This document shows, piece after piece, positions 1-64,000 of a stretch of DNA of 64,000 nt (within the stretch, counting starts at the first letter, position 1; every line of letters begins with the position of its first letter). A model generated the notes under the pieces. That model did not search any database. It worked only from the letters and a program-made list of their open reading frames with translations, and was not told where the DNA came from. Origin of the DNA: Egibacteraceae bacterium (GTDB lineage: Bacteria; Actinomycetota; Nitriliruptoria; Euzebyales; Egibacteraceae); NCBI GenBank assembly GCA_040905805.1, contig JBBDQS010000146.1:1-64000 (forward strand), given 5' to 3'. The position numbers and the translations under genes were made by a program.

Positions 1-173
1 CCAGTCAACGCAACCTCCACCACAGCCGTAGACCACCGCTCTGCGAAATCAGGGTATGATATGGAAGAAATGACCAATTGAACTAATTCCTCGACCTGAT
101 CAGGGATTCTGCCGATAGTCCGAGGAAGCGCCGGCCATCGGGTTCCGGGTCTTTCAGGTGAGAGGTAGACGCG

Positions 174-2297
174 TTGGGATCGCCGCACCGTGACCCGCCG
201 TCGACGCCGCCGCCGCATGCCCTGGGGCTGGGTGTCGCGCGCTGGTCAGCGGGCGCGACCGCGGCCATCGCGGCGGGCGCCGTCGTCGGTGGGCTGCTGC
301 TGGATGAGCCAGCCGTGCCCCGGGCGGGCTCAGCGATGCCGATGGGGGCTGCCGCGACGCTGCTGGTGTTCGCGGCCGCGGTCCACGCCGCCGTGGGACC
401 GCGGTCCGGGTGGGCGCGAAAGCTCAGCGTCGCCGCTGTCGTGGTGCCGCTGACCGGGTTCGTGATCATCATCCTGTCGACCACGGGGGTCGCAGCGTTC
501 GAGGACGTCCGGGCGCGCGCGACGGTGTGGTTGCCCGGTGGTCAGGCGGCCGGGATCCACCTGCTGCTCGGGGTCGCGATCTTCGCGTCGTTGCGCCCGA
601 ACCGGGGGCTCGGGGGGCTGCGGGTCTTCGGGCTCGTCGCTGCGGTGCTCGCCATCGCGGTCTCCGTGTCCGCCTATGCCTTCGCCGGGCATGGCTACAC
701 GATGATCCCCGGGGTCGAGCCCATGTCCGCCCTGGTGTCCATCACGACCGCCGTGGCGACCCTGGGCATCACGGTGATCGCGCCGGGTCGCTGGCCCGTG
801 CGGGCGCTGGTCCAGCGCGCGTCGGACCGGGTCATGGTCCGGCACCTGCTGCCCTTCGTCCTGCTGACCCCGATCATCGGCATGATCCTGCTCACCTCGG
901 CCCGCCATCTGGGTGCCGACGACGAGCCGCGAGCGGTGCTCGCCACGGCTGTCCCCTCGCTGGCGCTGTTTGGGCTGGTCGCGGTCGCGGTTCGAGACCA
1001 CCGACAGCTTGCCTCCGAGATCGAGTCGCGGGACAGCCAGCTGCTGTCGGTCCTCGACGGGCTGCCGGTCGCGGTGATGCTGCGTGCCGCGGACGGCACG
1101 TTGCTCCACCTCAACCCGGAGGCGGAGCGCTTCCTCGCCCGACTGGGTGTCGACCGGTCGGTGGTGCACCCGGGCCCGGCCGCCCTGCTCGACCACCTCG
1201 AGGTGATCGACGAGCTCGGCAAGCCGCAGACGCCCGACGAGCTCCCCGTGGTCACGGCCATCCGCGACGGGAAGAGCAACGAGTCCACGCTCGGCTACGC
1301 CCTGCCGGAGAAGGGCCATGCCTGGTACAGCGTGCGCTCGGCCCCGGTGCCCCTGGGTGACGGGACGACAGGGATCATCGTCACCCTCGACGACGTGACC
1401 GAACCCCATATCGCCCGGCAGCGGGTGGCCCTGGCCGAGCGCTCGTTGCGCCTGACGTTCGACCATGCGCCGATCGGCATCGCCGTCCTCGCGCCTGACG
1501 GTCGCCTGCTCCAGGTCAACGCCGCCCTGTGCGCCCTGCTCGGCTACGACGAGGCGCAGCTGCTCGCCGCAGGCCTCGAGGCCGCGACCCACCCTGACGA
1601 GCGCGACGACCACGCCGAGCTGCTCGCCTCCTGGCTCTGCTCACCCGAGGAGCGCGACCGGGTCGATCGGCGGCTCCGGCACCGCGACGGCCACTGGGTC
1701 CTCACCCAGATGTCCATCGCACTGGTCCGCGACGCCCAGGGCGCACCGCTGCACTTCATCGCGCAGGTCGTGGACTTCACCGAGCGGCGTGCCCTGGAGG
1801 AGGAGCTGCGGGCGGCTGCGGTGCAGGATCCCCTGACCGGATTGGCCAACCGCAGGGCGCTCGCCGAGGGACTCGCCAGTGCCCAGCAGGGGCAGGCACG
1901 CGCCGGCGGCCACATCGGCCTGCTGTTCATCGACCTCGACGGCTTCAAGGCGGTGAACGACCGCTACGGGCACGCGGTCGGCGACCTGCTGCTCATCGAG
2001 ACCGGACGGCAGCTGCGCGCCGCAACGCGCGGGTCGGACACCGTCTGCCGCTTGGGGGGAGACGAGTTCGTGGTCCTCTGCGCCCCGATCGACGGGCACG
2101 CCGGGCTGCGGTTCATGATCGATCGCCTCGAGCTGATGCGAACCGTGGTGCCCACAGGCGAAGGATCGGTCTCCGTGGAGCAGAGCATCGGCGCGGTCCT
2201 GGTCGAGCCGGCGGAGGACCTCGACGCGACCCTTCGGCGTGCCGATGCCGCCATGTACCGCAAGAAGCGCGAGCGAACGAGCAACGCGGAGCCCTAA
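174..2297 (+). CDS. Membrane-anchored PAS-PAS-GGDEF diguanylate cyclase
   Basis: Predicted to make cyclic di-GMP from two GTP at the membrane. The 707-aa protein starts with about eight hydrophobic segments (roughly residues 20-275), followed by two PAS-like sensor domains (about 290-410 and 425-545) and a C-terminal GGDEF domain (about 550-705). The signature GGDEF is intact at residues 628-632, and an RxxD product-inhibition site lies five residues before it (R619-D622), so an active, feedback-controlled cyclase is expected. No EAL domain is present. The TTG at 174 is the first start after an in-frame stop at 159-161 and has a GAGAGG-like ribosome site upstream. The ligand of the membrane part is unknown. 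The next gene, glutamate dehydrogenase, begins 43 bp downstream. Confidence 0.9.
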   Translation: MGSPHRDPPSTPPPHALGLGVARWSAGATAAIAAGAVVGGLLLDEPAVPRAGSAMPMGAAATLLVFAAAVHAAVGPRSGWARKLSVAAVVVPLTGFVIIILSTTGVAAFEDVRARATVWLPGGQAAGIHLLLGVAIFASLRPNRGLGGLRVFGLVAAVLAIAVSVSAYAFAGHGYTMIPGVEPMSALVSITTAVATLGITVIAPGRWPVRALVQRASDRVMVRHLLPFVLLTPIIGMILLTSARHLGADDEPRAVLATAVPSLALFGLVAVAVRDHRQLASEIESRDSQLLSVLDGLPVAVMLRAADGTLLHLNPEAERFLARLGVDRSVVHPGPAALLDHLEVIDELGKPQTPDELPVVTAIRDGKSNESTLGYALPEKGHAWYSVRSAPVPLGDGTTGIIVTLDDVTEPHIARQRVALAERSLRLTFDHAPIGIAVLAPDGRLLQVNAALCALLGYDEAQLLAAGLEAATHPDERDDHAELLASWLCSPEERDRVDRRLRHRDGHWVLTQMSIALVRDAQGAPLHFIAQVVDFTERRALEEELRAAAVQDPLTGLANRRALAEGLASAQQGQARAGGHIGLLFIDLDGFKAVNDRYGHAVGDLLLIETGRQLRAATRGSDTVCRLGGDEFVVLCAPIDGHAGLRFMIDRLELMRTVVPTGEGSVSVEQSIGAVLVEPAEDLDATLRRADAAMYRKKRERTSNAEP

Positions 2298-2340
2298 AAG
2301 TCTTGTCTAGCCAGCCGACCACTCGACAAGGGGCGACGTC

Positions 2341-5300
2341 ATGGCTAGCCGGCATGAAGGCGCAACGGAGCTCGTCGAGGAGGCGACTGCCATCGCGGCG
2401 GCGACCCTGGAGGGGTCCCGGGCGGAGCAGGCGCAGCGCTTCGTGCGCACCTACTACGCGCACCTTCCCACCCGTGACCTACGGGGAAGGACGCCCGCCG
2501 ACCTGTACGGGGCGGCGATGGCGCATCTGGCGTTCGCGCGCCGGCGCGACGCGCCGCTGGTCAGCGTCTACACGCCCGACCTCGAGCAGCATGGTTGGCA
2601 GTCCACGCACAGCGTGGTCGAGGTCGTCACCGACGACATGCCCTTCCTCGTCGACTCCCTCACCATGGAGCTCAGCAACCGCGGATGCGGCATCCACCTG
2701 GTCATCCATCCGCTGATCCACGTCCACCGCGACGAGCAGGGCCGCCTGGTCGACGTCGCCGACGCGCCAGGCGCCCACACCGCCCCCGAGTCCTTCCTGC
2801 ACGCCGAGATCGATCGGCAGGGCAGCGCCGCCGCACTGGACGAGATCCGCGCCAGGGTGGAGCGCACGCTTGATGACGTCCGCAAGGCCGTCAGCGACTG
2901 GCAGCCGATGCAGGCGCAGGTCTCGGCGGTGCTGGAGTCGCTGCGGGAGGATCCGCCACCCGTGGAGGCCGAGGAGCGCGAGGAGACCGAGCGCTTCCTC
3001 GAGTGGCTGCTCGACGACCACTTCACGTTCCTCGGCTATCGCACCTACGACCTCGTCGAGCAGGACGGCGACGACGTCCTGCTCGCCCGCCTCGAAACAG
3101 GCCTGGGAATCCTTCGCGACGCACCCGCGTCGGTCAAGCGCTTCGCCGAGCAGCCACGAGAGGTCCGTGCGCTGGCGCGGTCGCCCGAGCTGCTGATGCT
3201 CACCAAGGCCAACACCAAGGCAACGGTGCACCGACGCAGCTACCTCGACTATGTGGGGGTGAAGCGCTTTGGCCCGGACGGGCGCCCGTGCGGCGAGTGG
3301 CGCTTCCTGGGGCTGTACACCTCCTCGGTGTACAGCGCCCCGCCCTCGCAGATACCCGTGGTGCGGCGCAAGGTCGCCGCGGTGTCCGAGCGCGCAGGGT
3401 TCCTGCCGCACGACCACGCCACGAAGGACCTGCAGGCCACCCTCGAGCTGTACCCGCGTGACGAGCTCTTCGAGATTCCCACCGACGAGCTGTACGACAT
3501 CGCTATGGGCATCGTCGGGTTGCAGGAGCGCAAGGAGGTCCGGCTGTTCCTGCGGCGGGACCGCTTCGGTCGCTACTACTCCTGCCTGGTCTTCGTGCCG
3601 CGTGACCGGTACACGACCAGCACCCGGCTGCGGCTCCAGGACGTCCTGGTGGAGGAGTTCGCTGCGACCTCGATCGACAACGCCGTGCTGCTAACCGAGT
3701 CGGTGCTCGCACGGGTGCACTTCCGCGTGCACGTGCGCGGCGACCACCCCGGCACGGATGTGGACAGACTCGAGCGCCGCCTTGGGGACGTGACCCGGAC
3801 CTGGGCCGACGACCTGGCCGAGGCCCTGCACGAGGAGGCCGGTGAAGAGCACGGGGCCAGGCTTGGCCGCCGTTTCGCCGAGGCGTTCCCCGCCGGCTAC
3901 CGCGCGGACCACCGTGCTCGCGTCGCCGTCGTCGACATCCGCCGGATGGAGGCGCTCGGAGAGGACGATCTGGCGGTCAGCCTCTACCGGCCGGTTGACG
4001 AGCGGGAGGACGGTCTGCGGCTGAAGCTGTACCGGTCGGGCTCTGCGGTGACCCTGTCCGACGTCCTGCCTCGTCTGGAGCACATGGGCGTGGAGGTCAC
4101 CGACGAACGCCCGTACGAGATCACCCCCGCGGGCGGCCCCTCCTTGTGGATCTACGACTTCGGCCTGCGCCACGCGCGTTTCGCGGAGGTGCCGATCGAG
4201 CAGGTGCAACCGGTGTTCGTCGAGTCGTTCCTGCGCGTGTGGCACGGCGACGCCGAAGACGATGGGCTCAACCGACTGGTCTTGAACCCGGGGCTGCGCT
4301 GGTTGGACGTCACACTCCTGCGCGCGTACAGCAAGTACCTCCGCCAGGCGGTGACCTACTTCAGCGAACCGTACCTGCAGTCCGCACTGGTCGGCCACCC
4401 GCACGTGGCGGCGCTCCTTCGCGGTGTGTTCGCGGCCCGTTTCGATCCCGACGGCCACGACGCCGCTCGGGCCGATGCCCTGGTCGAGGAGATCGAGGCC
4501 GCGCTGGACGACGTGGACAGCCTCGACGAGGACCGCATCCTGCGCAGCTTCCTGCACGTGCTGCTGGCGACGGTGCGCACCAACGCGTTCCAGCGAACCG
4601 GCGACGGTGACGATCCCCCACGCCACCTCTCCCTGAAGCTGGATCCCTCGACGATCCCCGGCCTTCCCCGACCGCTGCCCGCCTTCGAGATCTTCGTGTA
4701 CTCGCCGCGCACCGAGGGGGTGCACCTGCGTGCAGGGCTGGTCGCGCGTGGAGGGCTGCGCTGGTCGGATCGACGTGAGGACTTCCGCGCCGAGGTCCTC
4801 GGCCTGGTCAAGGCGCAGAACGTCAAGAACGCCGTCATCGTGCCGGTGGGCGCCAAGGGCGGGTTCGTGGTCAAGCGCCCGCCCGAAGACCGTCAGGAGC
4901 TGTCCCGTGAAGTGCAGGAGTGCTACCGCACCTTCATCCGCGGGCTGCTGGACGTCACCGACGGCATCGTGGGCGACGAGGTTGTCCCACCCGCCCGCGT
5001 CGTGCGCTACGACGGCGACGACCCCTACCTGGTGGTCGCCGCGGACAAGGGCACCGCCTCCTTCTCCGACACCGCCAACGCCCTCGCTGCCGAGTACGGC
5101 TTCTGGCTCGGCGACGCCTTCGCAGCCGGCGGCTCCGCGGGCTACGACCACAAGGCGATGGGCATCACTGCGCGCGGAGCGTGGAAGTCCGTCAGCCACC
5201 ACTTCCGCGAGATGAGCATCGACGTGGACGAGCAGGACTTCACCTGCGCCGGCATCGGTGACATGTCCGGCGACGTGTTCGGCAACGGCATGCTGCTGTC

Positions 5301-7143
5301 CGAGCACATCCGGCTGGTGGCGGCATTCGACCACCGCCACATCTTCCTCGACCCCGACCCTGACGCCGCGTCCAGCCATGCGGAGCGCGGACGGCTCTTT
5401 GCGCTTCCCCGCTCGAGCTGGGACGACTACGACCGCGAGCTGATCTCCGCCGGCGGCGGGGTGTGGCCGAGGACCGCAAAGTCCGTCCCGCTCTCGGAGC
5501 AGGCTCGCGGCGTCCTCGACGTCACCGAGGAGGCGCTGTCGCCCGACGAGCTCATCCAGGCCATCCTCCGTGCCCCCGTGAACCTGCTCTTCAACGGAGG
5601 GATCGGCACCTTCGTGAAGGCCAGCCACGAGTCCCACGCCGACGTCGGGGACAAGACCACCGACCGGATCCGCGTCGACGCCTCACAGCTGCGAGCCAAG
5701 GTCGTCGGCGAAGGCGGCAACCTGGGCTTCACCCAGCACGCGCGGGTCGAGTACGCGCTGGCCGGCGGGCGGATCAACACCGACGCGATCGACAACTCGG
5801 CCGGTGTGGACACCTCCGACCACGAGGTCAACTTCAAGATCCTGCTCGGCGGGCTGGTGGCCGACGGGGAGCTGACCGGCAAGCAGCGCAATGCGCTGCT
5901 CGAGGGCATGACGGACGAGGTCGCTGTGCTGGTCCTGCGCAACACCGACGAGCAGAACCAGGCGCTCAGCCGCTCGTGCGTGCACGCGGTGTCGATGGCC
6001 GACGTGCTCCGCCGCTACCTGCGCCACCTCGACGAGAACGCCCTCCTGGACCGAGCGCTGGAGTTCATGCCCGACGACGAGACCCTCGTGGAGCGGCGTC
6101 ACCAGGGCCAGGGACTGGTGCGCCCGGAGTTCGCGGTCGTGCTGGCCTCGACCAAGATGGCCCTGTACGACCAGTTGCTCGACTCCGACGTCTGCGAGGA
6201 CCCGTGGCTGGCGCGTGCGCTGCTGTCCTACTTCCCCCGCGTCCTGCGTGAGCGCTACCCGGAGGAGATCCGGGCCCACCGGCTCAGCCGCGAGATCATC
6301 GCCACCCAGGTGGCGAACCAGGTCGTCAACGAGGCCGGCACGACCTTCCTCTTCCGCCTCGCGGAGGAGACCGGCGCGTCGAGCCCGGACATCGTGCGTG
6401 CGCACACCGTCGCCAGCACCGTCTTCGGCCTGCGCGACCTGCAGGACGCCGTGCGCGCGCTCGACCACGAGGTCCCTGCCCTGATCCAGACCCGCATGGT
6501 GCTCGAAGGCCGCCGTCTGGTCGAGCGCGGCAGCCGGTGGTTGCTGCGCAACCGCTCGAGTCCCCTCGACATCTCCGCGTGCGTGGACTTCTTCGGCCCC
6601 GGCACCACAGCCGTCACCGACCTGCTGCCCGGGCCGATGGCGGGTGTGGACCGGCGTGCGCGCGACGAGACCGCGGCGGAGCTGGCTGACGCCGGCGTGC
6701 CCACCGCGCTGGCCGAGCGCGTGGCGAACCTGCCGGTGCTGTACGCCGCGCTCGCGCTGGTCACCGTCGCCGACGCCGTGGACGAGGACGTCGCCACCGT
6801 CACCGAGGCCTACCTGGTCCTGGCCGAGCGCCTCCACCTCGACTGGCTCGGCCAGCAGATCATCGCGCTGCCTCGGGACAACCGCTGGCAGGCGCTGGCT
6901 CGCGACGCCCTGCGTGACGACGTCCATGCCCAACACCAGGCGCTCACCGCCGAGGCGCTGCGCGCCAGCGACCAGGACACGGATGCCGTGTCGCGCGTGG
7001 ACGGGTGGCTGCGGCACAACGCTGCCAAGGTGCGCCGGTGCGAGCGCATGCTGGCGGAGATCCAGGCCGTCACCTCGTCAGACCTCGCGGTGCTGTCCGT
7101 TGGCTTGGGGGAGATCCGCAATCTGGTCGAGGTGCACGGGTGA
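2341..7143 (+). CDS. gdh: NAD-specific glutamate dehydrogenase, large (180-kDa) type
   Basis: Oxidatively deaminates glutamate to 2-oxoglutarate and ammonium with NAD+, normally a catabolic role in the cytoplasm. The 1600-aa length matches the large bacterial NAD-GDH class (about 1600-1650 aa), far longer than the usual 450-aa enzymes. The N-terminal 700 residues carry the class-specific regulatory (ACT-like) regions. The catalytic core follows, with the glycine-rich lysine motif VGAKGG at residues 836-841 (K839) and upstream lysines K824 and K829. The C-terminal helical domain is complete. ATG at 2341 follows an AAGGGG-type ribosome site. The frame is uninterrupted over 4.8 kb, unlike several short genes further on. 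Confidence 0.95.
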   Translation: MASRHEGATELVEEATAIAAATLEGSRAEQAQRFVRTYYAHLPTRDLRGRTPADLYGAAMAHLAFARRRDAPLVSVYTPDLEQHGWQSTHSVVEVVTDDMPFLVDSLTMELSNRGCGIHLVIHPLIHVHRDEQGRLVDVADAPGAHTAPESFLHAEIDRQGSAAALDEIRARVERTLDDVRKAVSDWQPMQAQVSAVLESLREDPPPVEAEEREETERFLEWLLDDHFTFLGYRTYDLVEQDGDDVLLARLETGLGILRDAPASVKRFAEQPREVRALARSPELLMLTKANTKATVHRRSYLDYVGVKRFGPDGRPCGEWRFLGLYTSSVYSAPPSQIPVVRRKVAAVSERAGFLPHDHATKDLQATLELYPRDELFEIPTDELYDIAMGIVGLQERKEVRLFLRRDRFGRYYSCLVFVPRDRYTTSTRLRLQDVLVEEFAATSIDNAVLLTESVLARVHFRVHVRGDHPGTDVDRLERRLGDVTRTWADDLAEALHEEAGEEHGARLGRRFAEAFPAGYRADHRARVAVVDIRRMEALGEDDLAVSLYRPVDEREDGLRLKLYRSGSAVTLSDVLPRLEHMGVEVTDERPYEITPAGGPSLWIYDFGLRHARFAEVPIEQVQPVFVESFLRVWHGDAEDDGLNRLVLNPGLRWLDVTLLRAYSKYLRQAVTYFSEPYLQSALVGHPHVAALLRGVFAARFDPDGHDAARADALVEEIEAALDDVDSLDEDRILRSFLHVLLATVRTNAFQRTGDGDDPPRHLSLKLDPSTIPGLPRPLPAFEIFVYSPRTEGVHLRAGLVARGGLRWSDRREDFRAEVLGLVKAQNVKNAVIVPVGAKGGFVVKRPPEDRQELSREVQECYRTFIRGLLDVTDGIVGDEVVPPARVVRYDGDDPYLVVAADKGTASFSDTANALAAEYGFWLGDAFAAGGSAGYDHKAMGITARGAWKSVSHHFREMSIDVDEQDFTCAGIGDMSGDVFGNGMLLSEHIRLVAAFDHRHIFLDPDPDAASSHAERGRLFALPRSSWDDYDRELISAGGGVWPRTAKSVPLSEQARGVLDVTEEALSPDELIQAILRAPVNLLFNGGIGTFVKASHESHADVGDKTTDRIRVDASQLRAKVVGEGGNLGFTQHARVEYALAGGRINTDAIDNSAGVDTSDHEVNFKILLGGLVADGELTGKQRNALLEGMTDEVAVLVLRNTDEQNQALSRSCVHAVSMADVLRRYLRHLDENALLDRALEFMPDDETLVERRHQGQGLVRPEFAVVLASTKMALYDQLLDSDVCEDPWLARALLSYFPRVLRERYPEEIRAHRLSREIIATQVANQVVNEAGTTFLFRLAEETGASSPDIVRAHTVASTVFGLRDLQDAVRALDHEVPALIQTRMVLEGRRLVERGSRWLLRNRSSPLDISACVDFFGPGTTAVTDLLPGPMAGVDRRARDETAAELADAGVPTALAERVANLPVLYAALALVTVADAVDEDVATVTEAYLVLAERLHLDWLGQQIIALPRDNRWQALARDALRDDVHAQHQALTAEALRASDQDTDAVSRVDGWLRHNAAKVRRCERMLAEIQAVTSSDLAVLSVGLGEIRNLVEVHG

Positions 7144-7146
7144 CCC

Positions 7147-7163
7147 TGACGCCATCAGCGTCA
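7147..7163 (+). terminator. Small hairpin just after glutamate dehydrogenase
   Basis: TGACGC (7147-7152) and GCGTCA (7158-7163) form a 6-bp stem with a 5-nt loop, starting four bases after the gdh stop codon. There is no T-run, so it is at best a weak terminator or a 3'-end stabiliser. Confidence 0.3.
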
Positions 7164-7231
7164 TCAGATAGATCGGTCTTGTCCGCACCGCACCGAGCGA
7201 CTGGTACAGCGCGCGCTGACCCGCCAGAGCG

Positions 7232-7280
7232 TTGCCGGCAGCCACAGTGTCGGATATATTGTTCTCGATGAGGATATACT
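7232..7280 (+). promoter_or_regulatory. Promoter and probable operator of vapBC
   Basis: A -35-like TTGCCG (7232-7237) and -10-like TATATT (7255-7260) are 17 bp apart. Two copies of GGATATA (7252-7258 and 7272-7278) lie 20 bp apart as direct repeats over and after the -10. Such repeats before an antitoxin gene are likely binding sites for VapB or VapBC autoregulation. This AT-richer stretch stands out from its surroundings. Confidence 0.5.
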
Positions 7281-7293
7281 CAGGGGGCTCGCC

Positions 7294-7509
7294 GTGACGA
7301 AGCGACTGGTGGACATCGACGATGCGACGCTCGCGGACGCCCGGCAGGCGCTCGGGACTTCGACACTCAAGGACACCGTCAACACCGCCTTGCAGGAATC
7401 GGTGAAGGCGGGCCGGCGGCGGGCACTGACCAGGGACGATCTTGTTGCCTTCGCCGAGGCCGTCAAGGATCTCGGGGACCCCGAGGTCATGGCGAAGGCG
7501 TGGGACTGA
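7294..7509 (+). CDS. vapB: VapB-type antitoxin
   Basis: Short (71-aa) antitoxin expected to bind and neutralise the adjacent PIN-domain toxin and to repress their shared promoter. The first 45 residues fit a ribbon-helix-helix DNA-binding fold (a strand with VDIDD followed by two helices). The C-terminal half would wrap the toxin. GTG at 7294 has an AGGGGG ribosome site 6 nt upstream. Its last codons overlap the start of vapC by 10 bp, typical of toxin-antitoxin pairs. The direct repeats just upstream are a plausible operator. Confidence 0.85.
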   Translation: MTKRLVDIDDATLADARQALGTSTLKDTVNTALQESVKAGRRRALTRDDLVAFAEAVKDLGDPEVMAKAWD

Positions 7510-7928
7510 GCGCGACGCGCTGGCTGATCGACAAGTCGGCACTCTGGCGGCTGGGCAAGCCAGAGGTCGCCGATGTCGTGGAGCCAGCGATCATCGCCGG
7601 ACTGGTCGGCGTGAGCGTCGTGACCGAACTGGAGGTCGGCTTCTCCGCACGCTCGACGGCTGACTACCGGCTCATGCGCGCTACAGTGATGGACCGTCTC
7701 ATCCCTGTTGCTTTCCCGTACCGGGCGGAGTCACGGGCTCGGGAGGTGCAGGCGGCCCTCGTGGAGCGCGGCGAGCACCGCTCCGCCGGGGTGGCCGACG
7801 TGCTCCTGGCGGCAACCGCGGAGCTCGAGGGCCTCACCGTGTGGCACTACGACAGCGACTTCGACCTCATCGCCGTCGTGACCGGCCAGGAGATGGAATG
7901 GGTCGTGCCCCGAGGGACGGTGGACTGA
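7500..7928 (+). CDS. vapC: VapC-type PIN-domain ribonuclease toxin
   Basis: A 142-aa PIN-domain protein. VapC toxins are Mg-dependent endoribonucleases that cut tRNA or rRNA when not bound by VapB. The expected four acidic active-site residues are visible: D11 (LIDKSAL), E43 (VTELEVG), D100 (ADVLLAAT) and D118 or D120 near the C-terminus (HYDSDFD). The start is GTG at 7500, inside the last codons of vapB, so translation is coupled. The RNA target cannot be read from the sequence. Confidence 0.88.
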   Translation: MGLSATRWLIDKSALWRLGKPEVADVVEPAIIAGLVGVSVVTELEVGFSARSTADYRLMRATVMDRLIPVAFPYRAESRAREVQAALVERGEHRSAGVADVLLAATAELEGLTVWHYDSDFDLIAVVTGQEMEWVVPRGTVD

Positions 7929-8101
7929 TGAGCGCCCCGACCGAGGAGCGTCTCGAGACGGCGATCTGCCCCTCATGGACACCCCGTGGCAGGCCACCCA
8001 GCATCGCGCCGTGAAAGGAGTACGCGGAGGCCGCGGTCTCCGCGAGAGGCTGGTGGGGGACGATCCGCACGACCGTGCCGTGGGCTGCCTGCCGGCGCGC
8101 G

Positions 8102-8881
8102 TCAGCGGGTGCCGCGGCCGCGGAACTGCGCCTTGCGGTAGTCCTTGTTGAGCAGGGCGATGAAGTCGATCGAGATCTCCTTCGGGCACGCCGCCTCGCA
8201 CTCGCCCATGTTCGTGCAGGACCCGAAGTACTGCTCCATCACCTCGACCATGTTCGTCGCCCGGCTGTCGCGCTCGGGCTGCCCCTGCGGCAGCAGGGAC
8301 AGGTGGGAGGCCTTGGCGGCGGTGAACAGCTGCGCGGCCCCGTTCGGGCACGCGGCCACGCAGGCGCCGCACTGGATGCACGACGCGGCGTCCATCGCCC
8401 GGTCCGCGTCCTCCTTGGGCACCGGCGTCATGTTGGCGTCGGGGGCACCGCCGGTGTTGACCGAGATGTAGCCGCCCGCCTCGACGATGCGGTCGAAGGC
8501 GCCGCGGTTGACCACCAGGTCCTTGATCACCGGGAAGCCGGCCGCGCGGAACGGCTCGATGGTGATCACGTCGCCGCTGGCGTAGTGGCGCATGTGCAGC
8601 TGGCAGGTCGCGGTGCCCCGCTGCGGGCCGTGCGCCTGGCCGTTGATCATCATCCCGCAGGAGCCGCAGATGCCCTCCCGGCAGTCGTGGTCGAAGGCGA
8701 TCGGCTCCCGGCCCTCACCCATCAGCTGCTCGTTGACGACGTCGAGCATCTCCAGGAAGGACGCGTGCTCGCTGACCCCGCGGGCCTCGTAGGTCTGGAA
8801 GCCTCCCGGGTCGTTGGGACCGATCTGTCGCCAGACCCTCAGCGTCAGGTCGAGTTCACTGTGCGTGCCGTTGGCGGACAT
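8102..8881 (-). CDS. sdhB: Succinate dehydrogenase iron-sulfur subunit
   Basis: The 259-aa electron-transfer subunit passes electrons from the flavoprotein to the membrane anchor in complex II. The N-terminal plant-type ferredoxin part has [12 protein letters not shown] for the [2Fe-2S] cluster. The C-terminal part has [12 protein letters not shown] and a later [12 protein letters not shown] for the [4Fe-4S] and [3Fe-4S] clusters. It is the last gene of the sdhCAB operon. Its ATG begins at 8881, one base from the sdhA stop (8882-8884), with GGAG inside the sdhA end as ribosome site. Two regions of the family (SdhB and FrdB) look alike, but the aerobic context favours SDH. Confidence 0.95.
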
Positions 8882-10798
<1,917 letters not shown>

Positions 10799-10821
10799 CA
10801 GGGGCACTCTCCGGGAAGGGC

Positions 10822-11607
10822 TCAGGCGACGAGGCCGGTCATCACGGCCACGGGGAAGCTCAGGTTGCCCCCGACGACGGCGACCGTGAAGCCGATGGCG
10901 AAGTAGCGCCGCCAGTGGTTGAACCGGCGGTTGCTCCACCCCATCGATTGGAACAGGCTCCACGCACCGTGGTACAGGTGCAGTCCCAGGGCCAGGTTCG
11001 CGATGATGTAGAAGACCGACACGGGGACGCGCTGGAAGCTCGCCACGACGTTGCCGTAGGCGTCGCCGTGGTGGAAGTCGGGGTTGGCCGTGCCGAACGT
11101 GAGGTCGGCGAGATGGAACAGCACGAACGCCAGCACGATGATCCCGCTCCAGCGCATCGTGCGGGCGGCGAAGTCCGCGGCGACCCAGTCCCGCCGGGAG
11201 GCGTAGCGCTGAGGCCGGGCCCGGCGGTTCATGATGGTGAGCTGGGTGGCCGCGACGATGTGCACCACGAACGACACGAGCAGCACGACGCGGATGATCC
11301 AGAGGACCGAGCTCTCCGGGGCGGCGGGGGAGCCGAACAGCCGCAACCAGTCCGCATACTCGTTCATCGAGTCCTGGCCGAAGTACAGCTTCAGGTTGCC
11401 GAGCATGTGCAGGGCGACGTAGCCCATGAGCACCAAGCCGGTGACCGCCATGGCGTACTTCTTGCCCAGCGAGGACCGGTAGAGGTCGCCCAGCCAGAAG
11501 CGGCTGCGGACCTGCTCGGGACGTGCGGCGGGCGCCCCCTCGGCCCCGCTGTCGCGCGGGCCGGAGTCGGCCGCGCCGGGCCCGTGGTCCGTGGTGGGTG
11601 ACGCCAT
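10822..11607 (-). CDS. sdhC: Succinate dehydrogenase cytochrome b558 membrane subunit
   Basis: A 261-aa single-polypeptide membrane anchor of complex II. It has five hydrophobic helices, with histidines in several of them ([25 protein letters not shown]) suited to haem coordination, as in the Bacillus/Mycobacterium b558 type. No separate sdhD is present, as expected for this type. The N-terminal 35 residues are a hydrophilic extension rich in Gly, Ala and Pro. The start ATG at 11607 has AAGGAGCG upstream. It is the first gene of the operon, 23 bp before sdhA, and its 113-bp upstream region is shared with the divergent mutase gene. Confidence 0.9.
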
Positions 11608-11720
11608 CCCGCGCTCCTTGGATCAGGTCCCCCAAGGCTAGCGCGCACCGGTGCCCATTTTGCGCACGGGCCGACGCGATCGCTCGCGGCAACGGTCGGC
11701 CCGCGTAGACTCGCCGACCT

Positions 11721-13313
11721 ATGGTGAGCGACCCCACCGGGCACCGCACGGCGTCCGGCATCCCCGCGCAGCCGGTCTACCGGCCGGACGACGTGGCGCT
11801 CGACTATGACCGTGATCTCGGGGATCCCGGCACCTTCCCGTTCACCCGCGGGGTGTACGACTCGATGTACCGCGGACGCGTGTGGACGATGCGCCAGTAC
11901 GCGGGGTTCGCCACCGCAGCGGCGTCCAACGCCCGGTACCGGTACCTGCTCGACCAGGGCCAGACCGGCCTGTCGGTGGCGTTCGACCTCCCGACGCAGA
12001 TGGGCTACGACTCCGACCACGAGCTCGCGGCCGGCGAGGTGGGCAAGGTGGGGGTCGCGATCGACTCGCTGGCGGATATGCGGGCGCTGTTCGACGGCAT
12101 CCCGCTCGCCGACGTGTCGACGTCGATGACCATCAACGCGCCCGCGGCGATCCTCCTGCTGCTCTACCAGCTGGTCGGGGAGGAGCAGGGGGTCGATCCG
12201 GCCCGCCTACGCGGCACCGTGCAGAACGACGTGCTGAAGGAGTACATCGCTCGCGGCACCTACATCTTCCCGCCGGTGCCGTCCCTGCGGATCGTCACCG
12301 ACACCTTCGCCTACTGCGCCGCGGAGCTGCCGAGCTTCAACTCCATCTCGATCTCGGGGTACCACATCGGCGAGGCCGGCGCGACGGCGACGCAGGAGGT
12401 CGCCTTCACGCTCGCCGACGCGATCGCCTACGTCGACGCCGCCGTGGCCGCCGGGCTCGACGTCGACGCGTTCGCCCCCCGGCTGTCGTTCTTCTTCGTC
12501 GCCCGGTCCTCGCTGCTGGAGGAGGTCGCCAAGTTCCGCGCTGCACGGCGTCTGTGGGCCCGCATCATGCGTGACCGGTACGGTGCCCGCGACGAGCGCT
12601 CGCAGATGCTGCGCTTCCACACGCAGACCGCCGGCGTGCAGCTGACCGCCCAGCAGGCGGAGGTGAACATGGCGCGCGTCACCATCCAGGCGCTGGCCGC
12701 CACCCTCGGTGGCACCCAGTCCCTGCACGCCAACGCCTTCGACGAGGCCCTCGCGCTGCCGTCGGAGACCGCCGCCCGGCTGGCACTGCGCACCCAGCAG
12801 GTGATCGCCCACGAGACCGACGTCCCCCTGACCGCCGATCCCCTGGCCGGCAGCTGGTTCATCGAGTCCCTCACCGACCAGATCGAAGACCAGGTCAACG
12901 ACTACCTCGCCCGCATCGAGGAGATGGGCGGGGCCGTCCGCGCGATCGAGGCCGGCTTCCAGAAGGCCGAGATCGAGCGCAGTGCCTACGAGCTGGCCAA
13001 GGCCATCGAGTCCGGCGAGCAGGTCATCGTCGGGGTCAACCGCTACCAGATCGACGAGGACATCGACCCGGACCTGCAGCGTGTCGACGACGCCGTCGCC
13101 GACGGCCAGGTGACCCAGCTGCGGACCATTCGCGCCGAGCGCGACGCCGACGTCGTCCGTGCGGCACTCGCCGAGGTGGATCGGGCTGCCCGAGGCGACG
13201 CCAACCTCCTGCCGCCCATGAAGGAGGCCCTGCGGTGCATGGCGACCGTCGGGGAGATCTGCGACACCCTGCGCGCCGTCTTCGGTCGGTACCGCCCGGC
13301 TGACGCGATGTAG
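11721..13313 (+). CDS. Methylmalonyl-CoA mutase-type large subunit (catalytic domain only)
   Basis: A 530-aa acyl-CoA mutase catalytic (TIM-barrel) subunit. It would interconvert methylmalonyl-CoA and succinyl-CoA using adenosylcobalamin. Substrate-determining positions match the methylmalonyl type: tyrosine in RQY (Y60), where isobutyryl-CoA mutases have Phe and hydroxyisobutyryl-CoA mutases Ile, and arginine in PSLR (R190), where the others have Gln. The C-terminal cobalamin-binding domain of single-chain mutases is absent, so a separate small subunit must exist elsewhere. A TAGACT box ends 9 nt before the ATG, suggesting leaderless transcription. The gene ends at a strong shared terminator. 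Confidence 0.88.
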
Positions 13314-13321
13314 GCAGCGGG

Positions 13322-13366
13322 TGCGTTGAGGATCAGGGCCACCACGCGGCCCTGATCCTCAACGCA
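13322..13366. terminator. Perfect 19-bp bidirectional terminator hairpin
   Basis: The left arm (13322-13340) and right arm (13348-13366) are perfect reverse complements (19 bp) with a 7-nt loop. It sits between the convergent mutase and HAD genes. The right arm contains the HAD stop codon, so the hairpin can end transcription from both sides. Confidence 0.85.
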
Positions 13367-14045
13367 GCAGCGCGGTCACCGCCTCGAGGTCCCCCAGGTC
13401 GTGCAGCACCGCGTCGGCGGGCAGAGCCGCAAGCGTCTCGTAGGGCACCCGGCCGGTCGCGACGAGCAGGCAGCGGGCACCGCCGGCGCGCGCACAGGCC
13501 AGGTCGTTGGGCGTGTCGCCGACCACCCACACCTCGTCGGGCTCCCGGCCGTAGCGCTGGACGAAGCGCCGTCGCGCGACCGGCACGAGCTCGCACCGGT
13601 CGTGGTGGTCGCTGCCGTACGCGCCGATCTCCAGGTCGAACCACCGATCGACGCCGAAGACCGCGAGCTTCAATGCGGCGTTGGCAGCGATGTTGCCGGT
13701 CAGCACGGTCTGCACGACCCGCGGGTCGCCGTCGAGTCGGGCGAGCAGCGCCGCGACACCGGGGAGCAGGCGCCCGTTCTCCCGCAGGCGCTCGGGTGAG
13801 CCGGCCAGCTCGTCCTCGAGGTGGCGGAGGATCCCCGCCAGGCCCTCGGCCGCGGCGGCGGGATCCAGGCCCATGGTCTCGAGGATCTCCAGCGCGATCT
13901 GCGGGTCGGTCTTGCCGCTCATCGCGATGCCGTGCGCGCCGGGGTGGGTGCCCGTCGCCCGGTGCACCGCGGTGGCGAACGCCTCCCGGGCGAGGGGGCC
14001 GGCGCGCAGCACCGTGCCGTCGATGTCCCACAGCAGCAGCATCAC
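13359..14045 (-). CDS. HAD-superfamily phosphatase (phosphoglycolate phosphatase-like)
   Basis: A 228-aa haloacid-dehalogenase-type hydrolase. Motif I is WDIDGT with the nucleophile D7 and acid/base D9. Motif II is LTGN near residue 116, and motif IV is VVGDTPND near 175. A helical cap of about residues 15-85 marks subclass I (phosphoglycolate phosphatase/beta-phosphoglucomutase-like). The substrate is unknown. It is convergent with the mutase gene, and its final codons form part of the terminator stem. Confidence 0.85.
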   Translation of the reverse strand: MMLLLWDIDGTVLRAGPLAREAFATAVHRATGTHPGAHGIAMSGKTDPQIALEILETMGLDPAAAAEGLAGILRHLEDELAGSPERLRENGRLLPGVAALLARLDGDPRVVQTVLTGNIAANAALKLAVFGVDRWFDLEIGAYGSDHHDRCELVPVARRRFVQRYGREPDEVWVVGDTPNDLACARAGGARCLLVATGRVPYETLAALPADAVLHDLGDLEAVTALLR

Positions 14046-14141
14046 CCTAGGCCATCCGTTGCCGGATCCGCCGCGTGAAGGATTCCTGTCGGCTCATCGC
14101 CATGCCCTTTGCGTCGCCTCGGTCGGGGGTAGGCCCGGAGG

Positions 14142-14714
14142 TCAGCGGCCCGTCTCCGAGAAGTGGTGGTAGTCCTTGATGCTGCTCCAGTCCCCGCCCC
14201 AGCCCCACCCGACCGCGTCGAACGCGTCGACGACCGGGCCCGGCCGGGTGATCATGCCGGCGCGCAGGTGGTCGCGGTCCAGGTAGTCCGCACCGGCGAC
14301 GGGTGAGATCCGTCCGTCGCGCACGTACGGGTTCTGCAGGGGGTTGAGGTCGATCGCGGTGCCGAACGCGTGCTCGGACCAGCGGTCGGTGCCCTCCAAC
14401 CGCCGGCAGTTGAAGGCGGAGGTGTTGTTGGCCTCCATCGACCGGTCGTCATCGCCGGCGAAGGCCTCGACCGGCTCCATGCGCGCGATGGGAAAGCGTG
14501 CGGCGAGGAGATCGGCGAAGACGGCACGCACCGTGTCGGCCACGCGCACGGCCACGACCATCCGCCCGGCGTGCACGTGGCCGTCGAAGCCCCAATGGTT
14601 CAGCTCGAGCAGGGCGAGGTCGTCGAGCCCGACCGGACAACCGGGGTGCCACGACACGCCGGTCATCGCGGCACGCACGTTCGGGGGAAGGGGTGTCGCT
14701 GCGGTTGACTCCAT
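14142..14714 (-). CDS. M15-type D-Ala-D-Ala carboxypeptidase-like domain
   Basis: A 190-aa open frame from ATG 14714 resembling the VanY/M15 peptidase-4 family, which trims peptidoglycan stem peptides. The zinc-site pattern is visible: N-C-R-R-x7-W-S-E-H-A-F-G-T-A-I-D-L-N (SEHAFGTAIDLN) and a terminal W...DYHHFSE. Enzymes of this kind act outside the membrane, yet this frame has no signal sequence. A signal/anchor plus a Pro/Ala-rich linker lies immediately upstream in a different frame (see 14715-15010), so the complete protein was probably secreted and is now split, or a base is wrong in the linker repeat. Confidence 0.7.
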   Translation of the reverse strand: MESTAATPLPPNVRAAMTGVSWHPGCPVGLDDLALLELNHWGFDGHVHAGRMVVAVRVADTVRAVFADLLAARFPIARMEPVEAFAGDDDRSMEANNTSAFNCRRLEGTDRWSEHAFGTAIDLNPLQNPYVRDGRISPVAGADYLDRDHLRAGMITRPGPVVDAFDAVGWGWGGDWSSIKDYHHFSETGR

Positions 14715-15010
14715 GCGGTCCTCCGTGGGGATCGCGGCGGCCGGGGTGGGCTCGCCCGCGGGTGCGGTGGGCTCGCCGCGGGTGCGTTGGGCGGCCCGCT
14801 CTCGCCCGCGGCACGGTCGCGCTCCAGGGTCGGTGCCGGCTCCTGCGCAGGCTCGAGTGCAGCGGCGGGCGCCGGCGGGGGCGCCGCCGCGGGCGCTTCT
14901 TGGTGGCCGGGTGCGGGGCCCGTCGCCGTCACGGCCAGCACGCCGGCGGCGGTGAGCGCCACCGCGGCGATCATGCCCGCGAGCACAGCGACCCAAGCAC
15001 GGCGGCTCAT
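14715..15010 (-). pseudogene. Frameshifted 5' part (signal anchor and Pro/Ala linker) of the M15 peptidase
   Basis: From ATG 15010 a basic start (MSRRAW) is followed by about 22 hydrophobic residues and a Pro/Ala/Glu-rich linker, an ideal secretion or anchor segment. Its frame runs past the peptidase start and ends near 14663 in arginine/serine-rich text. The peptidase frame takes over within a short GGCGAGCCCACC direct repeat near 14730-14790. A one-base change in this repeat would fuse the two into a single secreted protein of about 290 aa. Confidence 0.6.
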
Positions 15011-15187
15011 GCTCCCATCCTGCCGCACGCCGTACGCTGCGGCGGACCCGCCAGCTGCGGGAGAGGAGGCGCCGTGGGTGTCCGATGGCCCGGCTGGGCG
15101 GCCGAATCGATCGAGATCGCGCCACCCGATCCTGCCTGGCCGGGGCGGGCGGCGGTGTGGCGCCAGGAAGAAGATTGCGGACGCGGG

Positions 15188-15218
15188 TTGACCCTGACGT
15201 AGCGGGACGCCGTAGCGT
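15188..15218 (+). promoter_or_regulatory. MerR-type promoter of the TipA-like gene
   Basis: TTGACC (15188-15193) and TAGCGT (15213-15218) are separated by 19 bp. This over-long spacer is characteristic of promoters activated by MerR-family proteins, which twist the DNA to align the boxes. The GGAGG ribosome site and ATG 15240 follow, so autoactivation is likely. Confidence 0.5.
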
Positions 15219-15239
15219 CGACGTCGGAGGTGGTCACCG

Positions 15240-15995
15240 ATGAGCTACACGGTGGGAGAGGTCGCCCGCGTCGCGGGCGTGACCGTTCGCACCCTGCACC
15301 ACTACGACGAGATCGGGTTGCTGCACCCGAGCGGCCGGACCCCCGCGGGGTACCGGCAGTACGCCGACGAGGACCTGGACCGCCTCCAGCAGATCCTGGC
15401 CTACCGGGCCATGGGGTTCGAGCTGGACAAGGTCGCCGCGATCCTCGACGACCCCGATCTCGACCCGATCGACCACCTGCGCAGCCAGCAAACCGTGCTC
15501 ACGGACCGCCTGGAGCAGCTGCAGGCAATGGTCACCGCACTCGAGAAGACGATGGAGGCACGCAAGATGGGCATCTCACTGACCCCCGACGAGCAGTTCG
15601 AGGTCTTCGGCGACTTCGACTCCGGCGCGTACGCCGAGGAGGTCGAGGAGCGCTGGGGCGGCACCGACGCCTACCGGCAGTCGAAGGGCCGCACCGAGGC
15701 GTACACCAAGACCGACTGGCTGGTCATGGGGGAGGAGGCCGGCGAGATCGAGTTGGGCTTCGCCGCGGCCATGGCCGCGGGCACGCCCCCTGACAGTGCC
15801 GAGACGATGGACATCGCCGAGTCCCACCGCCGGCACATCGCACGGTGGTTCTACGACTGCCCGCCCGAGATGCATCGCGGCCTCGGGGAGATGTACATCG
15901 CCGACCCGCGGTTCACCGCTCACTATGAGGAGACGGCCGCCGGGCTGGCGCAGTACGTCCGCGACGCGGTCGTGGCCAACGCTGACCGTTCGTAG
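15240..15995 (+). CDS. MerR-family regulator with TipAS ligand-binding domain
   Basis: A 251-aa transcription activator. The N-terminal MerR winged helix (residues 1-70: YTVGEVARVAGVTVRTLHHYDE...) is followed by a dimerisation coiled coil (about 75-115) and a C-terminal TipAS domain (about 130-250), which in TipA binds thiopeptide-type antibiotics. Family knowledge suggests a drug-sensing role, but no efflux or resistance gene is adjacent, so the target may be itself or distant. ATG 15240 has GGAGG upstream and a promoter with 19-bp spacing. Confidence 0.88.
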   Translation: MSYTVGEVARVAGVTVRTLHHYDEIGLLHPSGRTPAGYRQYADEDLDRLQQILAYRAMGFELDKVAAILDDPDLDPIDHLRSQQTVLTDRLEQLQAMVTALEKTMEARKMGISLTPDEQFEVFGDFDSGAYAEEVEERWGGTDAYRQSKGRTEAYTKTDWLVMGEEAGEIELGFAAAMAAGTPPDSAETMDIAESHRRHIARWFYDCPPEMHRGLGEMYIADPRFTAHYEETAAGLAQYVRDAVVANADRS

Positions 15996-16120
15996 CTGTC
16001 CCGCCCCGTCCGGTGAGGGGTCTGGCGCACCGTAGCGGTGTGCTGAACGCCGCGCCGCGGGTGCGTGCAGACCGCATCGCCTCCGCCGCCAGCAGGCGAG
16101 CGCAGCGGCGGTGAGGCCGG

Positions 16121-17593
16121 TCAGCGCCCGCCGAGCGCGTCGTGCAAGGCGCGGATGCGGCTGACCGGCCCGCCGTAGGCCGCGAGCATGGCGGGGTCGG
16201 GAACCACGTGGTCCCCGCCGTGCTCGACTGTGGCTGCCGCTGCCGCCGTGTCGGGGAACACCCCCGCGGCGACCCCGCCGAGCAGGGCTGCGCCCAGGGC
16301 GGCGGCCTCCGTCAGCGCGGGTCGGTGCAGGGTTTGACCCGTGACCGCCGCCTTGATCGCGAGCAGGAGCGGGGTGCGGGTCCCGCCGCCGATCACGCGC
16401 AGGGTTTGGCGGCTGGGCGCGGCGTGCGCGGTCAGGCGTGCCAGGACGTCGCCGGCCGCAACGGCGAGGCCCTCGAGCACCGCGCGGGTAACGGTGCCCC
16501 GGTCGGTGTCGGGCGTCAGGCCCACCAGCGCCCCGGGCGCGCCGTCGACCACCCCGGGCAGGGCCAGGTGCGGCGCGAAGACGACGCCGTGGGCGCCAGG
16601 GGGCACCGCGCCCGCCTCGGCGAGCAGCTCGGCGCGGTCGCCGTCCAGCATGCGCAGCGCCCACTCGAGGCTGGCGCCGCCGGCGTGCACCCCAGCCGCT
16701 GCGTACCAGCGGTCGGCGGCGACGTGCACCCCCTGCGAGAACCGCGGCGTGGTGGCGTCGGTGGGCAGTGGCGCGGTCAGCGGGACGAGCAGGGACTCGG
16801 CCGTGCCCATCGAGTCCAGGGCACGCCCGGGGTCGGTCACCCCCGCAGCCAGCGCCCCGCACACGTGGTCGTGGCCGCCTGCGCCGACCACGGTGTGCTC
16901 GGGCAGTCCCGTCGCGCGCGCCGCCGATCGGGTCACCCGACCGAGGGCCGTCCCGCTGCTGACCAGCGGGGCGAAGAGAGTCGCGGGGATCCCAGTGGCG
17001 TCGAGGACCTCGGCGGACCACCGCCGCGCACGCAGGTCGAGGGCCCCCGTGCGGGTGGCCAACGACAGGTCCGTGGCCTGGTGCCCGCACAGTCGGTAGG
17101 CCACGTAGTCGGCGACGTTCAGCCAGGCGCGGGTGCGGGTGAACGCGTCTTGGTCGTGCTCGGCCAGCCAGGCGAGCTTGCAGATCCCGTAGATCGGCTG
17201 CGGCGGCACACCGGTGACGGCCCGCAACCGGTCGGCACCGAGGGTGTCGGCCAGTCGCCGGGCTTGGGCGTCCGAGCGCCGGTCGAACCACGCGATCACC
17301 GGTGCCGTCGGGGTCCCCGATTCGTCCAGCGGCACGCCGGCCTCGGCCATGCTCGCCACGGCGACGCTCACGACGCGGTCGGGATTGTCGACACGGCCGA
17401 GGGCGTCACGCAGCACCGCCACGGCGGCGTCCCACAGTGCCTGCGCGTCGTGCTCGGTGCGACCCGGTGGGGTCAAACGCACGGGGGTGGGCACCGCCGC
17501 GACCGCAACCGCCCGGCCCGCAGGCTCGTACACGGCCGCTTTGATGGAGGTCGTACCGACGTCGACGCCGGCCAGCAGCGGTTCGATGGTCAT
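16121..17593 (-). CDS. FGGY-family carbohydrate kinase
   Basis: A 490-aa sugar kinase of the xylulokinase/gluconokinase fold. The N-terminal ATPase phosphate loop is GVDVGTTSIKAAVYEP (residues 9-24). The C-terminal half has the glycine-rich GGG nucleotide segment VIGGGTRTPLL and the helix rich in alanine that ends the FGGY domain. The substrate sugar or sugar alcohol cannot be told from sequence alone. ATG 17593 overlaps the stop of the FAD oxidase upstream by 4 bp (ATGA), so the two are one operon. The pair suggests catabolism of a hydroxy acid or polyol. Confidence 0.85.
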   Translation of the reverse strand: MTIEPLLAGVDVGTTSIKAAVYEPAGRAVAVAAVPTPVRLTPPGRTEHDAQALWDAAVAVLRDALGRVDNPDRVVSVAVASMAEAGVPLDESGTPTAPVIAWFDRRSDAQARRLADTLGADRLRAVTGVPPQPIYGICKLAWLAEHDQDAFTRTRAWLNVADYVAYRLCGHQATDLSLATRTGALDLRARRWSAEVLDATGIPATLFAPLVSSGTALGRVTRSAARATGLPEHTVVGAGGHDHVCGALAAGVTDPGRALDSMGTAESLLVPLTAPLPTDATTPRFSQGVHVAADRWYAAAGVHAGGASLEWALRMLDGDRAELLAEAGAVPPGAHGVVFAPHLALPGVVDGAPGALVGLTPDTDRGTVTRAVLEGLAVAAGDVLARLTAHAAPSRQTLRVIGGGTRTPLLLAIKAAVTGQTLHRPALTEAAALGAALLGGVAAGVFPDTAAAAATVEHGGDHVVPDPAMLAAYGGPVSRIRALHDALGGR

Positions 17594-18975
17594 CCCGCCC
17601 CGTGGGGTCGCGGCCCGAGGAGCACGCCGGGGTTGAGCAGCCCACCGGGGTCGAGTGCGTCCTTGAGCGCGCGCATGACCGCGAGGTCGGTGGCGCGGCG
17701 GGTGGCGGCCAGCCACCCCACCTTGGCCTGGCCGATGCCGTGCTCGGCGCTGATCGACCCGCCGAGCTCCGCCACAAGGCCGAGCACCGCGTCGTCGACC
17801 GTCGGATCCTCGGCGGCGGGTCCCACCACGTTCACGTGCAGGTTGCCGTCGGCGAGATGGCCCCACAGGACGGTGCGCGCCCCCGGCGCGGCCTCGGCGA
17901 CCCGGCGGCGCACCGCGGGCTCGAACGCCGCCATGGTTCCCAGCGGCACGCTCACGTCGAGCTTGTGCGCCACGCCGAGCGCAGCGACGGCCTCGGTGTG
18001 CCGCTCCCGGTACGCCCACAGTGCCGCCCGTCCCGCACGGTCGGTGGCGACGGCGGCGTCGGTGACCTCCGGGACGTCGCCGATGACGGCGGCCAGCTCG
18101 TCGGTGGGGTCGCGGTGAGCGGCGCACTCCACGAGCAGCACGCACGGCGCATTCGTGGGCAGCGGCGGTGGCAGGCCGGTGTGCCCTGTGACGAGGTCGA
18201 TGCCGTCGGCGTAGCAGACCTCAGCCGCCTCCAGCGACGGCAGCCGGGCGCGCAGGCGCGCCAGCACCGCGACCGCGTCGGCGGTGGACGTTACGGCGAG
18301 CAGCGCCACGACCCGGGCGGGCAGCGCCGGGACCAGCCCGAGGTACGCCCGGGTCACCACGGCCAGGGTGCCCTCGCTGCCGGTGAGCAGGCTCGGCAGG
18401 TGGTAGCCGGTGTTGTCCTTGGTCAGGCCGGCCAGGTGCGACACCACGCTCCCGTCGGCAAAGACCGCCTCCACCCCGCGCACGTGGGCGCGCATCGCGC
18501 CGTAGCGAAGGACGCGCACGCCACCCGCGTTGGTCGCGACCAGCCCGCCGACCGTGGCGCTGTCACGCGCGGCGAGGTCGACGGGGAACGCCAGGCCCGC
18601 GGCGGCGGCGTGCGCCTGCAGGGCGGCCAGCGTGACCCCGGCGCCGACGACCACGCCGCCGGCCGCGGTGTCCACCGGCTCCATCCCGTTGAGCCGCGAC
18701 AGGCTGAGGACCACCTCGCCGCCTCGTGGCACGCCGCCGCCGACCAACCCCGTGTTGCCCCCTTGCGGGACGACCGGCGCGCCGGCGGCGGCGCACGCCC
18801 GCAGGCAGGCCGCGACCTGCCGGGTGTCGGCCGGGCGCACGACCAGACGGGCGCGGCCGTGGTACCGGCCGGTCCAGTCGACCTCGTAGGGGGCGCGGAC
18901 GTCGGGGTCGCCCAGGACCTGTGCGGGACCGACGGCGGCGGCCAGACGGTCCTGCAGGGCGGTCACGGGCCGCAT
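17590..18975 (-). CDS. FAD-linked 2-hydroxyacid dehydrogenase (GlcD/D-lactate dehydrogenase family)
   Basis: A 461-aa flavoprotein. The FAD-binding-4 domain contains PQGGNTGLVGGGVP (about residues 63-76) and SATVGGLVATNAGGV. The C-terminal oxidase domain has the metal/substrate motif GHLADGNLHVNV and EHGIGQAK. Relatives oxidise glycolate, D-lactate or D-2-hydroxyglutarate. The specific substrate is not visible. The open frame extends upstream to 19806, but homology starts at ATG 18975. It heads an operon with the FGGY kinase. Confidence 0.87.
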   Translation of the reverse strand: MRPVTALQDRLAAAVGPAQVLGDPDVRAPYEVDWTGRYHGRARLVVRPADTRQVAACLRACAAAGAPVVPQGGNTGLVGGGVPRGGEVVLSLSRLNGMEPVDTAAGGVVVGAGVTLAALQAHAAAAGLAFPVDLAARDSATVGGLVATNAGGVRVLRYGAMRAHVRGVEAVFADGSVVSHLAGLTKDNTGYHLPSLLTGSEGTLAVVTRAYLGLVPALPARVVALLAVTSTADAVAVLARLRARLPSLEAAEVCYADGIDLVTGHTGLPPPLPTNAPCVLLVECAAHRDPTDELAAVIGDVPEVTDAAVATDRAGRAALWAYRERHTEAVAALGVAHKLDVSVPLGTMAAFEPAVRRRVAEAAPGARTVLWGHLADGNLHVNVVGPAAEDPTVDDAVLGLVAELGGSISAEHGIGQAKVGWLAATRRATDLAVMRALKDALDPGGLLNPGVLLGPRPHGAG

Positions 18976-19080
18976 CGTAGGCGATGGGCGCCACGCCGGC
19001 CGCGGCGATCGGGGCGAACGGGGGCGCAGCGGTAGGGTCGTGGCCATGTTCCCCGAGCAGCGCAGCCGTCGGGAGCGGCC

Positions 19081-20154
19081 GTGACGGCGCCGGTCGACCG
19101 TCACCCCGCGTTCCCTGGGGACGCGGTGGCTGCGCACTGGAGCGCCCAGCGGGGGCTGCCCCTGACCCCGTACCGGTCCTGGGGGGTGCCGCTGGTGCGC
19201 GACGGCAGCGTGCTGCGCACGGCAGGAGGCAGCGACTTCCCGGGCGTCTTCCCCGACCCGACGAGCCCGCCGCTGGACCCTCCGGTGCCGCCCCGGGGGG
19301 TGGCCGCGCTGATCCTCCACGACGTCACCGACGAGGGCGGGGTGCCCGACCAGGCGGTCGTGCTCGACGCGCGCGCCCGGACGTACCTGCGCTACGAGTG
19401 CGCGTCCGCGGAGTTCGGGACGGACCCGGAGGCCTACTGGCACGACACGCTCAGCACCAAGCGGCGCAAGCGTCTGCGCCACGACCGGCGCAAGCTCGCC
19501 GAGGGCGGAGAGGTCACCGTGCGCTGGGTCGACGCCGCCGACGCCGACGCGATGTTCGGCCGCTTCTTCGCGATGCTGTGCTCGCGGGCTCGCCACCACG
19601 GCGCGTACGATGCCAACGTGCTGGACGGGGCGTACCTGCGTGACGTGTGGCGCCGCTTCGCGGGCCGGGACCTGCTGGTCAGCGCCTTGTGCGTGGGGGA
19701 TCGGCCGGTCAGCTTCCGCACCGGATACGCCGTCGGGACCCGCTTCGTCGGCTACATGCCGGCCATCGACCGGGCGTTCGGCACCGCCAGCGTCGGTGAC
19801 CTGCACATGCAGCTACTGATGCCCGAGCTCGCCGCGCTGGGGATCACCTCCTACCACATGGGCAAGGGGTCGCGCGGCAACAAGGAGGTCTGGGCGACCG
19901 GCACCTACACCCTGTCCACGGTGGTCGTCCCGCTGGCGGCGGGCCTGCGCGCCCGGGGGGTGACGGCGATCGAGGACGGTCGCCAGCGGCTCCGCCGGGC
20001 CATCACCGCCCGCGGTTGGGAGGTGCCCCTGCGCCGTGGGCTGCACCGCGTGCACACGCGTCCGGGGGCGACCTACCGTCGCGTGCTCGAGGGCGGGGGT
20101 GCCGGCGGCGCCGACCGCCTCGAGGGGACCGGCGGGGCAGCGGGACAGCCGTGA
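19081..20154 (+). CDS. GNAT-superfamily (FemAB/BioF2-like) acyltransferase
   Basis: A 357-aa protein with the acetyltransferase-6 fold (about residues 115-280), recognised by the KRRKRLRHDRRKL helix and the later region GYMPAIDRAF...DLHMQLLMPELAALG. Relatives transfer acyl or aminoacyl groups during envelope or capsule synthesis. GTG 19081 follows GGGAGCGG. The stop overlaps the next start (GTGA at 20151-20154). It is the first gene of a coupled trio whose other two products are membrane proteins, which favours a cell-envelope function. The substrate is unknown. Confidence 0.75.
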   Translation: MTAPVDRHPAFPGDAVAAHWSAQRGLPLTPYRSWGVPLVRDGSVLRTAGGSDFPGVFPDPTSPPLDPPVPPRGVAALILHDVTDEGGVPDQAVVLDARARTYLRYECASAEFGTDPEAYWHDTLSTKRRKRLRHDRRKLAEGGEVTVRWVDAADADAMFGRFFAMLCSRARHHGAYDANVLDGAYLRDVWRRFAGRDLLVSALCVGDRPVSFRTGYAVGTRFVGYMPAIDRAFGTASVGDLHMQLLMPELAALGITSYHMGKGSRGNKEVWATGTYTLSTVVVPLAAGLRARGVTAIEDGRQRLRRAITARGWEVPLRRGLHRVHTRPGATYRRVLEGGGAGGADRLEGTGGAAGQP

Positions 20155-21275
20155 GGGCGACATCCTCCGCGGCCCGGCCCCGCGAAGAGGACCCCGGCAC
20201 CCCGCAGACCCCCCGGTCCGGGCGCATCCTCGGCGTGGACGTGGCCCGCGCCGTCGCGATCGCCGGCATGGTGATGGTGCACTTCACCCTCACCGATCCG
20301 GCGGGGTCGGGCGGGCAGGCCGCCGCCCTGCCGGACGGCCCCCTGGGCCGCGTGTCGCTGCTGTTCGTGCTCGTGCTCGGCGTCGGTGTCTCCCTGCAGG
20401 ATCGCGGCCGATCCCCGACGCGACGGCGTACCCGCCTGCGGCTGGTGTGGCGTGCTGCCGTGTTGCTCCCCCTGGGGCTCGGCCTGCAGGTGCTCGACCA
20501 CGGCGTGTCCGTGATCCTGGCCGACCTCGCGCTGCTGCTCCTCCTCGCCGCGGCCGTCCTCGCGTGGTCGGACCGACGGTTGCTGGCGGCGTCTGCCGCT
20601 GCCTTCGTGGCCGGCCCGGCCGTGTTCGTGGTCGTCGGGATGCTGGCCCCCGACGTGATCACCGGCGTGGCGCCGGCGCTGACCGACCGGCCCGGACGGA
20701 TCGTCACCGGCCTCGTGGTGGGCGGGGTGTACCCGCTGGTGGCGGGGGTGGGGACGCTGCTGCTGGGCATGTGGCTCGGCCGCCTTGACCTGACCGACCT
20801 GAGGCTGCAGGCGCGCGTGCTGGCCGTCGGCGTGGTCGGCGCGCTGGCGATGCTGTGGGCGGGCGCGGTGCTCGTCGCGGTGACGCCCGAGCCGGCGCCG
20901 CAGTGGTGGGTGCTGGCCATCGACCCCGAGCCCCACAGCCAGTCGTTCGTGTGGCTGTGGCAGGCCGCGTCGGCAGCGGTGGCGACGCTGGCGGTGTGTC
21001 TGGTCGTGGGGCAGTGGGCTCCCCGGCTGGTACGCCCGCTGGTCGCGCTCGGCCAGTTCGCCTTCACCGTCTACGTGGCCCACATCCTGCTGATGGCCGC
21101 TGACCCGGAGTTGGTGCGCGGCGCGGACGTCGCCGGCGCGGGGCTGCGCGTCGCGGTGTTCCTGGTCGCGGCGACCCTGGCGTCCATGGCGTGGCTCGCG
21201 GTGGTCAGGCGCGGCCCGCTGGAGTACCTCCTGGACGCGCCGTTCGTGCTGCCGCGCCGCTCCCGGCACTCGTGA
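20151..21275 (+). CDS. DUF418-like polytopic membrane acyltransferase-type protein
   Basis: A 374-aa protein with about ten hydrophobic helices. The N-terminal LGVDVARAVAIAGMVMVHF block and the C-terminal GPLEYLLDAPF are typical of the DUF418/heparan-alpha-glucosaminide-acetyltransferase-related membrane families, which move acyl groups onto extracytoplasmic sugars or have unknown roles. The start is GTG 20151, overlapping the preceding stop, so the long upstream frame is rejected. Translation is coupled to both neighbours. Confidence 0.75.
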   Translation: MRATSSAARPREEDPGTPQTPRSGRILGVDVARAVAIAGMVMVHFTLTDPAGSGGQAAALPDGPLGRVSLLFVLVLGVGVSLQDRGRSPTRRRTRLRLVWRAAVLLPLGLGLQVLDHGVSVILADLALLLLLAAAVLAWSDRRLLAASAAAFVAGPAVFVVVGMLAPDVITGVAPALTDRPGRIVTGLVVGGVYPLVAGVGTLLLGMWLGRLDLTDLRLQARVLAVGVVGALAMLWAGAVLVAVTPEPAPQWWVLAIDPEPHSQSFVWLWQAASAAVATLAVCLVVGQWAPRLVRPLVALGQFAFTVYVAHILLMAADPELVRGADVAGAGLRVAVFLVAATLASMAWLAVVRRGPLEYLLDAPFVLPRRSRHS

Positions 21276-22276
21276 CTCCGCCCGCGGCGGCGGACCGTCC
21301 ACGCCGAAGTCGACGAGTGTGGTTGCTGCGGGTGGCCGGCTGGGTGCTCTTGGCGGCGCTCCTCGCGGTCGCGGGCTCGGTGCTGTGGGAGCGGCGGGCG
21401 GCAGTGGGGGACGCCGGCGGGCTGCCGGGCGTCGTCCCGTCCGTCGCCGCGGTGCTCATCTACGTCGCGGCCAACGCGCTGCTCGCGTGGAACTGGTCGG
21501 CGATCGTAGCCGTGGCCGGCACGCGGTTGCGGTTTCGCACCGCCCTGTGGGTGTGGTCGGTGTCGCAGATCTCCCGCTACACCGTGACGCTCGCGCAGGT
21601 CGGCAGCCGTGCGGTGGTGGCGCGCCGGTACGGCGTGCCCGCGACGGCCGGTGTGCTGTCCACGGTGCTGGAGCTGGCCTGGATGTTCATGGTGACCTCC
21701 ACGATCGTGGTGGCCACCATCCCCTGGTGGCTACCCACCGCCGGTGACGCCCGGTGGGTGGCCGGCGTCGCCGCGCTGCCCGTGGTCGGCATCGTCGCGG
21801 CGGTGGCGCACCCGCAGGCGATGCTGCGGGCGGCCGACGCGGTCGTGCGCCGCTCGTTCGTGGACCGCGTGACGGGCGGCAGGCTCGCCGGGGTCGCCGG
21901 GCGCGTCGACCTGGACCGGGCGACGATGTGGCGGTTCGTGGTGCGCTACGGCTCCAACACCGCCTTGCGCCACGCAGCATTCCTCACCCTGTTCGCCGCG
22001 GTGGGGGGCGACCTCTCCACCTCCGCGCTGACCGCGGTGGGCACCTACGCCCTCGGCAGCCTCGCCGGCACCGTGGCGGTGTTCGCGCCGGGGGGCCTCG
22101 GGGTGCGCGAGGGGCTCATCGCCGTCGCGCTGACACCTGTCATCGGCGGTGGTCCCGCGCTCCTGCTGGCCGCGGCGGTGCGCCTGCTCGAGGTCGTCGC
22201 CGAGCTGAGCCTGCTGGGCGTGGCGCGACTCGCCCGCGGCGACGTCGCCACGGCCGAGGACATCCCCACAGGTTGA
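21272..22276 (+). CDS. Lysylphosphatidylglycerol synthase-type transmembrane (UPF0104) protein
   Basis: A 334-aa integral membrane protein with about eight helices matching the flippase-like N-terminal part of MprF and UPF0104 proteins (VSQISRYT..., FAPGGLGVREG...). The C-terminal FAPGGLGVREG motif is the clearest family signature. It lacks the cytoplasmic aminoacyl-transferase domain of MprF. The start is GTG 21272, overlapping the previous stop. As the last gene of the envelope trio it probably translocates a lipid or glycolipid made or modified by its partners. Confidence 0.8.
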   Translation: MTPPAAADRPRRSRRVWLLRVAGWVLLAALLAVAGSVLWERRAAVGDAGGLPGVVPSVAAVLIYVAANALLAWNWSAIVAVAGTRLRFRTALWVWSVSQISRYTVTLAQVGSRAVVARRYGVPATAGVLSTVLELAWMFMVTSTIVVATIPWWLPTAGDARWVAGVAALPVVGIVAAVAHPQAMLRAADAVVRRSFVDRVTGGRLAGVAGRVDLDRATMWRFVVRYGSNTALRHAAFLTLFAAVGGDLSTSALTAVGTYALGSLAGTVAVFAPGGLGVREGLIAVALTPVIGGGPALLLAAAVRLLEVVAELSLLGVARLARGDVATAEDIPTG

Positions 22277-22300
22277 CCGACGGCACGCGGGGGATAGGTT
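22273..22300 (+). promoter_or_regulatory. Promoter of lpdA, likely leaderless
   Basis: TTGACC (22273-22278) and TAGGTT (22295-22300) are 16 bp apart. The ATG at 22307 begins only 6 nt after the -10 box, which is where transcription should start, and no ribosome site is present. Confidence 0.6.
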
Positions 22301-22306
22301 GCCCCC

Positions 22307-23722
22307 ATGCGCATCGTGATCATCGGCGGCGGCCCGGGCGGCTACGAGGCGGCCCTGGTGGCCGCCGAGGCGGGGGCCGACGTCACGATCGTGTCCCGCG
22401 AAGGGCTCGGCGGCAACAGCGTGCTGTGGGACTGCGTGCCCTCCAAGGCCTTGATCGTCTCCGCCGAGTCGATGGGCTGGATGCAGACCGCTCATCGGCT
22501 GGGGGTGCGCCTGGACAGCGGCGCCGACGTGGCCACGGGGGTGTCCGTGGACATGGTCGCGGTGCTGGAGCGCGTGCGGGGCCTGTCGGAGAGCCAGTCC
22601 GCCGACATCGGCCGCAAGGTCGCCGACGCCGGCGTGGCGGTCGTCGAGGGCCTGGGGCGCCTGGCCGGACGGGACGCGGTCGAGGTCGAGCAGGCCGACG
22701 GCACGACGCACCGGCTGCGCGCCGACGTGGTGCTGATCGCCACCGGCAGCCAGCCACGGCTGCTGGCGTTCTCCCATCCCGACGGGGAGCGGGTGTTCAC
22801 CTCGCGGGAGCTCTACGACTTGAGGGAGCTGCCCGAGCGCCTGGTGGTGGTCGGGTCCGGTGCGACCGGCGCGGAGTACGCGCAGGCGTTCGCTCGGTTC
22901 GGGAGCGAGGTGCACCTCATCTCAAGCCGTGAGCGCGTGCTGCCCGGCGAGGACCCCGACGCCGCCGCGGTCATCGAGGGCAGCTTCGAACGGTGGGGGA
23001 TGGTCATCCACCGCCAACGCCGAGCGGTCGACCTGGAGCGCTCCGCCACCGGGGTGCGGGTCCGGGTCGGGGGGACCGCGCAGGACGGGGAGTGGGTCGA
23101 GGGCACCCACGCGCTGTTCTGCATCGGCCAGGTCCCCGCCTCCGGACAGCTTGGTCTCGAAGCTGCCGGGGTCGCGGTGGGCGACACCGGCGCGATCCCC
23201 GTGGACGGCGTCAGCCGCACCAACGTGCCGACCATCTATGCCGCCGGTGACGTCACCGGCGGGATCATGCTCGCAAGCGTCGCGGCCATGCAGGGCCGCA
23301 ACGCCATGTGGCACGCCCTCGGCCGGGCCGTGGCCCCCCTGGACCGCGACGCGATCGCGGCCACGATCTTCACCGCGCCCGAGGTGGCCAGCGTGGGCAT
23401 CGACCAACCCGCGGCTGCCGAGCGCCGGATCCCGATCGACTCGGTCACCCTCGGCTTCGCCGGCAATCCCCGCGCCAAGATGAACGAGCGCACCGCCGGC
23501 TTCGTCAAGGTGCACGCCATGAAGGGGTCGGGCACCATCCTCGGCGGGTCGGTCGTCGCCGAGCGCGCGAGCGACCTCATCACCCCGCTGGCCGTGGCGG
23601 TGCAGAACCGGCTGACCGTGAGCCAGCTGGCCCACGCCTTCACCATCTACCCCTCGATGGCCGGCAGCGTGCAGGAGGCCGCGCGGTTGCTCATGGGGCG
23701 CCAGTCAGCCGAGCACCGCTGA
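22307..23722 (+). CDS. lpdA: LpdA-type NAD(P)H:quinone oxidoreductase
   Basis: A 471-aa member of the pyridine nucleotide-disulfide oxidoreductase family. The FAD motif GGGPGG is at residues 7-12, with a second dinucleotide site near 180 and a C-terminal dimerisation domain. The redox disulfide motif is altered: the segment GGNSVLWDCVPSK (35-47) keeps C43 but has Ser38 where lipoamide dehydrogenases have the first cysteine. The C-terminal catalytic His-Pro pair is replaced by TIYPSM. These losses match mycobacterial LpdA (Rv3303c), a quinone reductase linked to oxidative-stress defence, not a lipoamide dehydrogenase. Confidence 0.85.
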   Translation: MRIVIIGGGPGGYEAALVAAEAGADVTIVSREGLGGNSVLWDCVPSKALIVSAESMGWMQTAHRLGVRLDSGADVATGVSVDMVAVLERVRGLSESQSADIGRKVADAGVAVVEGLGRLAGRDAVEVEQADGTTHRLRADVVLIATGSQPRLLAFSHPDGERVFTSRELYDLRELPERLVVVGSGATGAEYAQAFARFGSEVHLISSRERVLPGEDPDAAAVIEGSFERWGMVIHRQRRAVDLERSATGVRVRVGGTAQDGEWVEGTHALFCIGQVPASGQLGLEAAGVAVGDTGAIPVDGVSRTNVPTIYAAGDVTGGIMLASVAAMQGRNAMWHALGRAVAPLDRDAIAATIFTAPEVASVGIDQPAAAERRIPIDSVTLGFAGNPRAKMNERTAGFVKVHAMKGSGTILGGSVVAERASDLITPLAVAVQNRLTVSQLAHAFTIYPSMAGSVQEAARLLMGRQSAEHR

Positions 23723-23725
23723 AGC

Positions 23726-24217
23726 TCAGCCCTCGGCCAGCAGGTCGTCGATCTGTCCGACCGCGGTGCGGATGCCCTCCTCCATGCCCATGGCCAGGAC
23801 CTGCTCGAGGTCCGCGGACGTGTCGTAGACCGAGGTGATCGTCATGCGCGTGTGCACGTCGTCGACCGACTCGATCGTGACCTCGGCTCGGCTGACGGGC
23901 AGGTCGTCTTTGGGTTCACCGGCGTCGTCGGCGAAGCCGTCCTCGAAGACGAGGCGGCGGGGCGACTCGACCTCCATGATGCGCCAGTAGCCCTTGTGCT
24001 GGTCGCCCCCTGGTCCGGTCATGTAGTAGCTGACGTGGCCGCCGGTGCGCAGGTCGTGGTCCACGACGGTGGCCGGGTAGGGGTCGGGGCCCCACCAGCG
24101 CTCGAGCTGGCGTGGGTCGGCCCACAGCCGCCACACGCGATCGGGTGAGGCGGCGAACACGCTGGTTACGACCAGGGTCGCCTTCTGGAGGTCCTTGGTG
24201 ATGTCGACGGTGCTCAT
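23726..24217 (-). CDS. SRPBCC/AHSA1-like protein of an ArsR module
   Basis: A 163-aa START/AHSA1-fold protein with the usual opening (VFAASPDRVWRLWADPRQLERWWGP) and hydrophobic-cavity strands. The ligand is unknown. ATG 24217 follows AGGAG and is 38 bp after the ArsR regulator gene on the same strand, a very common ArsR-SRPBCC pairing in actinobacteria. It ends 3 bp from the end of convergent lpdA. A second unrelated copy of this module lies at 33.1-33.9 kb. Confidence 0.85.
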   Translation of the reverse strand: MSTVDITKDLQKATLVVTSVFAASPDRVWRLWADPRQLERWWGPDPYPATVVDHDLRTGGHVSYYMTGPGGDQHKGYWRIMEVESPRRLVFEDGFADDAGEPKDDLPVSRAEVTIESVDDVHTRMTITSVYDTSADLEQVLAMGMEEGIRTAVGQIDDLLAEG

Positions 24218-24254
24218 GGCTGCGCTCCTGGTCGGGGGTGTCGAGGTATCGGGA

Positions 24255-24500
24255 TCAGCGGTCGTCGTCGAGCAGGTCGTGCATACGGTCCACGCGGGCG
24301 CGCCAGAGCTGCTCGTAGTGGTCGAGCACGGCGCGGGCGTTGGCGAGCCCGTCCATGTCGGTGGTCACCACGCGCCGGCGGCCGTCGGGGCGCTTGCGCA
24401 CCAGCCCGGCCTGCTCCAGCACGGCCACGTGCTTCTGCACCGCGGCGAAGCTCATCGGGTAGAGGCCCGCGAGCTCCGAGACGCCGAGATCCCCGCCCAT
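24255..24500 (-). CDS. ArsR-family regulator, 5' end disrupted
   Basis: The 81-aa frame from ATG 24500 carries the winged-helix core (LSELAGLYPMSF-like start, VQKHVAVLEQAGLVRKRPDGRR) but lacks the first helix. Upstream codons in the same frame read PLADATRRDILSRAM, the normal ArsR helix 1, yet a TGA closes the frame directly before them and no start codon exists. Removing one base from the five-G run at 24539-24543 would restore a TTG start at 24549. Either the gene starts at 24500 and is short, or a one-base indel is present. It would repress the SRPBCC operon. Confidence 0.65.
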   Translation of the reverse strand: MGGDLGVSELAGLYPMSFAAVQKHVAVLEQAGLVRKRPDGRRRVVTTDMDGLANARAVLDHYEQLWRARVDRMHDLLDDDR

Positions 24501-24610
24501 GGCCCGCGACAGGATGTCCCGTCGTGTGGCGTCGGCGAGGGGGTGTCAAGGGCCGCGTCCCCGTCGTCTATGGCATCATCGACAATCCGCAATCGGGGTC
24601 GGGAGATGGC

Positions 24611-24817
24611 ATGGAGAACGAAGGCGGCGGCAGGCGGGACGAGACCCTGGACCCCCAGGCGCTTCACGACGCGTTGCTCGACGTGGCCGGGGCGGTCCAC
24701 GAGCACTTCGGGGACCGCGAACCCAGTGAGGAGGAGCTGCGGGTCTTCCTGCGGCAGCGACTCATCGACGAAGGCAAGAGCGAGTCGGAAGCCGACGCCA
24801 TGCTCCGTGACCTGTGA
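24611..24817 (+). CDS. Small acidic hypothetical protein
   Basis: A 68-aa, strongly acidic, soluble protein from ATG 24611 with GGGAG upstream. It looks like two helices (DPQALHDALLDVAGAVHEHF and SEEELRVFLRQRL). I do not recognise the family. It is divergent from the ArsR gene and followed by the large inverted repeat at 24849-24918. Confidence 0.5.
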   Translation: MENEGGGRRDETLDPQALHDALLDVAGAVHEHFGDREPSEEELRVFLRQRLIDEGKSESEADAMLRDL

Positions 24818-24848
24818 GGATCTCGCGGATCTTCTGGCCCGCCCCTCT

Positions 24849-24918
24849 GGTTACCGCCCGGTAGATGGGGGCCCTGGGACATATCTGTCGCTCCCACCCC
24901 ATCTACCGCCGGGTAACC
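24849..24918. repeat. Large nested inverted repeat (cruciform-like)
   Basis: Arms 24849-24870 and 24897-24918 pair over 22 bp with a 3-bp mismatched block. Inside them TGGGA (24875-24879) pairs with TCCCA (24892-24896), leaving a 12-nt apical loop. It lies in a 400-bp stretch (24818-25214) with no other recognisable gene, next to integrase remains. It could be a terminator for the small gene upstream, or a recombinase or element-end site. Confidence 0.7.
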
Positions 24919-25214
24919 CCCGTGCGGGCCGTGGCTGGCGGATGCGGCAACCATCGGGGAGCCGGGATACCGGGAATCCTGTTGGCAACCGCTGAGTGCC
25001 ATGCCGCTATCGGATCTTGCTAGCGAGCAGCGAGCATCACGTGGTCGCGAACGGCGCTCGTCGCAAGCGGGGCGATCGACGTCGGAGAGCCGCGGCTCCG
25101 CGGGTTTGGGGCGGCACCGTTGGGCTTCCTATCACGAACTACACGATGCAGCTCGTCGGTGGGGCTGGGCTCGAACTCGGGGATGAGGTGAAGGTTGAAG
25201 TCGCGTGCCTGCTG

Positions 25215-25800
25215 TGCCTTGAGGACTACCGGGCCTATCCGGTGGGGAGCGTGGCCTGGCGGCGGGCACCATCGCCGGCTGTCTGCATGTGGCGAGGCTG
25301 TTCTTCGCGGCGCGCGCCGCCGATGGGCAGCTGCATCTGGAGCGTCTGGACGCCTCGGAGGTGACCGGGTTCGTCTCGGCTGAGTGCGCGTCGCGCTCGG
25401 TCGGCTCGGCCAAGTACATCGTGTGCGGGCTGCGGTCGTTGCTGCGTTACCTTTGCGTCGCCGACCACACCGAAATCCAGTTGGGAGACGGTGGTGCCCA
25501 AGGTCGCGGGCTGGCACCTGGTCGGGGTGCCGGTCACGTTCGATCTTGGCGAGGTGGCCCGCCTGCTGGCCAGCTGCGACCGGCGGACGACCTTCGGCCG
25601 GCGCGACTGCGCCGTGCTCGTCGTGCTGTCCCGGCTCGGGCTGCGCGCCGGGGAGGTGGCCGCCTTGGATCTGGCCGACATCGACTGGCGCGCCGGTGAG
25701 CTGGTGGTGCGGGGCAAGGGCCGACGAGCCGAGGGCCTTCCCCTGCCTGTCGCCGTCGGCGAGGCGCTGGCCGGCTGCGTCAGGGACGGTCGACGCAGCC
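25215..25800 (+). pseudogene. Decayed tyrosine recombinase/integrase
   Basis: Pieces of a XerC/D-like integrase occur in three frames. LEDYRAY near 25220 belongs to the start of the core-binding domain. A second frame carries GERGLAAGTIAG...ARLFFAARAADG...VCGLRSLLRYL (to about 25480). A third frame from 25491 carries the catalytic-domain start with the first active-site arginine (LGLRAGEVAALDLADIDW). The H-x-x-R and catalytic tyrosine parts are missing after about 25790. With at least two frameshifts and a lost 3' end it is non-functional. It marks former mobile DNA at the edge of the accessory region. Confidence 0.75.
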
Positions 25801-26092
25801 ACTCGCGGAGCTGCTGCTCGACCTCGTCGGGCTCGGGTGGGGCGAGTCGTGGGTCCAGCGGTGCTGGCCAACCACCCGGCACGCACGGCGTTCCGACACC
25901 CCGAACCGGTCTTCCAGCTCGATGACCGCCTAGCGCCCACGTGGACTCGGCGATCTCGAACTGCCGGCAGACCGCACCCCGACATCCGGCGGGCACCGCG
26001 CTGCCTCGCCGTCTGACGCCGGGCCCCGAGCCCTTCTCGGATGGTCCCCGGACATGGTGCTGTCGCGGGACGGCGACCGACCGCTGGCGACT

Positions 26093-27343
26093 TCAGTGGT
26101 GGTCGAACCGGTACTGCGCCACAACCCGGCGCTGCACAACGATGACCGCGAAGGGCACAGTGAGGATGCCGCAGGCGAGGAGGTTCACGCCGGAGAAGCC
26201 AATGAGGCCGAGCAGCAGACCGGAGCTCAACGCCGCGCCTGCCCCGGATATCCATGTGATCGCCTCGACCCGTCCTTGCAGGCGAACACGGACGGCCGGG
26301 ACGAGTCCCCGGCTCAGCAGGGCGCTGGCGGCAACGAAGGCGAGACACCATCCGAAACCCAGGACGAACAGCGCCGTCGCCAGCAAGGGCTGGGATCCTG
26401 CCGGTGCTGCAGCTCCGGCGAGGGCCGCGAACAGAAGAGTTGCCAGCCCGGCGACGATGACCTGGAGACTGCCGAAGCGTCCGGTCAACCAACCGGCCAG
26501 CGGGGCCAGCGCGAACATGCCGAAGGTATGGGCGCTCATGATCGCCCCGACGCCGGCTACACCGTGGCCGGCGCTGTGCACGTGGACCGGCGTCACGGTC
26601 ATGACCATGAACATCACACCGAATGCGGCGGCCATCGTCACCACCGCGATCTGCACCGTTGGAAGTCTCCAGGACGAGATGGCCGGGGCAGGCAGGGCGG
26701 TCGCGTGGGGGCTTGGCTGTTCGGCTGCGCGGTAACGCGGTGCACGCGCGTGCGAGGCGGCAGCGAGGGCGAACAACACCGCGCCGACCAGGAATCCACC
26801 TGCCTCCGCCGGGAACGTCAACGCCGTTGAGACACGCCCCGCCGGGCTCAATGACAGCGGTCCCAGCACCGCCCCGATGGCCTGTGCCCACACCATCCAC
26901 CCGATGACGGTTGGGCGGCGCTGCTCGGCGTGCAGCTCGGCCGCGGCGTAGCGAGCCAGTTGGTTGGCGGCGTGTCCCATGCCGATTCCCGCAAGGCCAA
27001 GGATCAGCAGAGCGAAGCTGGCGGTGGCGACCGCCACCGCAGTGAGCACGCACGCGCCAGCCCCGAGCAGGTACACGGCGGCGAAGGCCTTCTGGTGTCC
27101 GTAGCGGCTGATGAGCGCTGTCACTCGGGAGGCGCCGATTCCGGCGCCCGCGAGCGCCGCGGCGATGGGCGTGCCTGCGAGGAATGCCGAACCGGTGATG
27201 CCGTGCGCCACCACCGGCGCCATCGTCACCGCGGCGAACACACCGCAGGTGGCCAGGACCACGCCAGCGAAGATGCCTTGGGTGGCCCGCCGGGCCGTGA
27301 TGTCCGCCTCCACGTCAGCGCGGGGATGTGCCGGTCTGGCCAT
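26093..27343 (-). CDS. MFS-family exporter
   Basis: A 416-aa protein with about 12 hydrophobic helices in two halves separated by a hydrophilic loop (about residues 200-230), as in major facilitator transporters. The substrate is not known; drug or metabolite export is likely by context. ATG 27343 follows GGAGG and starts 16 bp after the small monooxygenase-like gene, so they are co-transcribed. The AAA/LuxR regulator upstream on the same strand may control the unit. Confidence 0.83.
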   Translation of the reverse strand: MARPAHPRADVEADITARRATQGIFAGVVLATCGVFAAVTMAPVVAHGITGSAFLAGTPIAAALAGAGIGASRVTALISRYGHQKAFAAVYLLGAGACVLTAVAVATASFALLILGLAGIGMGHAANQLARYAAAELHAEQRRPTVIGWMVWAQAIGAVLGPLSLSPAGRVSTALTFPAEAGGFLVGAVLFALAAASHARAPRYRAAEQPSPHATALPAPAISSWRLPTVQIAVVTMAAAFGVMFMVMTVTPVHVHSAGHGVAGVGAIMSAHTFGMFALAPLAGWLTGRFGSLQVIVAGLATLLFAALAGAAAPAGSQPLLATALFVLGFGWCLAFVAASALLSRGLVPAVRVRLQGRVEAITWISGAGAALSSGLLLGLIGFSGVNLLACGILTVPFAVIVVQRRVVAQYRFDHH

Positions 27344-27359
27344 GAGGTCCTCCGGTGGG

Positions 27360-27713
27360 TCAGCTGGCGTATTCGGCAGCCTTGTCCATGGTGAGTGCTT
27401 GGAGCTGGTCGACGATCGGCTGGAGCTCCTCCGTCACGGGAGTAAGGAAGGTGATCTGCTCGAGCTTGTAGACCTGCAGAAGGGTTTCCAGCTGGCCGCT
27501 GCTCGTCAGATGCTGGAAGTGCTTCCCGAAATCCTCCGGACTCGCCCAGGTCTCGATGAAGGTGACCTTGCCGGCTCGCTCATCGATGAACATCTCCCAG
27601 GACAGGGCCCCGGTCTCGTTCGCCGGCGCGCTTTCGATCCACTTGGCCGCCCAGGCCCTCAGGGCCGCCAGGTCGCTGGTGGATCCCTGACTCAGGGTAC
27701 GTACCTCGCTCAT
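27360..27713 (-). CDS. Antibiotic-biosynthesis-monooxygenase-like small protein
   Basis: A 117-aa protein with the dimeric alpha-beta barrel pattern of the ABM superfamily (ETGALSWEMFIDER, then FIETWASPEDFGKHFQHL). The function is uncertain: some relatives oxidise aromatic polyketides, others only bind ligands. ATG 27713 has AGGAGAG just upstream and is preferred over the ATG nine codons earlier. It sits directly before the MFS gene. Confidence 0.65.
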   Translation of the reverse strand: MSEVRTLSQGSTSDLAALRAWAAKWIESAPANETGALSWEMFIDERAGKVTFIETWASPEDFGKHFQHLTSSGQLETLLQVYKLEQITFLTPVTEELQPIVDQLQALTMDKAAEYAS

Positions 27714-27801
27714 GACGCTCTCCTTGGTTGTCGTCAACACAAGGTGTACAGGCAGGGAGTCTGGGATACGTCCGTGGTTCTACCGAACTTGGCCTACGCG
27801 A

Positions 27802-30630
27802 CTACTCAACAAGTCCGTGACGTCGGGCGATGTCGGCCGCCTCGGTACGCCGTGACGCGCCCAGCTTGGCCAACAGTCTGCTCACGTGCGTGTCGACGGT
27901 GCGGGTGCCCACCATCAGGATCTCGGCGATCTCGCGGTTGGTCCGGCCCCTGGCGACCAGGTCGAGTACCTCCCGCTCGCGAGTGGTGATCCCAAGGTGG
28001 CGTGCGCTCTGCTCCGCCGGGTCCGACGCCTCCACGCCGCCAAGGGTGATGCGGGTTCGACCCGCCAGGGCCGCCGTGGCATCTGCCAGGGGTTTGGCGC
28101 CGAGGCCGATGGCTGCCTCCCAGGCCGTCGTGAGGTGGTGGCGAGCCGCAGCGCGGCCGGTTCGTTCCGACAGGGCGGTCTCGGCGACGCGCCAGTGGCA
28201 GTACGCGGCCTGGTACAGGTTCGACAGCGCGGACCACGCCTGGATCGCGTCCCCCCACAGGTCGTCGACACGCCGGTTTCGGGCCCGGGCCAATTCGGCG
28301 TGGGCGGTCACCGACCATGCCGCAGCACTGGGGTCCTCCGACGTGGGCAGATCCCGGGCGAGGCTGGCCGCAGCTTCGACGTGCTCGTCCGCCTGGCCCG
28401 GGCGGGAGGCCGTGCGGGCGCCGCGGGCGATGTCGGTGTGGGCTCGGATTCCCAGCGCCGTGAGGCAGGCGAGCAGGTGCGGGTAGTTGGCCGGGAAGTG
28501 GGGCATGGCAAGCGCAGGCCCGACCACCTCCAGGGCGGCCGTGGGCCGTGCCTGCCACAACAGGTGTTCGGCCCGCCCGGCCGAGGCAACCAGCAGGGGC
28601 GCGGTCTGGACCGGCGTCGAGCCGATGAAGCCGCGAACGGCGTCGTGGACCTGCTCCACCAGGTCACCATCTCCGGTTGCGGCCCCGAGCCGCGCCCCGT
28701 GCATCAGGCCGTATGCGTGGGCCATGTCCCTGACCTCGTGTGGAAGTCCGCAGAGTCGACGGGAGGCCTCCTGCCAGCGCCCAAGGTCCACCAGGCTGCC
28801 GAGCTCCCAGCCGGTCAAGAACACCCGGTAGGTCTCGATGTTGCGGTCGCGGCAAGCCAGGGCGCCGTCGTGAGCCTCGGAGGCCGCCTCCTCGAGGAAC
28901 CCTCGTTCCCGCAGTGCATCGACCAGTCGCAGGTATGCCCGAGCCATCTCGTCGTCAGCGCCCACCTGCACAGCAAGGTCACGGGCCTCCCGCGCTGCGG
29001 TGGGCGCATCATCGGTCACCCACGAGGCCGACAACGTCGCCCGACAGCGATGCAGCGGATCGCCGCTGCTGTCGGCAAGCGCGACGGCCTCCTCGACCAG
29101 TGGTCGTGCGTCCTCACTCCGACCAGTAGCCCCGAGTCGCCAGACGAGGCCGGCGAGCACCTGGACCCGCGTGTCGACAGGAGTGTCGTCGGTCATGGCG
29201 GCCAGCGACTGCTCGTAGATCGCTTCGGCATCTTCACCCCTGCCGGCGACGAACTGGAAGCGGGCGAGCCGTTCGAGACGACCCGGGAGAGCTCCTGGGT
29301 CGTCGGCCGCTTCGGTGACCGCCGCGGACGCCAGCTCACGGGCACGTTCGAACGCTGACGCCTGGAATGCGGCTTCGGCGGCACGGGCGAGCACCTGGCC
29401 CCGACCTCCCGCCCTCCTGCGCTCGCACGCGGGCAGCTCATCCCACAACTCGAGGACACGCTCAAGGTGGGTGTGGGCCACTCCGGGGGCGTGCAACCGC
29501 GCAGCTTCCTCGGCGGCCGTGATCGAGCAGGCTGCCGCTTCCGACAGGTGGCCCCCCTCGAGCCAGTGGCGAGCCACGGTCGCGGCGTTGGCGCCGCCCG
29601 TTTGTGCCAGCCTTCTCGCCAGAGCCTCGTGGAGTGCGCGGCGACGCGAAGGCACCAGCGACTCGTACACCGCTTCGCGCAGGAGCTCGTGGCGGAACCC
29701 GTACTCGCTGCCGTCCGTGACAAGGCAGCCTGCGGCAACCGCCTCCTCGACCGCGGCGGTGACTCCCTCCTGTGCGACCCCTGAGGCGGTGACCACCGTG
29801 TCGCCGAGGATCGGTGAGCCCGCAACCGCAGCAGCCCTGACGATGGCCGCTGCTGCCGCAGACAGTGCATCCACGCGGGACAGGTACAGGTCGCGCAGGT
29901 GGGGTGGAACGCCAACCCTTCCGGCGTCCTCCGCAGCCACGAGCTCCTCGACGACCAGGGGAATGCCGTCACTGCGGCCCGCGATCTCCCGACCTTTCAG
30001 CGGACCTGCGGGGCGACCCGTGAGCGCACGCACCAGCTCTTCCACCTCGCTGACCGACAGACGATCCAGCGTAATTCGTCTGGCCGGGCGATGACTGGCA
30101 ACGCGTTCGAGCATGGCGGTCAACGCTGGACGGTCGGAGATCTCCTCGCCCCGGTACGTACCGACCACAGTCCAGGTCCCCCGAGTGGCCGTGGCAAGCA
30201 GGAACACCAGTGCGTCCAGCGTGGCCTCCTCGGCCCAGTGCAGGTCCTCAACCACCAGCACGGTCCTGCTGCGCTGGGTGAGCCGGTCAACCGTCTCCCG
30301 CAGCAGGTTGAACATCTGACCGCGCGGCAACTCCGTGGCGCCGCTCAGGGCGTCCAACGCATCCGCGACCGACCGAGGCGGTGCGCCTCCAAGAGCCTTA
30401 GTCAGTGGCGCAAACGGGACCCGGCCGGACCTCAGATCGACGCAGGCGCCACTGAGCACGTTCGTGTCGGCTTCCGACAGCCGCGAGACCAGCTCGCGGA
30501 TGAGTCGCGTCTTGCCGATCCCAGCCTCACCCGACACCAGCACCAGCCCAGGAGCCCCCGGCGACAGCGCTTCCACGAACGAGGACAGCCCCTCCAACGC
30601 GTCCGCTCGCCCCACAAACCGATCACCCAT
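27802..30630 (-). CDS. Large AAA-ATPase LuxR-type (LAL) transcription regulator
   Basis: A 942-aa regulator of the MalT/LAL type. The N-terminal AAA module has a Walker A GEAGIGKT (residues 34-41) and Walker B VVEDLHWA near 130. The middle is a long helical-repeat region for signal input. The C-terminal 65 residues form a LuxR helix-turn-helix (LTXREREVLDLVARGRTNREIAE type). A TATCGT -10 box ends 6 nt before ATG 30630, which suggests a leaderless transcript; the longer upstream frame is rejected. It lies upstream of the ABM/MFS genes, its likely targets. Confidence 0.88.
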   Translation of the reverse strand: MGDRFVGRADALEGLSSFVEALSPGAPGLVLVSGEAGIGKTRLIRELVSRLSEADTNVLSGACVDLRSGRVPFAPLTKALGGAPPRSVADALDALSGATELPRGQMFNLLRETVDRLTQRSRTVLVVEDLHWAEEATLDALVFLLATATRGTWTVVGTYRGEEISDRPALTAMLERVASHRPARRITLDRLSVSEVEELVRALTGRPAGPLKGREIAGRSDGIPLVVEELVAAEDAGRVGVPPHLRDLYLSRVDALSAAAAAIVRAAAVAGSPILGDTVVTASGVAQEGVTAAVEEAVAAGCLVTDGSEYGFRHELLREAVYESLVPSRRRALHEALARRLAQTGGANAATVARHWLEGGHLSEAAACSITAAEEAARLHAPGVAHTHLERVLELWDELPACERRRAGGRGQVLARAAEAAFQASAFERARELASAAVTEAADDPGALPGRLERLARFQFVAGRGEDAEAIYEQSLAAMTDDTPVDTRVQVLAGLVWRLGATGRSEDARPLVEEAVALADSSGDPLHRCRATLSASWVTDDAPTAAREARDLAVQVGADDEMARAYLRLVDALRERGFLEEAASEAHDGALACRDRNIETYRVFLTGWELGSLVDLGRWQEASRRLCGLPHEVRDMAHAYGLMHGARLGAATGDGDLVEQVHDAVRGFIGSTPVQTAPLLVASAGRAEHLLWQARPTAALEVVGPALAMPHFPANYPHLLACLTALGIRAHTDIARGARTASRPGQADEHVEAAASLARDLPTSEDPSAAAWSVTAHAELARARNRRVDDLWGDAIQAWSALSNLYQAAYCHWRVAETALSERTGRAAARHHLTTAWEAAIGLGAKPLADATAALAGRTRITLGGVEASDPAEQSARHLGITTREREVLDLVARGRTNREIAEILMVGTRTVDTHVSRLLAKLGASRRTEAADIARRHGLVE

Positions 30631-30717
30631 GCGCTCACGATAGACCCACGATGAACCGCCGAGGGCTCGTCGGTGTGTGGGCACTGCCCTAGCTACGCCG
30701 CCGACCAGGCTGCCACC

Positions 30718-31696
30718 ATGCACGCCGCGACGGTCGTGGTCGGTGACCAGCTGGGTTTGTACCGGGCGCTGGCGGACGGTGGCGCGCAGACCCGCTGACG
30801 AGCTGGCCGCGGCGACCGACTGTCAGCCGAGGCTGGTGCGCGAATGGCTGGGCGCCCAGGTCGCCAGCGGCTACTGCGAGCACGACGACGGGCGGTACTG
30901 GCTCACCCCGGAGCAGGCCGCTTGTCTGGCGGATCCCTCCAGCCTGACCTTCGTCGCGGGCGGGGCGCTCGCGGCCAGCTCGATCCACAAGGACACCAAG
31001 CGCGTGCGAACGGCCTTTACGACCGGCGGGGGGATCGGCTGGGATGAGCACCACCCGGACCTGTTCGCCGGGACCCGGCGCCTCTTCGAGCCGGTCTACC
31101 GCGCCAACCTGGTGAGCAACTGGATCCCGTCGCTTGACGGTATGGAGGGCAAGCTCGTGGCGGGCGGCCGGGTCGCCGAGGTCGGTTGCGGCTACGGCGC
31201 GCCGCTGATCCTGCTGGCGGAGGCCTATCCCGCCTCGACGTTCGCCGGCTTCGACTACCACGCGGGCTCGATTGAGGCAGCTCGCAAGGCAGCCGTCGAG
31301 GCCGGGGTCAGCGACCGGGTGACGTTCGACGTCGCCGGCGCCGAGGAGTTCGGCGGCGGCTACGACCTCATCTGCGTGTTCAACGCGCTGCACGAATGGG
31401 GTGATCCCGTCCGGGCCGCACGCCACATCCGCCACGCGCTCACACCCGAGTGGACGTGGATGTTCACCGAGCCCCGCACCGACGACGAGCTCGTCCAAAG
31501 CGTGCGAGCCCGCACGTTCTTCTCCGTATCGACGTTCGTGTGCACTCCCAGCGCGCTGGACCAGGGCGCCGACGACGCGCTCGGTGCCCAGGCTGGCGAG
31601 GCGAGACTGCAAGACCTGGTCGCAGACGCCGGCTTCACCCGGTTCCGCCGGGCCGCCCAGACCCCGACGTTCATGGTCCTGGAAGCGCGCCCGTGA
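30718..31696 (+). pseudogene. Class I SAM methyltransferase with a one-base frame break
   Basis: The first 26 codons from ATG 30718 (MHAATVVVGDQLGLYRALADGG...) match the winged-helix start of a methyltransferase family and then hit TGA at 30796. The next frame continues with ADELAAATDCQPRLVREWLGAQ and a complete Rossmann methyltransferase domain (EVGCGYGAPLILLAEAYP, later NALHEWGDP). Deleting one C of the CCC at 30791-30793 would join them perfectly. Either the gene is broken or one base is wrong. It is divergent from the LAL regulator. The substrate is unknown. Confidence 0.75.
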
Positions 31697-32010
31697 CCGC
31701 CCGGACCGTCTCCAACAACAACCGGTAGCGGGCCCGCCCGTGACGCCGGGCGACCTGCACCATCGACTGCTCGACCAGCCCAGCGACCAGATCGAGCACG
31801 TCGGCACGGTCGATCCCGTCGCCGCCCACCACCGCCTCGACGGCGTCGAACTCGAATGACCCGGCGAACACCGACAGCCGCGCCAACGCCACCCGCTGCA
31901 CGTCGTTGAGCAGGTCGTAGCTCCACTCCAGCGACGCCTCCAGCGTCCGTTGACGTGCCGGCGCCCCCCACCCCACCGGTCAGCAGCCCGAAGCGGTCCG
32001 ACAGCCCGGT
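31671..32010 (-). pseudogene. Fragment of an AfsR/SARP-like ATPase regulator
   Basis: About 100 codons resemble the region just after the NB-ARC ATPase of large transcription regulators (RQRTLEASLEWSYDLLNDVQR...LSVFAGSF...LVEQSMV). A few preceding residues (LSDRFGLLTGG, near 31975-32004) are in another frame. Both ends of the full gene are missing. It overlaps the methyltransferase 3' end by 26 bp. Confidence 0.65.
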
Positions 32011-32072
32011 AGGGGGCCCCGAGGTTCAGGACAGGGAAACCCTAGTGTTGAGCCGAGGATCGCGACACCTGC

Positions 32073-32512
32073 TATGCGGGCACCAGCTCGGCCAGCTTTC
32101 CAGGGATGCTCGCATCTCCTTGCGCAGGGGCCCCTTGCGCATCGGGAGCAAGACATGCTTGAGCAGGAGGGTCTTGAGATGTGGTTCGCACGTGACCGTC
32201 ACCTGGGAGCCGGCCCCGGTAGGGTGCACGGTCCAGGTCCACAGCGCGTACGAGGGGTTGTTGCCCTCACGCTTCGAACGATGGACGAACCGGTACTGCG
32301 TTCGATCGAGCTCGAGCGCCTCGGAGTTGCTGTTCCACTTCGCCCCGGAGGCCTTGACGCGCACGGTCCACGCGGCGCCTTCCGCCAAGGGCTCGGGCCG
32401 CTTCACCACCTCCGTGATCTTCTGGTTCCACGACGGCAAGCCTTCGATGTCGATGATCTGCGCGAAGACGGCTTCCGGTGGAGCTTCGATCTGTCGGCCC
32501 CTGGCTGCGCAT
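32073..32512 (-). pseudogene. SRPBCC-family gene with broken ends
   Basis: A clear SRPBCC core reads EAPPEAVFAQIIDIEGLPSW...AAWTVRVKASGAKW...WTWTVHPTGAGSQVTVT. In its frame a TGA precedes the core with no start codon after it. An ATG (32512) exists in another frame. At the 3' end the expected ending LAELVPA-stop (stop at 32073-32075) is one frame away from the core. Two one-base shifts make this a probable pseudogene or a poorly resolved sequence stretch. Confidence 0.65.
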
Positions 32513-32662
32513 CACAGGGGTGGTTCGTCTCGGCCCTACCCGGCATAGTCCGCACTCGATGACGGTCTCGAGGGATGTTTGTTAGACGGTGTTCGACGGC
32601 CAGCTGGTACCGGGCAGATACCGCGACCAAGATCGAGGTTAAAGGTGCCAACAGCCGGGGGG

Positions 32663-33001
32663 TCAAGCCCAGAACTCGTCTTGCACCCGAGGATCGCCGG
32701 TAAACCAGGCCTCAACGATCCTGCCGTCCCGCAGGTGATACACGTACACGACGTTGTCTCGGAGACTGCGCCGTGCGCGTTGGGCTGTTGTCACCTGCAG
32801 CGCGACCGTGTGCTCGTCGTTGGCAAGGACATCGTGCAAGTGGATCTGCAACGTCCCCTCAGACGCCTCGATCAACTGGTGAACCATGGCCGCTATCGAC
32901 TGCGCGCCCTCAACACGAGCTCCAGCGCCGTGCCGGACCGCATCGTCCACTGGATGGTGAACCACTGCTTCGCAGCAGGCATGAGGGCTGTTCCGCGTCA
33001 T
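32663..33001 (-). CDS. SnoaL-like (NTF2 fold) protein, short N-terminus
   Basis: A 112-aa protein whose residues 15-110 fit the SnoaL/NTF2 cavity fold (GTLQIHLHDVLANDEHTVAL, YVYHLRDGRIVEAWF, ending DEFWA). The usual first helix of about 20 residues is missing, so the start at 33001 or the gene itself may be truncated. Relatives are ligand-binding or small isomerase/cyclase proteins; the role here is unknown. It is divergent from the ArsR operon at 33061. Confidence 0.6.
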   Translation of the reverse strand: MTRNSPHACCEAVVHHPVDDAVRHGAGARVEGAQSIAAMVHQLIEASEGTLQIHLHDVLANDEHTVALQVTTAQRARRSLRDNVVYVYHLRDGRIVEAWFTGDPRVQDEFWA

Positions 33002-33023
33002 CGCTGCGACAGCGAGGCGTGCA

Positions 33024-33068
33024 TTGCGCGTGGGTGCGGGTCTGGACTAGAATAAACCGTATGGTTTA
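33024..33068 (+). promoter_or_regulatory. Leaderless promoter with ArsR operator across the start codon
   Basis: TTGCGC (33024-33029) and TAGAAT (33048-33053) are 18 bp apart. The ATG at 33061 begins 7 nt after the -10 box. A palindrome TAAACC-GTAT-GGTTTA (33053-33068) covers the end of the -10, the expected transcription start and the start codon, an effective autorepressor site. Confidence 0.65.
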
Positions 33069-33459
33069 CTCAAGGGCGGAGCGCGAGCACGATGACGCGC
33101 CGGACCTCGACGCCGTGTTCGCGGCCCTCGCCCATCCCTCTCGGCGGGCGATCGTGCAGTATCTCGCCGCGAGACCATCAGCGCCGCGCATGCATGTCGT
33201 GGCGTCCGAACATCAGATGTCGCCTCAGCTGCTGAACAAGCACGCGGCGGCGCTCGAGAAGTCTGGGTTGGTGGCGCGCGAAGGTCACGGCAGACAACGA
33301 CACCTCGTCCTCGACCCACGAGGCCTCAGCGCTGCGCAGCAGTGGATCGAGCAGGCCCGGGCCTTCTGGCAGCACCAGCTGGGCGCCCTCGACGCCTACA
33401 TCACAGAGCTCGATCGCGAAGACGGACCGGGTACGGATCCGGACGGGCAGGCGACGTGA
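33061..33459 (+). CDS. ArsR-family transcription repressor
   Basis: A 132-aa winged-helix regulator (AVFAALAHPSRRAIVQYLA, recognition helix region SPQLLNKHAAALEKSGLV, wing GRQRHLVLD). No cysteine metal site is visible, so it is of the non-metal ArsR group that pairs with SRPBCC proteins. The stop overlaps the next start (GTGA 33456-33459). Its own operator lies over the start codon. It leads the ArsR-SRPBCC-YciI unit. Confidence 0.88.
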   Translation: MVYSRAEREHDDAPDLDAVFAALAHPSRRAIVQYLAARPSAPRMHVVASEHQMSPQLLNKHAAALEKSGLVAREGHGRQRHLVLDPRGLSAAQQWIEQARAFWQHQLGALDAYITELDREDGPGTDPDGQAT

Positions 33460-33878
33460 ACTTCCATGCCGAGGTCGAGCGGGTGTTCTCCATCGATCGG
33501 CCCACCATGTGGACACTCTGGACGGATGAGGAGCACGCTGCACGTTGGTTGCGCCCGTCGATCACTGAGTTCGAACCAACGATCGCGAGCATCGACCCGC
33601 GACCGAGCGGTGCGTATCGGTTCGAGATGATCGGGAAGGACGGCTCCGTTCGAGCGGTCTCAGGCCAGTTCGTCGAGGTCGACGAACCCCGACGGCTGGT
33701 CTTCACGTGGTCATGGGAGGACTCAGAAGAGGAGTCGCTCGTCGAGGTGATGCTCAGCGAGGTCCGCGACGGCACGAAGGTGAGGATCTCGCACACCAGG
33801 CTCGACTCACAGGAGTCTGCGGAGCAGCACGAAGACGGCTGGGTCGGGTGCCTGGCCAGTATCACGCATCTCGCTTGA
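33456..33878 (+). CDS. SRPBCC/AHSA1-like protein
   Basis: A 140-aa AHSA1-fold protein (RVFSIDRPTMWTLWTDEEHAARWLRP, SGAYRFEMIGKDG, PRRLVFTWSWE). The start is GTG 33456, overlapping the ArsR stop; the longer upstream frame belongs to ArsR. The ligand is unknown, but the pairing suggests it binds the same small molecule sensed through the operon. Confidence 0.85.
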   Translation: MNFHAEVERVFSIDRPTMWTLWTDEEHAARWLRPSITEFEPTIASIDPRPSGAYRFEMIGKDGSVRAVSGQFVEVDEPRRLVFTWSWEDSEEESLVEVMLSEVRDGTKVRISHTRLDSQESAEQHEDGWVGCLASITHLA

Positions 33879-33951
33879 CCCCATCGGTGTCCATCGCCTG
33901 TCACCGGACACCAGCCAGATCCGCATCAGATCACTCGAGGAGGAGCAGCTC

Positions 33952-34290
33952 ATGTCGAAGTTCGTGTTCGTCTATCACGCCCCCGGTACCCCCGCGGAGG
34001 CTGCACCGCCGACGCCTGAGCAGATGGAAGCAGTCATGGGTGCCTGGAACGACTGGGCAGCCGCTGTCGGTAGTGGAATGGTCGATTTCGGGACACCGCT
34101 GGCGGGCGGCTCACGCGTTGCTGCCGACGGCACGACCGCGCCGAGCGAACGCGACGTCGTGGGCTACACCATCATCGAGACCGACAGCATGGAGACGGCG
34201 CTCGACCTCGCCAAGGCCCACCCGCACCTGCACATGCCAGGCGGCTGTGAGATCGAGGTTCACGAGGCCCAGCCGATCCCTGGGATGTAG
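33952..34290 (+). CDS. YciI-family (YCII-related) protein
   Basis: A 112-aa alpha-beta barrel protein of the YCII/DGPF group (KFVFVYHAP, WNDWAAAVGSGMVDFGTPL, LDLAKAHPHLHMPGGCEIEVHEA). The conserved histidine-aspartate area near the end of the barrel is kept (H79, H81). Function is unknown; relatives occur with ArsR or ECF sigma factors and SRPBCC proteins, as here. ATG 33952 has GGAGGAG upstream, 74 bp after the SRPBCC gene. Confidence 0.85.
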   Translation: MSKFVFVYHAPGTPAEAAPPTPEQMEAVMGAWNDWAAAVGSGMVDFGTPLAGGSRVAADGTTAPSERDVVGYTIIETDSMETALDLAKAHPHLHMPGGCEIEVHEAQPIPGM

Positions 34291-34408
34291 GGAGCGCCAT
34301 CCGGTGACCCACGGTCTCGGCGGGCGAGGCGACCTCCAGAGGAGCACGGGAGAGCAGGGATCCCGTGTATCCATGTGCGACACTGGGCCCCCTCGAGGAG
34401 GACAGACC

Positions 34409-34651
34409 ATGCCGTTCGTCCAGCGCGCCCTGGTCGCGCACGAGAGCGATCCGGCCAGCCGCCACCTGGCCGCCATGGGCAGCGGGGCGGTACCCGGTGC
34501 GGTGTGGCAGGGCGAGACGTCCTGCGGGCTGACCGGTGCCCTGACCTACGTCGGCCCTGCCCGCCATGCCCTCATCCCGGGCATCACGCCCGTGTGCCCG
34601 TCGTGCCTGTCGAACGAGGCGGCGGCACAGCAGGAGGAAGGCGCCAGCTGA
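34409..34651 (+). CDS. Small hypothetical protein with a CxxC motif
   Basis: An 80-aa protein from ATG 34409 with GAGGAGGAC upstream. It contains CGLTGALTYVGPARH and a CPSC pair near residue 65, which could bind a metal or form a disulfide. I do not recognise a family. It lies 118 bp after yciI; a 7-bp hairpin (34345-34367) in between may end the preceding operon. Confidence 0.45.
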   Translation: MPFVQRALVAHESDPASRHLAAMGSGAVPGAVWQGETSCGLTGALTYVGPARHALIPGITPVCPSCLSNEAAAQQEEGAS

Positions 34652-34698
34652 CCCCGACCCTTCCGTAGTGGGCCTTCCTGCAGCGGTTCGTCGGCGTC

Positions 34699-35337
34699 CT
34701 ACCGGTGTCCGACCAGTGTGGCGAAGACGACCACGTTGTCGAGGTAGTGCCCGGCGGCGCCATCGAACGCGCCGCCGCACGTGATCAGACGCAACTCGGC
34801 GCGATCGGTGTGGCCGTAGACGAGGGACGTCGGGAAGTCGGCTTTGGCGTAGCGGCCGACCGTGTCGACCCGAAACCGGGCGGTCAGCCCATCGGCGCGC
34901 GCGACCAGGATGTCGTCACCCGGCCGGAGGTCGGCAAGGTCGAAGAACACCGACGGCCCCTGGGCCGCGGAGTCGACGTGCCCGACGATGATGGCGGGGC
35001 CAGGGGAGCCTGGGCCGACCGAGTGCTTGTACCAGGCCGCCTCGTTGTAGTGCGGTCCCGGCGCTGGCACCTGCATGATGTTCTCGTCGGTGAGCCCGAC
35101 CCGCTGCAGCGGCGAGCGCACCCCGATGGCCGGGATGTCGATGGAGACCGGGAAGGACGGGGGAAGCGCAGACCCGTCGTCGCGGGCGACGGATTCGGAC
35201 GGTGCAGAGGCGGCCCCAGTCGGCATGACCTCCACCGCGATGGCGGTCGTGCCGCCGGCCGCCAGGACACACGCAGCCGTCAGGACGGCAAGCTTGCGGC
35301 TGCGGTGCACGACCACCGCCTTCGTCGGCTGGATCAC
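34699..35337 (-). CDS. Class E/F sortase
   Basis: A 212-aa membrane-anchored transpeptidase (transmembrane helix at about 15-35). The sortase barrel shows the catalytic histidine H120 (VGHVDS) and cysteine C187 in LITC, with the arginine expected further on. Class F-like enzymes are common in actinobacteria, but their substrates are poorly defined. The start is GTG 35337, overlapping the stop of the ice-binding-like gene (GTGA), so the two were one operon. The only candidate substrate next to it is now truncated. Confidence 0.85.
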   Translation of the reverse strand: MIQPTKAVVVHRSRKLAVLTAACVLAAGGTTAIAVEVMPTGAASAPSESVARDDGSALPPSFPVSIDIPAIGVRSPLQRVGLTDENIMQVPAPGPHYNEAAWYKHSVGPGSPGPAIIVGHVDSAAQGPSVFFDLADLRPGDDILVARADGLTARFRVDTVGRYAKADFPTSLVYGHTDRAELRLITCGGAFDGAAGHYLDNVVVFATLVGHR

Positions 35338-36332
35338 GTCGGGGGGCGCTGACCGGGACGACGCGGACGGGCGATGACGACCGCTCCGGCGCTGAGGAGG
35401 AGGCCGTATCCGAGGCCGAGAAGGACGATGTGGTGGCCCCCAGCCGTCGAGCCACCACCGGCCGGCACGCCGCCCGTCGGGGGAGTCGTGCGCGTCGGCG
35501 GGGTGCCGCCGGTGGGGGTGCCGCCGGTGGGCGTCCCGACCGTGGGGGTGCCGCCGGTGGGCGTGCCGACCGTGGGGGTGCCGGAGGTCGGGGTGTCGCC
35601 GGTGGGCGTGCCGACCGTGGGGGTGTCGCCGGTGGGGGTAGCGACCGTGGGGGTGCCGCCGGTGGGGGTGTCGACCGTGGGGCTGCCACTGACGGGGATG
35701 CTGACGGTGGGGGTGGGGACCGGGGTGGCTGTCGGCGTCGGCGTGGGCGTGGGGGTCAGCGTGGGCGTCGGCGTCGGCGTCGCGAGCGGCGTGCACGCGG
35801 CGCGCGTGATGGTGTTGGTGTCCATGGTGACCGCACCGTTTCGGGCCATCGCTCGACCGTCGATGACGGCGCCGGTGTTGAGGGAGATGGAGGTCAACGC
35901 CAGGATGTTGCCCTTGAACGATGTGCGCGTGCCCAGGGTCGCTGAGCTACCCACCTGCCAGTAGACATTGCAGGCATCGGCGCCGTTGATGAGGTTCACC
36001 CGGCTGTCCGTGGCGGTGACGAGCGTCGTGGGCATCGTGAAGATGAAGACTGCGTTGCCATCGCCGGCGGCGTCGAGGGTGAGCGTGCCCGTCATCCCGA
36101 ACGTCCCCGACGCGGACGTGTAGACCCCGGGTGCGAGCGTCTGCCCGCCGAGCTCCGTGGCGGTCGTGGTCACCGGCTGACGGCCGGCGGCGTCGGTGTA
36201 GGCGGTCACCAGGTCGGTCTTGGCCTGCTCGGCGACGGCGTCGGCGATGTGGAGCTCGCCCGCCATCGTGACCGAATCGAACCCGGTCACCGAGCTGCCG
36301 GGGTGCAGACCGACGTCGCGGCACCCGGGCAC
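35334..36332 (-). pseudogene. 5'-truncated ice-binding-like (DUF3494) surface protein
   Basis: The frame holds most of a DUF3494 beta-solenoid (SVTGFDSVTMAGELHIADAVA, ELGGQTLAPGVYTS, FKGNILALTSISLNTGAVIDGR). It is followed by a long Thr/Pro/Gly repeat stalk and a C-terminal hydrophobic helix with a basic tail, a cell-surface anchor. The usual signal peptide and first strands are missing: similarity starts abruptly near 36320, and a TAG stands directly before the GTG at 36332. Without a signal sequence it could not be exported. It was translationally coupled to the sortase. Confidence 0.75.
35480..35800 (-). repeat. Tandem Thr-Pro/Gly-rich coding repeats
   Basis: Repeated units such as GTGGGGGTGCCGCCG and variants encode the stalk TPTVGTPTGG of the ice-binding-like protein. 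The last part (35705-35790) is a run of TPTPT codons. Such repeats vary in number by slippage. The units are imperfect and contain no CRISPR-like spacers. Confidence 0.75.
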
Positions 36333-36397
36333 CTATCCGTGCGCCGTCCGCCAAAGCAAGCGCCCCACTCGGGGTTCATCTTCCCTATCGGCAGCAT

Positions 36398-36676
36398 GTG
36401 GCCGAACCTGTGGGGTGTGTCCGGTCTCACCAGTCGGCCGGGTGGGCCCGTGGGCAGCAGGCCGGCAAGCTCCGGGAAGGCCGACCCGACCGCCTCGAGC
36501 AGGCGGGCACGCGCTCATGGGCCACCGAAGGCCACTTCCTCATCGTCGACGTGGACGACGAGCGCATGACCGTGCACCCGGTGACCGATTTCGGCGTCGA
36601 TGGGGAGCTGACCTATCTGCGCGCGACCACACCCGATGGCCAGGGCGCACCCATGCCGATCGTCGTCCCGCGCTGA
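36398..36676 (+). pseudogene. 3' fragment of a gene, possibly a phosphoesterase
   Basis: The last 50 or so codons (ATEGHFLIVDVDDERMTVHPV..., ending MPIVVPR) look like the C-terminal end of a calcineurin-like phosphoesterase, but that is a weak impression. The preceding codons in this frame have no coherent fold. The 36333-36727 stretch holds nothing else I can support. Confidence 0.35.
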
Positions 36677-36727
36677 CAGCGACAGACGCGCCATCATGGA
36701 GGGCACGGCCATGGAGCCTGCTCGTCG

Positions 36728-37308
36728 ATGCACGCCCGGAAGGAACGCGTGGACCGCGCTGTCGCCGACTTCGTCAGGGTGCTCGTGGCGCGCACCGAGG
36801 CGCTGCTGGGCGAGGACCTCCTGGCGCTGTCGCTGGTCGGGTCGCTGTCCACCGGTGATGCCCACCCGGCGACGAGCGACATCGACGTGCTGGTGCTGGT
36901 CGACCAGGCGCCCGACGGCGCGCGCCGGGACGGGCTGGCCGACGAGGTCGTCGCCCTCGGCCTGGAGTGCCCATGGGCAGGCGTGAGTATGTCGTCTCCC
37001 AGGCTGACGCCGTGCGGGCCCCGACCTATCCGTTGCGGTACACACTCAACGTCAACGCCGGTCCCCGCCGTGACACCCACGTGAGCGTCGGGGGCGACCC
37101 CGCGCACTGGTTCCTGCTGGATGTGGCGATGGCCCGCCAGCTCGCCACCCCGCTCCGCGGCCCGCGGCCGAGCGACCTGACCGGCGAGCCACCGACTGCC
37201 GATGCCCTCAGGGCCAGGCACGACCGTGGCCCGCGGTTGGACGAGGACAGGGTCGGGGCCTTCCTGGCCAGCGTGGCCCGGCGGGTCGACCACCGCATGC
37301 CGCAGTAG
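36728..37308 (+). pseudogene. Aminoglycoside-type nucleotidyltransferase with a frame break
   Basis: From ATG 36728 the nucleotidyltransferase motif G-S-L-S-T-G-D-x5-S-D-I-D is intact (SDIDVLVLVD). After GLECP near 36970 the frame must switch: the next frame continues with REYVVSQADAVRAPTYPLRYTLNVNAGPR..., a normal continuation of AadA/ANT(3'')-like proteins, to the stop at 37308. A one-base indel at about 36970 explains both. Antibiotic relatives adenylylate streptomycin or spectinomycin, but many family members do not. It is broken as it stands. Confidence 0.7.
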
Positions 37309-37346
37309 GCCCGCGACGACGGGAGGCGGGGCGGCAGGGCGCTGGG

Positions 37347-39104
37347 CTACCCGGCCTCGGGCGTGATGGTGGCGAGCGGGTCGCCGGTGTTGACGACGTC
37401 ACCCGCGGCCACGTGCAGCTCGGCCAGGACCCCGTCACGCTCGGCCGTGACGTGGTTCTCCATCTTCATGGCCTCCAGCACCACGATGAGGTCCCCGGCG
37501 GCCACCGCCTGACCGGCCTCCGCGGCGGTCTTCACGATCGTGCCCTGCATCGGTGCGGACAGCACCGTGGGCGCGGTGGCCGTGGATGCCGGCCGTGGGA
37601 CGGATGACGCGCGGCGGGCAGGCCCCCGCCGGGGGGGGTCCGGGGCGTCCTCGGGGTCGAACACGGCGACCTCGACGCGCTTGCCGCCGACCTCGACGGT
37701 GAGCTTGCGGGTGGGGGACTGCTCACCTCGGCCCGGGGCCGCGGGTGCCGCGGCAGCGATCGCGGACAGGTCCCACTCCGTCTCCACGGACACCGTCGAG
37801 ACGGCACCGGCGACGAAGTCGGGGTGGGCGACGGCCACGCGGTGGAAGTCGATGGTGGTGGGCACCCCCTCGACCACGAACTCGTCGAGCGCCCGAGCCA
37901 GCTTGCGGCGCGCGTCCTCGCGGTCGGCGCCGTAGGCGATCAGCTTGGCGACCAGCGAGTCGTACGCGCTCGGGATCGTCCAGCCGGCTTCGCCGGCGGC
38001 GTCGACGCGCACGCCCGGCCCGGCCGGGGCGCGCCATGCGGTGATGAGCCCCGGGGACGGCACGAAGCCCGCACCGACGTTCTCGGCGTTGATGCGTGCC
38101 TCGATGGCATGGCCCCGCACGACGATGTCGCCCTGCATGAGGTCCAGCGCCTGCCCGTCGGCGATCCGCAGCTGCCAGTGCACGAGGTCCAGGCCGGTGA
38201 CCAGCTCGGTGACCGGGTGCTCCACCTGCAGGCGGGTGTTCATCTCCAGGAAGAAGAACTCGCCGTCGGCGTAGAGGAACTCGACGGTGCCCGCGCCGGT
38301 GTAGCCGACCTGCTCGGAGACCCGCACCGCTGCCGTGCCCAGCGCCGCACGCACGTCGGCGGGCAGGTGCGGCGCGGGCGCCTCCTCGATGAGCTTCTGG
38401 TGACGGCGCTGCGCGGAGCAGTCCCGCTCGCCGAGGAACAGGCAGCGGCCGTGCGTGTCGGCCAGGACCTGCGCCTCGATGTGGCGGGGGCGGGACAGGT
38501 AGCGCTCGACGTAGACCTCGCCCCGGCCGAAGGAGGCGATCGCCTCGCGCTGCGCGGCCTCGAGCGCGTCGGCCAGGTCCGCCGGGTCGTGCACGACCTT
38601 GAGGCCCCGCCCACCGCCGCCGAAGGCCGCCTTGATCGCCACCGGCAGGCCGTGCTCGTCGGCGAACGCCGCGACCTCGGCGGGTTCGGTGGTCGGCTCG
38701 TCGGTGCCGGGCACGACCGGCACACCGGCGGCCTGGGCGACCGCGCGGGCGCTCAGCTTGTCGCCCATCTGGGCGATGGCCGATGCCGGGGGTCCCACCC
38801 ACGCCAGACCGGCGTCGGTCACCGCCGCGGCGAAGTCGGCGTTCTCGGAGAGGAAGCCGTAGCCGGGGTGCACGGCCTCGGCGCCCGTGTCCGCGGCGAC
38901 CGCGAGGATCCGGTCACCCGCGAGGTAGCTCTCGGCGGCGGGGGCGGGGCCGAGTCGGTGCGCCTCGTCGGCGGCCCGCAGCCAGGGGGCGTCCCGGTCG
39001 GCGTCGGAGTAGACCGCGACGGTGGCGATCCCCAGCTCGTGGCAGGCGCGCAGGATCCGCAGGGCGATCTCGCCACGGTTGGCCACCAGGAGCCGCGTGA
39101 ACAT
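37347..39104 (-). CDS. Acyl-CoA carboxylase alpha subunit (biotin carboxylase-BCCP fusion)
   Basis: A 585-aa protein carrying both the biotin carboxylase domain (about 1-450) and the C-terminal biotinyl domain. The ATP-grasp glycine loop GGGGRGLKVV and the RLQVEHPVTE block are present. Biotin is attached at K547 in EAMKMEN. It carboxylates biotin for acetyl-CoA or propionyl-CoA carboxylase. The carboxyltransferase beta subunit is not in the window, so substrate specificity cannot be told. ATG 39104 begins MFTRLLVANRGEIA; the frame's longer N-terminus is rejected. Confidence 0.93.
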   Translation of the reverse strand: MFTRLLVANRGEIALRILRACHELGIATVAVYSDADRDAPWLRAADEAHRLGPAPAAESYLAGDRILAVAADTGAEAVHPGYGFLSENADFAAAVTDAGLAWVGPPASAIAQMGDKLSARAVAQAAGVPVVPGTDEPTTEPAEVAAFADEHGLPVAIKAAFGGGGRGLKVVHDPADLADALEAAQREAIASFGRGEVYVERYLSRPRHIEAQVLADTHGRCLFLGERDCSAQRRHQKLIEEAPAPHLPADVRAALGTAAVRVSEQVGYTGAGTVEFLYADGEFFFLEMNTRLQVEHPVTELVTGLDLVHWQLRIADGQALDLMQGDIVVRGHAIEARINAENVGAGFVPSPGLITAWRAPAGPGVRVDAAGEAGWTIPSAYDSLVAKLIAYGADREDARRKLARALDEFVVEGVPTTIDFHRVAVAHPDFVAGAVSTVSVETEWDLSAIAAAAPAAPGRGEQSPTRKLTVEVGGKRVEVAVFDPEDAPDPPRRGPARRASSVPRPASTATAPTVLSAPMQGTIVKTAAEAGQAVAAGDLIVVLEAMKMENHVTAERDGVLAELHVAAGDVVNTGDPLATITPEAG

Positions 39105-39319
39105 CGTCGGGGGTCCTCTCGGGAGACGTCGCCAGCATGCTAGTCGTCCGGCTCGTCGGGGCCGCATCCCGCGCCTGCGACCTGCGGCTGCCGCCGCCGC
39201 GCGGCAGAATGAGGGTATCCACAGCGTTGTCGGCTCCCCCTCCCGCCGGCGCTTGTGAGAGGCTTCACAAGCTGCGCACCCGCGCGGCCCACCACGTCGC
39301 AGTGAAGGAGCGAACGCGC

Positions 39320-39772
39320 ATGTCGTCGATCAGGATCTCGTTGTTGGGACTCGTGGCCGCGTTGGCCGTCGCCGGGACCGCGTGCACCCCCCAGGAGCCC
39401 GACGTCACCCCCGAGGAACAGGTGGGCGCCGCGCAGCGTCCCGAGGAGCCCGCCGAGAACGGCGAGGACGCCGGCGATGACGCCGAGGGCGAGGGTGGCG
39501 GCGAGACCGTCACCTTCGTCGCCGAGGACATCCTCTTCGCCGACGCCCCGAGCGAGGTCCCGGCGGGCAGCGTCACCTTCGAGCTGCTCAACGACGGCAG
39601 CGCCGACCACGACGTCACGATCGACGACCTCGGCGGCGAGCCCATCGTGGAGGCCCCCGGTGGCGAGACCGCGACCGGCACCGCCGAGCTCGAACCCGGC
39701 GAGTACGAGTACTACTGCTCCGTCCCCGGTCACAAGAGCAGCATGAACGGCACGTTCACCGTCACCGAGTAG
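39320..39772 (+). CDS. Cupredoxin (plastocyanin-like) lipoprotein
   Basis: A 150-aa copper protein expected on the outer face of the membrane. The signal ends in a lipobox (VAGTAC) with the lipidated C22. An acidic linker (23-62) precedes a cupredoxin barrel. The type-1 copper ligands are visible as H97, C133, H138 and M142 (YYCSVPGHKSSM). It may shuttle electrons or handle copper. GAAGGAG lies upstream of ATG 39320. The hairpin at 39787-39821 follows, and a membrane protein of unknown role starts 148 bp downstream. Confidence 0.88.
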   Translation: MSSIRISLLGLVAALAVAGTACTPQEPDVTPEEQVGAAQRPEEPAENGEDAGDDAEGEGGGETVTFVAEDILFADAPSEVPAGSVTFELLNDGSADHDVTIDDLGGEPIVEAPGGETATGTAELEPGEYEYYCSVPGHKSSMNGTFTVTE

Positions 39773-39786
39773 CCGAGCAGGTCGAC

Positions 39787-39821
39787 ACCGCCGTCCGGGC
39801 CCTGTGCTACCGGACGGCGGT
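39787..39821 (+). terminator. 12-bp perfect hairpin after the cupredoxin gene
   Basis: Arms 39787-39798 and 39810-39821 pair perfectly over 12 bp with an 11-nt loop, 15 bp after the cupredoxin stop. There is no T-run, so it may be a terminator or an mRNA-protecting stem that separates the two genes' expression. Confidence 0.55.
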
Positions 39822-39920
39822 CCGCCGGATGGCCCTGTTCGCGGCGGGTTACCGTGAGTACACTGACCGCTCGGCCACGGCATCGTTTCCGGATGCCGCA
39901 GCGCAGGAGGGACAGCCGGC

Positions 39921-41705
39921 ATGGGCATCGTCGTGGCGCACGGGGTCGGGGCGTGGGCGTGGCTGGCCGTCCCGTTGACGGGTTACGTGGTCGTCACCGC
40001 GATCCTGGCGGTCACCGGCCGCAGCACCAACCGCGAAGCGGTCATCCACTTCATGGAGCGGGTCTCCGACAGCCTGCGCCGGCTGACGGGGTTCCCGGGC
40101 TGGGCGATGGCCGGGGTGCTGTCGAGCCTGGTCATGCTGCTGATCGTCGTCGTCGGCTTCTACTGGGACGTCGCCTGGCACATCGACCTCGGTCGCGACG
40201 TGGTGCTGTTCACCCCGTCCCACGTGATGATCCTGGTCGGGCTCGGCGGGCTGGTGTACGCGGGGTTCGTCGCGATCCTGTTCGCCACGATCGACGACGC
40301 CCGCGTGGGGTTCGACCTGTGGGGCCTGCGGGTGCCCTACTCCGCGGTGCTGCTCCTCGCCCTGGGGACCGGCGCGGTGATCGGGTTCCCCCTGGACGAG
40401 CTCTGGCACCGCTCCTACGGCATCGACGTGACCCTGTGGAGCCCGACGCACCTGCAGCTGGTCGGCGGGGGCTCGGCGGCCACCATCGCGGCGCTGCTGA
40501 TGTGCGCCGAGGGCCTGCCATCCGCCCGACCCAACCGGCTCGGCCGCGCCATCGTCGTGCTGACGGCCGGCACCGTCCTCGTGGGCATGTCGACGTTCCA
40601 GGGGGAGTTCGACTTCGGCGTGCCGCAGTTCCAGCTGCTCTACCAGCCCCTGCTGGTCGCGGCTGCCGCCGGGTTCGCCCTGGTCCTCGCCCGGCTCGCG
40701 CTCGGCCCGTGGGGCGCGCTCAAGGTCGCCCTGGTCGCCCTGGCGCTGCGGGGGCTGCTCGCCCTGACGGTGGCCGGGGCGCTCGACCACACCGTGCCCC
40801 GCTTCCCGCTGTACCTCGGGTCCGCGTTGCTCGTCGAGGCGGTGGCCTGGCGGCTCGGCACCGCCCGCCGGCTGCGTGTGGGCATCCTGGCGGGGCTGGC
40901 CGTCGGCACGGTCGGCCTGCTCACCGAAGGCGGGTGGGCCCTGGCCACCGGGTGGTGGGACACCGCGCCGGCGCCGCTCGTGGTCGGCGCGCTGCTGCTC
41001 GGACCGGTCGCGGCGATCGCCGCGGCGGTCCTCGGTGCCGGGCTCTCGCGGGCGTTCCTGCCGCGCGCTGCGCCCCTGCCCGCGGCGGCGCTCGTGGCGG
41101 CCGGCGTGGCGCTGCTGGGTGTGCTCGCCTACCCCGCGCCGCGGCTGGTCGGCGAGGTCGAGGCGACGATCCGCCTGGACGTTGCGGGCGATACCGCCGA
41201 CGTCGAGGTCACCCTGCACCCCGCCGACGCCGCGGACAACGCCACCGCCTTCGTCCTGGCCTACTGGCAGGGGGGCGGCAGCGGGACGACCCCCCTCGAC
41301 GAGGTCGCCCCGGGCGTGTATCGCTCGACCGCTCCGGTGCCCGTGACCGGCAGCTGGAAGACCATGGTCAGCCTGCAGCGGGGCGCGCAGGTCATGGCCG
41401 CACCGGTCTACCTGCCCGCGGACCCCGAGATCGGTGCGTCGGCCGTCCCGGCGGTGGCCGAGCGTCGCGAGCCGTTCGTCCGCAACACCGAGGTGCTCCT
41501 GCGCGAGGCGACCGACGGGCCGGCCCTGCCGGGGGTGCTGGCCTACACGGGCCTGGCGACGCTCGTGGCCCTGTGGGTGGCGCTCATGGGGGTCACCGCT
41601 CGCCGCGTGGGGGCAGACGACGAGACGACCGAGCCCGCGGCGTCCCCGCCGGTGCTCGCCGGCGCGGAGCCACCGAGCATGGCAGGCAGCGCCGAGCGGC
41701 GGTAG
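39921..41705 (+). CDS. Uncharacterised polytopic membrane protein with duplicated His/Asp motif
   Basis: A 594-aa protein with about 12 hydrophobic helices, then an extracytoplasmic beta domain resembling YtkA/FixH (about 395-480) and a final helix near 545-565. Two motifs are 76 residues apart with identical spacing, D-x2-W-H-x3-G-x-D-x3-[FW]-[TS]-P-[ST]-H: D83/H87/D93/H101 and D159/H163/D169/H177. Paired His and Asp in or near helices suggest a metal or haem site with internal two-fold symmetry. YtkA-like domains and the cupredoxin upstream hint at copper or respiratory redox work. I do not recognise a named family. Confidence 0.8.
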   Translation: MGIVVAHGVGAWAWLAVPLTGYVVVTAILAVTGRSTNREAVIHFMERVSDSLRRLTGFPGWAMAGVLSSLVMLLIVVVGFYWDVAWHIDLGRDVVLFTPSHVMILVGLGGLVYAGFVAILFATIDDARVGFDLWGLRVPYSAVLLLALGTGAVIGFPLDELWHRSYGIDVTLWSPTHLQLVGGGSAATIAALLMCAEGLPSARPNRLGRAIVVLTAGTVLVGMSTFQGEFDFGVPQFQLLYQPLLVAAAAGFALVLARLALGPWGALKVALVALALRGLLALTVAGALDHTVPRFPLYLGSALLVEAVAWRLGTARRLRVGILAGLAVGTVGLLTEGGWALATGWWDTAPAPLVVGALLLGPVAAIAAAVLGAGLSRAFLPRAAPLPAAALVAAGVALLGVLAYPAPRLVGEVEATIRLDVAGDTADVEVTLHPADAADNATAFVLAYWQGGGSGTTPLDEVAPGVYRSTAPVPVTGSWKTMVSLQRGAQVMAAPVYLPADPEIGASAVPAVAERREPFVRNTEVLLREATDGPALPGVLAYTGLATLVALWVALMGVTARRVGADDETTEPAASPPVLAGAEPPSMAGSAERR

Positions 41706-41806
41706 ACGTCGCCCGCACCGGCGCATGTCACCGCTCGGCCAGGGGCGGCGGTCCCGCCGTCTGGCGGTAGCCTGTCACGCACCCACCTCGAGGAGACCCG
41801 GGACCT

Positions 41807-42607
41807 GTGCCAGCTGCCGTCTACGCCGTCGCCAACCAGAAGGGCGGGGTGGCCAAGACGGCCACCACCGTGTCCCTCGGCGCGGCGCTCGCCGAGCGCG
41901 GCCAGGCCGTGCTGGTCGTGGACCTGGACGCGCAGGCGTCGCTCACGTTCAGCCTGGGCTACGACTCCGACGCGCTCGACCCGACCATGCACGACGTGGT
42001 GCTCGGCCGCGCCACCTTGGCCGCGAGCATCCTGTCGCACGCGGAGATGGACGTCGCCCCGGCCAGCATCGACCTCGCGGGCGCCGAGGTCGCGCTGCTG
42101 ACCCGCACCGGCCGCGAATACGTGCTGCGCGCGGAGATCGACACCCTGCGCGACACCTACGACGCGATCCTGATCGACTGCCCGCCGTCGCTCGGGGTGC
42201 TCACCCTGAACGCGCTGACCGCCGCGGACCGGGTGCTGATCCCGCTGCAGTGCGAGACGTTGTCGCACCGCGGCGTGAGCCAGCTGCTCGAGACGATCAC
42301 CGACGTGCAGCGGCTCACCAACCGCGGGCTCGAGGTCGCGGGCCTGATCGCCACGATGTTCGACGGGCGCACCCGCCACGCCCGCGAGATCCTCGCCGAC
42401 GTCGTCACCCGCTACGACCTGCCGATCGTCGGGGTGCCCGTGCGCAAGAGCGTGCGCTTCGCCGAGGCGCCGCTGCACGGCAGGTCGATCCTCGCCTACG
42501 CCGGCGGGGTCCCCGGGGCGGCGGCCTACCGGGTGATCGCGGGCGAGCTGGCCGGCCTCGCCGTCGACCCGACCGTGCGCGAGGCTGCCGGAGAGGTGCC
42601 GCAGTGA
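41807..42607 (+). CDS. ParA-family ATPase (orphan, no parB nearby)
   Basis: A 266-aa deviant-Walker ATPase. The P-loop is QKGGVAKTATT with the ParA-type signature lysine (K12, K17 region); DLDAQ, IDCPPSLG and the PLQCETLSHRG block are intact. Such proteins bind DNA or position cargo on the nucleoid. No parB gene or parS-like repeats are present, so this is not obviously the chromosome partition locus. The start is GTG 41807 after GAGGAGA. The stop overlaps the next start (GTGA), so it leads a three-gene operon. Confidence 0.87.
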   Translation: MPAAVYAVANQKGGVAKTATTVSLGAALAERGQAVLVVDLDAQASLTFSLGYDSDALDPTMHDVVLGRATLAASILSHAEMDVAPASIDLAGAEVALLTRTGREYVLRAEIDTLRDTYDAILIDCPPSLGVLTLNALTAADRVLIPLQCETLSHRGVSQLLETITDVQRLTNRGLEVAGLIATMFDGRTRHAREILADVVTRYDLPIVGVPVRKSVRFAEAPLHGRSILAYAGGVPGAAAYRVIAGELAGLAVDPTVREAAGEVPQ

Positions 42608-42939
42608 CCGATCGATCCGACGACGCACCGCCCGACCCGCTGGATCGCATCAAGGTGCCGCAGCGCCGCGTGCGGGAGCGGCCGCAGGGCGACCGGCTCG
42701 ACGCCCCCGACGCCGACCGGCAGGGGCGGGCGGCCCTGTTCACGCACCGGCAGCGGCGGGGGGCCCCGATCACCGTGCACTGCAGCCGCTGCGAGGCGAC
42801 GAGCCCGGTCGATGCGGGCACCGCGTTGCGCAGCGCGCTCCCGCTGTTCCTGGTGGCGCCCTGGCGCGACCACCCGGTGTTCGCCGTCTGCCCGGCCTGC
42901 CGACGGCGTTCCTGGCTGCGGCCGGGGATCGGCGGGTGA
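42604..42939 (+). CDS. Small zinc-ribbon-like protein
   Basis: A 111-aa protein with a charged N-terminal half and two CxxC pairs (CSRC near 60 and CPAC near 97), a likely zinc ribbon. Function is unknown. It is coupled by overlapping stops and starts to parA and to the phosphatase gene. This trio seems to be a conserved actinobacterial arrangement, but that is memory, not a search. Confidence 0.65.
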   Translation: MTDRSDDAPPDPLDRIKVPQRRVRERPQGDRLDAPDADRQGRAALFTHRQRRGAPITVHCSRCEATSPVDAGTALRSALPLFLVAPWRDHPVFAVCPACRRRSWLRPGIGG

Positions 42940-43724
42940 GCGGGCTGTCCGAGGACCTGCTGGAGCTCGCCGAGCGAGCGGCCGTGCGTGCCGGACGCGA
43001 GCTGCTCACCCGCTACGGCGACGCGTCGGGCGTCAGCACGAAGTCCAGCGCCACCGACCCCGTCAGCGACGCCGACCGCGCGTCCGAGGAGGTGCTCGTC
43101 CAGACGCTGCTGGCCGAACGGCCCGACGACGGGCTGCTTGGTGAGGAGGGGGCCGACCGCCCGGCGGTGTCGGGGTTGCGCTGGGTCCTCGACCCGCTGG
43201 ACGGGACGGTCAACTACCTCTACGGGTTTCCTGCCTGGTGCGTGAGCGTGGCCTGCGAAGACCGTACAGATGGGCAGTGGACGGGCGTCGTCGGCGTCGT
43301 GCACGACCCGCTGCGCGGCGAGACCTTCACCGCGCGGCGCGGCGAGGGCGCACGGCTGAACGGCGTGTCGCTGCGCGTCAACGACCCCGTGCCCCTGAAA
43401 GCGGCCCTGATCGCCACGGGCTTCAGCTATGACGCCGACCACCGGCGGCGCCAGGCGGCGGTCATGGCGGACCTCGTCCCGAACGTGCGCGACATCCGGA
43501 GGGCCGGATCGGCCGCCCTGGACCTGTGCGCGGTCGCCGCGGGCCGGGTCGACGGCTACTACGAGGAGATCGCCTCGCGCTGGGACTGGGCAGCGGGCGC
43601 GCTCATCGCCGTCGAGGCCGGCGCCCGGTTCGGCCGTCTGCCTACCCCACCCGAGGAGCCCGGCGTCCTCGCGGCCGGGCCGGCGCTCGCCGGCGCCCTG
43701 CGCGCCGCGGTCACCCGCCCGTGA
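42936..43724 (+). CDS. Inositol-monophosphatase-family phosphatase
   Basis: A 262-aa Mg-dependent phosphatase. The catalytic metal motifs are visible: GEEG (69-72), DPLDGT (86-91) and WDWAAG (216-221, D217). Family members act on inositol phosphates, histidinol phosphate, fructose-1,6-bisphosphate or PAP, so the substrate is not fixed. GTG 42936 overlaps the preceding stop. It is the third gene of the parA operon. Confidence 0.87.
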   Translation: MSGLSEDLLELAERAAVRAGRELLTRYGDASGVSTKSSATDPVSDADRASEEVLVQTLLAERPDDGLLGEEGADRPAVSGLRWVLDPLDGTVNYLYGFPAWCVSVACEDRTDGQWTGVVGVVHDPLRGETFTARRGEGARLNGVSLRVNDPVPLKAALIATGFSYDADHRRRQAAVMADLVPNVRDIRRAGSAALDLCAVAAGRVDGYYEEIASRWDWAAGALIAVEAGARFGRLPTPPEEPGVLAAGPALAGALRAAVTRP

Positions 43725-43977
43725 CCTCGCCCACCGCAACCCCCGGCGCCGGGGGAGCGGCGGCGGGGCGCGCGGCCTCTCCGGGGCGGGCGGTGAGCAC
43801 CCAGGGTCCGTCGTCGCGACGAGGTCGCGCACCGCCGGAGGGACCGTGTCGTCCCCGACCCGGTGGCGACGCGCACTGCCGAGAGCCGCAGTCTCGCACG
43901 GACGCCGCGACCCGTCTACCGTCGCGGGGTATGGGGGGGCGCAACGCCCGAGGGATCATCAACGCCTGGGAGGGACC

Positions 43978-44379
43978 ATGCTCGGCTGGGTCGGAGACAT
44001 CGAAGAGGCCACGCTCGCCAACGACACGTTCCGCACGGTGCTGTTCACCGGCGAGCACATGCAGCTGACCGTGATGCGGCTGGCTCCCGGCGAGGAGATC
44101 GGTCGGGAGGTGCACCCCCACCTCGACCAGTTCATCCGGGTGGAGTCGGGCACGGCCCGCGTGGAGCTCGGTGCCGGGCAGGACGCCATCGACGAGGAGC
44201 ACGAGCTGCAAGCGGACTGGGCGGTGATCGTCCCCGCCGGCGTGTGGCACAACGTGATCAACGCCGGCTCGGAGGCGCTGGCCCTCTACTCGCTGTACAC
44301 CCCGCCGGAGCACCCGGCGGACACCGTCCACGCCACCAAGGCCGACGCCGACGCCGCCGAGCACGATCACCACACCTGA
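43978..44379 (+). CDS. Small cupin-domain protein
   Basis: A 133-aa single-domain cupin. Motif 1 (GEEIGREVHPHLDQFIRVESG) keeps the usual His/Glu metal ligands, and motif 2 (DWAVIVPAGVWHNVINAG) holds the third histidine. The C-terminus is His/Asp-rich and may bind metal. Function is unknown; such proteins include dioxygenases, isomerases and ligand binders. GAGGGACC lies just before ATG 43978. The 253 bp before it hold nothing I can recognise. Confidence 0.82.
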   Translation: MLGWVGDIEEATLANDTFRTVLFTGEHMQLTVMRLAPGEEIGREVHPHLDQFIRVESGTARVELGAGQDAIDEEHELQADWAVIVPAGVWHNVINAGSEALALYSLYTPPEHPADTVHATKADADAAEHDHHT

Positions 44380-44504
44380 CCCCCAGACGGCCGCCGCGCG
44401 ACGGCGGTGGATCGCGGCCCCCAGACGGCCCCCTGCGTGCCATACTCGCTGGAGAGCCGCCGGATCTTCGGGCATCGGCGGACCGGTCATGACAGGAGCG
44501 CGCG

Positions 44505-45299
44505 ATGCAGAGCCGTAACCCCACGTTGCGCCGGATGGCGCGGCAAGGCGGCCACCCGCCCATGATGGACCAGCGGCAGGCCGACGCCGAGTTCGAGGCC
44601 ATGGCGGGCCGGCTCACCGGCGACCGGATGACCATCGAGGGCACGGTCTACAAGACCCTGTTCCTGCTGGGGCTGACGGCGGCGACCACGGTCGCCGTGT
44701 GGTTCTGGGCAGGCGGCGAACCCGTGGCGGTGCCGTTCGCCGGCATGTTCTTCTTCCCCTTGCTGGCGGTCGGCGTCCTGACCGGCTTCAAACCGAAGCT
44801 GGCCCCCATCACCGGCCCGATCTACGCGGTCATCGCCGGGGGGTTCATCGGCGTGCTCACCCTGTTCCTGCAGGGGTGGGTCGACGGCGGCCTCACGGTG
44901 CTGCCCGTGCAGGCTGCGCTGGCGACGATGGCCGTCAGCGGCTCCATGCTGGTGGCCTACCGCACCGGCCTCATCCGCGCCACCCCGCGCCTGCGCAAGA
45001 TCGTCATCACCGCCACCCTCGGCATCATGGTGTTCTACCTGGTCAACATCGGGATGAGCGCGTTCGGCTCGTCGACGATGCCCCTGATCTGGGGCGGGGG
45101 GATCCTGCCGATCGTGCTGAGCGTGGCGTTCATCGTCGTGGCGTCCCTGATGCTGGTGCTCGACTTCGACCTCGTCGAGCAGATGGCCGGCACCGCGGAG
45201 AAGCGCATGGAGTGGTACGGCGCGTTCGCGCTGACCACCACGCTCATCTGGCTCTACATCGAGATGCTGCGGCTCCTCGCGCTGCTCCAGCGCGACTGA
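44505..45299 (+). CDS. Bax inhibitor-1/YccA-family membrane protein
   Basis: A 264-aa protein with seven hydrophobic helices. The opening MTIEGTVYKTLFLLGLTAAT and the late LDFDLVE block fit the actinobacterial YccA/BI-1 group, pH-sensitive calcium-leak-type channels. The hydrophilic N-terminus (about 40 residues) is common in this group. ATG 44505 has AGGAG upstream. It is convergent with the DEAD helicase. Confidence 0.85.
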   Translation: MQSRNPTLRRMARQGGHPPMMDQRQADAEFEAMAGRLTGDRMTIEGTVYKTLFLLGLTAATTVAVWFWAGGEPVAVPFAGMFFFPLLAVGVLTGFKPKLAPITGPIYAVIAGGFIGVLTLFLQGWVDGGLTVLPVQAALATMAVSGSMLVAYRTGLIRATPRLRKIVITATLGIMVFYLVNIGMSAFGSSTMPLIWGGGILPIVLSVAFIVVASLMLVLDFDLVEQMAGTAEKRMEWYGAFALTTTLIWLYIEMLRLLALLQRD

Positions 45300-45332
45300 C
45301 CGGGCCTCAGGGGCCGGGGCCCGCGACGACGC

Positions 45333-47414
45333 TCAGGGCAGGTGCGTGACCGCCATCGGGCGGTTGAGCGCGGGCTTGCCGGTGCCCCGGGTGCGCTCGA
45401 CGGTGTCGCGGTCCGGTCGGGTGCGCGGCTCGGAGCGGGCCTTGCGCGGCCGGGCCCGGCGGCCGCGCTGCCCGCCGTCGCCGGGATCGCTGTGCTCGCC
45501 CGGGGACGACGGCTCCGGGCGCACCCGGGCCGGTGGATCGTCGGAGCTGGTGCCTGACGGCGCTCGGCCGTCGCCCTTGGGCGAGCCCTTCGAGCCGCCG
45601 GACCGGCCGCGGCGGGTGCGCTCCTGTGACCGGGCTGGACGCTCCTGGTCGGCCCGGTCCCCGTTGCTCGTGGCCGAATCGCGCACGGGCGTGCGGTCCC
45701 CGGATGCGCTGGGGGCGACCCGCGTGCGGGTGCGGGTGCGCCGGCGCGTGCCCGCACCCGCGCCGGCGGGCGCTCCCCCGGCGTCGGCGGGACGGGCCGC
45801 GCGGGGTGCGGCGTCGCGGGTGTCGGCGTCGCGGGGTGCGGCGTCGCGGGTGTCGGCGTCGCGGGTGTCGGCGTCGCGGGGTGCGGGCTCGCGGGCGTCC
45901 GCCTCGCGGGCGCCGGTACCGGCGGCGGACTTCCGCCGGGTGCGCGGCGCGGGCGCTGTGGCCGTGTCCGAGCCCTCGGGCGCACCGCCACGGGAACTCC
46001 GCCGGCGCGTGCGCACCCGGGCCACCGTCTCCTCGCCCTCGTCCTGATGCTCGGCTGCGGGCTGGGTGTGCTTCGGTGCGCCGTCGCGGGGCTTGGCCTC
46101 GGCGGTGCGGTCGGTGTCCGGACGCCCGCTGGCACCGGCCTTGGCGCGCTTGGCATCCGTTGCGTCCCCGCGTGCCTTGCCGCCTCGTGACGACGACTTC
46201 TCACCGCGCTTGCGCGTGGGCTTCGACGGCACGAGCGGGGCGGAGCGGGGCGCCCGCGCCGGCAGGTCGAACAGCTCGTCGAGGATCGGCGAGGTGGAGA
46301 AGACCTCGTGGATGGGCGAGTCGACGTCGAGGGCCTTCTTGATCATCTCCAGACGGGCGAGCTCGTTCCACACCGCGAGGGTGATCGCCACGCCGCTGCC
46401 GCCGGCCCGCCCCGTGCGCCCGATGCGGTGCAGGTACATCTTCTCGTCGTCGGGGCAGTCGTAGTTCACCACGTGGGTGACATCGGAGATGTCGAGCCCA
46501 CGTGCCGCGACCTCGGTGGCCACCAGCACGTCGATGGTGCCCTTGCGGAACTTCGACAGGGCACGCTCGCGCGCCTCCTGTCGCAGGTCGGAGTGGATCG
46601 GCGCGGCCACGATCCCCCGGTCCTGGAGCTCGGCGGCGAGCACGTCGGCCATGCGCTTGGTGCGGGTGAAAACCACGCACAGCCCACGGCCCGGCGTCTG
46701 CAGGATCCGGGCCAGCACGGCGGGCTTGTCCATACGGTGGCAGGAGAAGAAGTGCTGCTCGGTCTCGGGGGCGATGCGCGCCTCCTCGACCTCGGCGCGC
46801 AGGAACGTGGGCTTGCGCATGTACCGGCGCGCGAGGGCGACGACCGCCGAGGGCATGGTCGCGCTGAACAGCTGGGTCTGGCGGTCGGTGGCACACGCGT
46901 CGAGGAGCGCGACGACATCGGGCAGGAACCCGAGGTCCAGCATCTCGTCCGCCTCGTCCAGCACCAGGGCGTTGACCCCCGACAGGTCCAGGATGCCCCG
47001 GCGCAGCAGGTCCAGGAGGCGACCGGGGGTGCCGACCACCACGGGGGCGCCCGCGCGCAGCGCCTCGGCCTGGGTCTCGATCGCCTTGCCGCCGTACACC
47101 GGCACCACGCGGGTGCCGAGCCGGGCGCTGGCCCGGTCGAGGTCGTCGCGGACCTGCACGCACAGCTCGCGGGTCGGCACGATCACGAGCGCCTGGGTGC
47201 GCTTGTCGTCGGTGACGCGCTGCAGCAGCGGGATCCCGAACGCCAGGGTCTTGCCCGTGCCGGTGCGCGCCTGGCCGATCACGTCGGCGCCCATGAGGCC
47301 GAGCGGCAGGGTCAGCTCCTGGATGGGGAAGGGGTGGTGTATGTCGGCGTCGGCGAGGGCGTCGCAGATCGCCGGGTCCACACCGAAATCGGCGAAGGTC
47401 TTGGTATCACTCAA
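45333..47414 (-). CDS. DEAD-box RNA helicase with long basic tail
   Basis: A 693-aa RNA helicase of the DeaD/CshA type. The motifs are in order: ARTGTGKT (Walker A), PTRELCVQV, DEAD at about 150, SAT, and the second domain with ARGLDI and HRIGRTGR. The catalytic core is about residues 1-370. The last 300 are a disordered Arg/Asp/Gly/Pro-rich tail, partly made of five-residue repeats. The start is TTG 47414. Cold-shock RNA unwinding or rRNA assembly is the usual role. It is divergent from the DUF885 gene. Confidence 0.93.
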   Translation of the reverse strand: MSDTKTFADFGVDPAICDALADADIHHPFPIQELTLPLGLMGADVIGQARTGTGKTLAFGIPLLQRVTDDKRTQALVIVPTRELCVQVRDDLDRASARLGTRVVPVYGGKAIETQAEALRAGAPVVVGTPGRLLDLLRRGILDLSGVNALVLDEADEMLDLGFLPDVVALLDACATDRQTQLFSATMPSAVVALARRYMRKPTFLRAEVEEARIAPETEQHFFSCHRMDKPAVLARILQTPGRGLCVVFTRTKRMADVLAAELQDRGIVAAPIHSDLRQEARERALSKFRKGTIDVLVATEVAARGLDISDVTHVVNYDCPDDEKMYLHRIGRTGRAGGSGVAITLAVWNELARLEMIKKALDVDSPIHEVFSTSPILDELFDLPARAPRSAPLVPSKPTRKRGEKSSSRGGKARGDATDAKRAKAGASGRPDTDRTAEAKPRDGAPKHTQPAAEHQDEGEETVARVRTRRRSSRGGAPEGSDTATAPAPRTRRKSAAGTGAREADAREPAPRDADTRDADTRDAAPRDADTRDAAPRAARPADAGGAPAGAGAGTRRRTRTRTRVAPSASGDRTPVRDSATSNGDRADQERPARSQERTRRGRSGGSKGSPKGDGRAPSGTSSDDPPARVRPEPSSPGEHSDPGDGGQRGRRARPRKARSEPRTRPDRDTVERTRGTGKPALNRPMAVTHLP
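45795..45905 (-). repeat. 15-bp tandem repeat in the helicase tail
   Basis: Units similar to GTCGCGGGTGTCGGC repeat about seven times and encode D-A-[DA]-[TP]-R five-residue repeats in the DEAD helicase tail. The number is prone to change by slippage. They carry no spacers, so they are not CRISPR-related. Confidence 0.75.
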
Positions 47415-47538
47415 TGGTTGTCAACTCGAATCCGGGGGGATGGTCGGGTCCGCGTTCGGGACCGGAGGTCTTCTAGCATCCGTCTTCCAGACTACCAGGC
47501 TCCCCCAGGCCTCTGCCCCCGAGTGACCGGAGTGACCG

Positions 47539-49209
47539 CTGCGCCCCCGACAGGTCATCGACGACGTCTTCGCCCGCTATCTGCGCCACATACGCGACCA
47601 CAGCCCGACCACGGCGACCCGCCTGGGCGACCACGCGCGGGACGACGAGCTGGACGATTGGGGCCCGGGGGCGGTCGACGAGCGCCTCCGGGAGCTGTCC
47701 GGGCTGCAGCGGCGCCTGGCTGACGTCCACCTCGAGCCGGGCGTGCCGGACGACGTCGAGCTCGACGGCGACCGGATGCTGCTGGACGACACGCTCGCCG
47801 GCATGCGCCTGGAGCTGGATGTCCTGCGGCTGCCGGAGACCGACCCGACCTTCTACCTCGGCATCGCCACCGACGGCGTGTACGACCTGCTGCGCCGCGA
47901 CGACCTTCCGGTGGGGCCCCGCCGTGCGGCCGCGGCCCGCCGGGTCGCCGCCGTGCCGCGCCTGCTCGACCAGGCCCGGGCGAACCTGACCGGGGTGACC
48001 GCCCCCCGACGCCAGGTGACGCTGCTGCGCGCCCCGGGCGCCGCGACGCTGTTCCGCGATGTGGTGCCCGCGTTCGCCCCGCAGGCTGCCCTCGCCGGGC
48101 AGGCCGCGGCGCAGGCATGCGAGGCGTTCGCCCTGTGGCTCGGCACCGGGGAGGGTGCGGTCGTGCCCGACTGGCCACTGGGCGAAGGCACGTGGTCCGA
48201 GGCGCTGCGCCTCGTGCTCGGCTCGCGGCTTCCGGCCGAGGAGCTGTGGCAGCGGGGGTGGGTGCGCCTCGACGAGCTCCAAGCCGAGGCGGAGCAGCTG
48301 GCGCGTGCGGTGCTCAGCGGCGGCGGGCCGCCCCCCACCGGCGACGGGCCGGCCCCCACCGGCGACCCGCGGGCGCTGGTGTGGACCGCCCTGGACCGGC
48401 TGGCCGCCGACCGCTCGCCCCGCGAGCGTCTGGTGGCCGACGCCGCTGCTGGGCTGGACGACATCGTCGGGTTCCTGCGGTCGAGCGACCTGTTCGACCT
48501 GCCCGAGCCCGACGTCCTGCGCGTCGAGGAGGTGCCCGCGTTCCAGCAGGGGGTGGCCATGGCGTACTTCATGCCGGCGCCACCGCTGGAACCCGAGGCG
48601 CCGCACACCTACTACCTCTCGCCGGTGCCGGCCGACTGGGACGACGAGCGGGCGACGTCGTTCCTGCGCGAGTACAACCACCACGGCCTCGCCTCAGTCG
48701 GCCTCCACGAGGCCTACCCCGGCCACTACGTGCACTTCGCGGCGGCGCAGCGCCACCCGCGCCGGCTGCGGCGCACGCTCTGGAACTCCGCGTGTGCGGA
48801 GGGCTGGGCGGTCTACGCCGAGCGGGAGGTGGTGCGTGCGGGCTTCGGCGGCCCGGGGCTCGCGCTCACCAACGTCAAGATGGACATGCGCGCCGTCGCC
48901 AACGCGCTGCTCGACCAGGGCCTGCACGTCCACGGCTGGGACGATGACACCGCGATGGCGTTGCTGACCGACCGGGTCTACCAGGAGCGGTCCGAGGCCG
49001 AGGGCAAGCTGGTGCGCGCCAAGGTGACCGCCGGTCAGCTGTCCTCCTACTTCGTCGGCGGTGAGGAGTTCGCCGACCTGCGCACCGACGTGGCCGCCGC
49101 CAGAGGATCGGCCTTCCACCCGCGCGCCTTCCACGCCGACGTCCTCGCCCAGGGCGTCCCGCCGGTCGGGGTCCTGCGGCGGGCCCTCGGCGTCCAGCCT
49201 GCGGCCTGA
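47539..49209 (+). CDS. DUF885-family putative metallopeptidase
   Basis: A protein of about 555 aa. The HEAYPGH motif (zinc-ligand pattern HExxxGH) and the downstream EGWAVYAE block identify DUF885, a family of uncharacterised zinc peptidase-like proteins. The first coding residues (QVIDDVFARYLRHIRDHSP) are in this frame, but the only start after the upstream TGA is CTG 47539, with GGAG 6 nt before it. A GTG at 47532 is in another frame and would fit if one C of the run 47544-47548 were removed. So the start is uncertain. Confidence 0.75.
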   Translation: MRPRQVIDDVFARYLRHIRDHSPTTATRLGDHARDDELDDWGPGAVDERLRELSGLQRRLADVHLEPGVPDDVELDGDRMLLDDTLAGMRLELDVLRLPETDPTFYLGIATDGVYDLLRRDDLPVGPRRAAAARRVAAVPRLLDQARANLTGVTAPRRQVTLLRAPGAATLFRDVVPAFAPQAALAGQAAAQACEAFALWLGTGEGAVVPDWPLGEGTWSEALRLVLGSRLPAEELWQRGWVRLDELQAEAEQLARAVLSGGGPPPTGDGPAPTGDPRALVWTALDRLAADRSPRERLVADAAAGLDDIVGFLRSSDLFDLPEPDVLRVEEVPAFQQGVAMAYFMPAPPLEPEAPHTYYLSPVPADWDDERATSFLREYNHHGLASVGLHEAYPGHYVHFAAAQRHPRRLRRTLWNSACAEGWAVYAEREVVRAGFGGPGLALTNVKMDMRAVANALLDQGLHVHGWDDDTAMALLTDRVYQERSEAEGKLVRAKVTAGQLSSYFVGGEEFADLRTDVAAARGSAFHPRAFHADVLAQGVPPVGVLRRALGVQPAA

Positions 49210-49221
49210 CGCGCGCCGCGC

Positions 49222-49815
49222 CTACTCGTCGTCGGGGTCGAACGATCCGAGGCCCCGCCAGGCGAGACGGGCCAGCAGGGTCACGGCCTCATCCTTGTCC
49301 ACGGTGGAGTGGTCGAGCCACCACCGGGCCCCCTCGGTGGCCAGGCCCCGCAGGGCCGTGGCCAGGAAGCCGGCCGACTCCGGGTCGAGCCCGGCATCCT
49401 CGGCCACCAGGACGCCGACGGCCCCGGACACCCGGGACATGGCGTCCTCCACCGCGACGCGGACGTCGGGGTCGGTGAGGTCGGCGGTGCGAAAGAGCAG
49501 CCCGAAACGCTGGTCCTCGACGAAGTCGAAGTAGGCGGCGATGGCGCCCTCGACGCGGGCGCGGTTGTCGGTCGTGCCGTGCAGGGCCTTGCGGACCTGC
49601 TCCTCCATCTCGTCGACGGCATCGCCGACCAGCGCCAGGTACAGGTCGCGCTTGGACGGGAAGTGCTGGTAGAGCACCGGCTTGCTCACGCCCGCGGCCT
49701 CCGCGAGCTGCTCCATGGACAGCCCGTGGAACCCATGCTCGGCGAACAGGCCGCCGGCGACGTCCAGCAGCTGGGCACGCCGGTCGGGTGCGCTCAGACG
49801 TGTACGCCGTCCCAA
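49222..49815 (-). CDS. TetR-family transcription repressor
   Basis: A protein of about 197 aa. The N-terminal helix-turn-helix is FAEHGFHGLSMEQLAEAAGVSKPVLYQHFPSKRDLY, followed by a ligand-binding helical domain. The GTG at 49848 is also open, but a strong GGAGGAAGG lies between it and TTG 49815, which favours TTG. The operator at 49873-49890 overlaps its promoter. The ligand and targets are unknown; it is convergent with DUF885. Confidence 0.87.
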   Translation of the reverse strand: MGRRTRLSAPDRRAQLLDVAGGLFAEHGFHGLSMEQLAEAAGVSKPVLYQHFPSKRDLYLALVGDAVDEMEEQVRKALHGTTDNRARVEGAIAAYFDFVEDQRFGLLFRTADLTDPDVRVAVEDAMSRVSGAVGVLVAEDAGLDPESAGFLATALRGLATEGARWWLDHSTVDKDEAVTLLARLAWRGLGSFDPDDE

Positions 49816-49872
49816 CGCTGCCGTTCCTTCCTCCGCCGGATGGACCACCGGGTCGTGCGGGGCCGGACCCGA

Positions 49873-49890
49873 TGTTACCGCAGAGTAACA
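49873..49890 (-). promoter_or_regulatory. TetR operator, 18-bp perfect inverted repeat
   Basis: TGTTAC-N6-GTAACA is a perfect palindromic pair. One half provides the TAACAT -10 box on the minus strand (49872-49877). It lies just upstream of the tetR gene and just after the stop of the DUF2017 gene, so autoregulation is the simplest reading. Confidence 0.65.
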
Positions 49891-49891
49891 A

Positions 49892-50407
49892 TCAGCCGGA
49901 GGACTCGTCGTCGAGGCTCTGCATGAGCGCGCCGAGCAGCTGCTCCTGCAGCCAGCCCAGGTAGTACAGGGCCACGGCGGAGGGGTTGTCCTGCTCAGGT
50001 CCGCGCTCCCACTGCGACTCGTCGGTGATGCCGAGCAGCACGCCGAGGGTCAGCCGCGCATCGTTCAGCGCGGACAGCCACGCGTGGGCGTCGTCGGGGG
50101 ACAGCTCGACCGTCCACGACCAGCGTCCGCCCTGCCCGCCGTCGAGCGTGGCGGCGAACGCCTCGAGGCGCTCGAGCCGTTCCTCCACCAGGCTCTCGCC
50201 CACGAGGTCGCGGTACTCGGCTTCCTGCTGCGCGTCGTCGTAGCCATGCGGGAACAGCCGCCGGCGGATCCCGACGTCGCCCGCGTCCCCGGCCAGCAGC
50301 GGCCGCAGCTGGCCGGGCAGCGACTGCAGGAGCGAGCGCTCCTTGGCGGTCAGGCGTACCCGGACCCCGCCGTCGGGCAGCCGGGCGACGCCGTGCACTG
50401 CTCCCAT
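49892..50407 (-). CDS. DUF2017 protein, clpS neighbour
   Basis: A 171-aa soluble helical protein of the actinobacterial DUF2017 family (LTAKERSLLQSLPGQL..., ALYYLGWLQEQLLGAL). It normally follows clpS, as here (27 bp downstream), so the pair is likely co-transcribed and possibly linked to N-end-rule proteolysis, but no function has been shown. Confidence 0.82.
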   Translation of the reverse strand: MGAVHGVARLPDGGVRVRLTAKERSLLQSLPGQLRPLLAGDAGDVGIRRRLFPHGYDDAQQEAEYRDLVGESLVEERLERLEAFAATLDGGQGGRWSWTVELSPDDAHAWLSALNDARLTLGVLLGITDESQWERGPEQDNPSAVALYYLGWLQEQLLGALMQSLDDESSG

Positions 50408-50434
50408 GTGCTCAGGCTGCCGGTCGCGACACGG

Positions 50435-50737
50435 TCAGTCCCGGGCCAAGGTGGCCTGGAGGCCGTGGGCGTGCAGCCGGGCGACGTCGCCCTCGGACCG
50501 TTCCCGCGGCCCGCTCGCGACGATCGCCTTGCCCTCCTTGTGCACCTGGAGCATGAGCTTGGTGGCGGTGGGCTCGTCGTGGCCGAAGAGCTTGCGCAGG
50601 ACGTACACCACGTAGGACATGAGCGTCACCGGGTCGTTCCAGACGATCACGTTCCACGGCCGGTCCCGGTCGGTGGTCTCCTCCCCGACGGGGTCGTCGG
50701 TGCGCTGCGGCGCGATGGTGGGGGCGGAGGCGGACAT
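50435..50737 (-). CDS. clpS: ClpS adaptor for N-end-rule proteolysis
   Basis: A 100-aa adaptor that delivers substrates with a bulky or aromatic N-terminal residue to ClpAP/ClpCP. The conserved core is intact: [20 protein letters not shown], then [14 protein letters not shown]. The N-terminal 25 residues are a disordered extension. The frame stays open upstream, but ATG 50737 starts the homology. It leads the clpS-DUF2017 pair. Confidence 0.92.
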
Positions 50738-50769
50738 AGGGTCAGGGTAACGCGATCGCCGCGAGCCGC

Positions 50770-53337
50770 CTATACCCCGAGGTCGTCGCAGACGCACTCG
50801 CGGGGGTCCGCCCCCGCCACCAGGCCCTTGTAGGACGGCGCCCGCAGGAGCCCCTCGTCGGTGACCTCGCCGAACTCGACGCGACAGACCAGGTCGGGAC
50901 GCACGAACCGCGCCGTCGCGGGCGGCCGCGGGTCGCGCGCAGCGAACGGCGGGTCGTCGGTGGCGCGCTCGGCGAGCAGGGCGCCCAGCCGGTCGAGCTC
51001 GCCCTCGTCGAAGCCCGAGCCGACCCGGCCCACGTAGCGCAGCCGGCCCTCGTCGTGCAGCCCGAGCAGCAGGGCACCGAGGCGCCCGGCGCGCCCCCCC
51101 CGGCCACCCATCCACCCGCCGATGACGCAGCAGGCGGACCGGCGCACCTTGAGCTTGCGCCAGTCGCGGCTGCGCCGTCCCGGCTGGTAGGTCGAGTCGG
51201 CCCGCTTGGCGATCAAGCCCTCCAGGCCGCGGTCGCGGGCTGCCCCGAACAGCGCCGTACCCGACTCGGCGACCGCCTGGCTGCGCTGGATCGCGCTGCC
51301 CGGGACGAGGAGCTCGTCGAGCAGCCCGAGGCGTTCGGTCAGCGGTCGGTCCACGACTCCCCGGCCATCGACGGCCAGCAGGTCGAAGACCATGTAGGCC
51401 ACCGGGATGCGGGTGCGCGCCCGTTTCACCCCGGCGGCGTCCCGCATGTGCATGCGCCGCTGCAGCCGCTGGAACGAGGGGGCGCCGTCGGGACCGAACG
51501 CCACGATCTCCCCGTCCAGCACCGCGTTGCGGGCCAGCACGCGTTCCCACAGACCCGCCAGCTCCGGGTAGCCGGCGGTGATGTCGTTGCCCGCCCTGCT
51601 GACCAAACGGGTGGAGGCCGCCTCGCCGGTCCCGGGGCGCACCGTGGTGGCCACGGCCCGCACGCCGTCCCACTTGATCTCGAACAGCCATGCGGGGTCG
51701 TCGAAGCCCGCCGATCCGCCGTCGACCGCCAGCATCGGGGTGAAGGACGGTGGCGGGGCGGGCAGGTCCGTGGGCTCGTCCGCGCGCACGACCATCCACT
51801 GCGACGAATCGTCGGCACCACCATGGCTCGCGCCATGCCCTCTGCCATGGCTCGCGCCATGCCCGCCACCCGTGCGGAACAGGTGGTACTCGCCGGTGTG
51901 GCGCCGGCCGTGGAGGCGGACGGTCACCTTGTCGTCGTGCCACTCCACCAGCTCGTAGGGGCCCTCGTCCCAGATGCGCACCTGCCCGCCCCCGTACTCG
52001 CCCTCGGGGATCTCACCCGAGAAGGTCATGTAGGACAGCGGGTGGTCCTCGGTCTGGACCGCCAGGTGGCGGACCCCCGGGACGTCGGGAAGCCCCTTGG
52101 GGACCGCCCAGCTGGGGGCGGAGCCGTGCCGTTCCAGGCGCAGGTCATGGTGCAGGCGGGTCGCCAGGTGGTGCTGGATGACGAACCGCGGGCGGTCGTC
52201 GTCGGCGCGGTCGTGGCCGACCTGGGCTGTGTCGCTGTCGCGGACCTGGTCGGCGTCGGCCTCGTCGGCGGGCGGTTCGGGGGTGCGCGTGAAGTCGCGC
52301 TTGGCGGTGTACGCGGACAGGTCCGGGCGCCGGGCCACCACGTGGGATCCCTCCCCGTCGGCGGCGTCGGGATCCATGCCCACCGCAGCCATCGCGCTCC
52401 GCAGGTCCTGGCCGCCCGCCAGGATGGGAACGGCCAGGTCGCCGACCTCGTCGAGGCGGCGCCAGACCGTGGCGATCGTGAAGTCCGTGGGCTCGACGTC
52501 GCCGGCGACCTCGGCCCACTCCAGCGGCGTGGCGACCGGCGCACCGCGTTCGGGGCGCAGCGACCACGTCGCGGCGATGTTCTTGCCCTCGGTGTTCATG
52601 TTGTGGTCGAGGAAGACCTTGCCCGTGCGCTTGGCGATCTCCCACTCCATGGTGGTGCGCTCGGGGTCCGCCCGGTTGATCAGCCGGCACACCCGCCCGA
52701 CCCACTCGCGCACGGCGCCGGCCGAGTGCACCCGGTCGATGGGCACGTAGACCTGCATCCCGGTGGCCCCCGACGTGCGGGGGTAGCCACGCAGGCCCAA
52801 CCGGTCGAGGGCGGTGCGCACGAGCAGCGCCACCTCCCGGACCTCGGCGAACCCCACGCTCATCGGGTCGAGGTCGAAGAAGGCGTAGTCGGGCCGGTCG
52901 ATGCGGTCGACGCGGGCGTGCCAGGGGTGCAGCTCGATGCACCCGAGGTTGGCCAGCCACAGCAGGCTCGGGGCGTCGCGCGCCAGGAGGTAGTCGATGG
53001 TCTTGCCGCTGTCGCGCGAGGTCACGGGGGCGGTGGACACGAAGCCGGGCGTGTGCGGCGGAGCCTGCTTGGCGTAGAAGAAGGCGCCATCGGCGCCGTC
53101 GGGCATGCGCTTCAAGGTCAGCGGCCGGTCGGCCAGGTAGGGCAGGATCCACTCGGCGACGTTCCAGTAGTAGGCGAGCAGGTCGGCCTTGGTGTAGCCC
53201 TCGGGCTCCCAGAAGGGCTTGTCGAGATTCGTGACCTTCTGGTCGACGCCGCCGGATTCCAGGATCCACGCGCGACCCTCGCGCCGTGCCGGCAGGGGGC
53301 TCGGAAACGCGATGGTCGTGGGCACGTCGCTGGTCAC
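50770..53337 (-). CDS. ligD: LigD: polymerase-phosphoesterase-ligase for NHEJ
   Basis: An 855-aa three-domain repair enzyme. Domain order is polymerase (about 1-300, metal pair D155/D157), 3'-phosphoesterase (about 385-490, [14 protein letters not shown]) and ATP-dependent ligase (from about 530; KWDG with nucleophile K555). It seals double-strand breaks brought together by Ku. A small Gly/His repeat linker (about 490-508) separates the last two domains. GTG 53337 is preferred, and the longer frame is rejected. It is divergent from ku across 117 bp. Confidence 0.93.
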
Positions 53338-53454
53338 GAAAGGACGGTACCGCCACCCCGGCGCGTTGGGGGATGCGCGCGGCGCGGGAGGGGTAGATGA
53401 TGGACGCAGCGCGCCGGCCCCTTCCCCGTGCCGGGCGCGGAGGAGGGCGCACCC

Positions 53455-54258
53455 ATGCCGCGGACACTGTGGAAGGGCTCGTTGTCGTTCGGCTTGGTGA
53501 CGGTGCCGGTGGGGCTGTACGCCGCCACCGACGACAAGTCGCCGTCGTTCAACCAGCTGCGGGCCGGCGACCACAGTCGCATCGGCTATCAGCGGGTTGC
53601 GAAGGCCGACGGCGAGGAAGTCGAGTACGACGACATCGTCAAGGGCTACGAGTACGAGCGCGACCGTTACGTCGTCTTCTCCAAAGAGGAGCTCGACGTC
53701 TTGAAGCCGCCGTCGAGCCGCACCGTGGACATCATGCAGTTCGTGCCGCGGGAGCAGATCGACCCCCTGTACTTCCAGCGCTCCTACTACCTGGCGCCGG
53801 ACCCCGCCGGGGCGAAGGCCTACGGCCTGCTCGCCAAGGCGATGGCCGACCAGGACACCGTGGCGGTCTGCAAGATCACCCTGCGCGACAAGGAGCACCT
53901 GGCGACGCTGCGCCTGCGCGGGGAGCTGTTCGTGCTGGAGACCATGTACTGGCCCGACGAGATCCGTGAGCTCTCGCTGTCCGACGTCGGCGTCGAGGAG
54001 CTGCCCGAGCCGCGCAAGCAAGAGGTGCAGATGGCGCAGAGCCTGATCGAGAACCTGACCGAGGACTTCGATCCCAGCGTCTACACCGACGAGTACCGGG
54101 CCAAGGTCGAGGAGGCGGTGCAGGCCAAGGTCGAGGGCGAGGAGGTCGTCGTGTCGGAGGAGTCCGAAGAGCCCACCGCCGTCGTCGACCTGATGGACGC
54201 GCTGAAGCAGTCGGTCGAGGCGTCGAAGAGCCGCAGCAAGAAGAGCAAGGCGTCGTGA
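53455..54258 (+). CDS. ku: Ku homodimer protein for NHEJ
   Basis: A 267-aa Ku protein (WKGSLSFGLVTVPVGLY at the start, REQIDPLYFQRSYYL in the core) that rings DNA ends and recruits LigD. The C-terminal 35 residues are basic and lysine/serine-rich. ATG 53455 has GGAGGAGG upstream. It forms a divergent pair with ligD, so a complete two-component bacterial NHEJ system is present. Confidence 0.95.
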   Translation: MPRTLWKGSLSFGLVTVPVGLYAATDDKSPSFNQLRAGDHSRIGYQRVAKADGEEVEYDDIVKGYEYERDRYVVFSKEELDVLKPPSSRTVDIMQFVPREQIDPLYFQRSYYLAPDPAGAKAYGLLAKAMADQDTVAVCKITLRDKEHLATLRLRGELFVLETMYWPDEIRELSLSDVGVEELPEPRKQEVQMAQSLIENLTEDFDPSVYTDEYRAKVEEAVQAKVEGEEVVVSEESEEPTAVVDLMDALKQSVEASKSRSKKSKAS

Positions 54259-54306
54259 GCGTCGGCCGGGTCACGCAGTGCCTCGGCGCGGGGCGGGTCT
54301 GAGCGG

Positions 54307-54783
54307 ATGGGCCCCATCCTCTTCGTCCTGTTCATCGTCATCCCGATCATCGAGCTGGCGGTCATCATCCAGGTCGGCCAGCTGGTCGGTGTCGGGTGGA
54401 CCCTCGTCGCGTTGATCGCGATGTCCCTGATCGGTGCGGCGCTGGTCAAGGCCGAGGGCCTGCGGGCCTGGCAGCGCGTCCGGGAGGCCCTGGCGCAGAG
54501 CCGGATGCCCGCCGAGGAGGTCGTCGACGGCGCGCTGGTCCTGCTCGGGGGCGCGCTCATGCTCACGCCCGGGTTCCTGACCGACGGTGTCGGCTTGCTC
54601 CTGGTGCTGCCACCCTCACGCGCCCTGCTGAACCGCGGCATCCGTGGGCGCGTGCGCGGGGCCTTCGGGCTGTCGCACCGGCGCGGGGACCCCCCCGGCC
54701 CGACGCGGACCCCCACCGACGACGGGGTGGTCGACGTCGATGTGGTCAGCATCGAACGGGACGACCCCCCGGACGCCGACTGA
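54307..54783 (+). CDS. fxsA: FxsA-family membrane protein
   Basis: A 158-aa protein with three hydrophobic helices and the FxsA core (PIIELAVIIQVGQLVGVGWT..., ALVLLGGALMLTPGFLTDGVGL). In E. coli FxsA suppresses phage F exclusion, but the general role is unknown. The C-terminal 40 residues are an acidic, proline-rich tail. It starts 48 bp after ku. Confidence 0.88.
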   Translation: MGPILFVLFIVIPIIELAVIIQVGQLVGVGWTLVALIAMSLIGAALVKAEGLRAWQRVREALAQSRMPAEEVVDGALVLLGGALMLTPGFLTDGVGLLLVLPPSRALLNRGIRGRVRGAFGLSHRRGDPPGPTRTPTDDGVVDVDVVSIERDDPPDAD

Positions 54784-54921
54784 CCGTGCCCGACCTCCGC
54801 CGCGCTGGCCCAGCCCGGCCCCCCGGCCCGCGCGGCCACAGGCCGCCATGCCGCGCGGGCGGGTCAGGGGTGCAGGAAGATCGCGGCTCAGGGTCGAGGA
54901 GCGTCCTGCCGAAGGGAAAGC

Positions 54922-55221
54922 ATGAGCCTTCACGCCACCATGTCCAGGGCGCCCAGCGCGGCGCTGCCCGCAGCCGAGACCGTCCGTGCCCGTGACAACC
55001 TGATCGTGCTGCTGTCCGCGACGGACCCGCTGGGGCTGATCGCACGAGGCCATTCGGTGGTCGACTACGCCGCCACGGCCAGCGCGGCGCTGGAGGTGCT
55101 GGTCGCGGGGGGGCGGGCCGACGAGCTGTTCAGGCTCTTCCACACCACGGACGCACCGGTCGAGACCGTCCACACCTTCGTCCGCACGGCCATCCACTGG
55201 TGGGACGCACGGCCCGCGTGA
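54922..55221 (+). CDS. Small hypothetical protein, no recognised family
   Basis: A 99-aa soluble protein, mostly helical, with a tryptophan-pair ending (HWWDARPA) that contributes to one conserved-looking patch. I do not recognise its family. GGGAAAG lies upstream of ATG 54922. It sits between fxsA and the nuclease-like gene. Confidence 0.5.
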   Translation: MSLHATMSRAPSAALPAAETVRARDNLIVLLSATDPLGLIARGHSVVDYAATASAALEVLVAGGRADELFRLFHTTDAPVETVHTFVRTAIHWWDARPA

Positions 55222-55267
55222 GGTGGGTCGGGGCCGGGTGTCACAGGCGCCACGTATGGTGCCGTCA

Positions 55268-56233
55268 ATGGGTGGACACCACGAAGCCGAGCCGCTGAAC
55301 CCCGTCCAGCAACGCGTGCTCGACGAGCTCCTGGCCGTCACGCGGCCGCGCCCGCCGGGGGACCGCACGGTTGCTGACCGCTGTCGTGCGCAGCTGCTGG
55401 AGCGGACCGAGGAGGCGGCAGCGTTGGTGCCGGCGGGCGATCGGGGGCTGTACCTGAGCAAGGGACGGTTGGACGCGCTCGGGTGCGACGGACGCTACCT
55501 GGACCAGCAGGCGCACCCGTTCAGCTACTCGCCGGCGGTCCTGCGGGGCACGCTGGCCCACACGGGCATCGAGGTCGACACGGCGGGCGCACGGACGCGG
55601 ACGCCGCAGGAGGTGCTCGAGCAGGCGTGGCGCCGCCTGGCCACCGACGACCGCGCGGCCCGCCACGTGGCCGGCCTGCCACCGGCCGAGGCGGATGCGC
55701 TGCGCGCCGACGCCCTGCGCACCGTCATGGAGTTCCGCGACCAGTTCCCCCCGTTGCCATCGGCCTGGCATCCGCGCACCGAGCCCGCCTTGCGAACCCG
55801 TCTGCACGGCGGGCGCATCGTGGTGCTCGGCCGCCCGGACCTCATGATCGGCCGACCCACCCTCGACCGCCGCCGCCTGCTGATCATCGACCTGAAGACC
55901 GGGGCGCGCCACCCGCAGCGGCACCGCGCCGACGTCGCGCTCTACGCCCTGCTGGCCACCATCAAGTACGGGGTTGCGCCGTTCCGGGTGGCCACCTACT
56001 ACCTCGACGAGGGCGACTGGGACGCGCAGGACGTCGACGACGCGATGCTCGACGCCACGGTGGCTGACGTGGCCGCCAAGGTCGTGCGGGCCGCCTGGCT
56101 CACCCACGCCGACCCCCCTGAACGGTCCCTGCAACTGCTGCCGGGGCCCGCCTGCGGGTGGTGCGACCGGGCCGGGTCATGTCCCGCTCTGGTCGCCGCC
56201 GAGCAGCGGCCGACCGGTGTCCGTGCGGCGTGA
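55268..56233 (+). CDS. RecB-like PD-(D/E)XK nuclease-domain protein
   Basis: A 321-aa protein with the RecB/AddB C-terminal nuclease fold. Visible elements are GRPDLMIG...LLIIDLKTGARHP (D and K-T-G of the PD-(D/E)XK core), then ADVALYALLA. Two cysteine pairs near the end (CGWCDRAGSC) resemble the partial iron-sulfur site of AddB-type nucleases. Its role is unknown; DNA end processing is likely. A TATGGT box ends 7 nt before ATG 55268, so transcription may be leaderless. Confidence 0.75.
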   Translation: MGGHHEAEPLNPVQQRVLDELLAVTRPRPPGDRTVADRCRAQLLERTEEAAALVPAGDRGLYLSKGRLDALGCDGRYLDQQAHPFSYSPAVLRGTLAHTGIEVDTAGARTRTPQEVLEQAWRRLATDDRAARHVAGLPPAEADALRADALRTVMEFRDQFPPLPSAWHPRTEPALRTRLHGGRIVVLGRPDLMIGRPTLDRRRLLIIDLKTGARHPQRHRADVALYALLATIKYGVAPFRVATYYLDEGDWDAQDVDDAMLDATVADVAAKVVRAAWLTHADPPERSLQLLPGPACGWCDRAGSCPALVAAEQRPTGVRAA

Positions 56234-56280
56234 GTCGTCCGGCCAACCTAGACTTCCGCGAACGCGAGACTGGAGGACCA

Positions 56281-57087
56281 ATGGCGACCGCGGCGGCCTT
56301 CTTCGACCTCGACCGCACCCTCATGGCCGGGGCGAGCGCCTACTACGTGGGCAAGGCGTCCTACCGCGAGGGCCTGTACCCGCTTCCCCGGCTGGTGCGT
56401 GACGGGCTGCGCAGCGTGGCCTTCAAGCTCTTCGGCGCGTCCGACGAGAAGTCCGAGGCCCTGCGCGACCGCATCCTCTCGATGGTCGCCGGTCGGGACG
56501 CCGACACCGTCCGACGCATCGCCCCGGTCGTCGTCGAGGAGCTGGTGGCGCGCATCCGCCCGGAGGCCCAGGCACTGCTGGACATGCACGAGGAGGCCGG
56601 CCGGGACGTCTACATCATCTCGGCGAGCCCGGTGGAGATCGTCGGCGAGCTCGCGCGCGCCCTCGACGTGGCCGGGGGGCTCGGCACGGAGTCCGAGATC
56701 GTCGACGGCGTGTACACCGGCCGGCTGGCGGCACCGTTCTGCTACGGCGAGGGCAAGGCCGAGGTGGCGCGCAGGATCGTCGCCGACTGCGGCTACGACC
56801 TCGCCCAGTGCTACGCCTACGCCGACTCGGCCAGCGACCTGCCGATCCTGCAGCTCGTGGCGCACCCGGTCGCGGTCAACCCGGACCGGTCGCTCATGTC
56901 GATGGCGCACCGGCGTGGATGGCCCGTCGTCGAGTTCAACCGCCAGGCCAAGCAGGCCACCCGCCTGGCGACAGCGGGGACCGCCACGCTGGTCGCCGGC
57001 CTGGGCGGCTACGCCCTCGGACGTCGCCACGGCCGGCAGGCCGTGCGGCGCCTGCTGGACCGACCCCGCCGGGTGCGACGCCGCTGA
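56281..57087 (+). CDS. HAD-IB-family phosphatase (SerB-like)
   Basis: A 268-aa HAD hydrolase with motif I FFDLDRT (D9, D11), motif II ISASP and motif IV YADSASDLP. The short helical cap fits the HAD-IB group, which includes phosphoserine phosphatase and acyl-glycerol-phosphate phosphatases. The C-terminal hydrophobic helix (about 240-255) may anchor it to the membrane. GGAGG lies upstream of ATG 56281. The next gene, encoding a Fic-fold protein, starts with TGATG overlap. Confidence 0.85.
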   Translation: MATAAAFFDLDRTLMAGASAYYVGKASYREGLYPLPRLVRDGLRSVAFKLFGASDEKSEALRDRILSMVAGRDADTVRRIAPVVVEELVARIRPEAQALLDMHEEAGRDVYIISASPVEIVGELARALDVAGGLGTESEIVDGVYTGRLAAPFCYGEGKAEVARRIVADCGYDLAQCYAYADSASDLPILQLVAHPVAVNPDRSLMSMAHRRGWPVVEFNRQAKQATRLATAGTATLVAGLGGYALGRRHGRQAVRRLLDRPRRVRRR

Positions 57088-58217
57088 TGGCGGGACCGTC
57101 CCCCGACCGGGTCGGCGGCGGGGGCCATCTCGCCGCGCTGAGCGCCGATGTCGACGCCGTGGCGGCCCGGCTGGCGGCGGTGCCCGCGCCCGCGCGGCGC
57201 GCACAGGCCGCGGTGGCCCGCCGGGAGTCGGCCCGGCTGTCGGCGCGCCTTGACGCGAGCACGCTGACCGACGCCACGGCAACGGAGGTGGACCAGCGCC
57301 TGGCCAACGGGATGGCGCCCGTCGACGGGGCCGCGGACGGCGTCTCGCCCGCTGCCCGGCTGGTCGCGGGCTGGGCGCAGACCCTCAAGGTCGACGCGCT
57401 GGCCACACAGGAGGTGGCGGCGGTGGAGTACGCGAACCTGCTCGCGTGCTTCGACGCCGAGCCCGACCTCGCCGGCGTGCTCGCCGACCGGCCACGGGCG
57501 GTCCTGGCCGAGCTGCACACCCTGGTCTGCCGGGGCCTGGTCGACGGTGCGGTGGCGGGACGACCACGGCGCACCGAGCAAGCCGTCCACGACGGGGCAC
57601 AGGGTCGCGTCCTGTACCGCGCGGCCCCGCCCGGTCGCCTCGATGGCCTCCTCGACGGGCTCGCCGCCTGGCTCACCGGGCCTGCCGAGACCCAGCCGGC
57701 CGTGGTCGTGGCGGGGGTCGTGCACGGGCGCATCCTGGAGTGGCAACCGTTCGAGGCGGCGAACGGCCGGGTGGCACGCGCCGCGTCACGGCTGGTCCTG
57801 CGGGCCCGCGGCGTGGACCCCGAAGGCCTCGCGGTGGCGGAGCGGTTGGCGGCTGCCGACCCGCTGGCCTACCACCGCGAGGTGGCGGCGAGCATCCACC
57901 GAGGCGACCTCGGTCTCTGGCTGGAACGCGCCGCGGAGTCGGTGCTGGACGCCCTGGTCACAGCGGCCGAAGCGGTCGATCCCGGCGGGGCCCCCGACCC
58001 GCCGGTGCGCGCGACCGCGGTGGCGCACGGACTTGGACCTGGCGCCGCCATCACCCTGGCGGACTACGCCGAGGCCGCGGCGGTGCCCCGGGCGACGTGC
58101 CGGGAGGACCTGCGGGCACTCGTGGTGGCCGGCTGGATGGCACCCGAGCCAGGCACCCACGGCTTGCGCTACCGGCGGAGGGGACGCGTCGGCCGGGCGC
58201 CGGGGCGGCAGGGTTAG
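57087..58217 (+). CDS. Fic-fold protein with degenerate catalytic motif
   Basis: A 376-aa Fic-domain protein. The canonical H-P-F-x-[DE]-G-N-G-R-x2-R motif reads QPFEAANGRVAR (220-231): the catalytic His is Gln220, the flap acidic residue is Ala224 and the first Gly is Ala225. The inhibitory-helix motif S-x-R-I-E-G also drifts to SARLDA (52-57). Canonical AMP transfer is therefore unlikely. A winged-helix-like segment follows (about 325-370). It is translationally coupled to the HAD gene. It may be a scaffold or a non-canonical enzyme. Confidence 0.75.
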   Translation: MAGPSPDRVGGGGHLAALSADVDAVAARLAAVPAPARRAQAAVARRESARLSARLDASTLTDATATEVDQRLANGMAPVDGAADGVSPAARLVAGWAQTLKVDALATQEVAAVEYANLLACFDAEPDLAGVLADRPRAVLAELHTLVCRGLVDGAVAGRPRRTEQAVHDGAQGRVLYRAAPPGRLDGLLDGLAAWLTGPAETQPAVVVAGVVHGRILEWQPFEAANGRVARAASRLVLRARGVDPEGLAVAERLAAADPLAYHREVAASIHRGDLGLWLERAAESVLDALVTAAEAVDPGGAPDPPVRATAVAHGLGPGAAITLADYAEAAAVPRATCREDLRALVVAGWMAPEPGTHGLRYRRRGRVGRAPGRQG

Positions 58218-58260
58218 CCCAGCCGCCCGGTGGAAATGCGTGGGGGGAACCCGCTTCGGT

Positions 58261-58289
58261 TTGACTACCTCCTATAAGGGTAGGAGGAT
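58261..58289 (+). promoter_or_regulatory. Promoter with operator-like palindrome, for the small lipoprotein
   Basis: TTGACT (58261-58266) and GAGGAT (58284-58289) are 17 bp apart. An inverted repeat CCTCCTA/TAGGAGG (58268-58274/58281-58287) fills the spacer, an obvious repressor or activator site. About 95 nt of leader with small stems follow before GGAGG and ATG 58388. Confidence 0.55.
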
Positions 58290-58387
58290 AGGCGGTGCGG
58301 GCCCAGAGCCCGTCGGACCAACACGGGCGCAGTGTCCGTGCAAGCGCGCGAAATCGCGAGATCCGCACAACGTGGAGGACCTCACAC

Positions 58388-58588
58388 ATGATGAAGCTTC
58401 GCAAGAACCTGTTGATCGCCATGATCGCCGGCCTGCTGGCCTTCGCGGGCGTGGCCTGCGACGACACCACCGACGATCCCGCTGAGGACAACGGCGTCAC
58501 CGACCCGGTCGAGGAGGACGACGCGGGCCTCGAAGAGGACCCGCTCGAGGAAGACCCGGTCGACGAAGAGGAAGAGCCCGCCGAGTAG
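58388..58588 (+). CDS. Small highly acidic lipoprotein
   Basis: A 66-aa lipoprotein. The signal (MMKLRKNLLIAMIAGLLAFAGVAC) ends in a lipobox with C24. Almost all remaining residues are Asp, Glu and Pro (DDTTDDPAEDN..., ending EEEEPAE), so it is strongly negatively charged. I do not know its function; it could be structural or bind cations. It has its own regulated promoter and a strong terminator, which suggests a highly expressed single-gene unit. Confidence 0.75.
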   Translation: MMKLRKNLLIAMIAGLLAFAGVACDDTTDDPAEDNGVTDPVEEDDAGLEEDPLEEDPVDEEEEPAE

Positions 58589-58604
58589 TCGGGTCTCCTG
58601 AGGG

Positions 58605-58638
58605 AAGGGGCCGCACCGGATTCCGGTGCGGCCCCTTT
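58605..58638 (+). terminator. Intrinsic terminator after the lipoprotein gene
   Basis: A perfect 15-bp GC-rich stem (58605-58619 with 58623-58637), a 3-nt loop and a T-run (58636-58638) follow the stop by 16 bp. It is also placed so as to end pncB transcription from the other strand. Confidence 0.85.
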
Positions 58639-58679
58639 CGCATGGCGGCCCCGTCCATTCTGCGCGCACATGAGTGCGG

Positions 58680-60002
58680 TCAGCGCCCACCTCCGCCCAG
58701 CCGATCGACCAGGCGTTCGCGCAGCACCTCCAGCCGCGGGCTGCGCCGCACCGACCAGGTCCCCGCGACCACCTTCGGACGAATTTCGGCGACCGCGGCA
58801 CGGGAGCGATCCCGCAGCGCGGCGATGGGCACCGGCCCCTGTTCGCGGCGCCCGTCGCGCATGGCGGGCACCAGCAGCGGCGTGCCTTCCAGGTCCTCGT
58901 CTGCTAGGCCGATGACGTCTCCCGCCTCCGCGCGCCAGACCTGCTTGCAGCCCGGGCTGGTGGTCTTCTCCGGGCTGGCACTGACCTTGAGGACCGGCTC
59001 ACCGGCGACGTCGGCCAGCTTGTACACCCCGCCGAACGTCGGGTCGTGGCGGGCGGTGAGCAGGGCGGTGCCCACCCCGTAGCCGTCGATCGGCGCGCCC
59101 TCCTCCTCCAGGGCCGCGATGCGGGGCGCGTCGAGGTCACCCGAGGCCAGGATCCGCACGTCGGGAAAGCCCGCCTGGTCCAGCAGACGGCGAGCCTCGC
59201 GGGCCAGCAGGGCGAGGTCGCCCGAGTCCAGGCGCACCCCGCTGAGCGCATGCCCGCGGGCGGCGAGCTCGCCGGCAACGGTGATCGCGTTGGGCAAACC
59301 CTGGGCCAGGGTGTCGTAGGTGTCGACGAGCAGGACGCAGCTGTCGGGGAAGGACCGGGCGTAGGCGCGGAACGCCTCCAGCTCGCGGTCGTAGGCCATC
59401 ACCCACGAATGCGCCATGGTGCCCGACAACGGCACGCCGAAGCGCCGGCCGGCCTCCACGTTGCTCGTGGCGGTGGCGCCACCGATCAGCGCCGCACGCG
59501 CCCCGGTGATGGCCCCGTCGGGACCGTGGGCCCGTCGCGCCCCGAACTCCAGCACGCCCTTGCCGCGCGCCGCGGTGGCGATCTGTGCCGCGTTGCTCGC
59601 CACCAGGGACGCGTAGCAGATGCGGTTGAGCAGGGCCGTCTCGACGAGCTGGGCCTGCGCCAGGGGCGCGGTGACCCGCAGGATCGGCTCGTCGCCGAAC
59701 ACCGGTAGGCCCTCGGGCACCGCCCACACGTCCCCGGTGAACCGCAGCGCGGCGAGCCGGTCCAGGAAGTCCACGGTGAACAGGTCGAGCGTGTCGAGGA
59801 AGCGCAGGTCCTCCTCGCTGAAGGCCAGGGTCTCCAGGTAGTCGAGCACGGGGTCGAGACCCGCCGCCACGACCACGTCGACCCCTGCCGGCCGTGTGCG
59901 GAAGAACAGGTCGAAGGTCACCGGCTGGTCGGCGCGGCCGTCGGCGTGGTAGCCGGCCATCATCGTCAGCTCGTACAGGTCGGTGAAGAGCGCGTCCGAC
60001 AC
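58680..60002 (-). CDS. pncB: Nicotinate phosphoribosyltransferase
   Basis: A 440-aa enzyme that joins nicotinate and PRPP to nicotinate mononucleotide, the NAD-salvage entry step. The opening LFTDLYELTMMAGY, the central GARRAHGPDGA and the PRPP-binding GVRLDSGDLALL are family features. It is downstream of and coupled in the same operon to the NrtR-type regulator (21 bp). This gene arrangement supports the assignment strongly. Confidence 0.93.
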   Translation of the reverse strand: MSDALFTDLYELTMMAGYHADGRADQPVTFDLFFRTRPAGVDVVVAAGLDPVLDYLETLAFSEEDLRFLDTLDLFTVDFLDRLAALRFTGDVWAVPEGLPVFGDEPILRVTAPLAQAQLVETALLNRICYASLVASNAAQIATAARGKGVLEFGARRAHGPDGAITGARAALIGGATATSNVEAGRRFGVPLSGTMAHSWVMAYDRELEAFRAYARSFPDSCVLLVDTYDTLAQGLPNAITVAGELAARGHALSGVRLDSGDLALLAREARRLLDQAGFPDVRILASGDLDAPRIAALEEEGAPIDGYGVGTALLTARHDPTFGGVYKLADVAGEPVLKVSASPEKTTSPGCKQVWRAEAGDVIGLADEDLEGTPLLVPAMRDGRREQGPVPIAALRDRSRAAVAEIRPKVVAGTWSVRRSPRLEVLRERLVDRLGGGGR

Positions 60003-60023
60003 GGGGGCCTTTCCGGGAGGGTC

Positions 60024-60707
60024 CTACACGGTGATGACGCCGTCGAGCAGCTCCAGCCCCGGTCGGGCGAAGCGGTACAGCTGGGCGGGGCGGTGCGGGC
60101 CGCGGCGCTGCCTGCCGGTCTCGGTGAGCATCCCCAGCGCCAGCACCCTCTTGCGGAAGTTGCGCTTGTCGATCGCTCGGCCGAGCACTGCCTCGTAGAC
60201 CGCCTGCAGCTCGGTGAGCGTGAACTCCGCGTCGAGCAGACCGTAGGCGACCGTGGAGTAGGAGAGCTTTCCCTGGAGCCGCTCGACGGCCGATGCCAGG
60301 ATCCTCGCGTGGTCGAACGCCAGCGCCGGCGGGTCCTGCGCGGGCATCCAGCGGGCATCGCCCCCGCCCCCCGCCGGTGCGTCCGGGTCGGCGCGGGGCA
60401 GCAGCGCGAGGTAGGTGACGCTCACGATCCTCCCGCGCGGGTCGCGGTGGGGCTGCCCGAACGTCGCGAGCTGCTCGAGGTGGCCGACGTCGCGCACGCC
60501 CGCGCCGGCCAACGCGGTGCGGGCAGCCGCCTCGAGGTCATCCTCGGGGCTGATGACCTGCCCTGGCAGGGCCCACGACCCGGGGAACGGCGAGCGCTGG
60601 CGACGGGTGGTCAGGAACCGCAGCCGGGTGGGGTCGGCCGCGTCGGTGCCCAGGGCGAGCGCCACCACGTCGGTCGCGATCGCCACCGCTGCGGCATGCT
60701 CGGTCAC
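60024..60707 (-). CDS. nrtR: NrtR-type Nudix-winged helix NAD regulator
   Basis: A 227-aa protein: a Nudix domain (about 10-150) plus a C-terminal winged helix (about 150-225) as in NrtR. The Nudix box is degenerate: the REx2EE helix is replaced by the non-catalytic RTALAGAG, so ADP-ribose would be sensed, not hydrolysed. In known systems it represses NAD synthesis genes. The start is GTG 60707, overlapping the helicase stop (GTGA). It lies directly before pncB, a likely regulated target. Confidence 0.88.
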   Translation of the reverse strand: MTEHAAAVAIATDVVALALGTDAADPTRLRFLTTRRQRSPFPGSWALPGQVISPEDDLEAAARTALAGAGVRDVGHLEQLATFGQPHRDPRGRIVSVTYLALLPRADPDAPAGGGGDARWMPAQDPPALAFDHARILASAVERLQGKLSYSTVAYGLLDAEFTLTELQAVYEAVLGRAIDKRNFRKRVLALGMLTETGRQRRGPHRPAQLYRFARPGLELLDGVITV

Positions 60708-62716
60708 GGGGACTCCCGCACGACACGCAGGAGCTCGTCACCGTAGCGGCGGACCTTGGCGGGGCCGAGCCCGTGGACGCCGAGCAGCTCCTCGGCGGTC
60801 GCCGGCCGGCGGGTCGCCAGCGCATCCAGGGTGCGGTCGCTGAACACGACGAAGGCGGGCTGGCCGTCGCGTTGGGCCCGCTGGCGTCGCCACTCGCGGA
60901 GCGCGGCGGCGAGGGGGTCGTGGGGGCCCACCGCCTGCGCCCCCCGCGCGGGCTTCGCCGGCGGCGCGGCCCTGCTCGGGGCGCCGGGCCCGAGGTCGTA
61001 GAGGAAGCGCGAGGGCCGGCGGGTCATCGGCTTGCCCGCGTAGCCCGGTCGCGACCGCGCCCACGACAGCCACAGGTGGCGTCGGGCCCGGGTCGCGCCC
61101 ACGTACAGCAGACGGCGCTCCTCGGCGATCGCCACGTCGTCGTCGCGGGCGTGGGAGATCGGCATCATCCCCTCCTCCAGCGCAACGAGGAACACCGCGT
61201 CGAACTCCAGGCCCTTGGCCTTGTGCATGGTCAGCAGGGTGACGGCCCCGTCCGGTGTCGCCGTCTCCTGGCCGCGCGCCGCCCGGTCGTCGAGGTCGCT
61301 GACGATCTCCTCGTAGGTGACGTCGGGCCGGGCCTGCACGGCCAGCGCGGCGATCTCCAGGAGGGCCACCAGGTTGCGCCAGCGCTCTCGGGCGGCCTCC
61401 CCGGTCGGCTCCTGGCGAGGGTTGAACGACAGCCGGTCACGCAGGACCCGTTCGACCGCTCGGTCGGCCCGGGGGGGCGCGGCGGGCGCGGCCCCGCCGG
61501 CGGGAGGCGGTGCGGGCGGGGGAGCGCGGCCGGCGCCGTCGCGGAGCGCCCCGAGTGCCTGGCGGATCTCGGGGCGTCCGAAGAACCCCGTCTCCCCGCG
61601 GACCACGTGGGGGATCCCGGCGTCGGCCAGCGCCGCCTCGAAGGTCTCGGACTGGCTGTTCACGCGGTAGCAGATCGCGATCTCCCCGGGTGGGGTGCCC
61701 TCGGCGAGCAGGCGGGTGATCGCCGTGACGACCGCGGCGACCTCCTCCTCGGCGTCCGCGCACTCGGTGAAGACCGGGGCGGGGCCTGCGGGCAGACGCG
61801 TGGTGAGCGGCGCACGCCGTCCATCCCGCTTGCGGGGCAGCAACCCGTTGGCCAGGGCCAGGACCTCGGGTGTGGAGCGGTAGCTCTCGGTCAGGGTGAC
61901 CAGCCGGGCGTGCGGGAAGTGGTCGCGGAATCCCGTGAGGTAGGCCGAGGTGGCGCCGGTGAAGCTGTAGATGGTCTGGTCGTCGTCGCCGACCACGCAG
62001 AGGTCGTCGGCCTCGCCGAGCCAGGCGTGCAGCAGGGCCCACTGGGCGGGGTTGACGTCCTGGAACTCATCGACCGTGAGGTAGCGGTAGCGCCCGCGCA
62101 CCTGCGCGGCGACGTCGGCGTCCTCGGTGATCAGCCGGGTCGTCAGCAGGAGCATGTCCTCGTAGTCGATGAGGTTGCCCCGGGTCTTGGCGGCTTCGTA
62201 GGCGGTGTAGATCTCCGCCAGGTCGTCGACGGGCAACGGGCCGTCGCGGTCGGCGGCCCGCGAGGCGAAGTCGTCGGGGGCGATGCGTCGGGCCTTGGCC
62301 CACTCGATCTCGGCGGCGAGGTCGCGGGCCTCGACGCGCGCCCGCCGCGCGGTGGGGACAAGCAGCCGGACCTTGTGTGGCAGGACCTCCGGCAGCGGCG
62401 CCCCCGCGCCGAACCGCGGCCAGAAATAGCGCAGCTGCGCCCACGCCGCCGCGTGGAAGGTGGCGGCGCGCACCGGGGCGGGCAGCCCCAGGCCGCGCAG
62501 ACGCTCAGCCAGCTCGGTGGCCGCCCGTTCGGTGAACGTGACGGCCAGGATCTGGTCGGGACGCGCGACCCCCGAGGCCACCTGGTTGGCGATGCGGTGG
62601 GTGATCGTGCGCGTCTTGCCCGACCCGGCGCCGGCGAGGATGCACACCGGGCCGCGCACGACCTCGGCCGCGTCGCGCTGTGCCGGGTTCAACCCGTCGA
62701 GCAGGGGATCAGCCAT
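60704..62716 (-). CDS. uvrD2: UvrD2-like DNA helicase with HRDC domain
   Basis: A 670-aa SF1A helicase. Visible motifs are AGAGSGKT (28-35), DEFQDVN, GDDDQTIYSF, and the C-terminal TMHKAKGLEFD and VGATRARRHL. The last 70 residues are an HRDC domain (ELLGVHGLGPAKVRRYG). This arrangement is that of mycobacterial UvrD2. It unwinds DNA during repair. It heads the uvrD2-nrtR-pncB transcription unit, an unusual pairing. Confidence 0.92.
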   Translation of the reverse strand: MADPLLDGLNPAQRDAAEVVRGPVCILAGAGSGKTRTITHRIANQVASGVARPDQILAVTFTERAATELAERLRGLGLPAPVRAATFHAAAWAQLRYFWPRFGAGAPLPEVLPHKVRLLVPTARRARVEARDLAAEIEWAKARRIAPDDFASRAADRDGPLPVDDLAEIYTAYEAAKTRGNLIDYEDMLLLTTRLITEDADVAAQVRGRYRYLTVDEFQDVNPAQWALLHAWLGEADDLCVVGDDDQTIYSFTGATSAYLTGFRDHFPHARLVTLTESYRSTPEVLALANGLLPRKRDGRRAPLTTRLPAGPAPVFTECADAEEEVAAVVTAITRLLAEGTPPGEIAICYRVNSQSETFEAALADAGIPHVVRGETGFFGRPEIRQALGALRDGAGRAPPPAPPPAGGAAPAAPPRADRAVERVLRDRLSFNPRQEPTGEAARERWRNLVALLEIAALAVQARPDVTYEEIVSDLDDRAARGQETATPDGAVTLLTMHKAKGLEFDAVFLVALEEGMMPISHARDDDVAIAEERRLLYVGATRARRHLWLSWARSRPGYAGKPMTRRPSRFLYDLGPGAPSRAAPPAKPARGAQAVGPHDPLAAALREWRRQRAQRDGQPAFVVFSDRTLDALATRRPATAEELLGVHGLGPAKVRRYGDELLRVVRESP

Positions 62717-62843
62717 CGCCGCCGAGCGTAGCGAAGCCGTGGGACACGCCGCGACCGCGCGGGCCGGCCCTGGGGACGGGGTGGTGGGCGATTTCCTCGG
62801 CGGCGGATCGGGAACCGGCCGCCCCTACCTGCGCTGGAAAGCC

Positions 62844-62882
62844 GTGTAGCCCTGGCCGCGGGATCCGCGGCCAGGGCTACAC
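62844..62882 (-). terminator. Perfect 18-bp terminator hairpin after the SLH gene
   Basis: Arms 62844-62861 and 62865-62882 pair perfectly over 18 bp with a 3-nt loop, and the minus strand continues with CTTT. It follows the SLH gene stop (62930) and precedes uvrD2, so it insulates the two. Confidence 0.75.
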
Positions 62883-62929
62883 CGGTGCCACCGTGCTACT
62901 GCCCCGCGTCGGTCAGCGGGAGCAGGGCC

Positions 62930-64000
<1,071 letters not shown>

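Follow-up and report, generated by a model that had tools for sequence, protein, structure and literature searches.

The copper site at which particulate methane monooxygenase performs its chemistry is still disputed, and recent work favours CuD or CuC, both of which belong to the PmoC subunit and are difficult to examine outside the complex of three subunits (PMC12576850). The ligands of CuC are D156, H160 and H173 and those of CuD are N227, H231 and H245 (PMC12576850), which in the numbering of that work places the six residues of the proteobacterial protein at offsets 0, 4, 17, 71, 75 and 89. Orphan pmoC genes have been reported for several methanotroph strains (PMC4463540, PMC6688271). Beside these known forms (PmoC/AmoC and the methanotroph orphans), we describe a PmoC-like family for which neither Pfam nor NCBIfam holds a model, and for which we found no description in the open-access literature searched. 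To judge by its sequence, the member analysed here is most likely an unrecognised stand-alone cousin of the C subunit of methane and ammonia monooxygenases.

The duplicated motif and its protein

The gene occupies positions 39921-41705 on the plus strand of the window, the stretch of 64,000 nucleotides of an Egibacteraceae contig (JBBDQS010000146.1) that was analysed. Its frame is open over 594 amino acids and its residues are as an earlier note on this DNA had given them. It is present as a single copy in the source genome, and within the order the only other orthologue (77% identity) is in a sister species of the same genus. The product, hereafter P0001, carries the motif D-x2-W-H-x3-G-x-D-x3-[FW]-[ST]-P-[ST]-H twice, 76 residues apart, and both copies fit this pattern exactly, as had been claimed. 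Motif 1 (residues 83-101, 40167-40223, plus strand) reads D83-VA-WH-IDL-G-R-D-VVL-F-T-P-S-H101 and motif 2 (residues 159-177, 40395-40451, plus strand) reads D159-EL-WH-RSY-G-I-D-VTL-W-S-P-T-H177. The reduced pattern D-x3-H-x5-D-x5-P-x-H had no copy in 200,000 shuffles of P0001, and six-frame translation of all fetched loci (2.0 million residues) showed the full motif only in members of the family; the motif is not explained by chance. The duplication extends past the motif, as 49 columns can be aligned between the profile of residues 60-130 and that of residues 133-204 (hhalign probability 97.3, E 2.3e-11). P0001 thus holds a true two-helix tandem repeat, each unit with one motif: unit 1 spans residues 66-114 (40116-40262, plus strand) and unit 2 residues 142-190 (40344-40490, plus strand).

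Alignment of 114 members indicated that D83, H87, G91, R92, H101, D159, W162, H163, G167, D169, P175 and H177 are invariant. The earlier note had named homologues without the duplicated motif as the finding that would count against it, and both Asp and all four His are present in 114/114. The invariance expected of the motif residues was found for D83, H87, H101, D159, H163, D169 and H177; W86, F97/W173, P99 and D93 vary, the last being Asp in 109 and Glu in 5 of the 114 homologues, and R92 is invariant though it formed no part of the motif as first written. A third conserved segment, E229-F-D-F-G-V-P-Q-F (40605-40631, plus strand), keeps its Glu in 111 of the 114 homologues. The patterns used in the scan of GTDB genomes included the last part of motif 2 and the segment around E229, and conservation there is therefore partly selected in that subset; motif 1 lay outside these patterns, and the members from the 397-genome search were recovered by a whole-profile search. 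In the long forms no His, Cys or Met is conserved besides the motif ligands.

The AlphaFold2 model of P0001 (pLDDT 93, pTM 0.92), which contains no metal, has about 13 long helices, where the earlier note gave 12, and a beta-sandwich at residues 414-518. In the model, D83 and H87 lie where helix 60-90 ends, and H101 where helix 99-124 begins. The second set is placed likewise, with D159 and H163 in the last part of helix 140-166 and H177 in the first part of helix 175-201, and E229 is at the end of helix 206-231. The loops 33-59 and 202-206 are Arg-rich and, by the positive-inside rule, the metal ligands would therefore be near the extracytoplasmic face. E229, on the same membrane face as the motifs, is a possible additional carboxylate ligand.

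The beta domain (residues 414-518, 41160-41474, plus strand) is immunoglobulin-like and is followed by a C-terminal membrane helix in the model (residues 535-568, 41523-41624, plus strand). A YtkA/FixH-like domain had been proposed at this end of the protein, and the arrangement of such a domain beside a membrane helix does recall FixH/CcoH (PF05751) and YtkA-like proteins (PF13115), as does a Foldseek match (probability 0.85) to a chain of 159 residues from an entry for a cbb3 oxidase. The likeness in sequence is faint, since FixH, the sole Pfam match of P0001, covers residues 417-489 at a sub-threshold E of 0.23, the FixH/YtkA matches in the family range from E 0.01 to 0.24, and the best reaches 16.3 bits against a FixH cut-off of 23. 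The domain is a minor part of the protein and is absent from the minimal Rubrobacter-type forms. A search among homologues revealed no conserved His, Cys or Met in it, which places it outside the metal site.

Comparison with PmoC and AmoC

Compared with Pfam, NCBIfam and the sequences of solved structures in the PDB, P0001 had no relative above threshold, and these direct searches gave nothing useful on its identity. The first check suggested in the earlier note, a comparison with the methane monooxygenase family, pointed to the right family. D83, H87 and H101 of motif 1 are equivalent to D156, H160 and H173 of CuC, with R92-D93 equivalent to the R-D pair of PmoC; D159, H163 and H177 of motif 2 are at the positions of N227, H231 and H245 of CuD, and D169 is at the position of an invariant PmoC Glu. 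The ligand offsets of P0001 are 0, 4, 18, 76, 80 and 94. Four short homologues have 0, 4, 17, 71, 75 and 89, identical to proteobacterial PmoC, and one minimal homologue has 0, 4, 17, 74, 78 and 92, the same as the three actinobacterial PmoC proteins that were fetched. The CuC ligands Asp-x3-His-x12-His are found in 114/114 members, with x12 in the short and minimal forms and x13-x14 in the long forms. For CuD, where the bacterial enzymes have Asn-x3-His-x13-His, the spacing is the same and the Asn is an Asp in 114/114. The family and PmoC also have in common an R-D pair that follows the first His, an acid ten positions beyond the first ligand in each half (+10) and a Pro at -2 of the last His.

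As PmoC had been picked as a candidate only after inspection of the motif, we ran unbiased searches. Among 24,736 Pfam models, hmmscan put AmoC (PF04896) first for two short homologues, as the sole match for the L008 protein (E 0.044) and ahead of others for P0005 (E 0.094), in both cases on the motif; in NCBIfam, AmoC_BACT was the top match of P0005 (E 0.014). Every score is under the family cut-offs: P0001 has no PF04896 match, the best relatives reach 12.5-13.6 bits against the curated 26.7, and the best relative reaches 14.7 bits against 319 for NF041641. With hhalign, the profile of 114 homologues against 12 PmoC/AmoC sequences scored 35.2 (pairwise E 2e-4); the highest score among 600 hydropathy-class-preserving permutations was 25.8, and the reversed profile reached 13.1. 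The first half alone matched the CuC region of PmoC with probability 90 and E 1.7e-6. The CuD half had no separate profile match and is backed by the identical spacing and by its register in the extended profile alignment.

The predicted fold was compared as well. PmoC was among the few Foldseek matches of the full model with probability above 0.8. When the six-helix core (residues 60-262, 40098-40706, plus strand; core model pLDDT 91) was compared in isolation with 350,542 PDB chains, AmoC came first and PmoC second; the PmoC/AmoC chains had probabilities of 0.77, 0.99 and 0.96, at E >0.1 and TM ~0.4, and no other fold exceeded 0.31 among the best 50 listed. A Foldseek search of the model against viral models returned noise only, and a scan of viral contigs for PmoC found none.

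Taken singly these results are weak, and each unbiased search (Pfam, NCBIfam, Foldseek) agrees on PmoC/AmoC. The resemblance might instead have arisen by convergence in an unrelated membrane family, as the low whole-length profile probability (8.6 to 46.6%), the modest TM value and the CuD half unmatched by profile could suggest. Against this, the two groups share the order and spacing of six ligands, the +10 acids, the R-D pair, the Pro before the second His and the order of helices with ligands at their ends, and PmoC/AmoC gives the best structural match of the core; we therefore consider convergence very improbable, and homology to PmoC together with a metal site highly probable.

There are also differences from PmoC/AmoC/HmoC (PF04896, TIGR03078, NF041641). 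The family has Asp where CuD has Asn, its half-sites are recognisably repeated in sequence whereas those of PmoC are not, its long forms add several membrane helices and the C-terminal beta domain, and it occurs without PmoA or PmoB. No internal repeat of PmoC was detected by profile comparison and, as the CuD half is also unmatched alone, an origin of PmoC by the same duplication is a hypothesis. Searches for PmoA (PF02461) and PmoB (PF04744) found neither in 32 family-positive genomes (0/32) and recovered both in the three actinobacterial genomes with true PmoC that served as positive control (3/3). Without these subunits there is neither the known substrate pocket nor a CuB site and, because the Asn of CuD is Asp throughout as well, we describe the protein as related to the C subunit without assigning it to that family. 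Like the orphan pmoC genes, it is a C subunit gene without adjacent pmoA and pmoB; the orphans, however, are recognised pmoC copies in methanotroph genomes that also carry pmoCAB, and here no A or B subunit was found in the 32 family-positive genomes.

The earlier note had suggested a symmetric site for metal or haem. The two-fold His/Asp metal site is favoured by the match to the CuC and CuD ligands, and haem is unlikely because the family has no match to haem-copper oxidases, NorB or FixN in Pfam, NCBIfam or the sequences of solved structures and its four conserved His correspond to the copper-site His of PmoC. Triads of two His and one carboxylate bind iron or zinc. Two symmetric Asp-His-His sets with a conserved Glu resemble a nonhaem iron site, CuD Asn is replaced by Asp and no soft ligands are conserved, and the protein might accordingly be a diiron-type oxidase or a metallohydrolase that holds iron or zinc; we judge this improbable, since copper is the metal of its structural relatives and the gene neighbourhoods repeatedly contain cupredoxins, CopC and copper ATPases. 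The metal is probably copper. The ligand set is apparently stronger than in PmoC, and symmetric.

Distribution and gene neighbourhood of the family

The scan of GTDB representative genomes gave at least 563 relatives (genome-contig matches), and the 80 that were kept are all actinobacterial by record titles except one labelled UNVERIFIED_ORG Bacillus. A search with a short-form profile found the family in 40/397 sampled genomes of the phylum Actinobacteria, in which it is therefore widespread. Minimal forms, which have about 330-376 aa and lack the C-terminal domain, came out of this search too. Short forms of about 480-500 aa are located on actinobacterial plasmids, as is one further long form. 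Four short forms (L005 5905-7374, L006 5917-7407, L008 5920-7365 and L009 7974-9401) have an invariant A-H-D-P-G-Q-G directly after a hydrophobic helix. This resembles a cleavage site for signal peptidase, and cleavage there would expose a His at the N-terminus, as in CopC and PmoB. Plasmid pMYCCH.01 of M. chubuense NBB4 carries both a true hmoCAB operon (L093 4067-7130) and a short-form PmoC-like gene (L005 5905-7374), and is a natural setting in which to compare the two.

In the window, the nearest upstream gene had been taken to encode a cupredoxin lipoprotein, and this is borne out: the gene at 39320-39772 on the plus strand, whose start was picked from the putative lipobox, lies 148 bp 5' of the PmoC-like gene, matches Pfam Cupredoxin_1 (E 7e-8) and has the type-1 copper ligand pattern (YYCSVPGHKSSM). 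Its product is a candidate redox or copper partner of the PmoC-like protein. The two genes are separated by a strong hairpin of 12 GC-rich base pairs at 39787-39821 (plus strand; z -2.0), which has no T tract and may be a terminator of a high-GC organism; co-transcription is therefore conjectural. Neither a T-tract terminator nor a sigma-70 promoter match was found between the genes. In the sister genome a different, divergent lipoprotein gene with a plausible type-1 copper ligand pattern (by eye) adjoins the PmoC-like gene. No oxidation genes adjoin the gene of the window. Further upstream, at 35334-36332 and 34699-35796 (-), a protein with a DUF3494-like (ice-binding/adhesion) N-terminal domain, recognised by eye, and a long TPT-rich repeat is encoded next to a class-E-sortase-like gene, probably a surface protein and its sortase.

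Analysis of 83 loci uncovered several recurrent neighbours. A MerR-family regulator is at position -1 in 35/83, mostly divergent; these regulators of about 250 aa adjoin the PmoC-like gene in several actinobacterial classes, and the example that was read has no Cys. Their ligand is unlikely to be a thiophilic metal. A membrane protein of about 434 aa and unknown family occurs in 19/83 loci, mostly at a distance of one or two genes; in eight cases a gene for a cupredoxin-like lipoprotein separates it from the PmoC-like gene. This membrane protein is a likely functional partner of the PmoC-like protein. It has 10-12 helices and starts with M(T)LLAHGVGSR.DLPIP (L067 and 18 other loci). The idea that it might be a PmoA-like protein or another known enzyme found no support: NCBIfam had no family for its full length, its first 150 residues had no significant match in Pfam, and a literature search under a candidate name gave nothing relevant. 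A count of type-1 copper signatures among the neighbours showed no general enrichment of cupredoxins.

A flavin monooxygenase is nearby in 12/83 loci, and the Baeyer-Villiger fingerprint FxGxxxHxxxW is present in 12/12; eight of these genes are directly downstream, several with a 4-nt overlap of the PmoC-like gene. These loci also repeatedly carry genes for SDR, alcohol dehydrogenase and alpha/beta hydrolase. Enzymes of these types (SDR or alcohol dehydrogenase, Baeyer-Villiger monooxygenase, hydrolase) serve the subterminal oxidation route from alkane to alcohol, ketone, ester and acid, and the PmoC-like protein may be tied to such a route.

The short plasmid forms are located in copper islands with CopA-type ATPases, CsoR-like regulators, multicopper oxidase, DUF305 and cytochrome c biogenesis genes: in Leifsonia with a CsoR-like regulator, CopA-type ATPases and a four-helix copper protein, in S. 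mirabilis with a cupredoxin and an ATPase, and on pFRL4 with a multicopper oxidase and ResB/CcsB. The long form on the plasmid of M. vanbaalenii JOB5 follows a CopC gene and is near genes for CtaG-like protein, TlpA, DUF305 and haem-copper oxidase subunit III. These neighbourhoods are consistent with a protein that acquires or transfers copper or confers tolerance to it, a counterpart of CopD/YcnJ in function and without catalysis, whose paired Asp-His-His sites would relay copper between the membrane, or a cuproenzyme, and a carrier outside it (CopC, cupredoxin); for the resistance islands the fit is as good as that of an oxygenase. The family shares with CopD/YcnJ importers the polytopic build, the CopC neighbour on one plasmid and the YtkA-like domain, but differs in having the ligand pattern of PmoC and no sequence match, with no CopD Pfam hit among 76 members at E 1. 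Moreover, most chromosomal long forms are outside copper operons and are linked to MerR, Baeyer-Villiger monooxygenase and SDR genes, and no Cys or Met, the usual ligands of Cu(I) transporters, is conserved. For the family as a whole we hold copper handling without catalysis to be rather unlikely.

Proposed function and significance

The earlier note had seen here a candidate for an undescribed redox or copper system. The family is indeed without a model in Pfam or NCBIfam, and P0001 is without a sequence relative in the PDB; for its redox or copper function we infer the following scheme. Most likely the protein is a membrane copper protein of PmoC type whose paired site is symmetric. The two half-sites would face each other near the extracytoplasmic membrane surface and could hold one mobile or two copper ions. 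The Asp in place of the CuD Asn would make the paired site symmetric, and E229 may complete it. The bound copper would be redox-active, with electrons or copper supplied by the exported cupredoxin, and may activate O2 and oxidise a small lipophilic substrate in the membrane, which would explain the recurrent coupling to Baeyer-Villiger monooxygenase, SDR and hydrolase genes.

As a whole, a stand-alone PmoC-type membrane metalloprotein whose redox-active copper would oxidise a small lipophilic substrate is the best explanation we can offer, and we give it about an even chance. Taken by itself, the oxygenase or oxidase function is put forward tentatively, at somewhat less than even. More speculative is the specific proposal that a single gene suffices for a copper membrane oxygenase: the PmoC-type subunit would work without PmoA and PmoB, its symmetric CuC/CuD pair would have arisen by tandem duplication, and it would feed alcohol, ketone and Baeyer-Villiger pathways. 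Long and short forms may differ in function: the oxidation operons favour oxygenation of a small lipophilic compound for the long forms, and the copper islands favour copper handling for the short ones.

A PmoC-type ligand set without PmoA and PmoB would allow copper binding, O2 binding and substrate oxidation to be probed directly. The family might also serve as an outgroup when the evolution of the C subunit is traced and, if the proposal is true, could preserve the symmetric form from which the two copper sites of PmoC diverged. It would also give a named function to hundreds of unannotated actinobacterial genes, some of them on copper-island plasmids.
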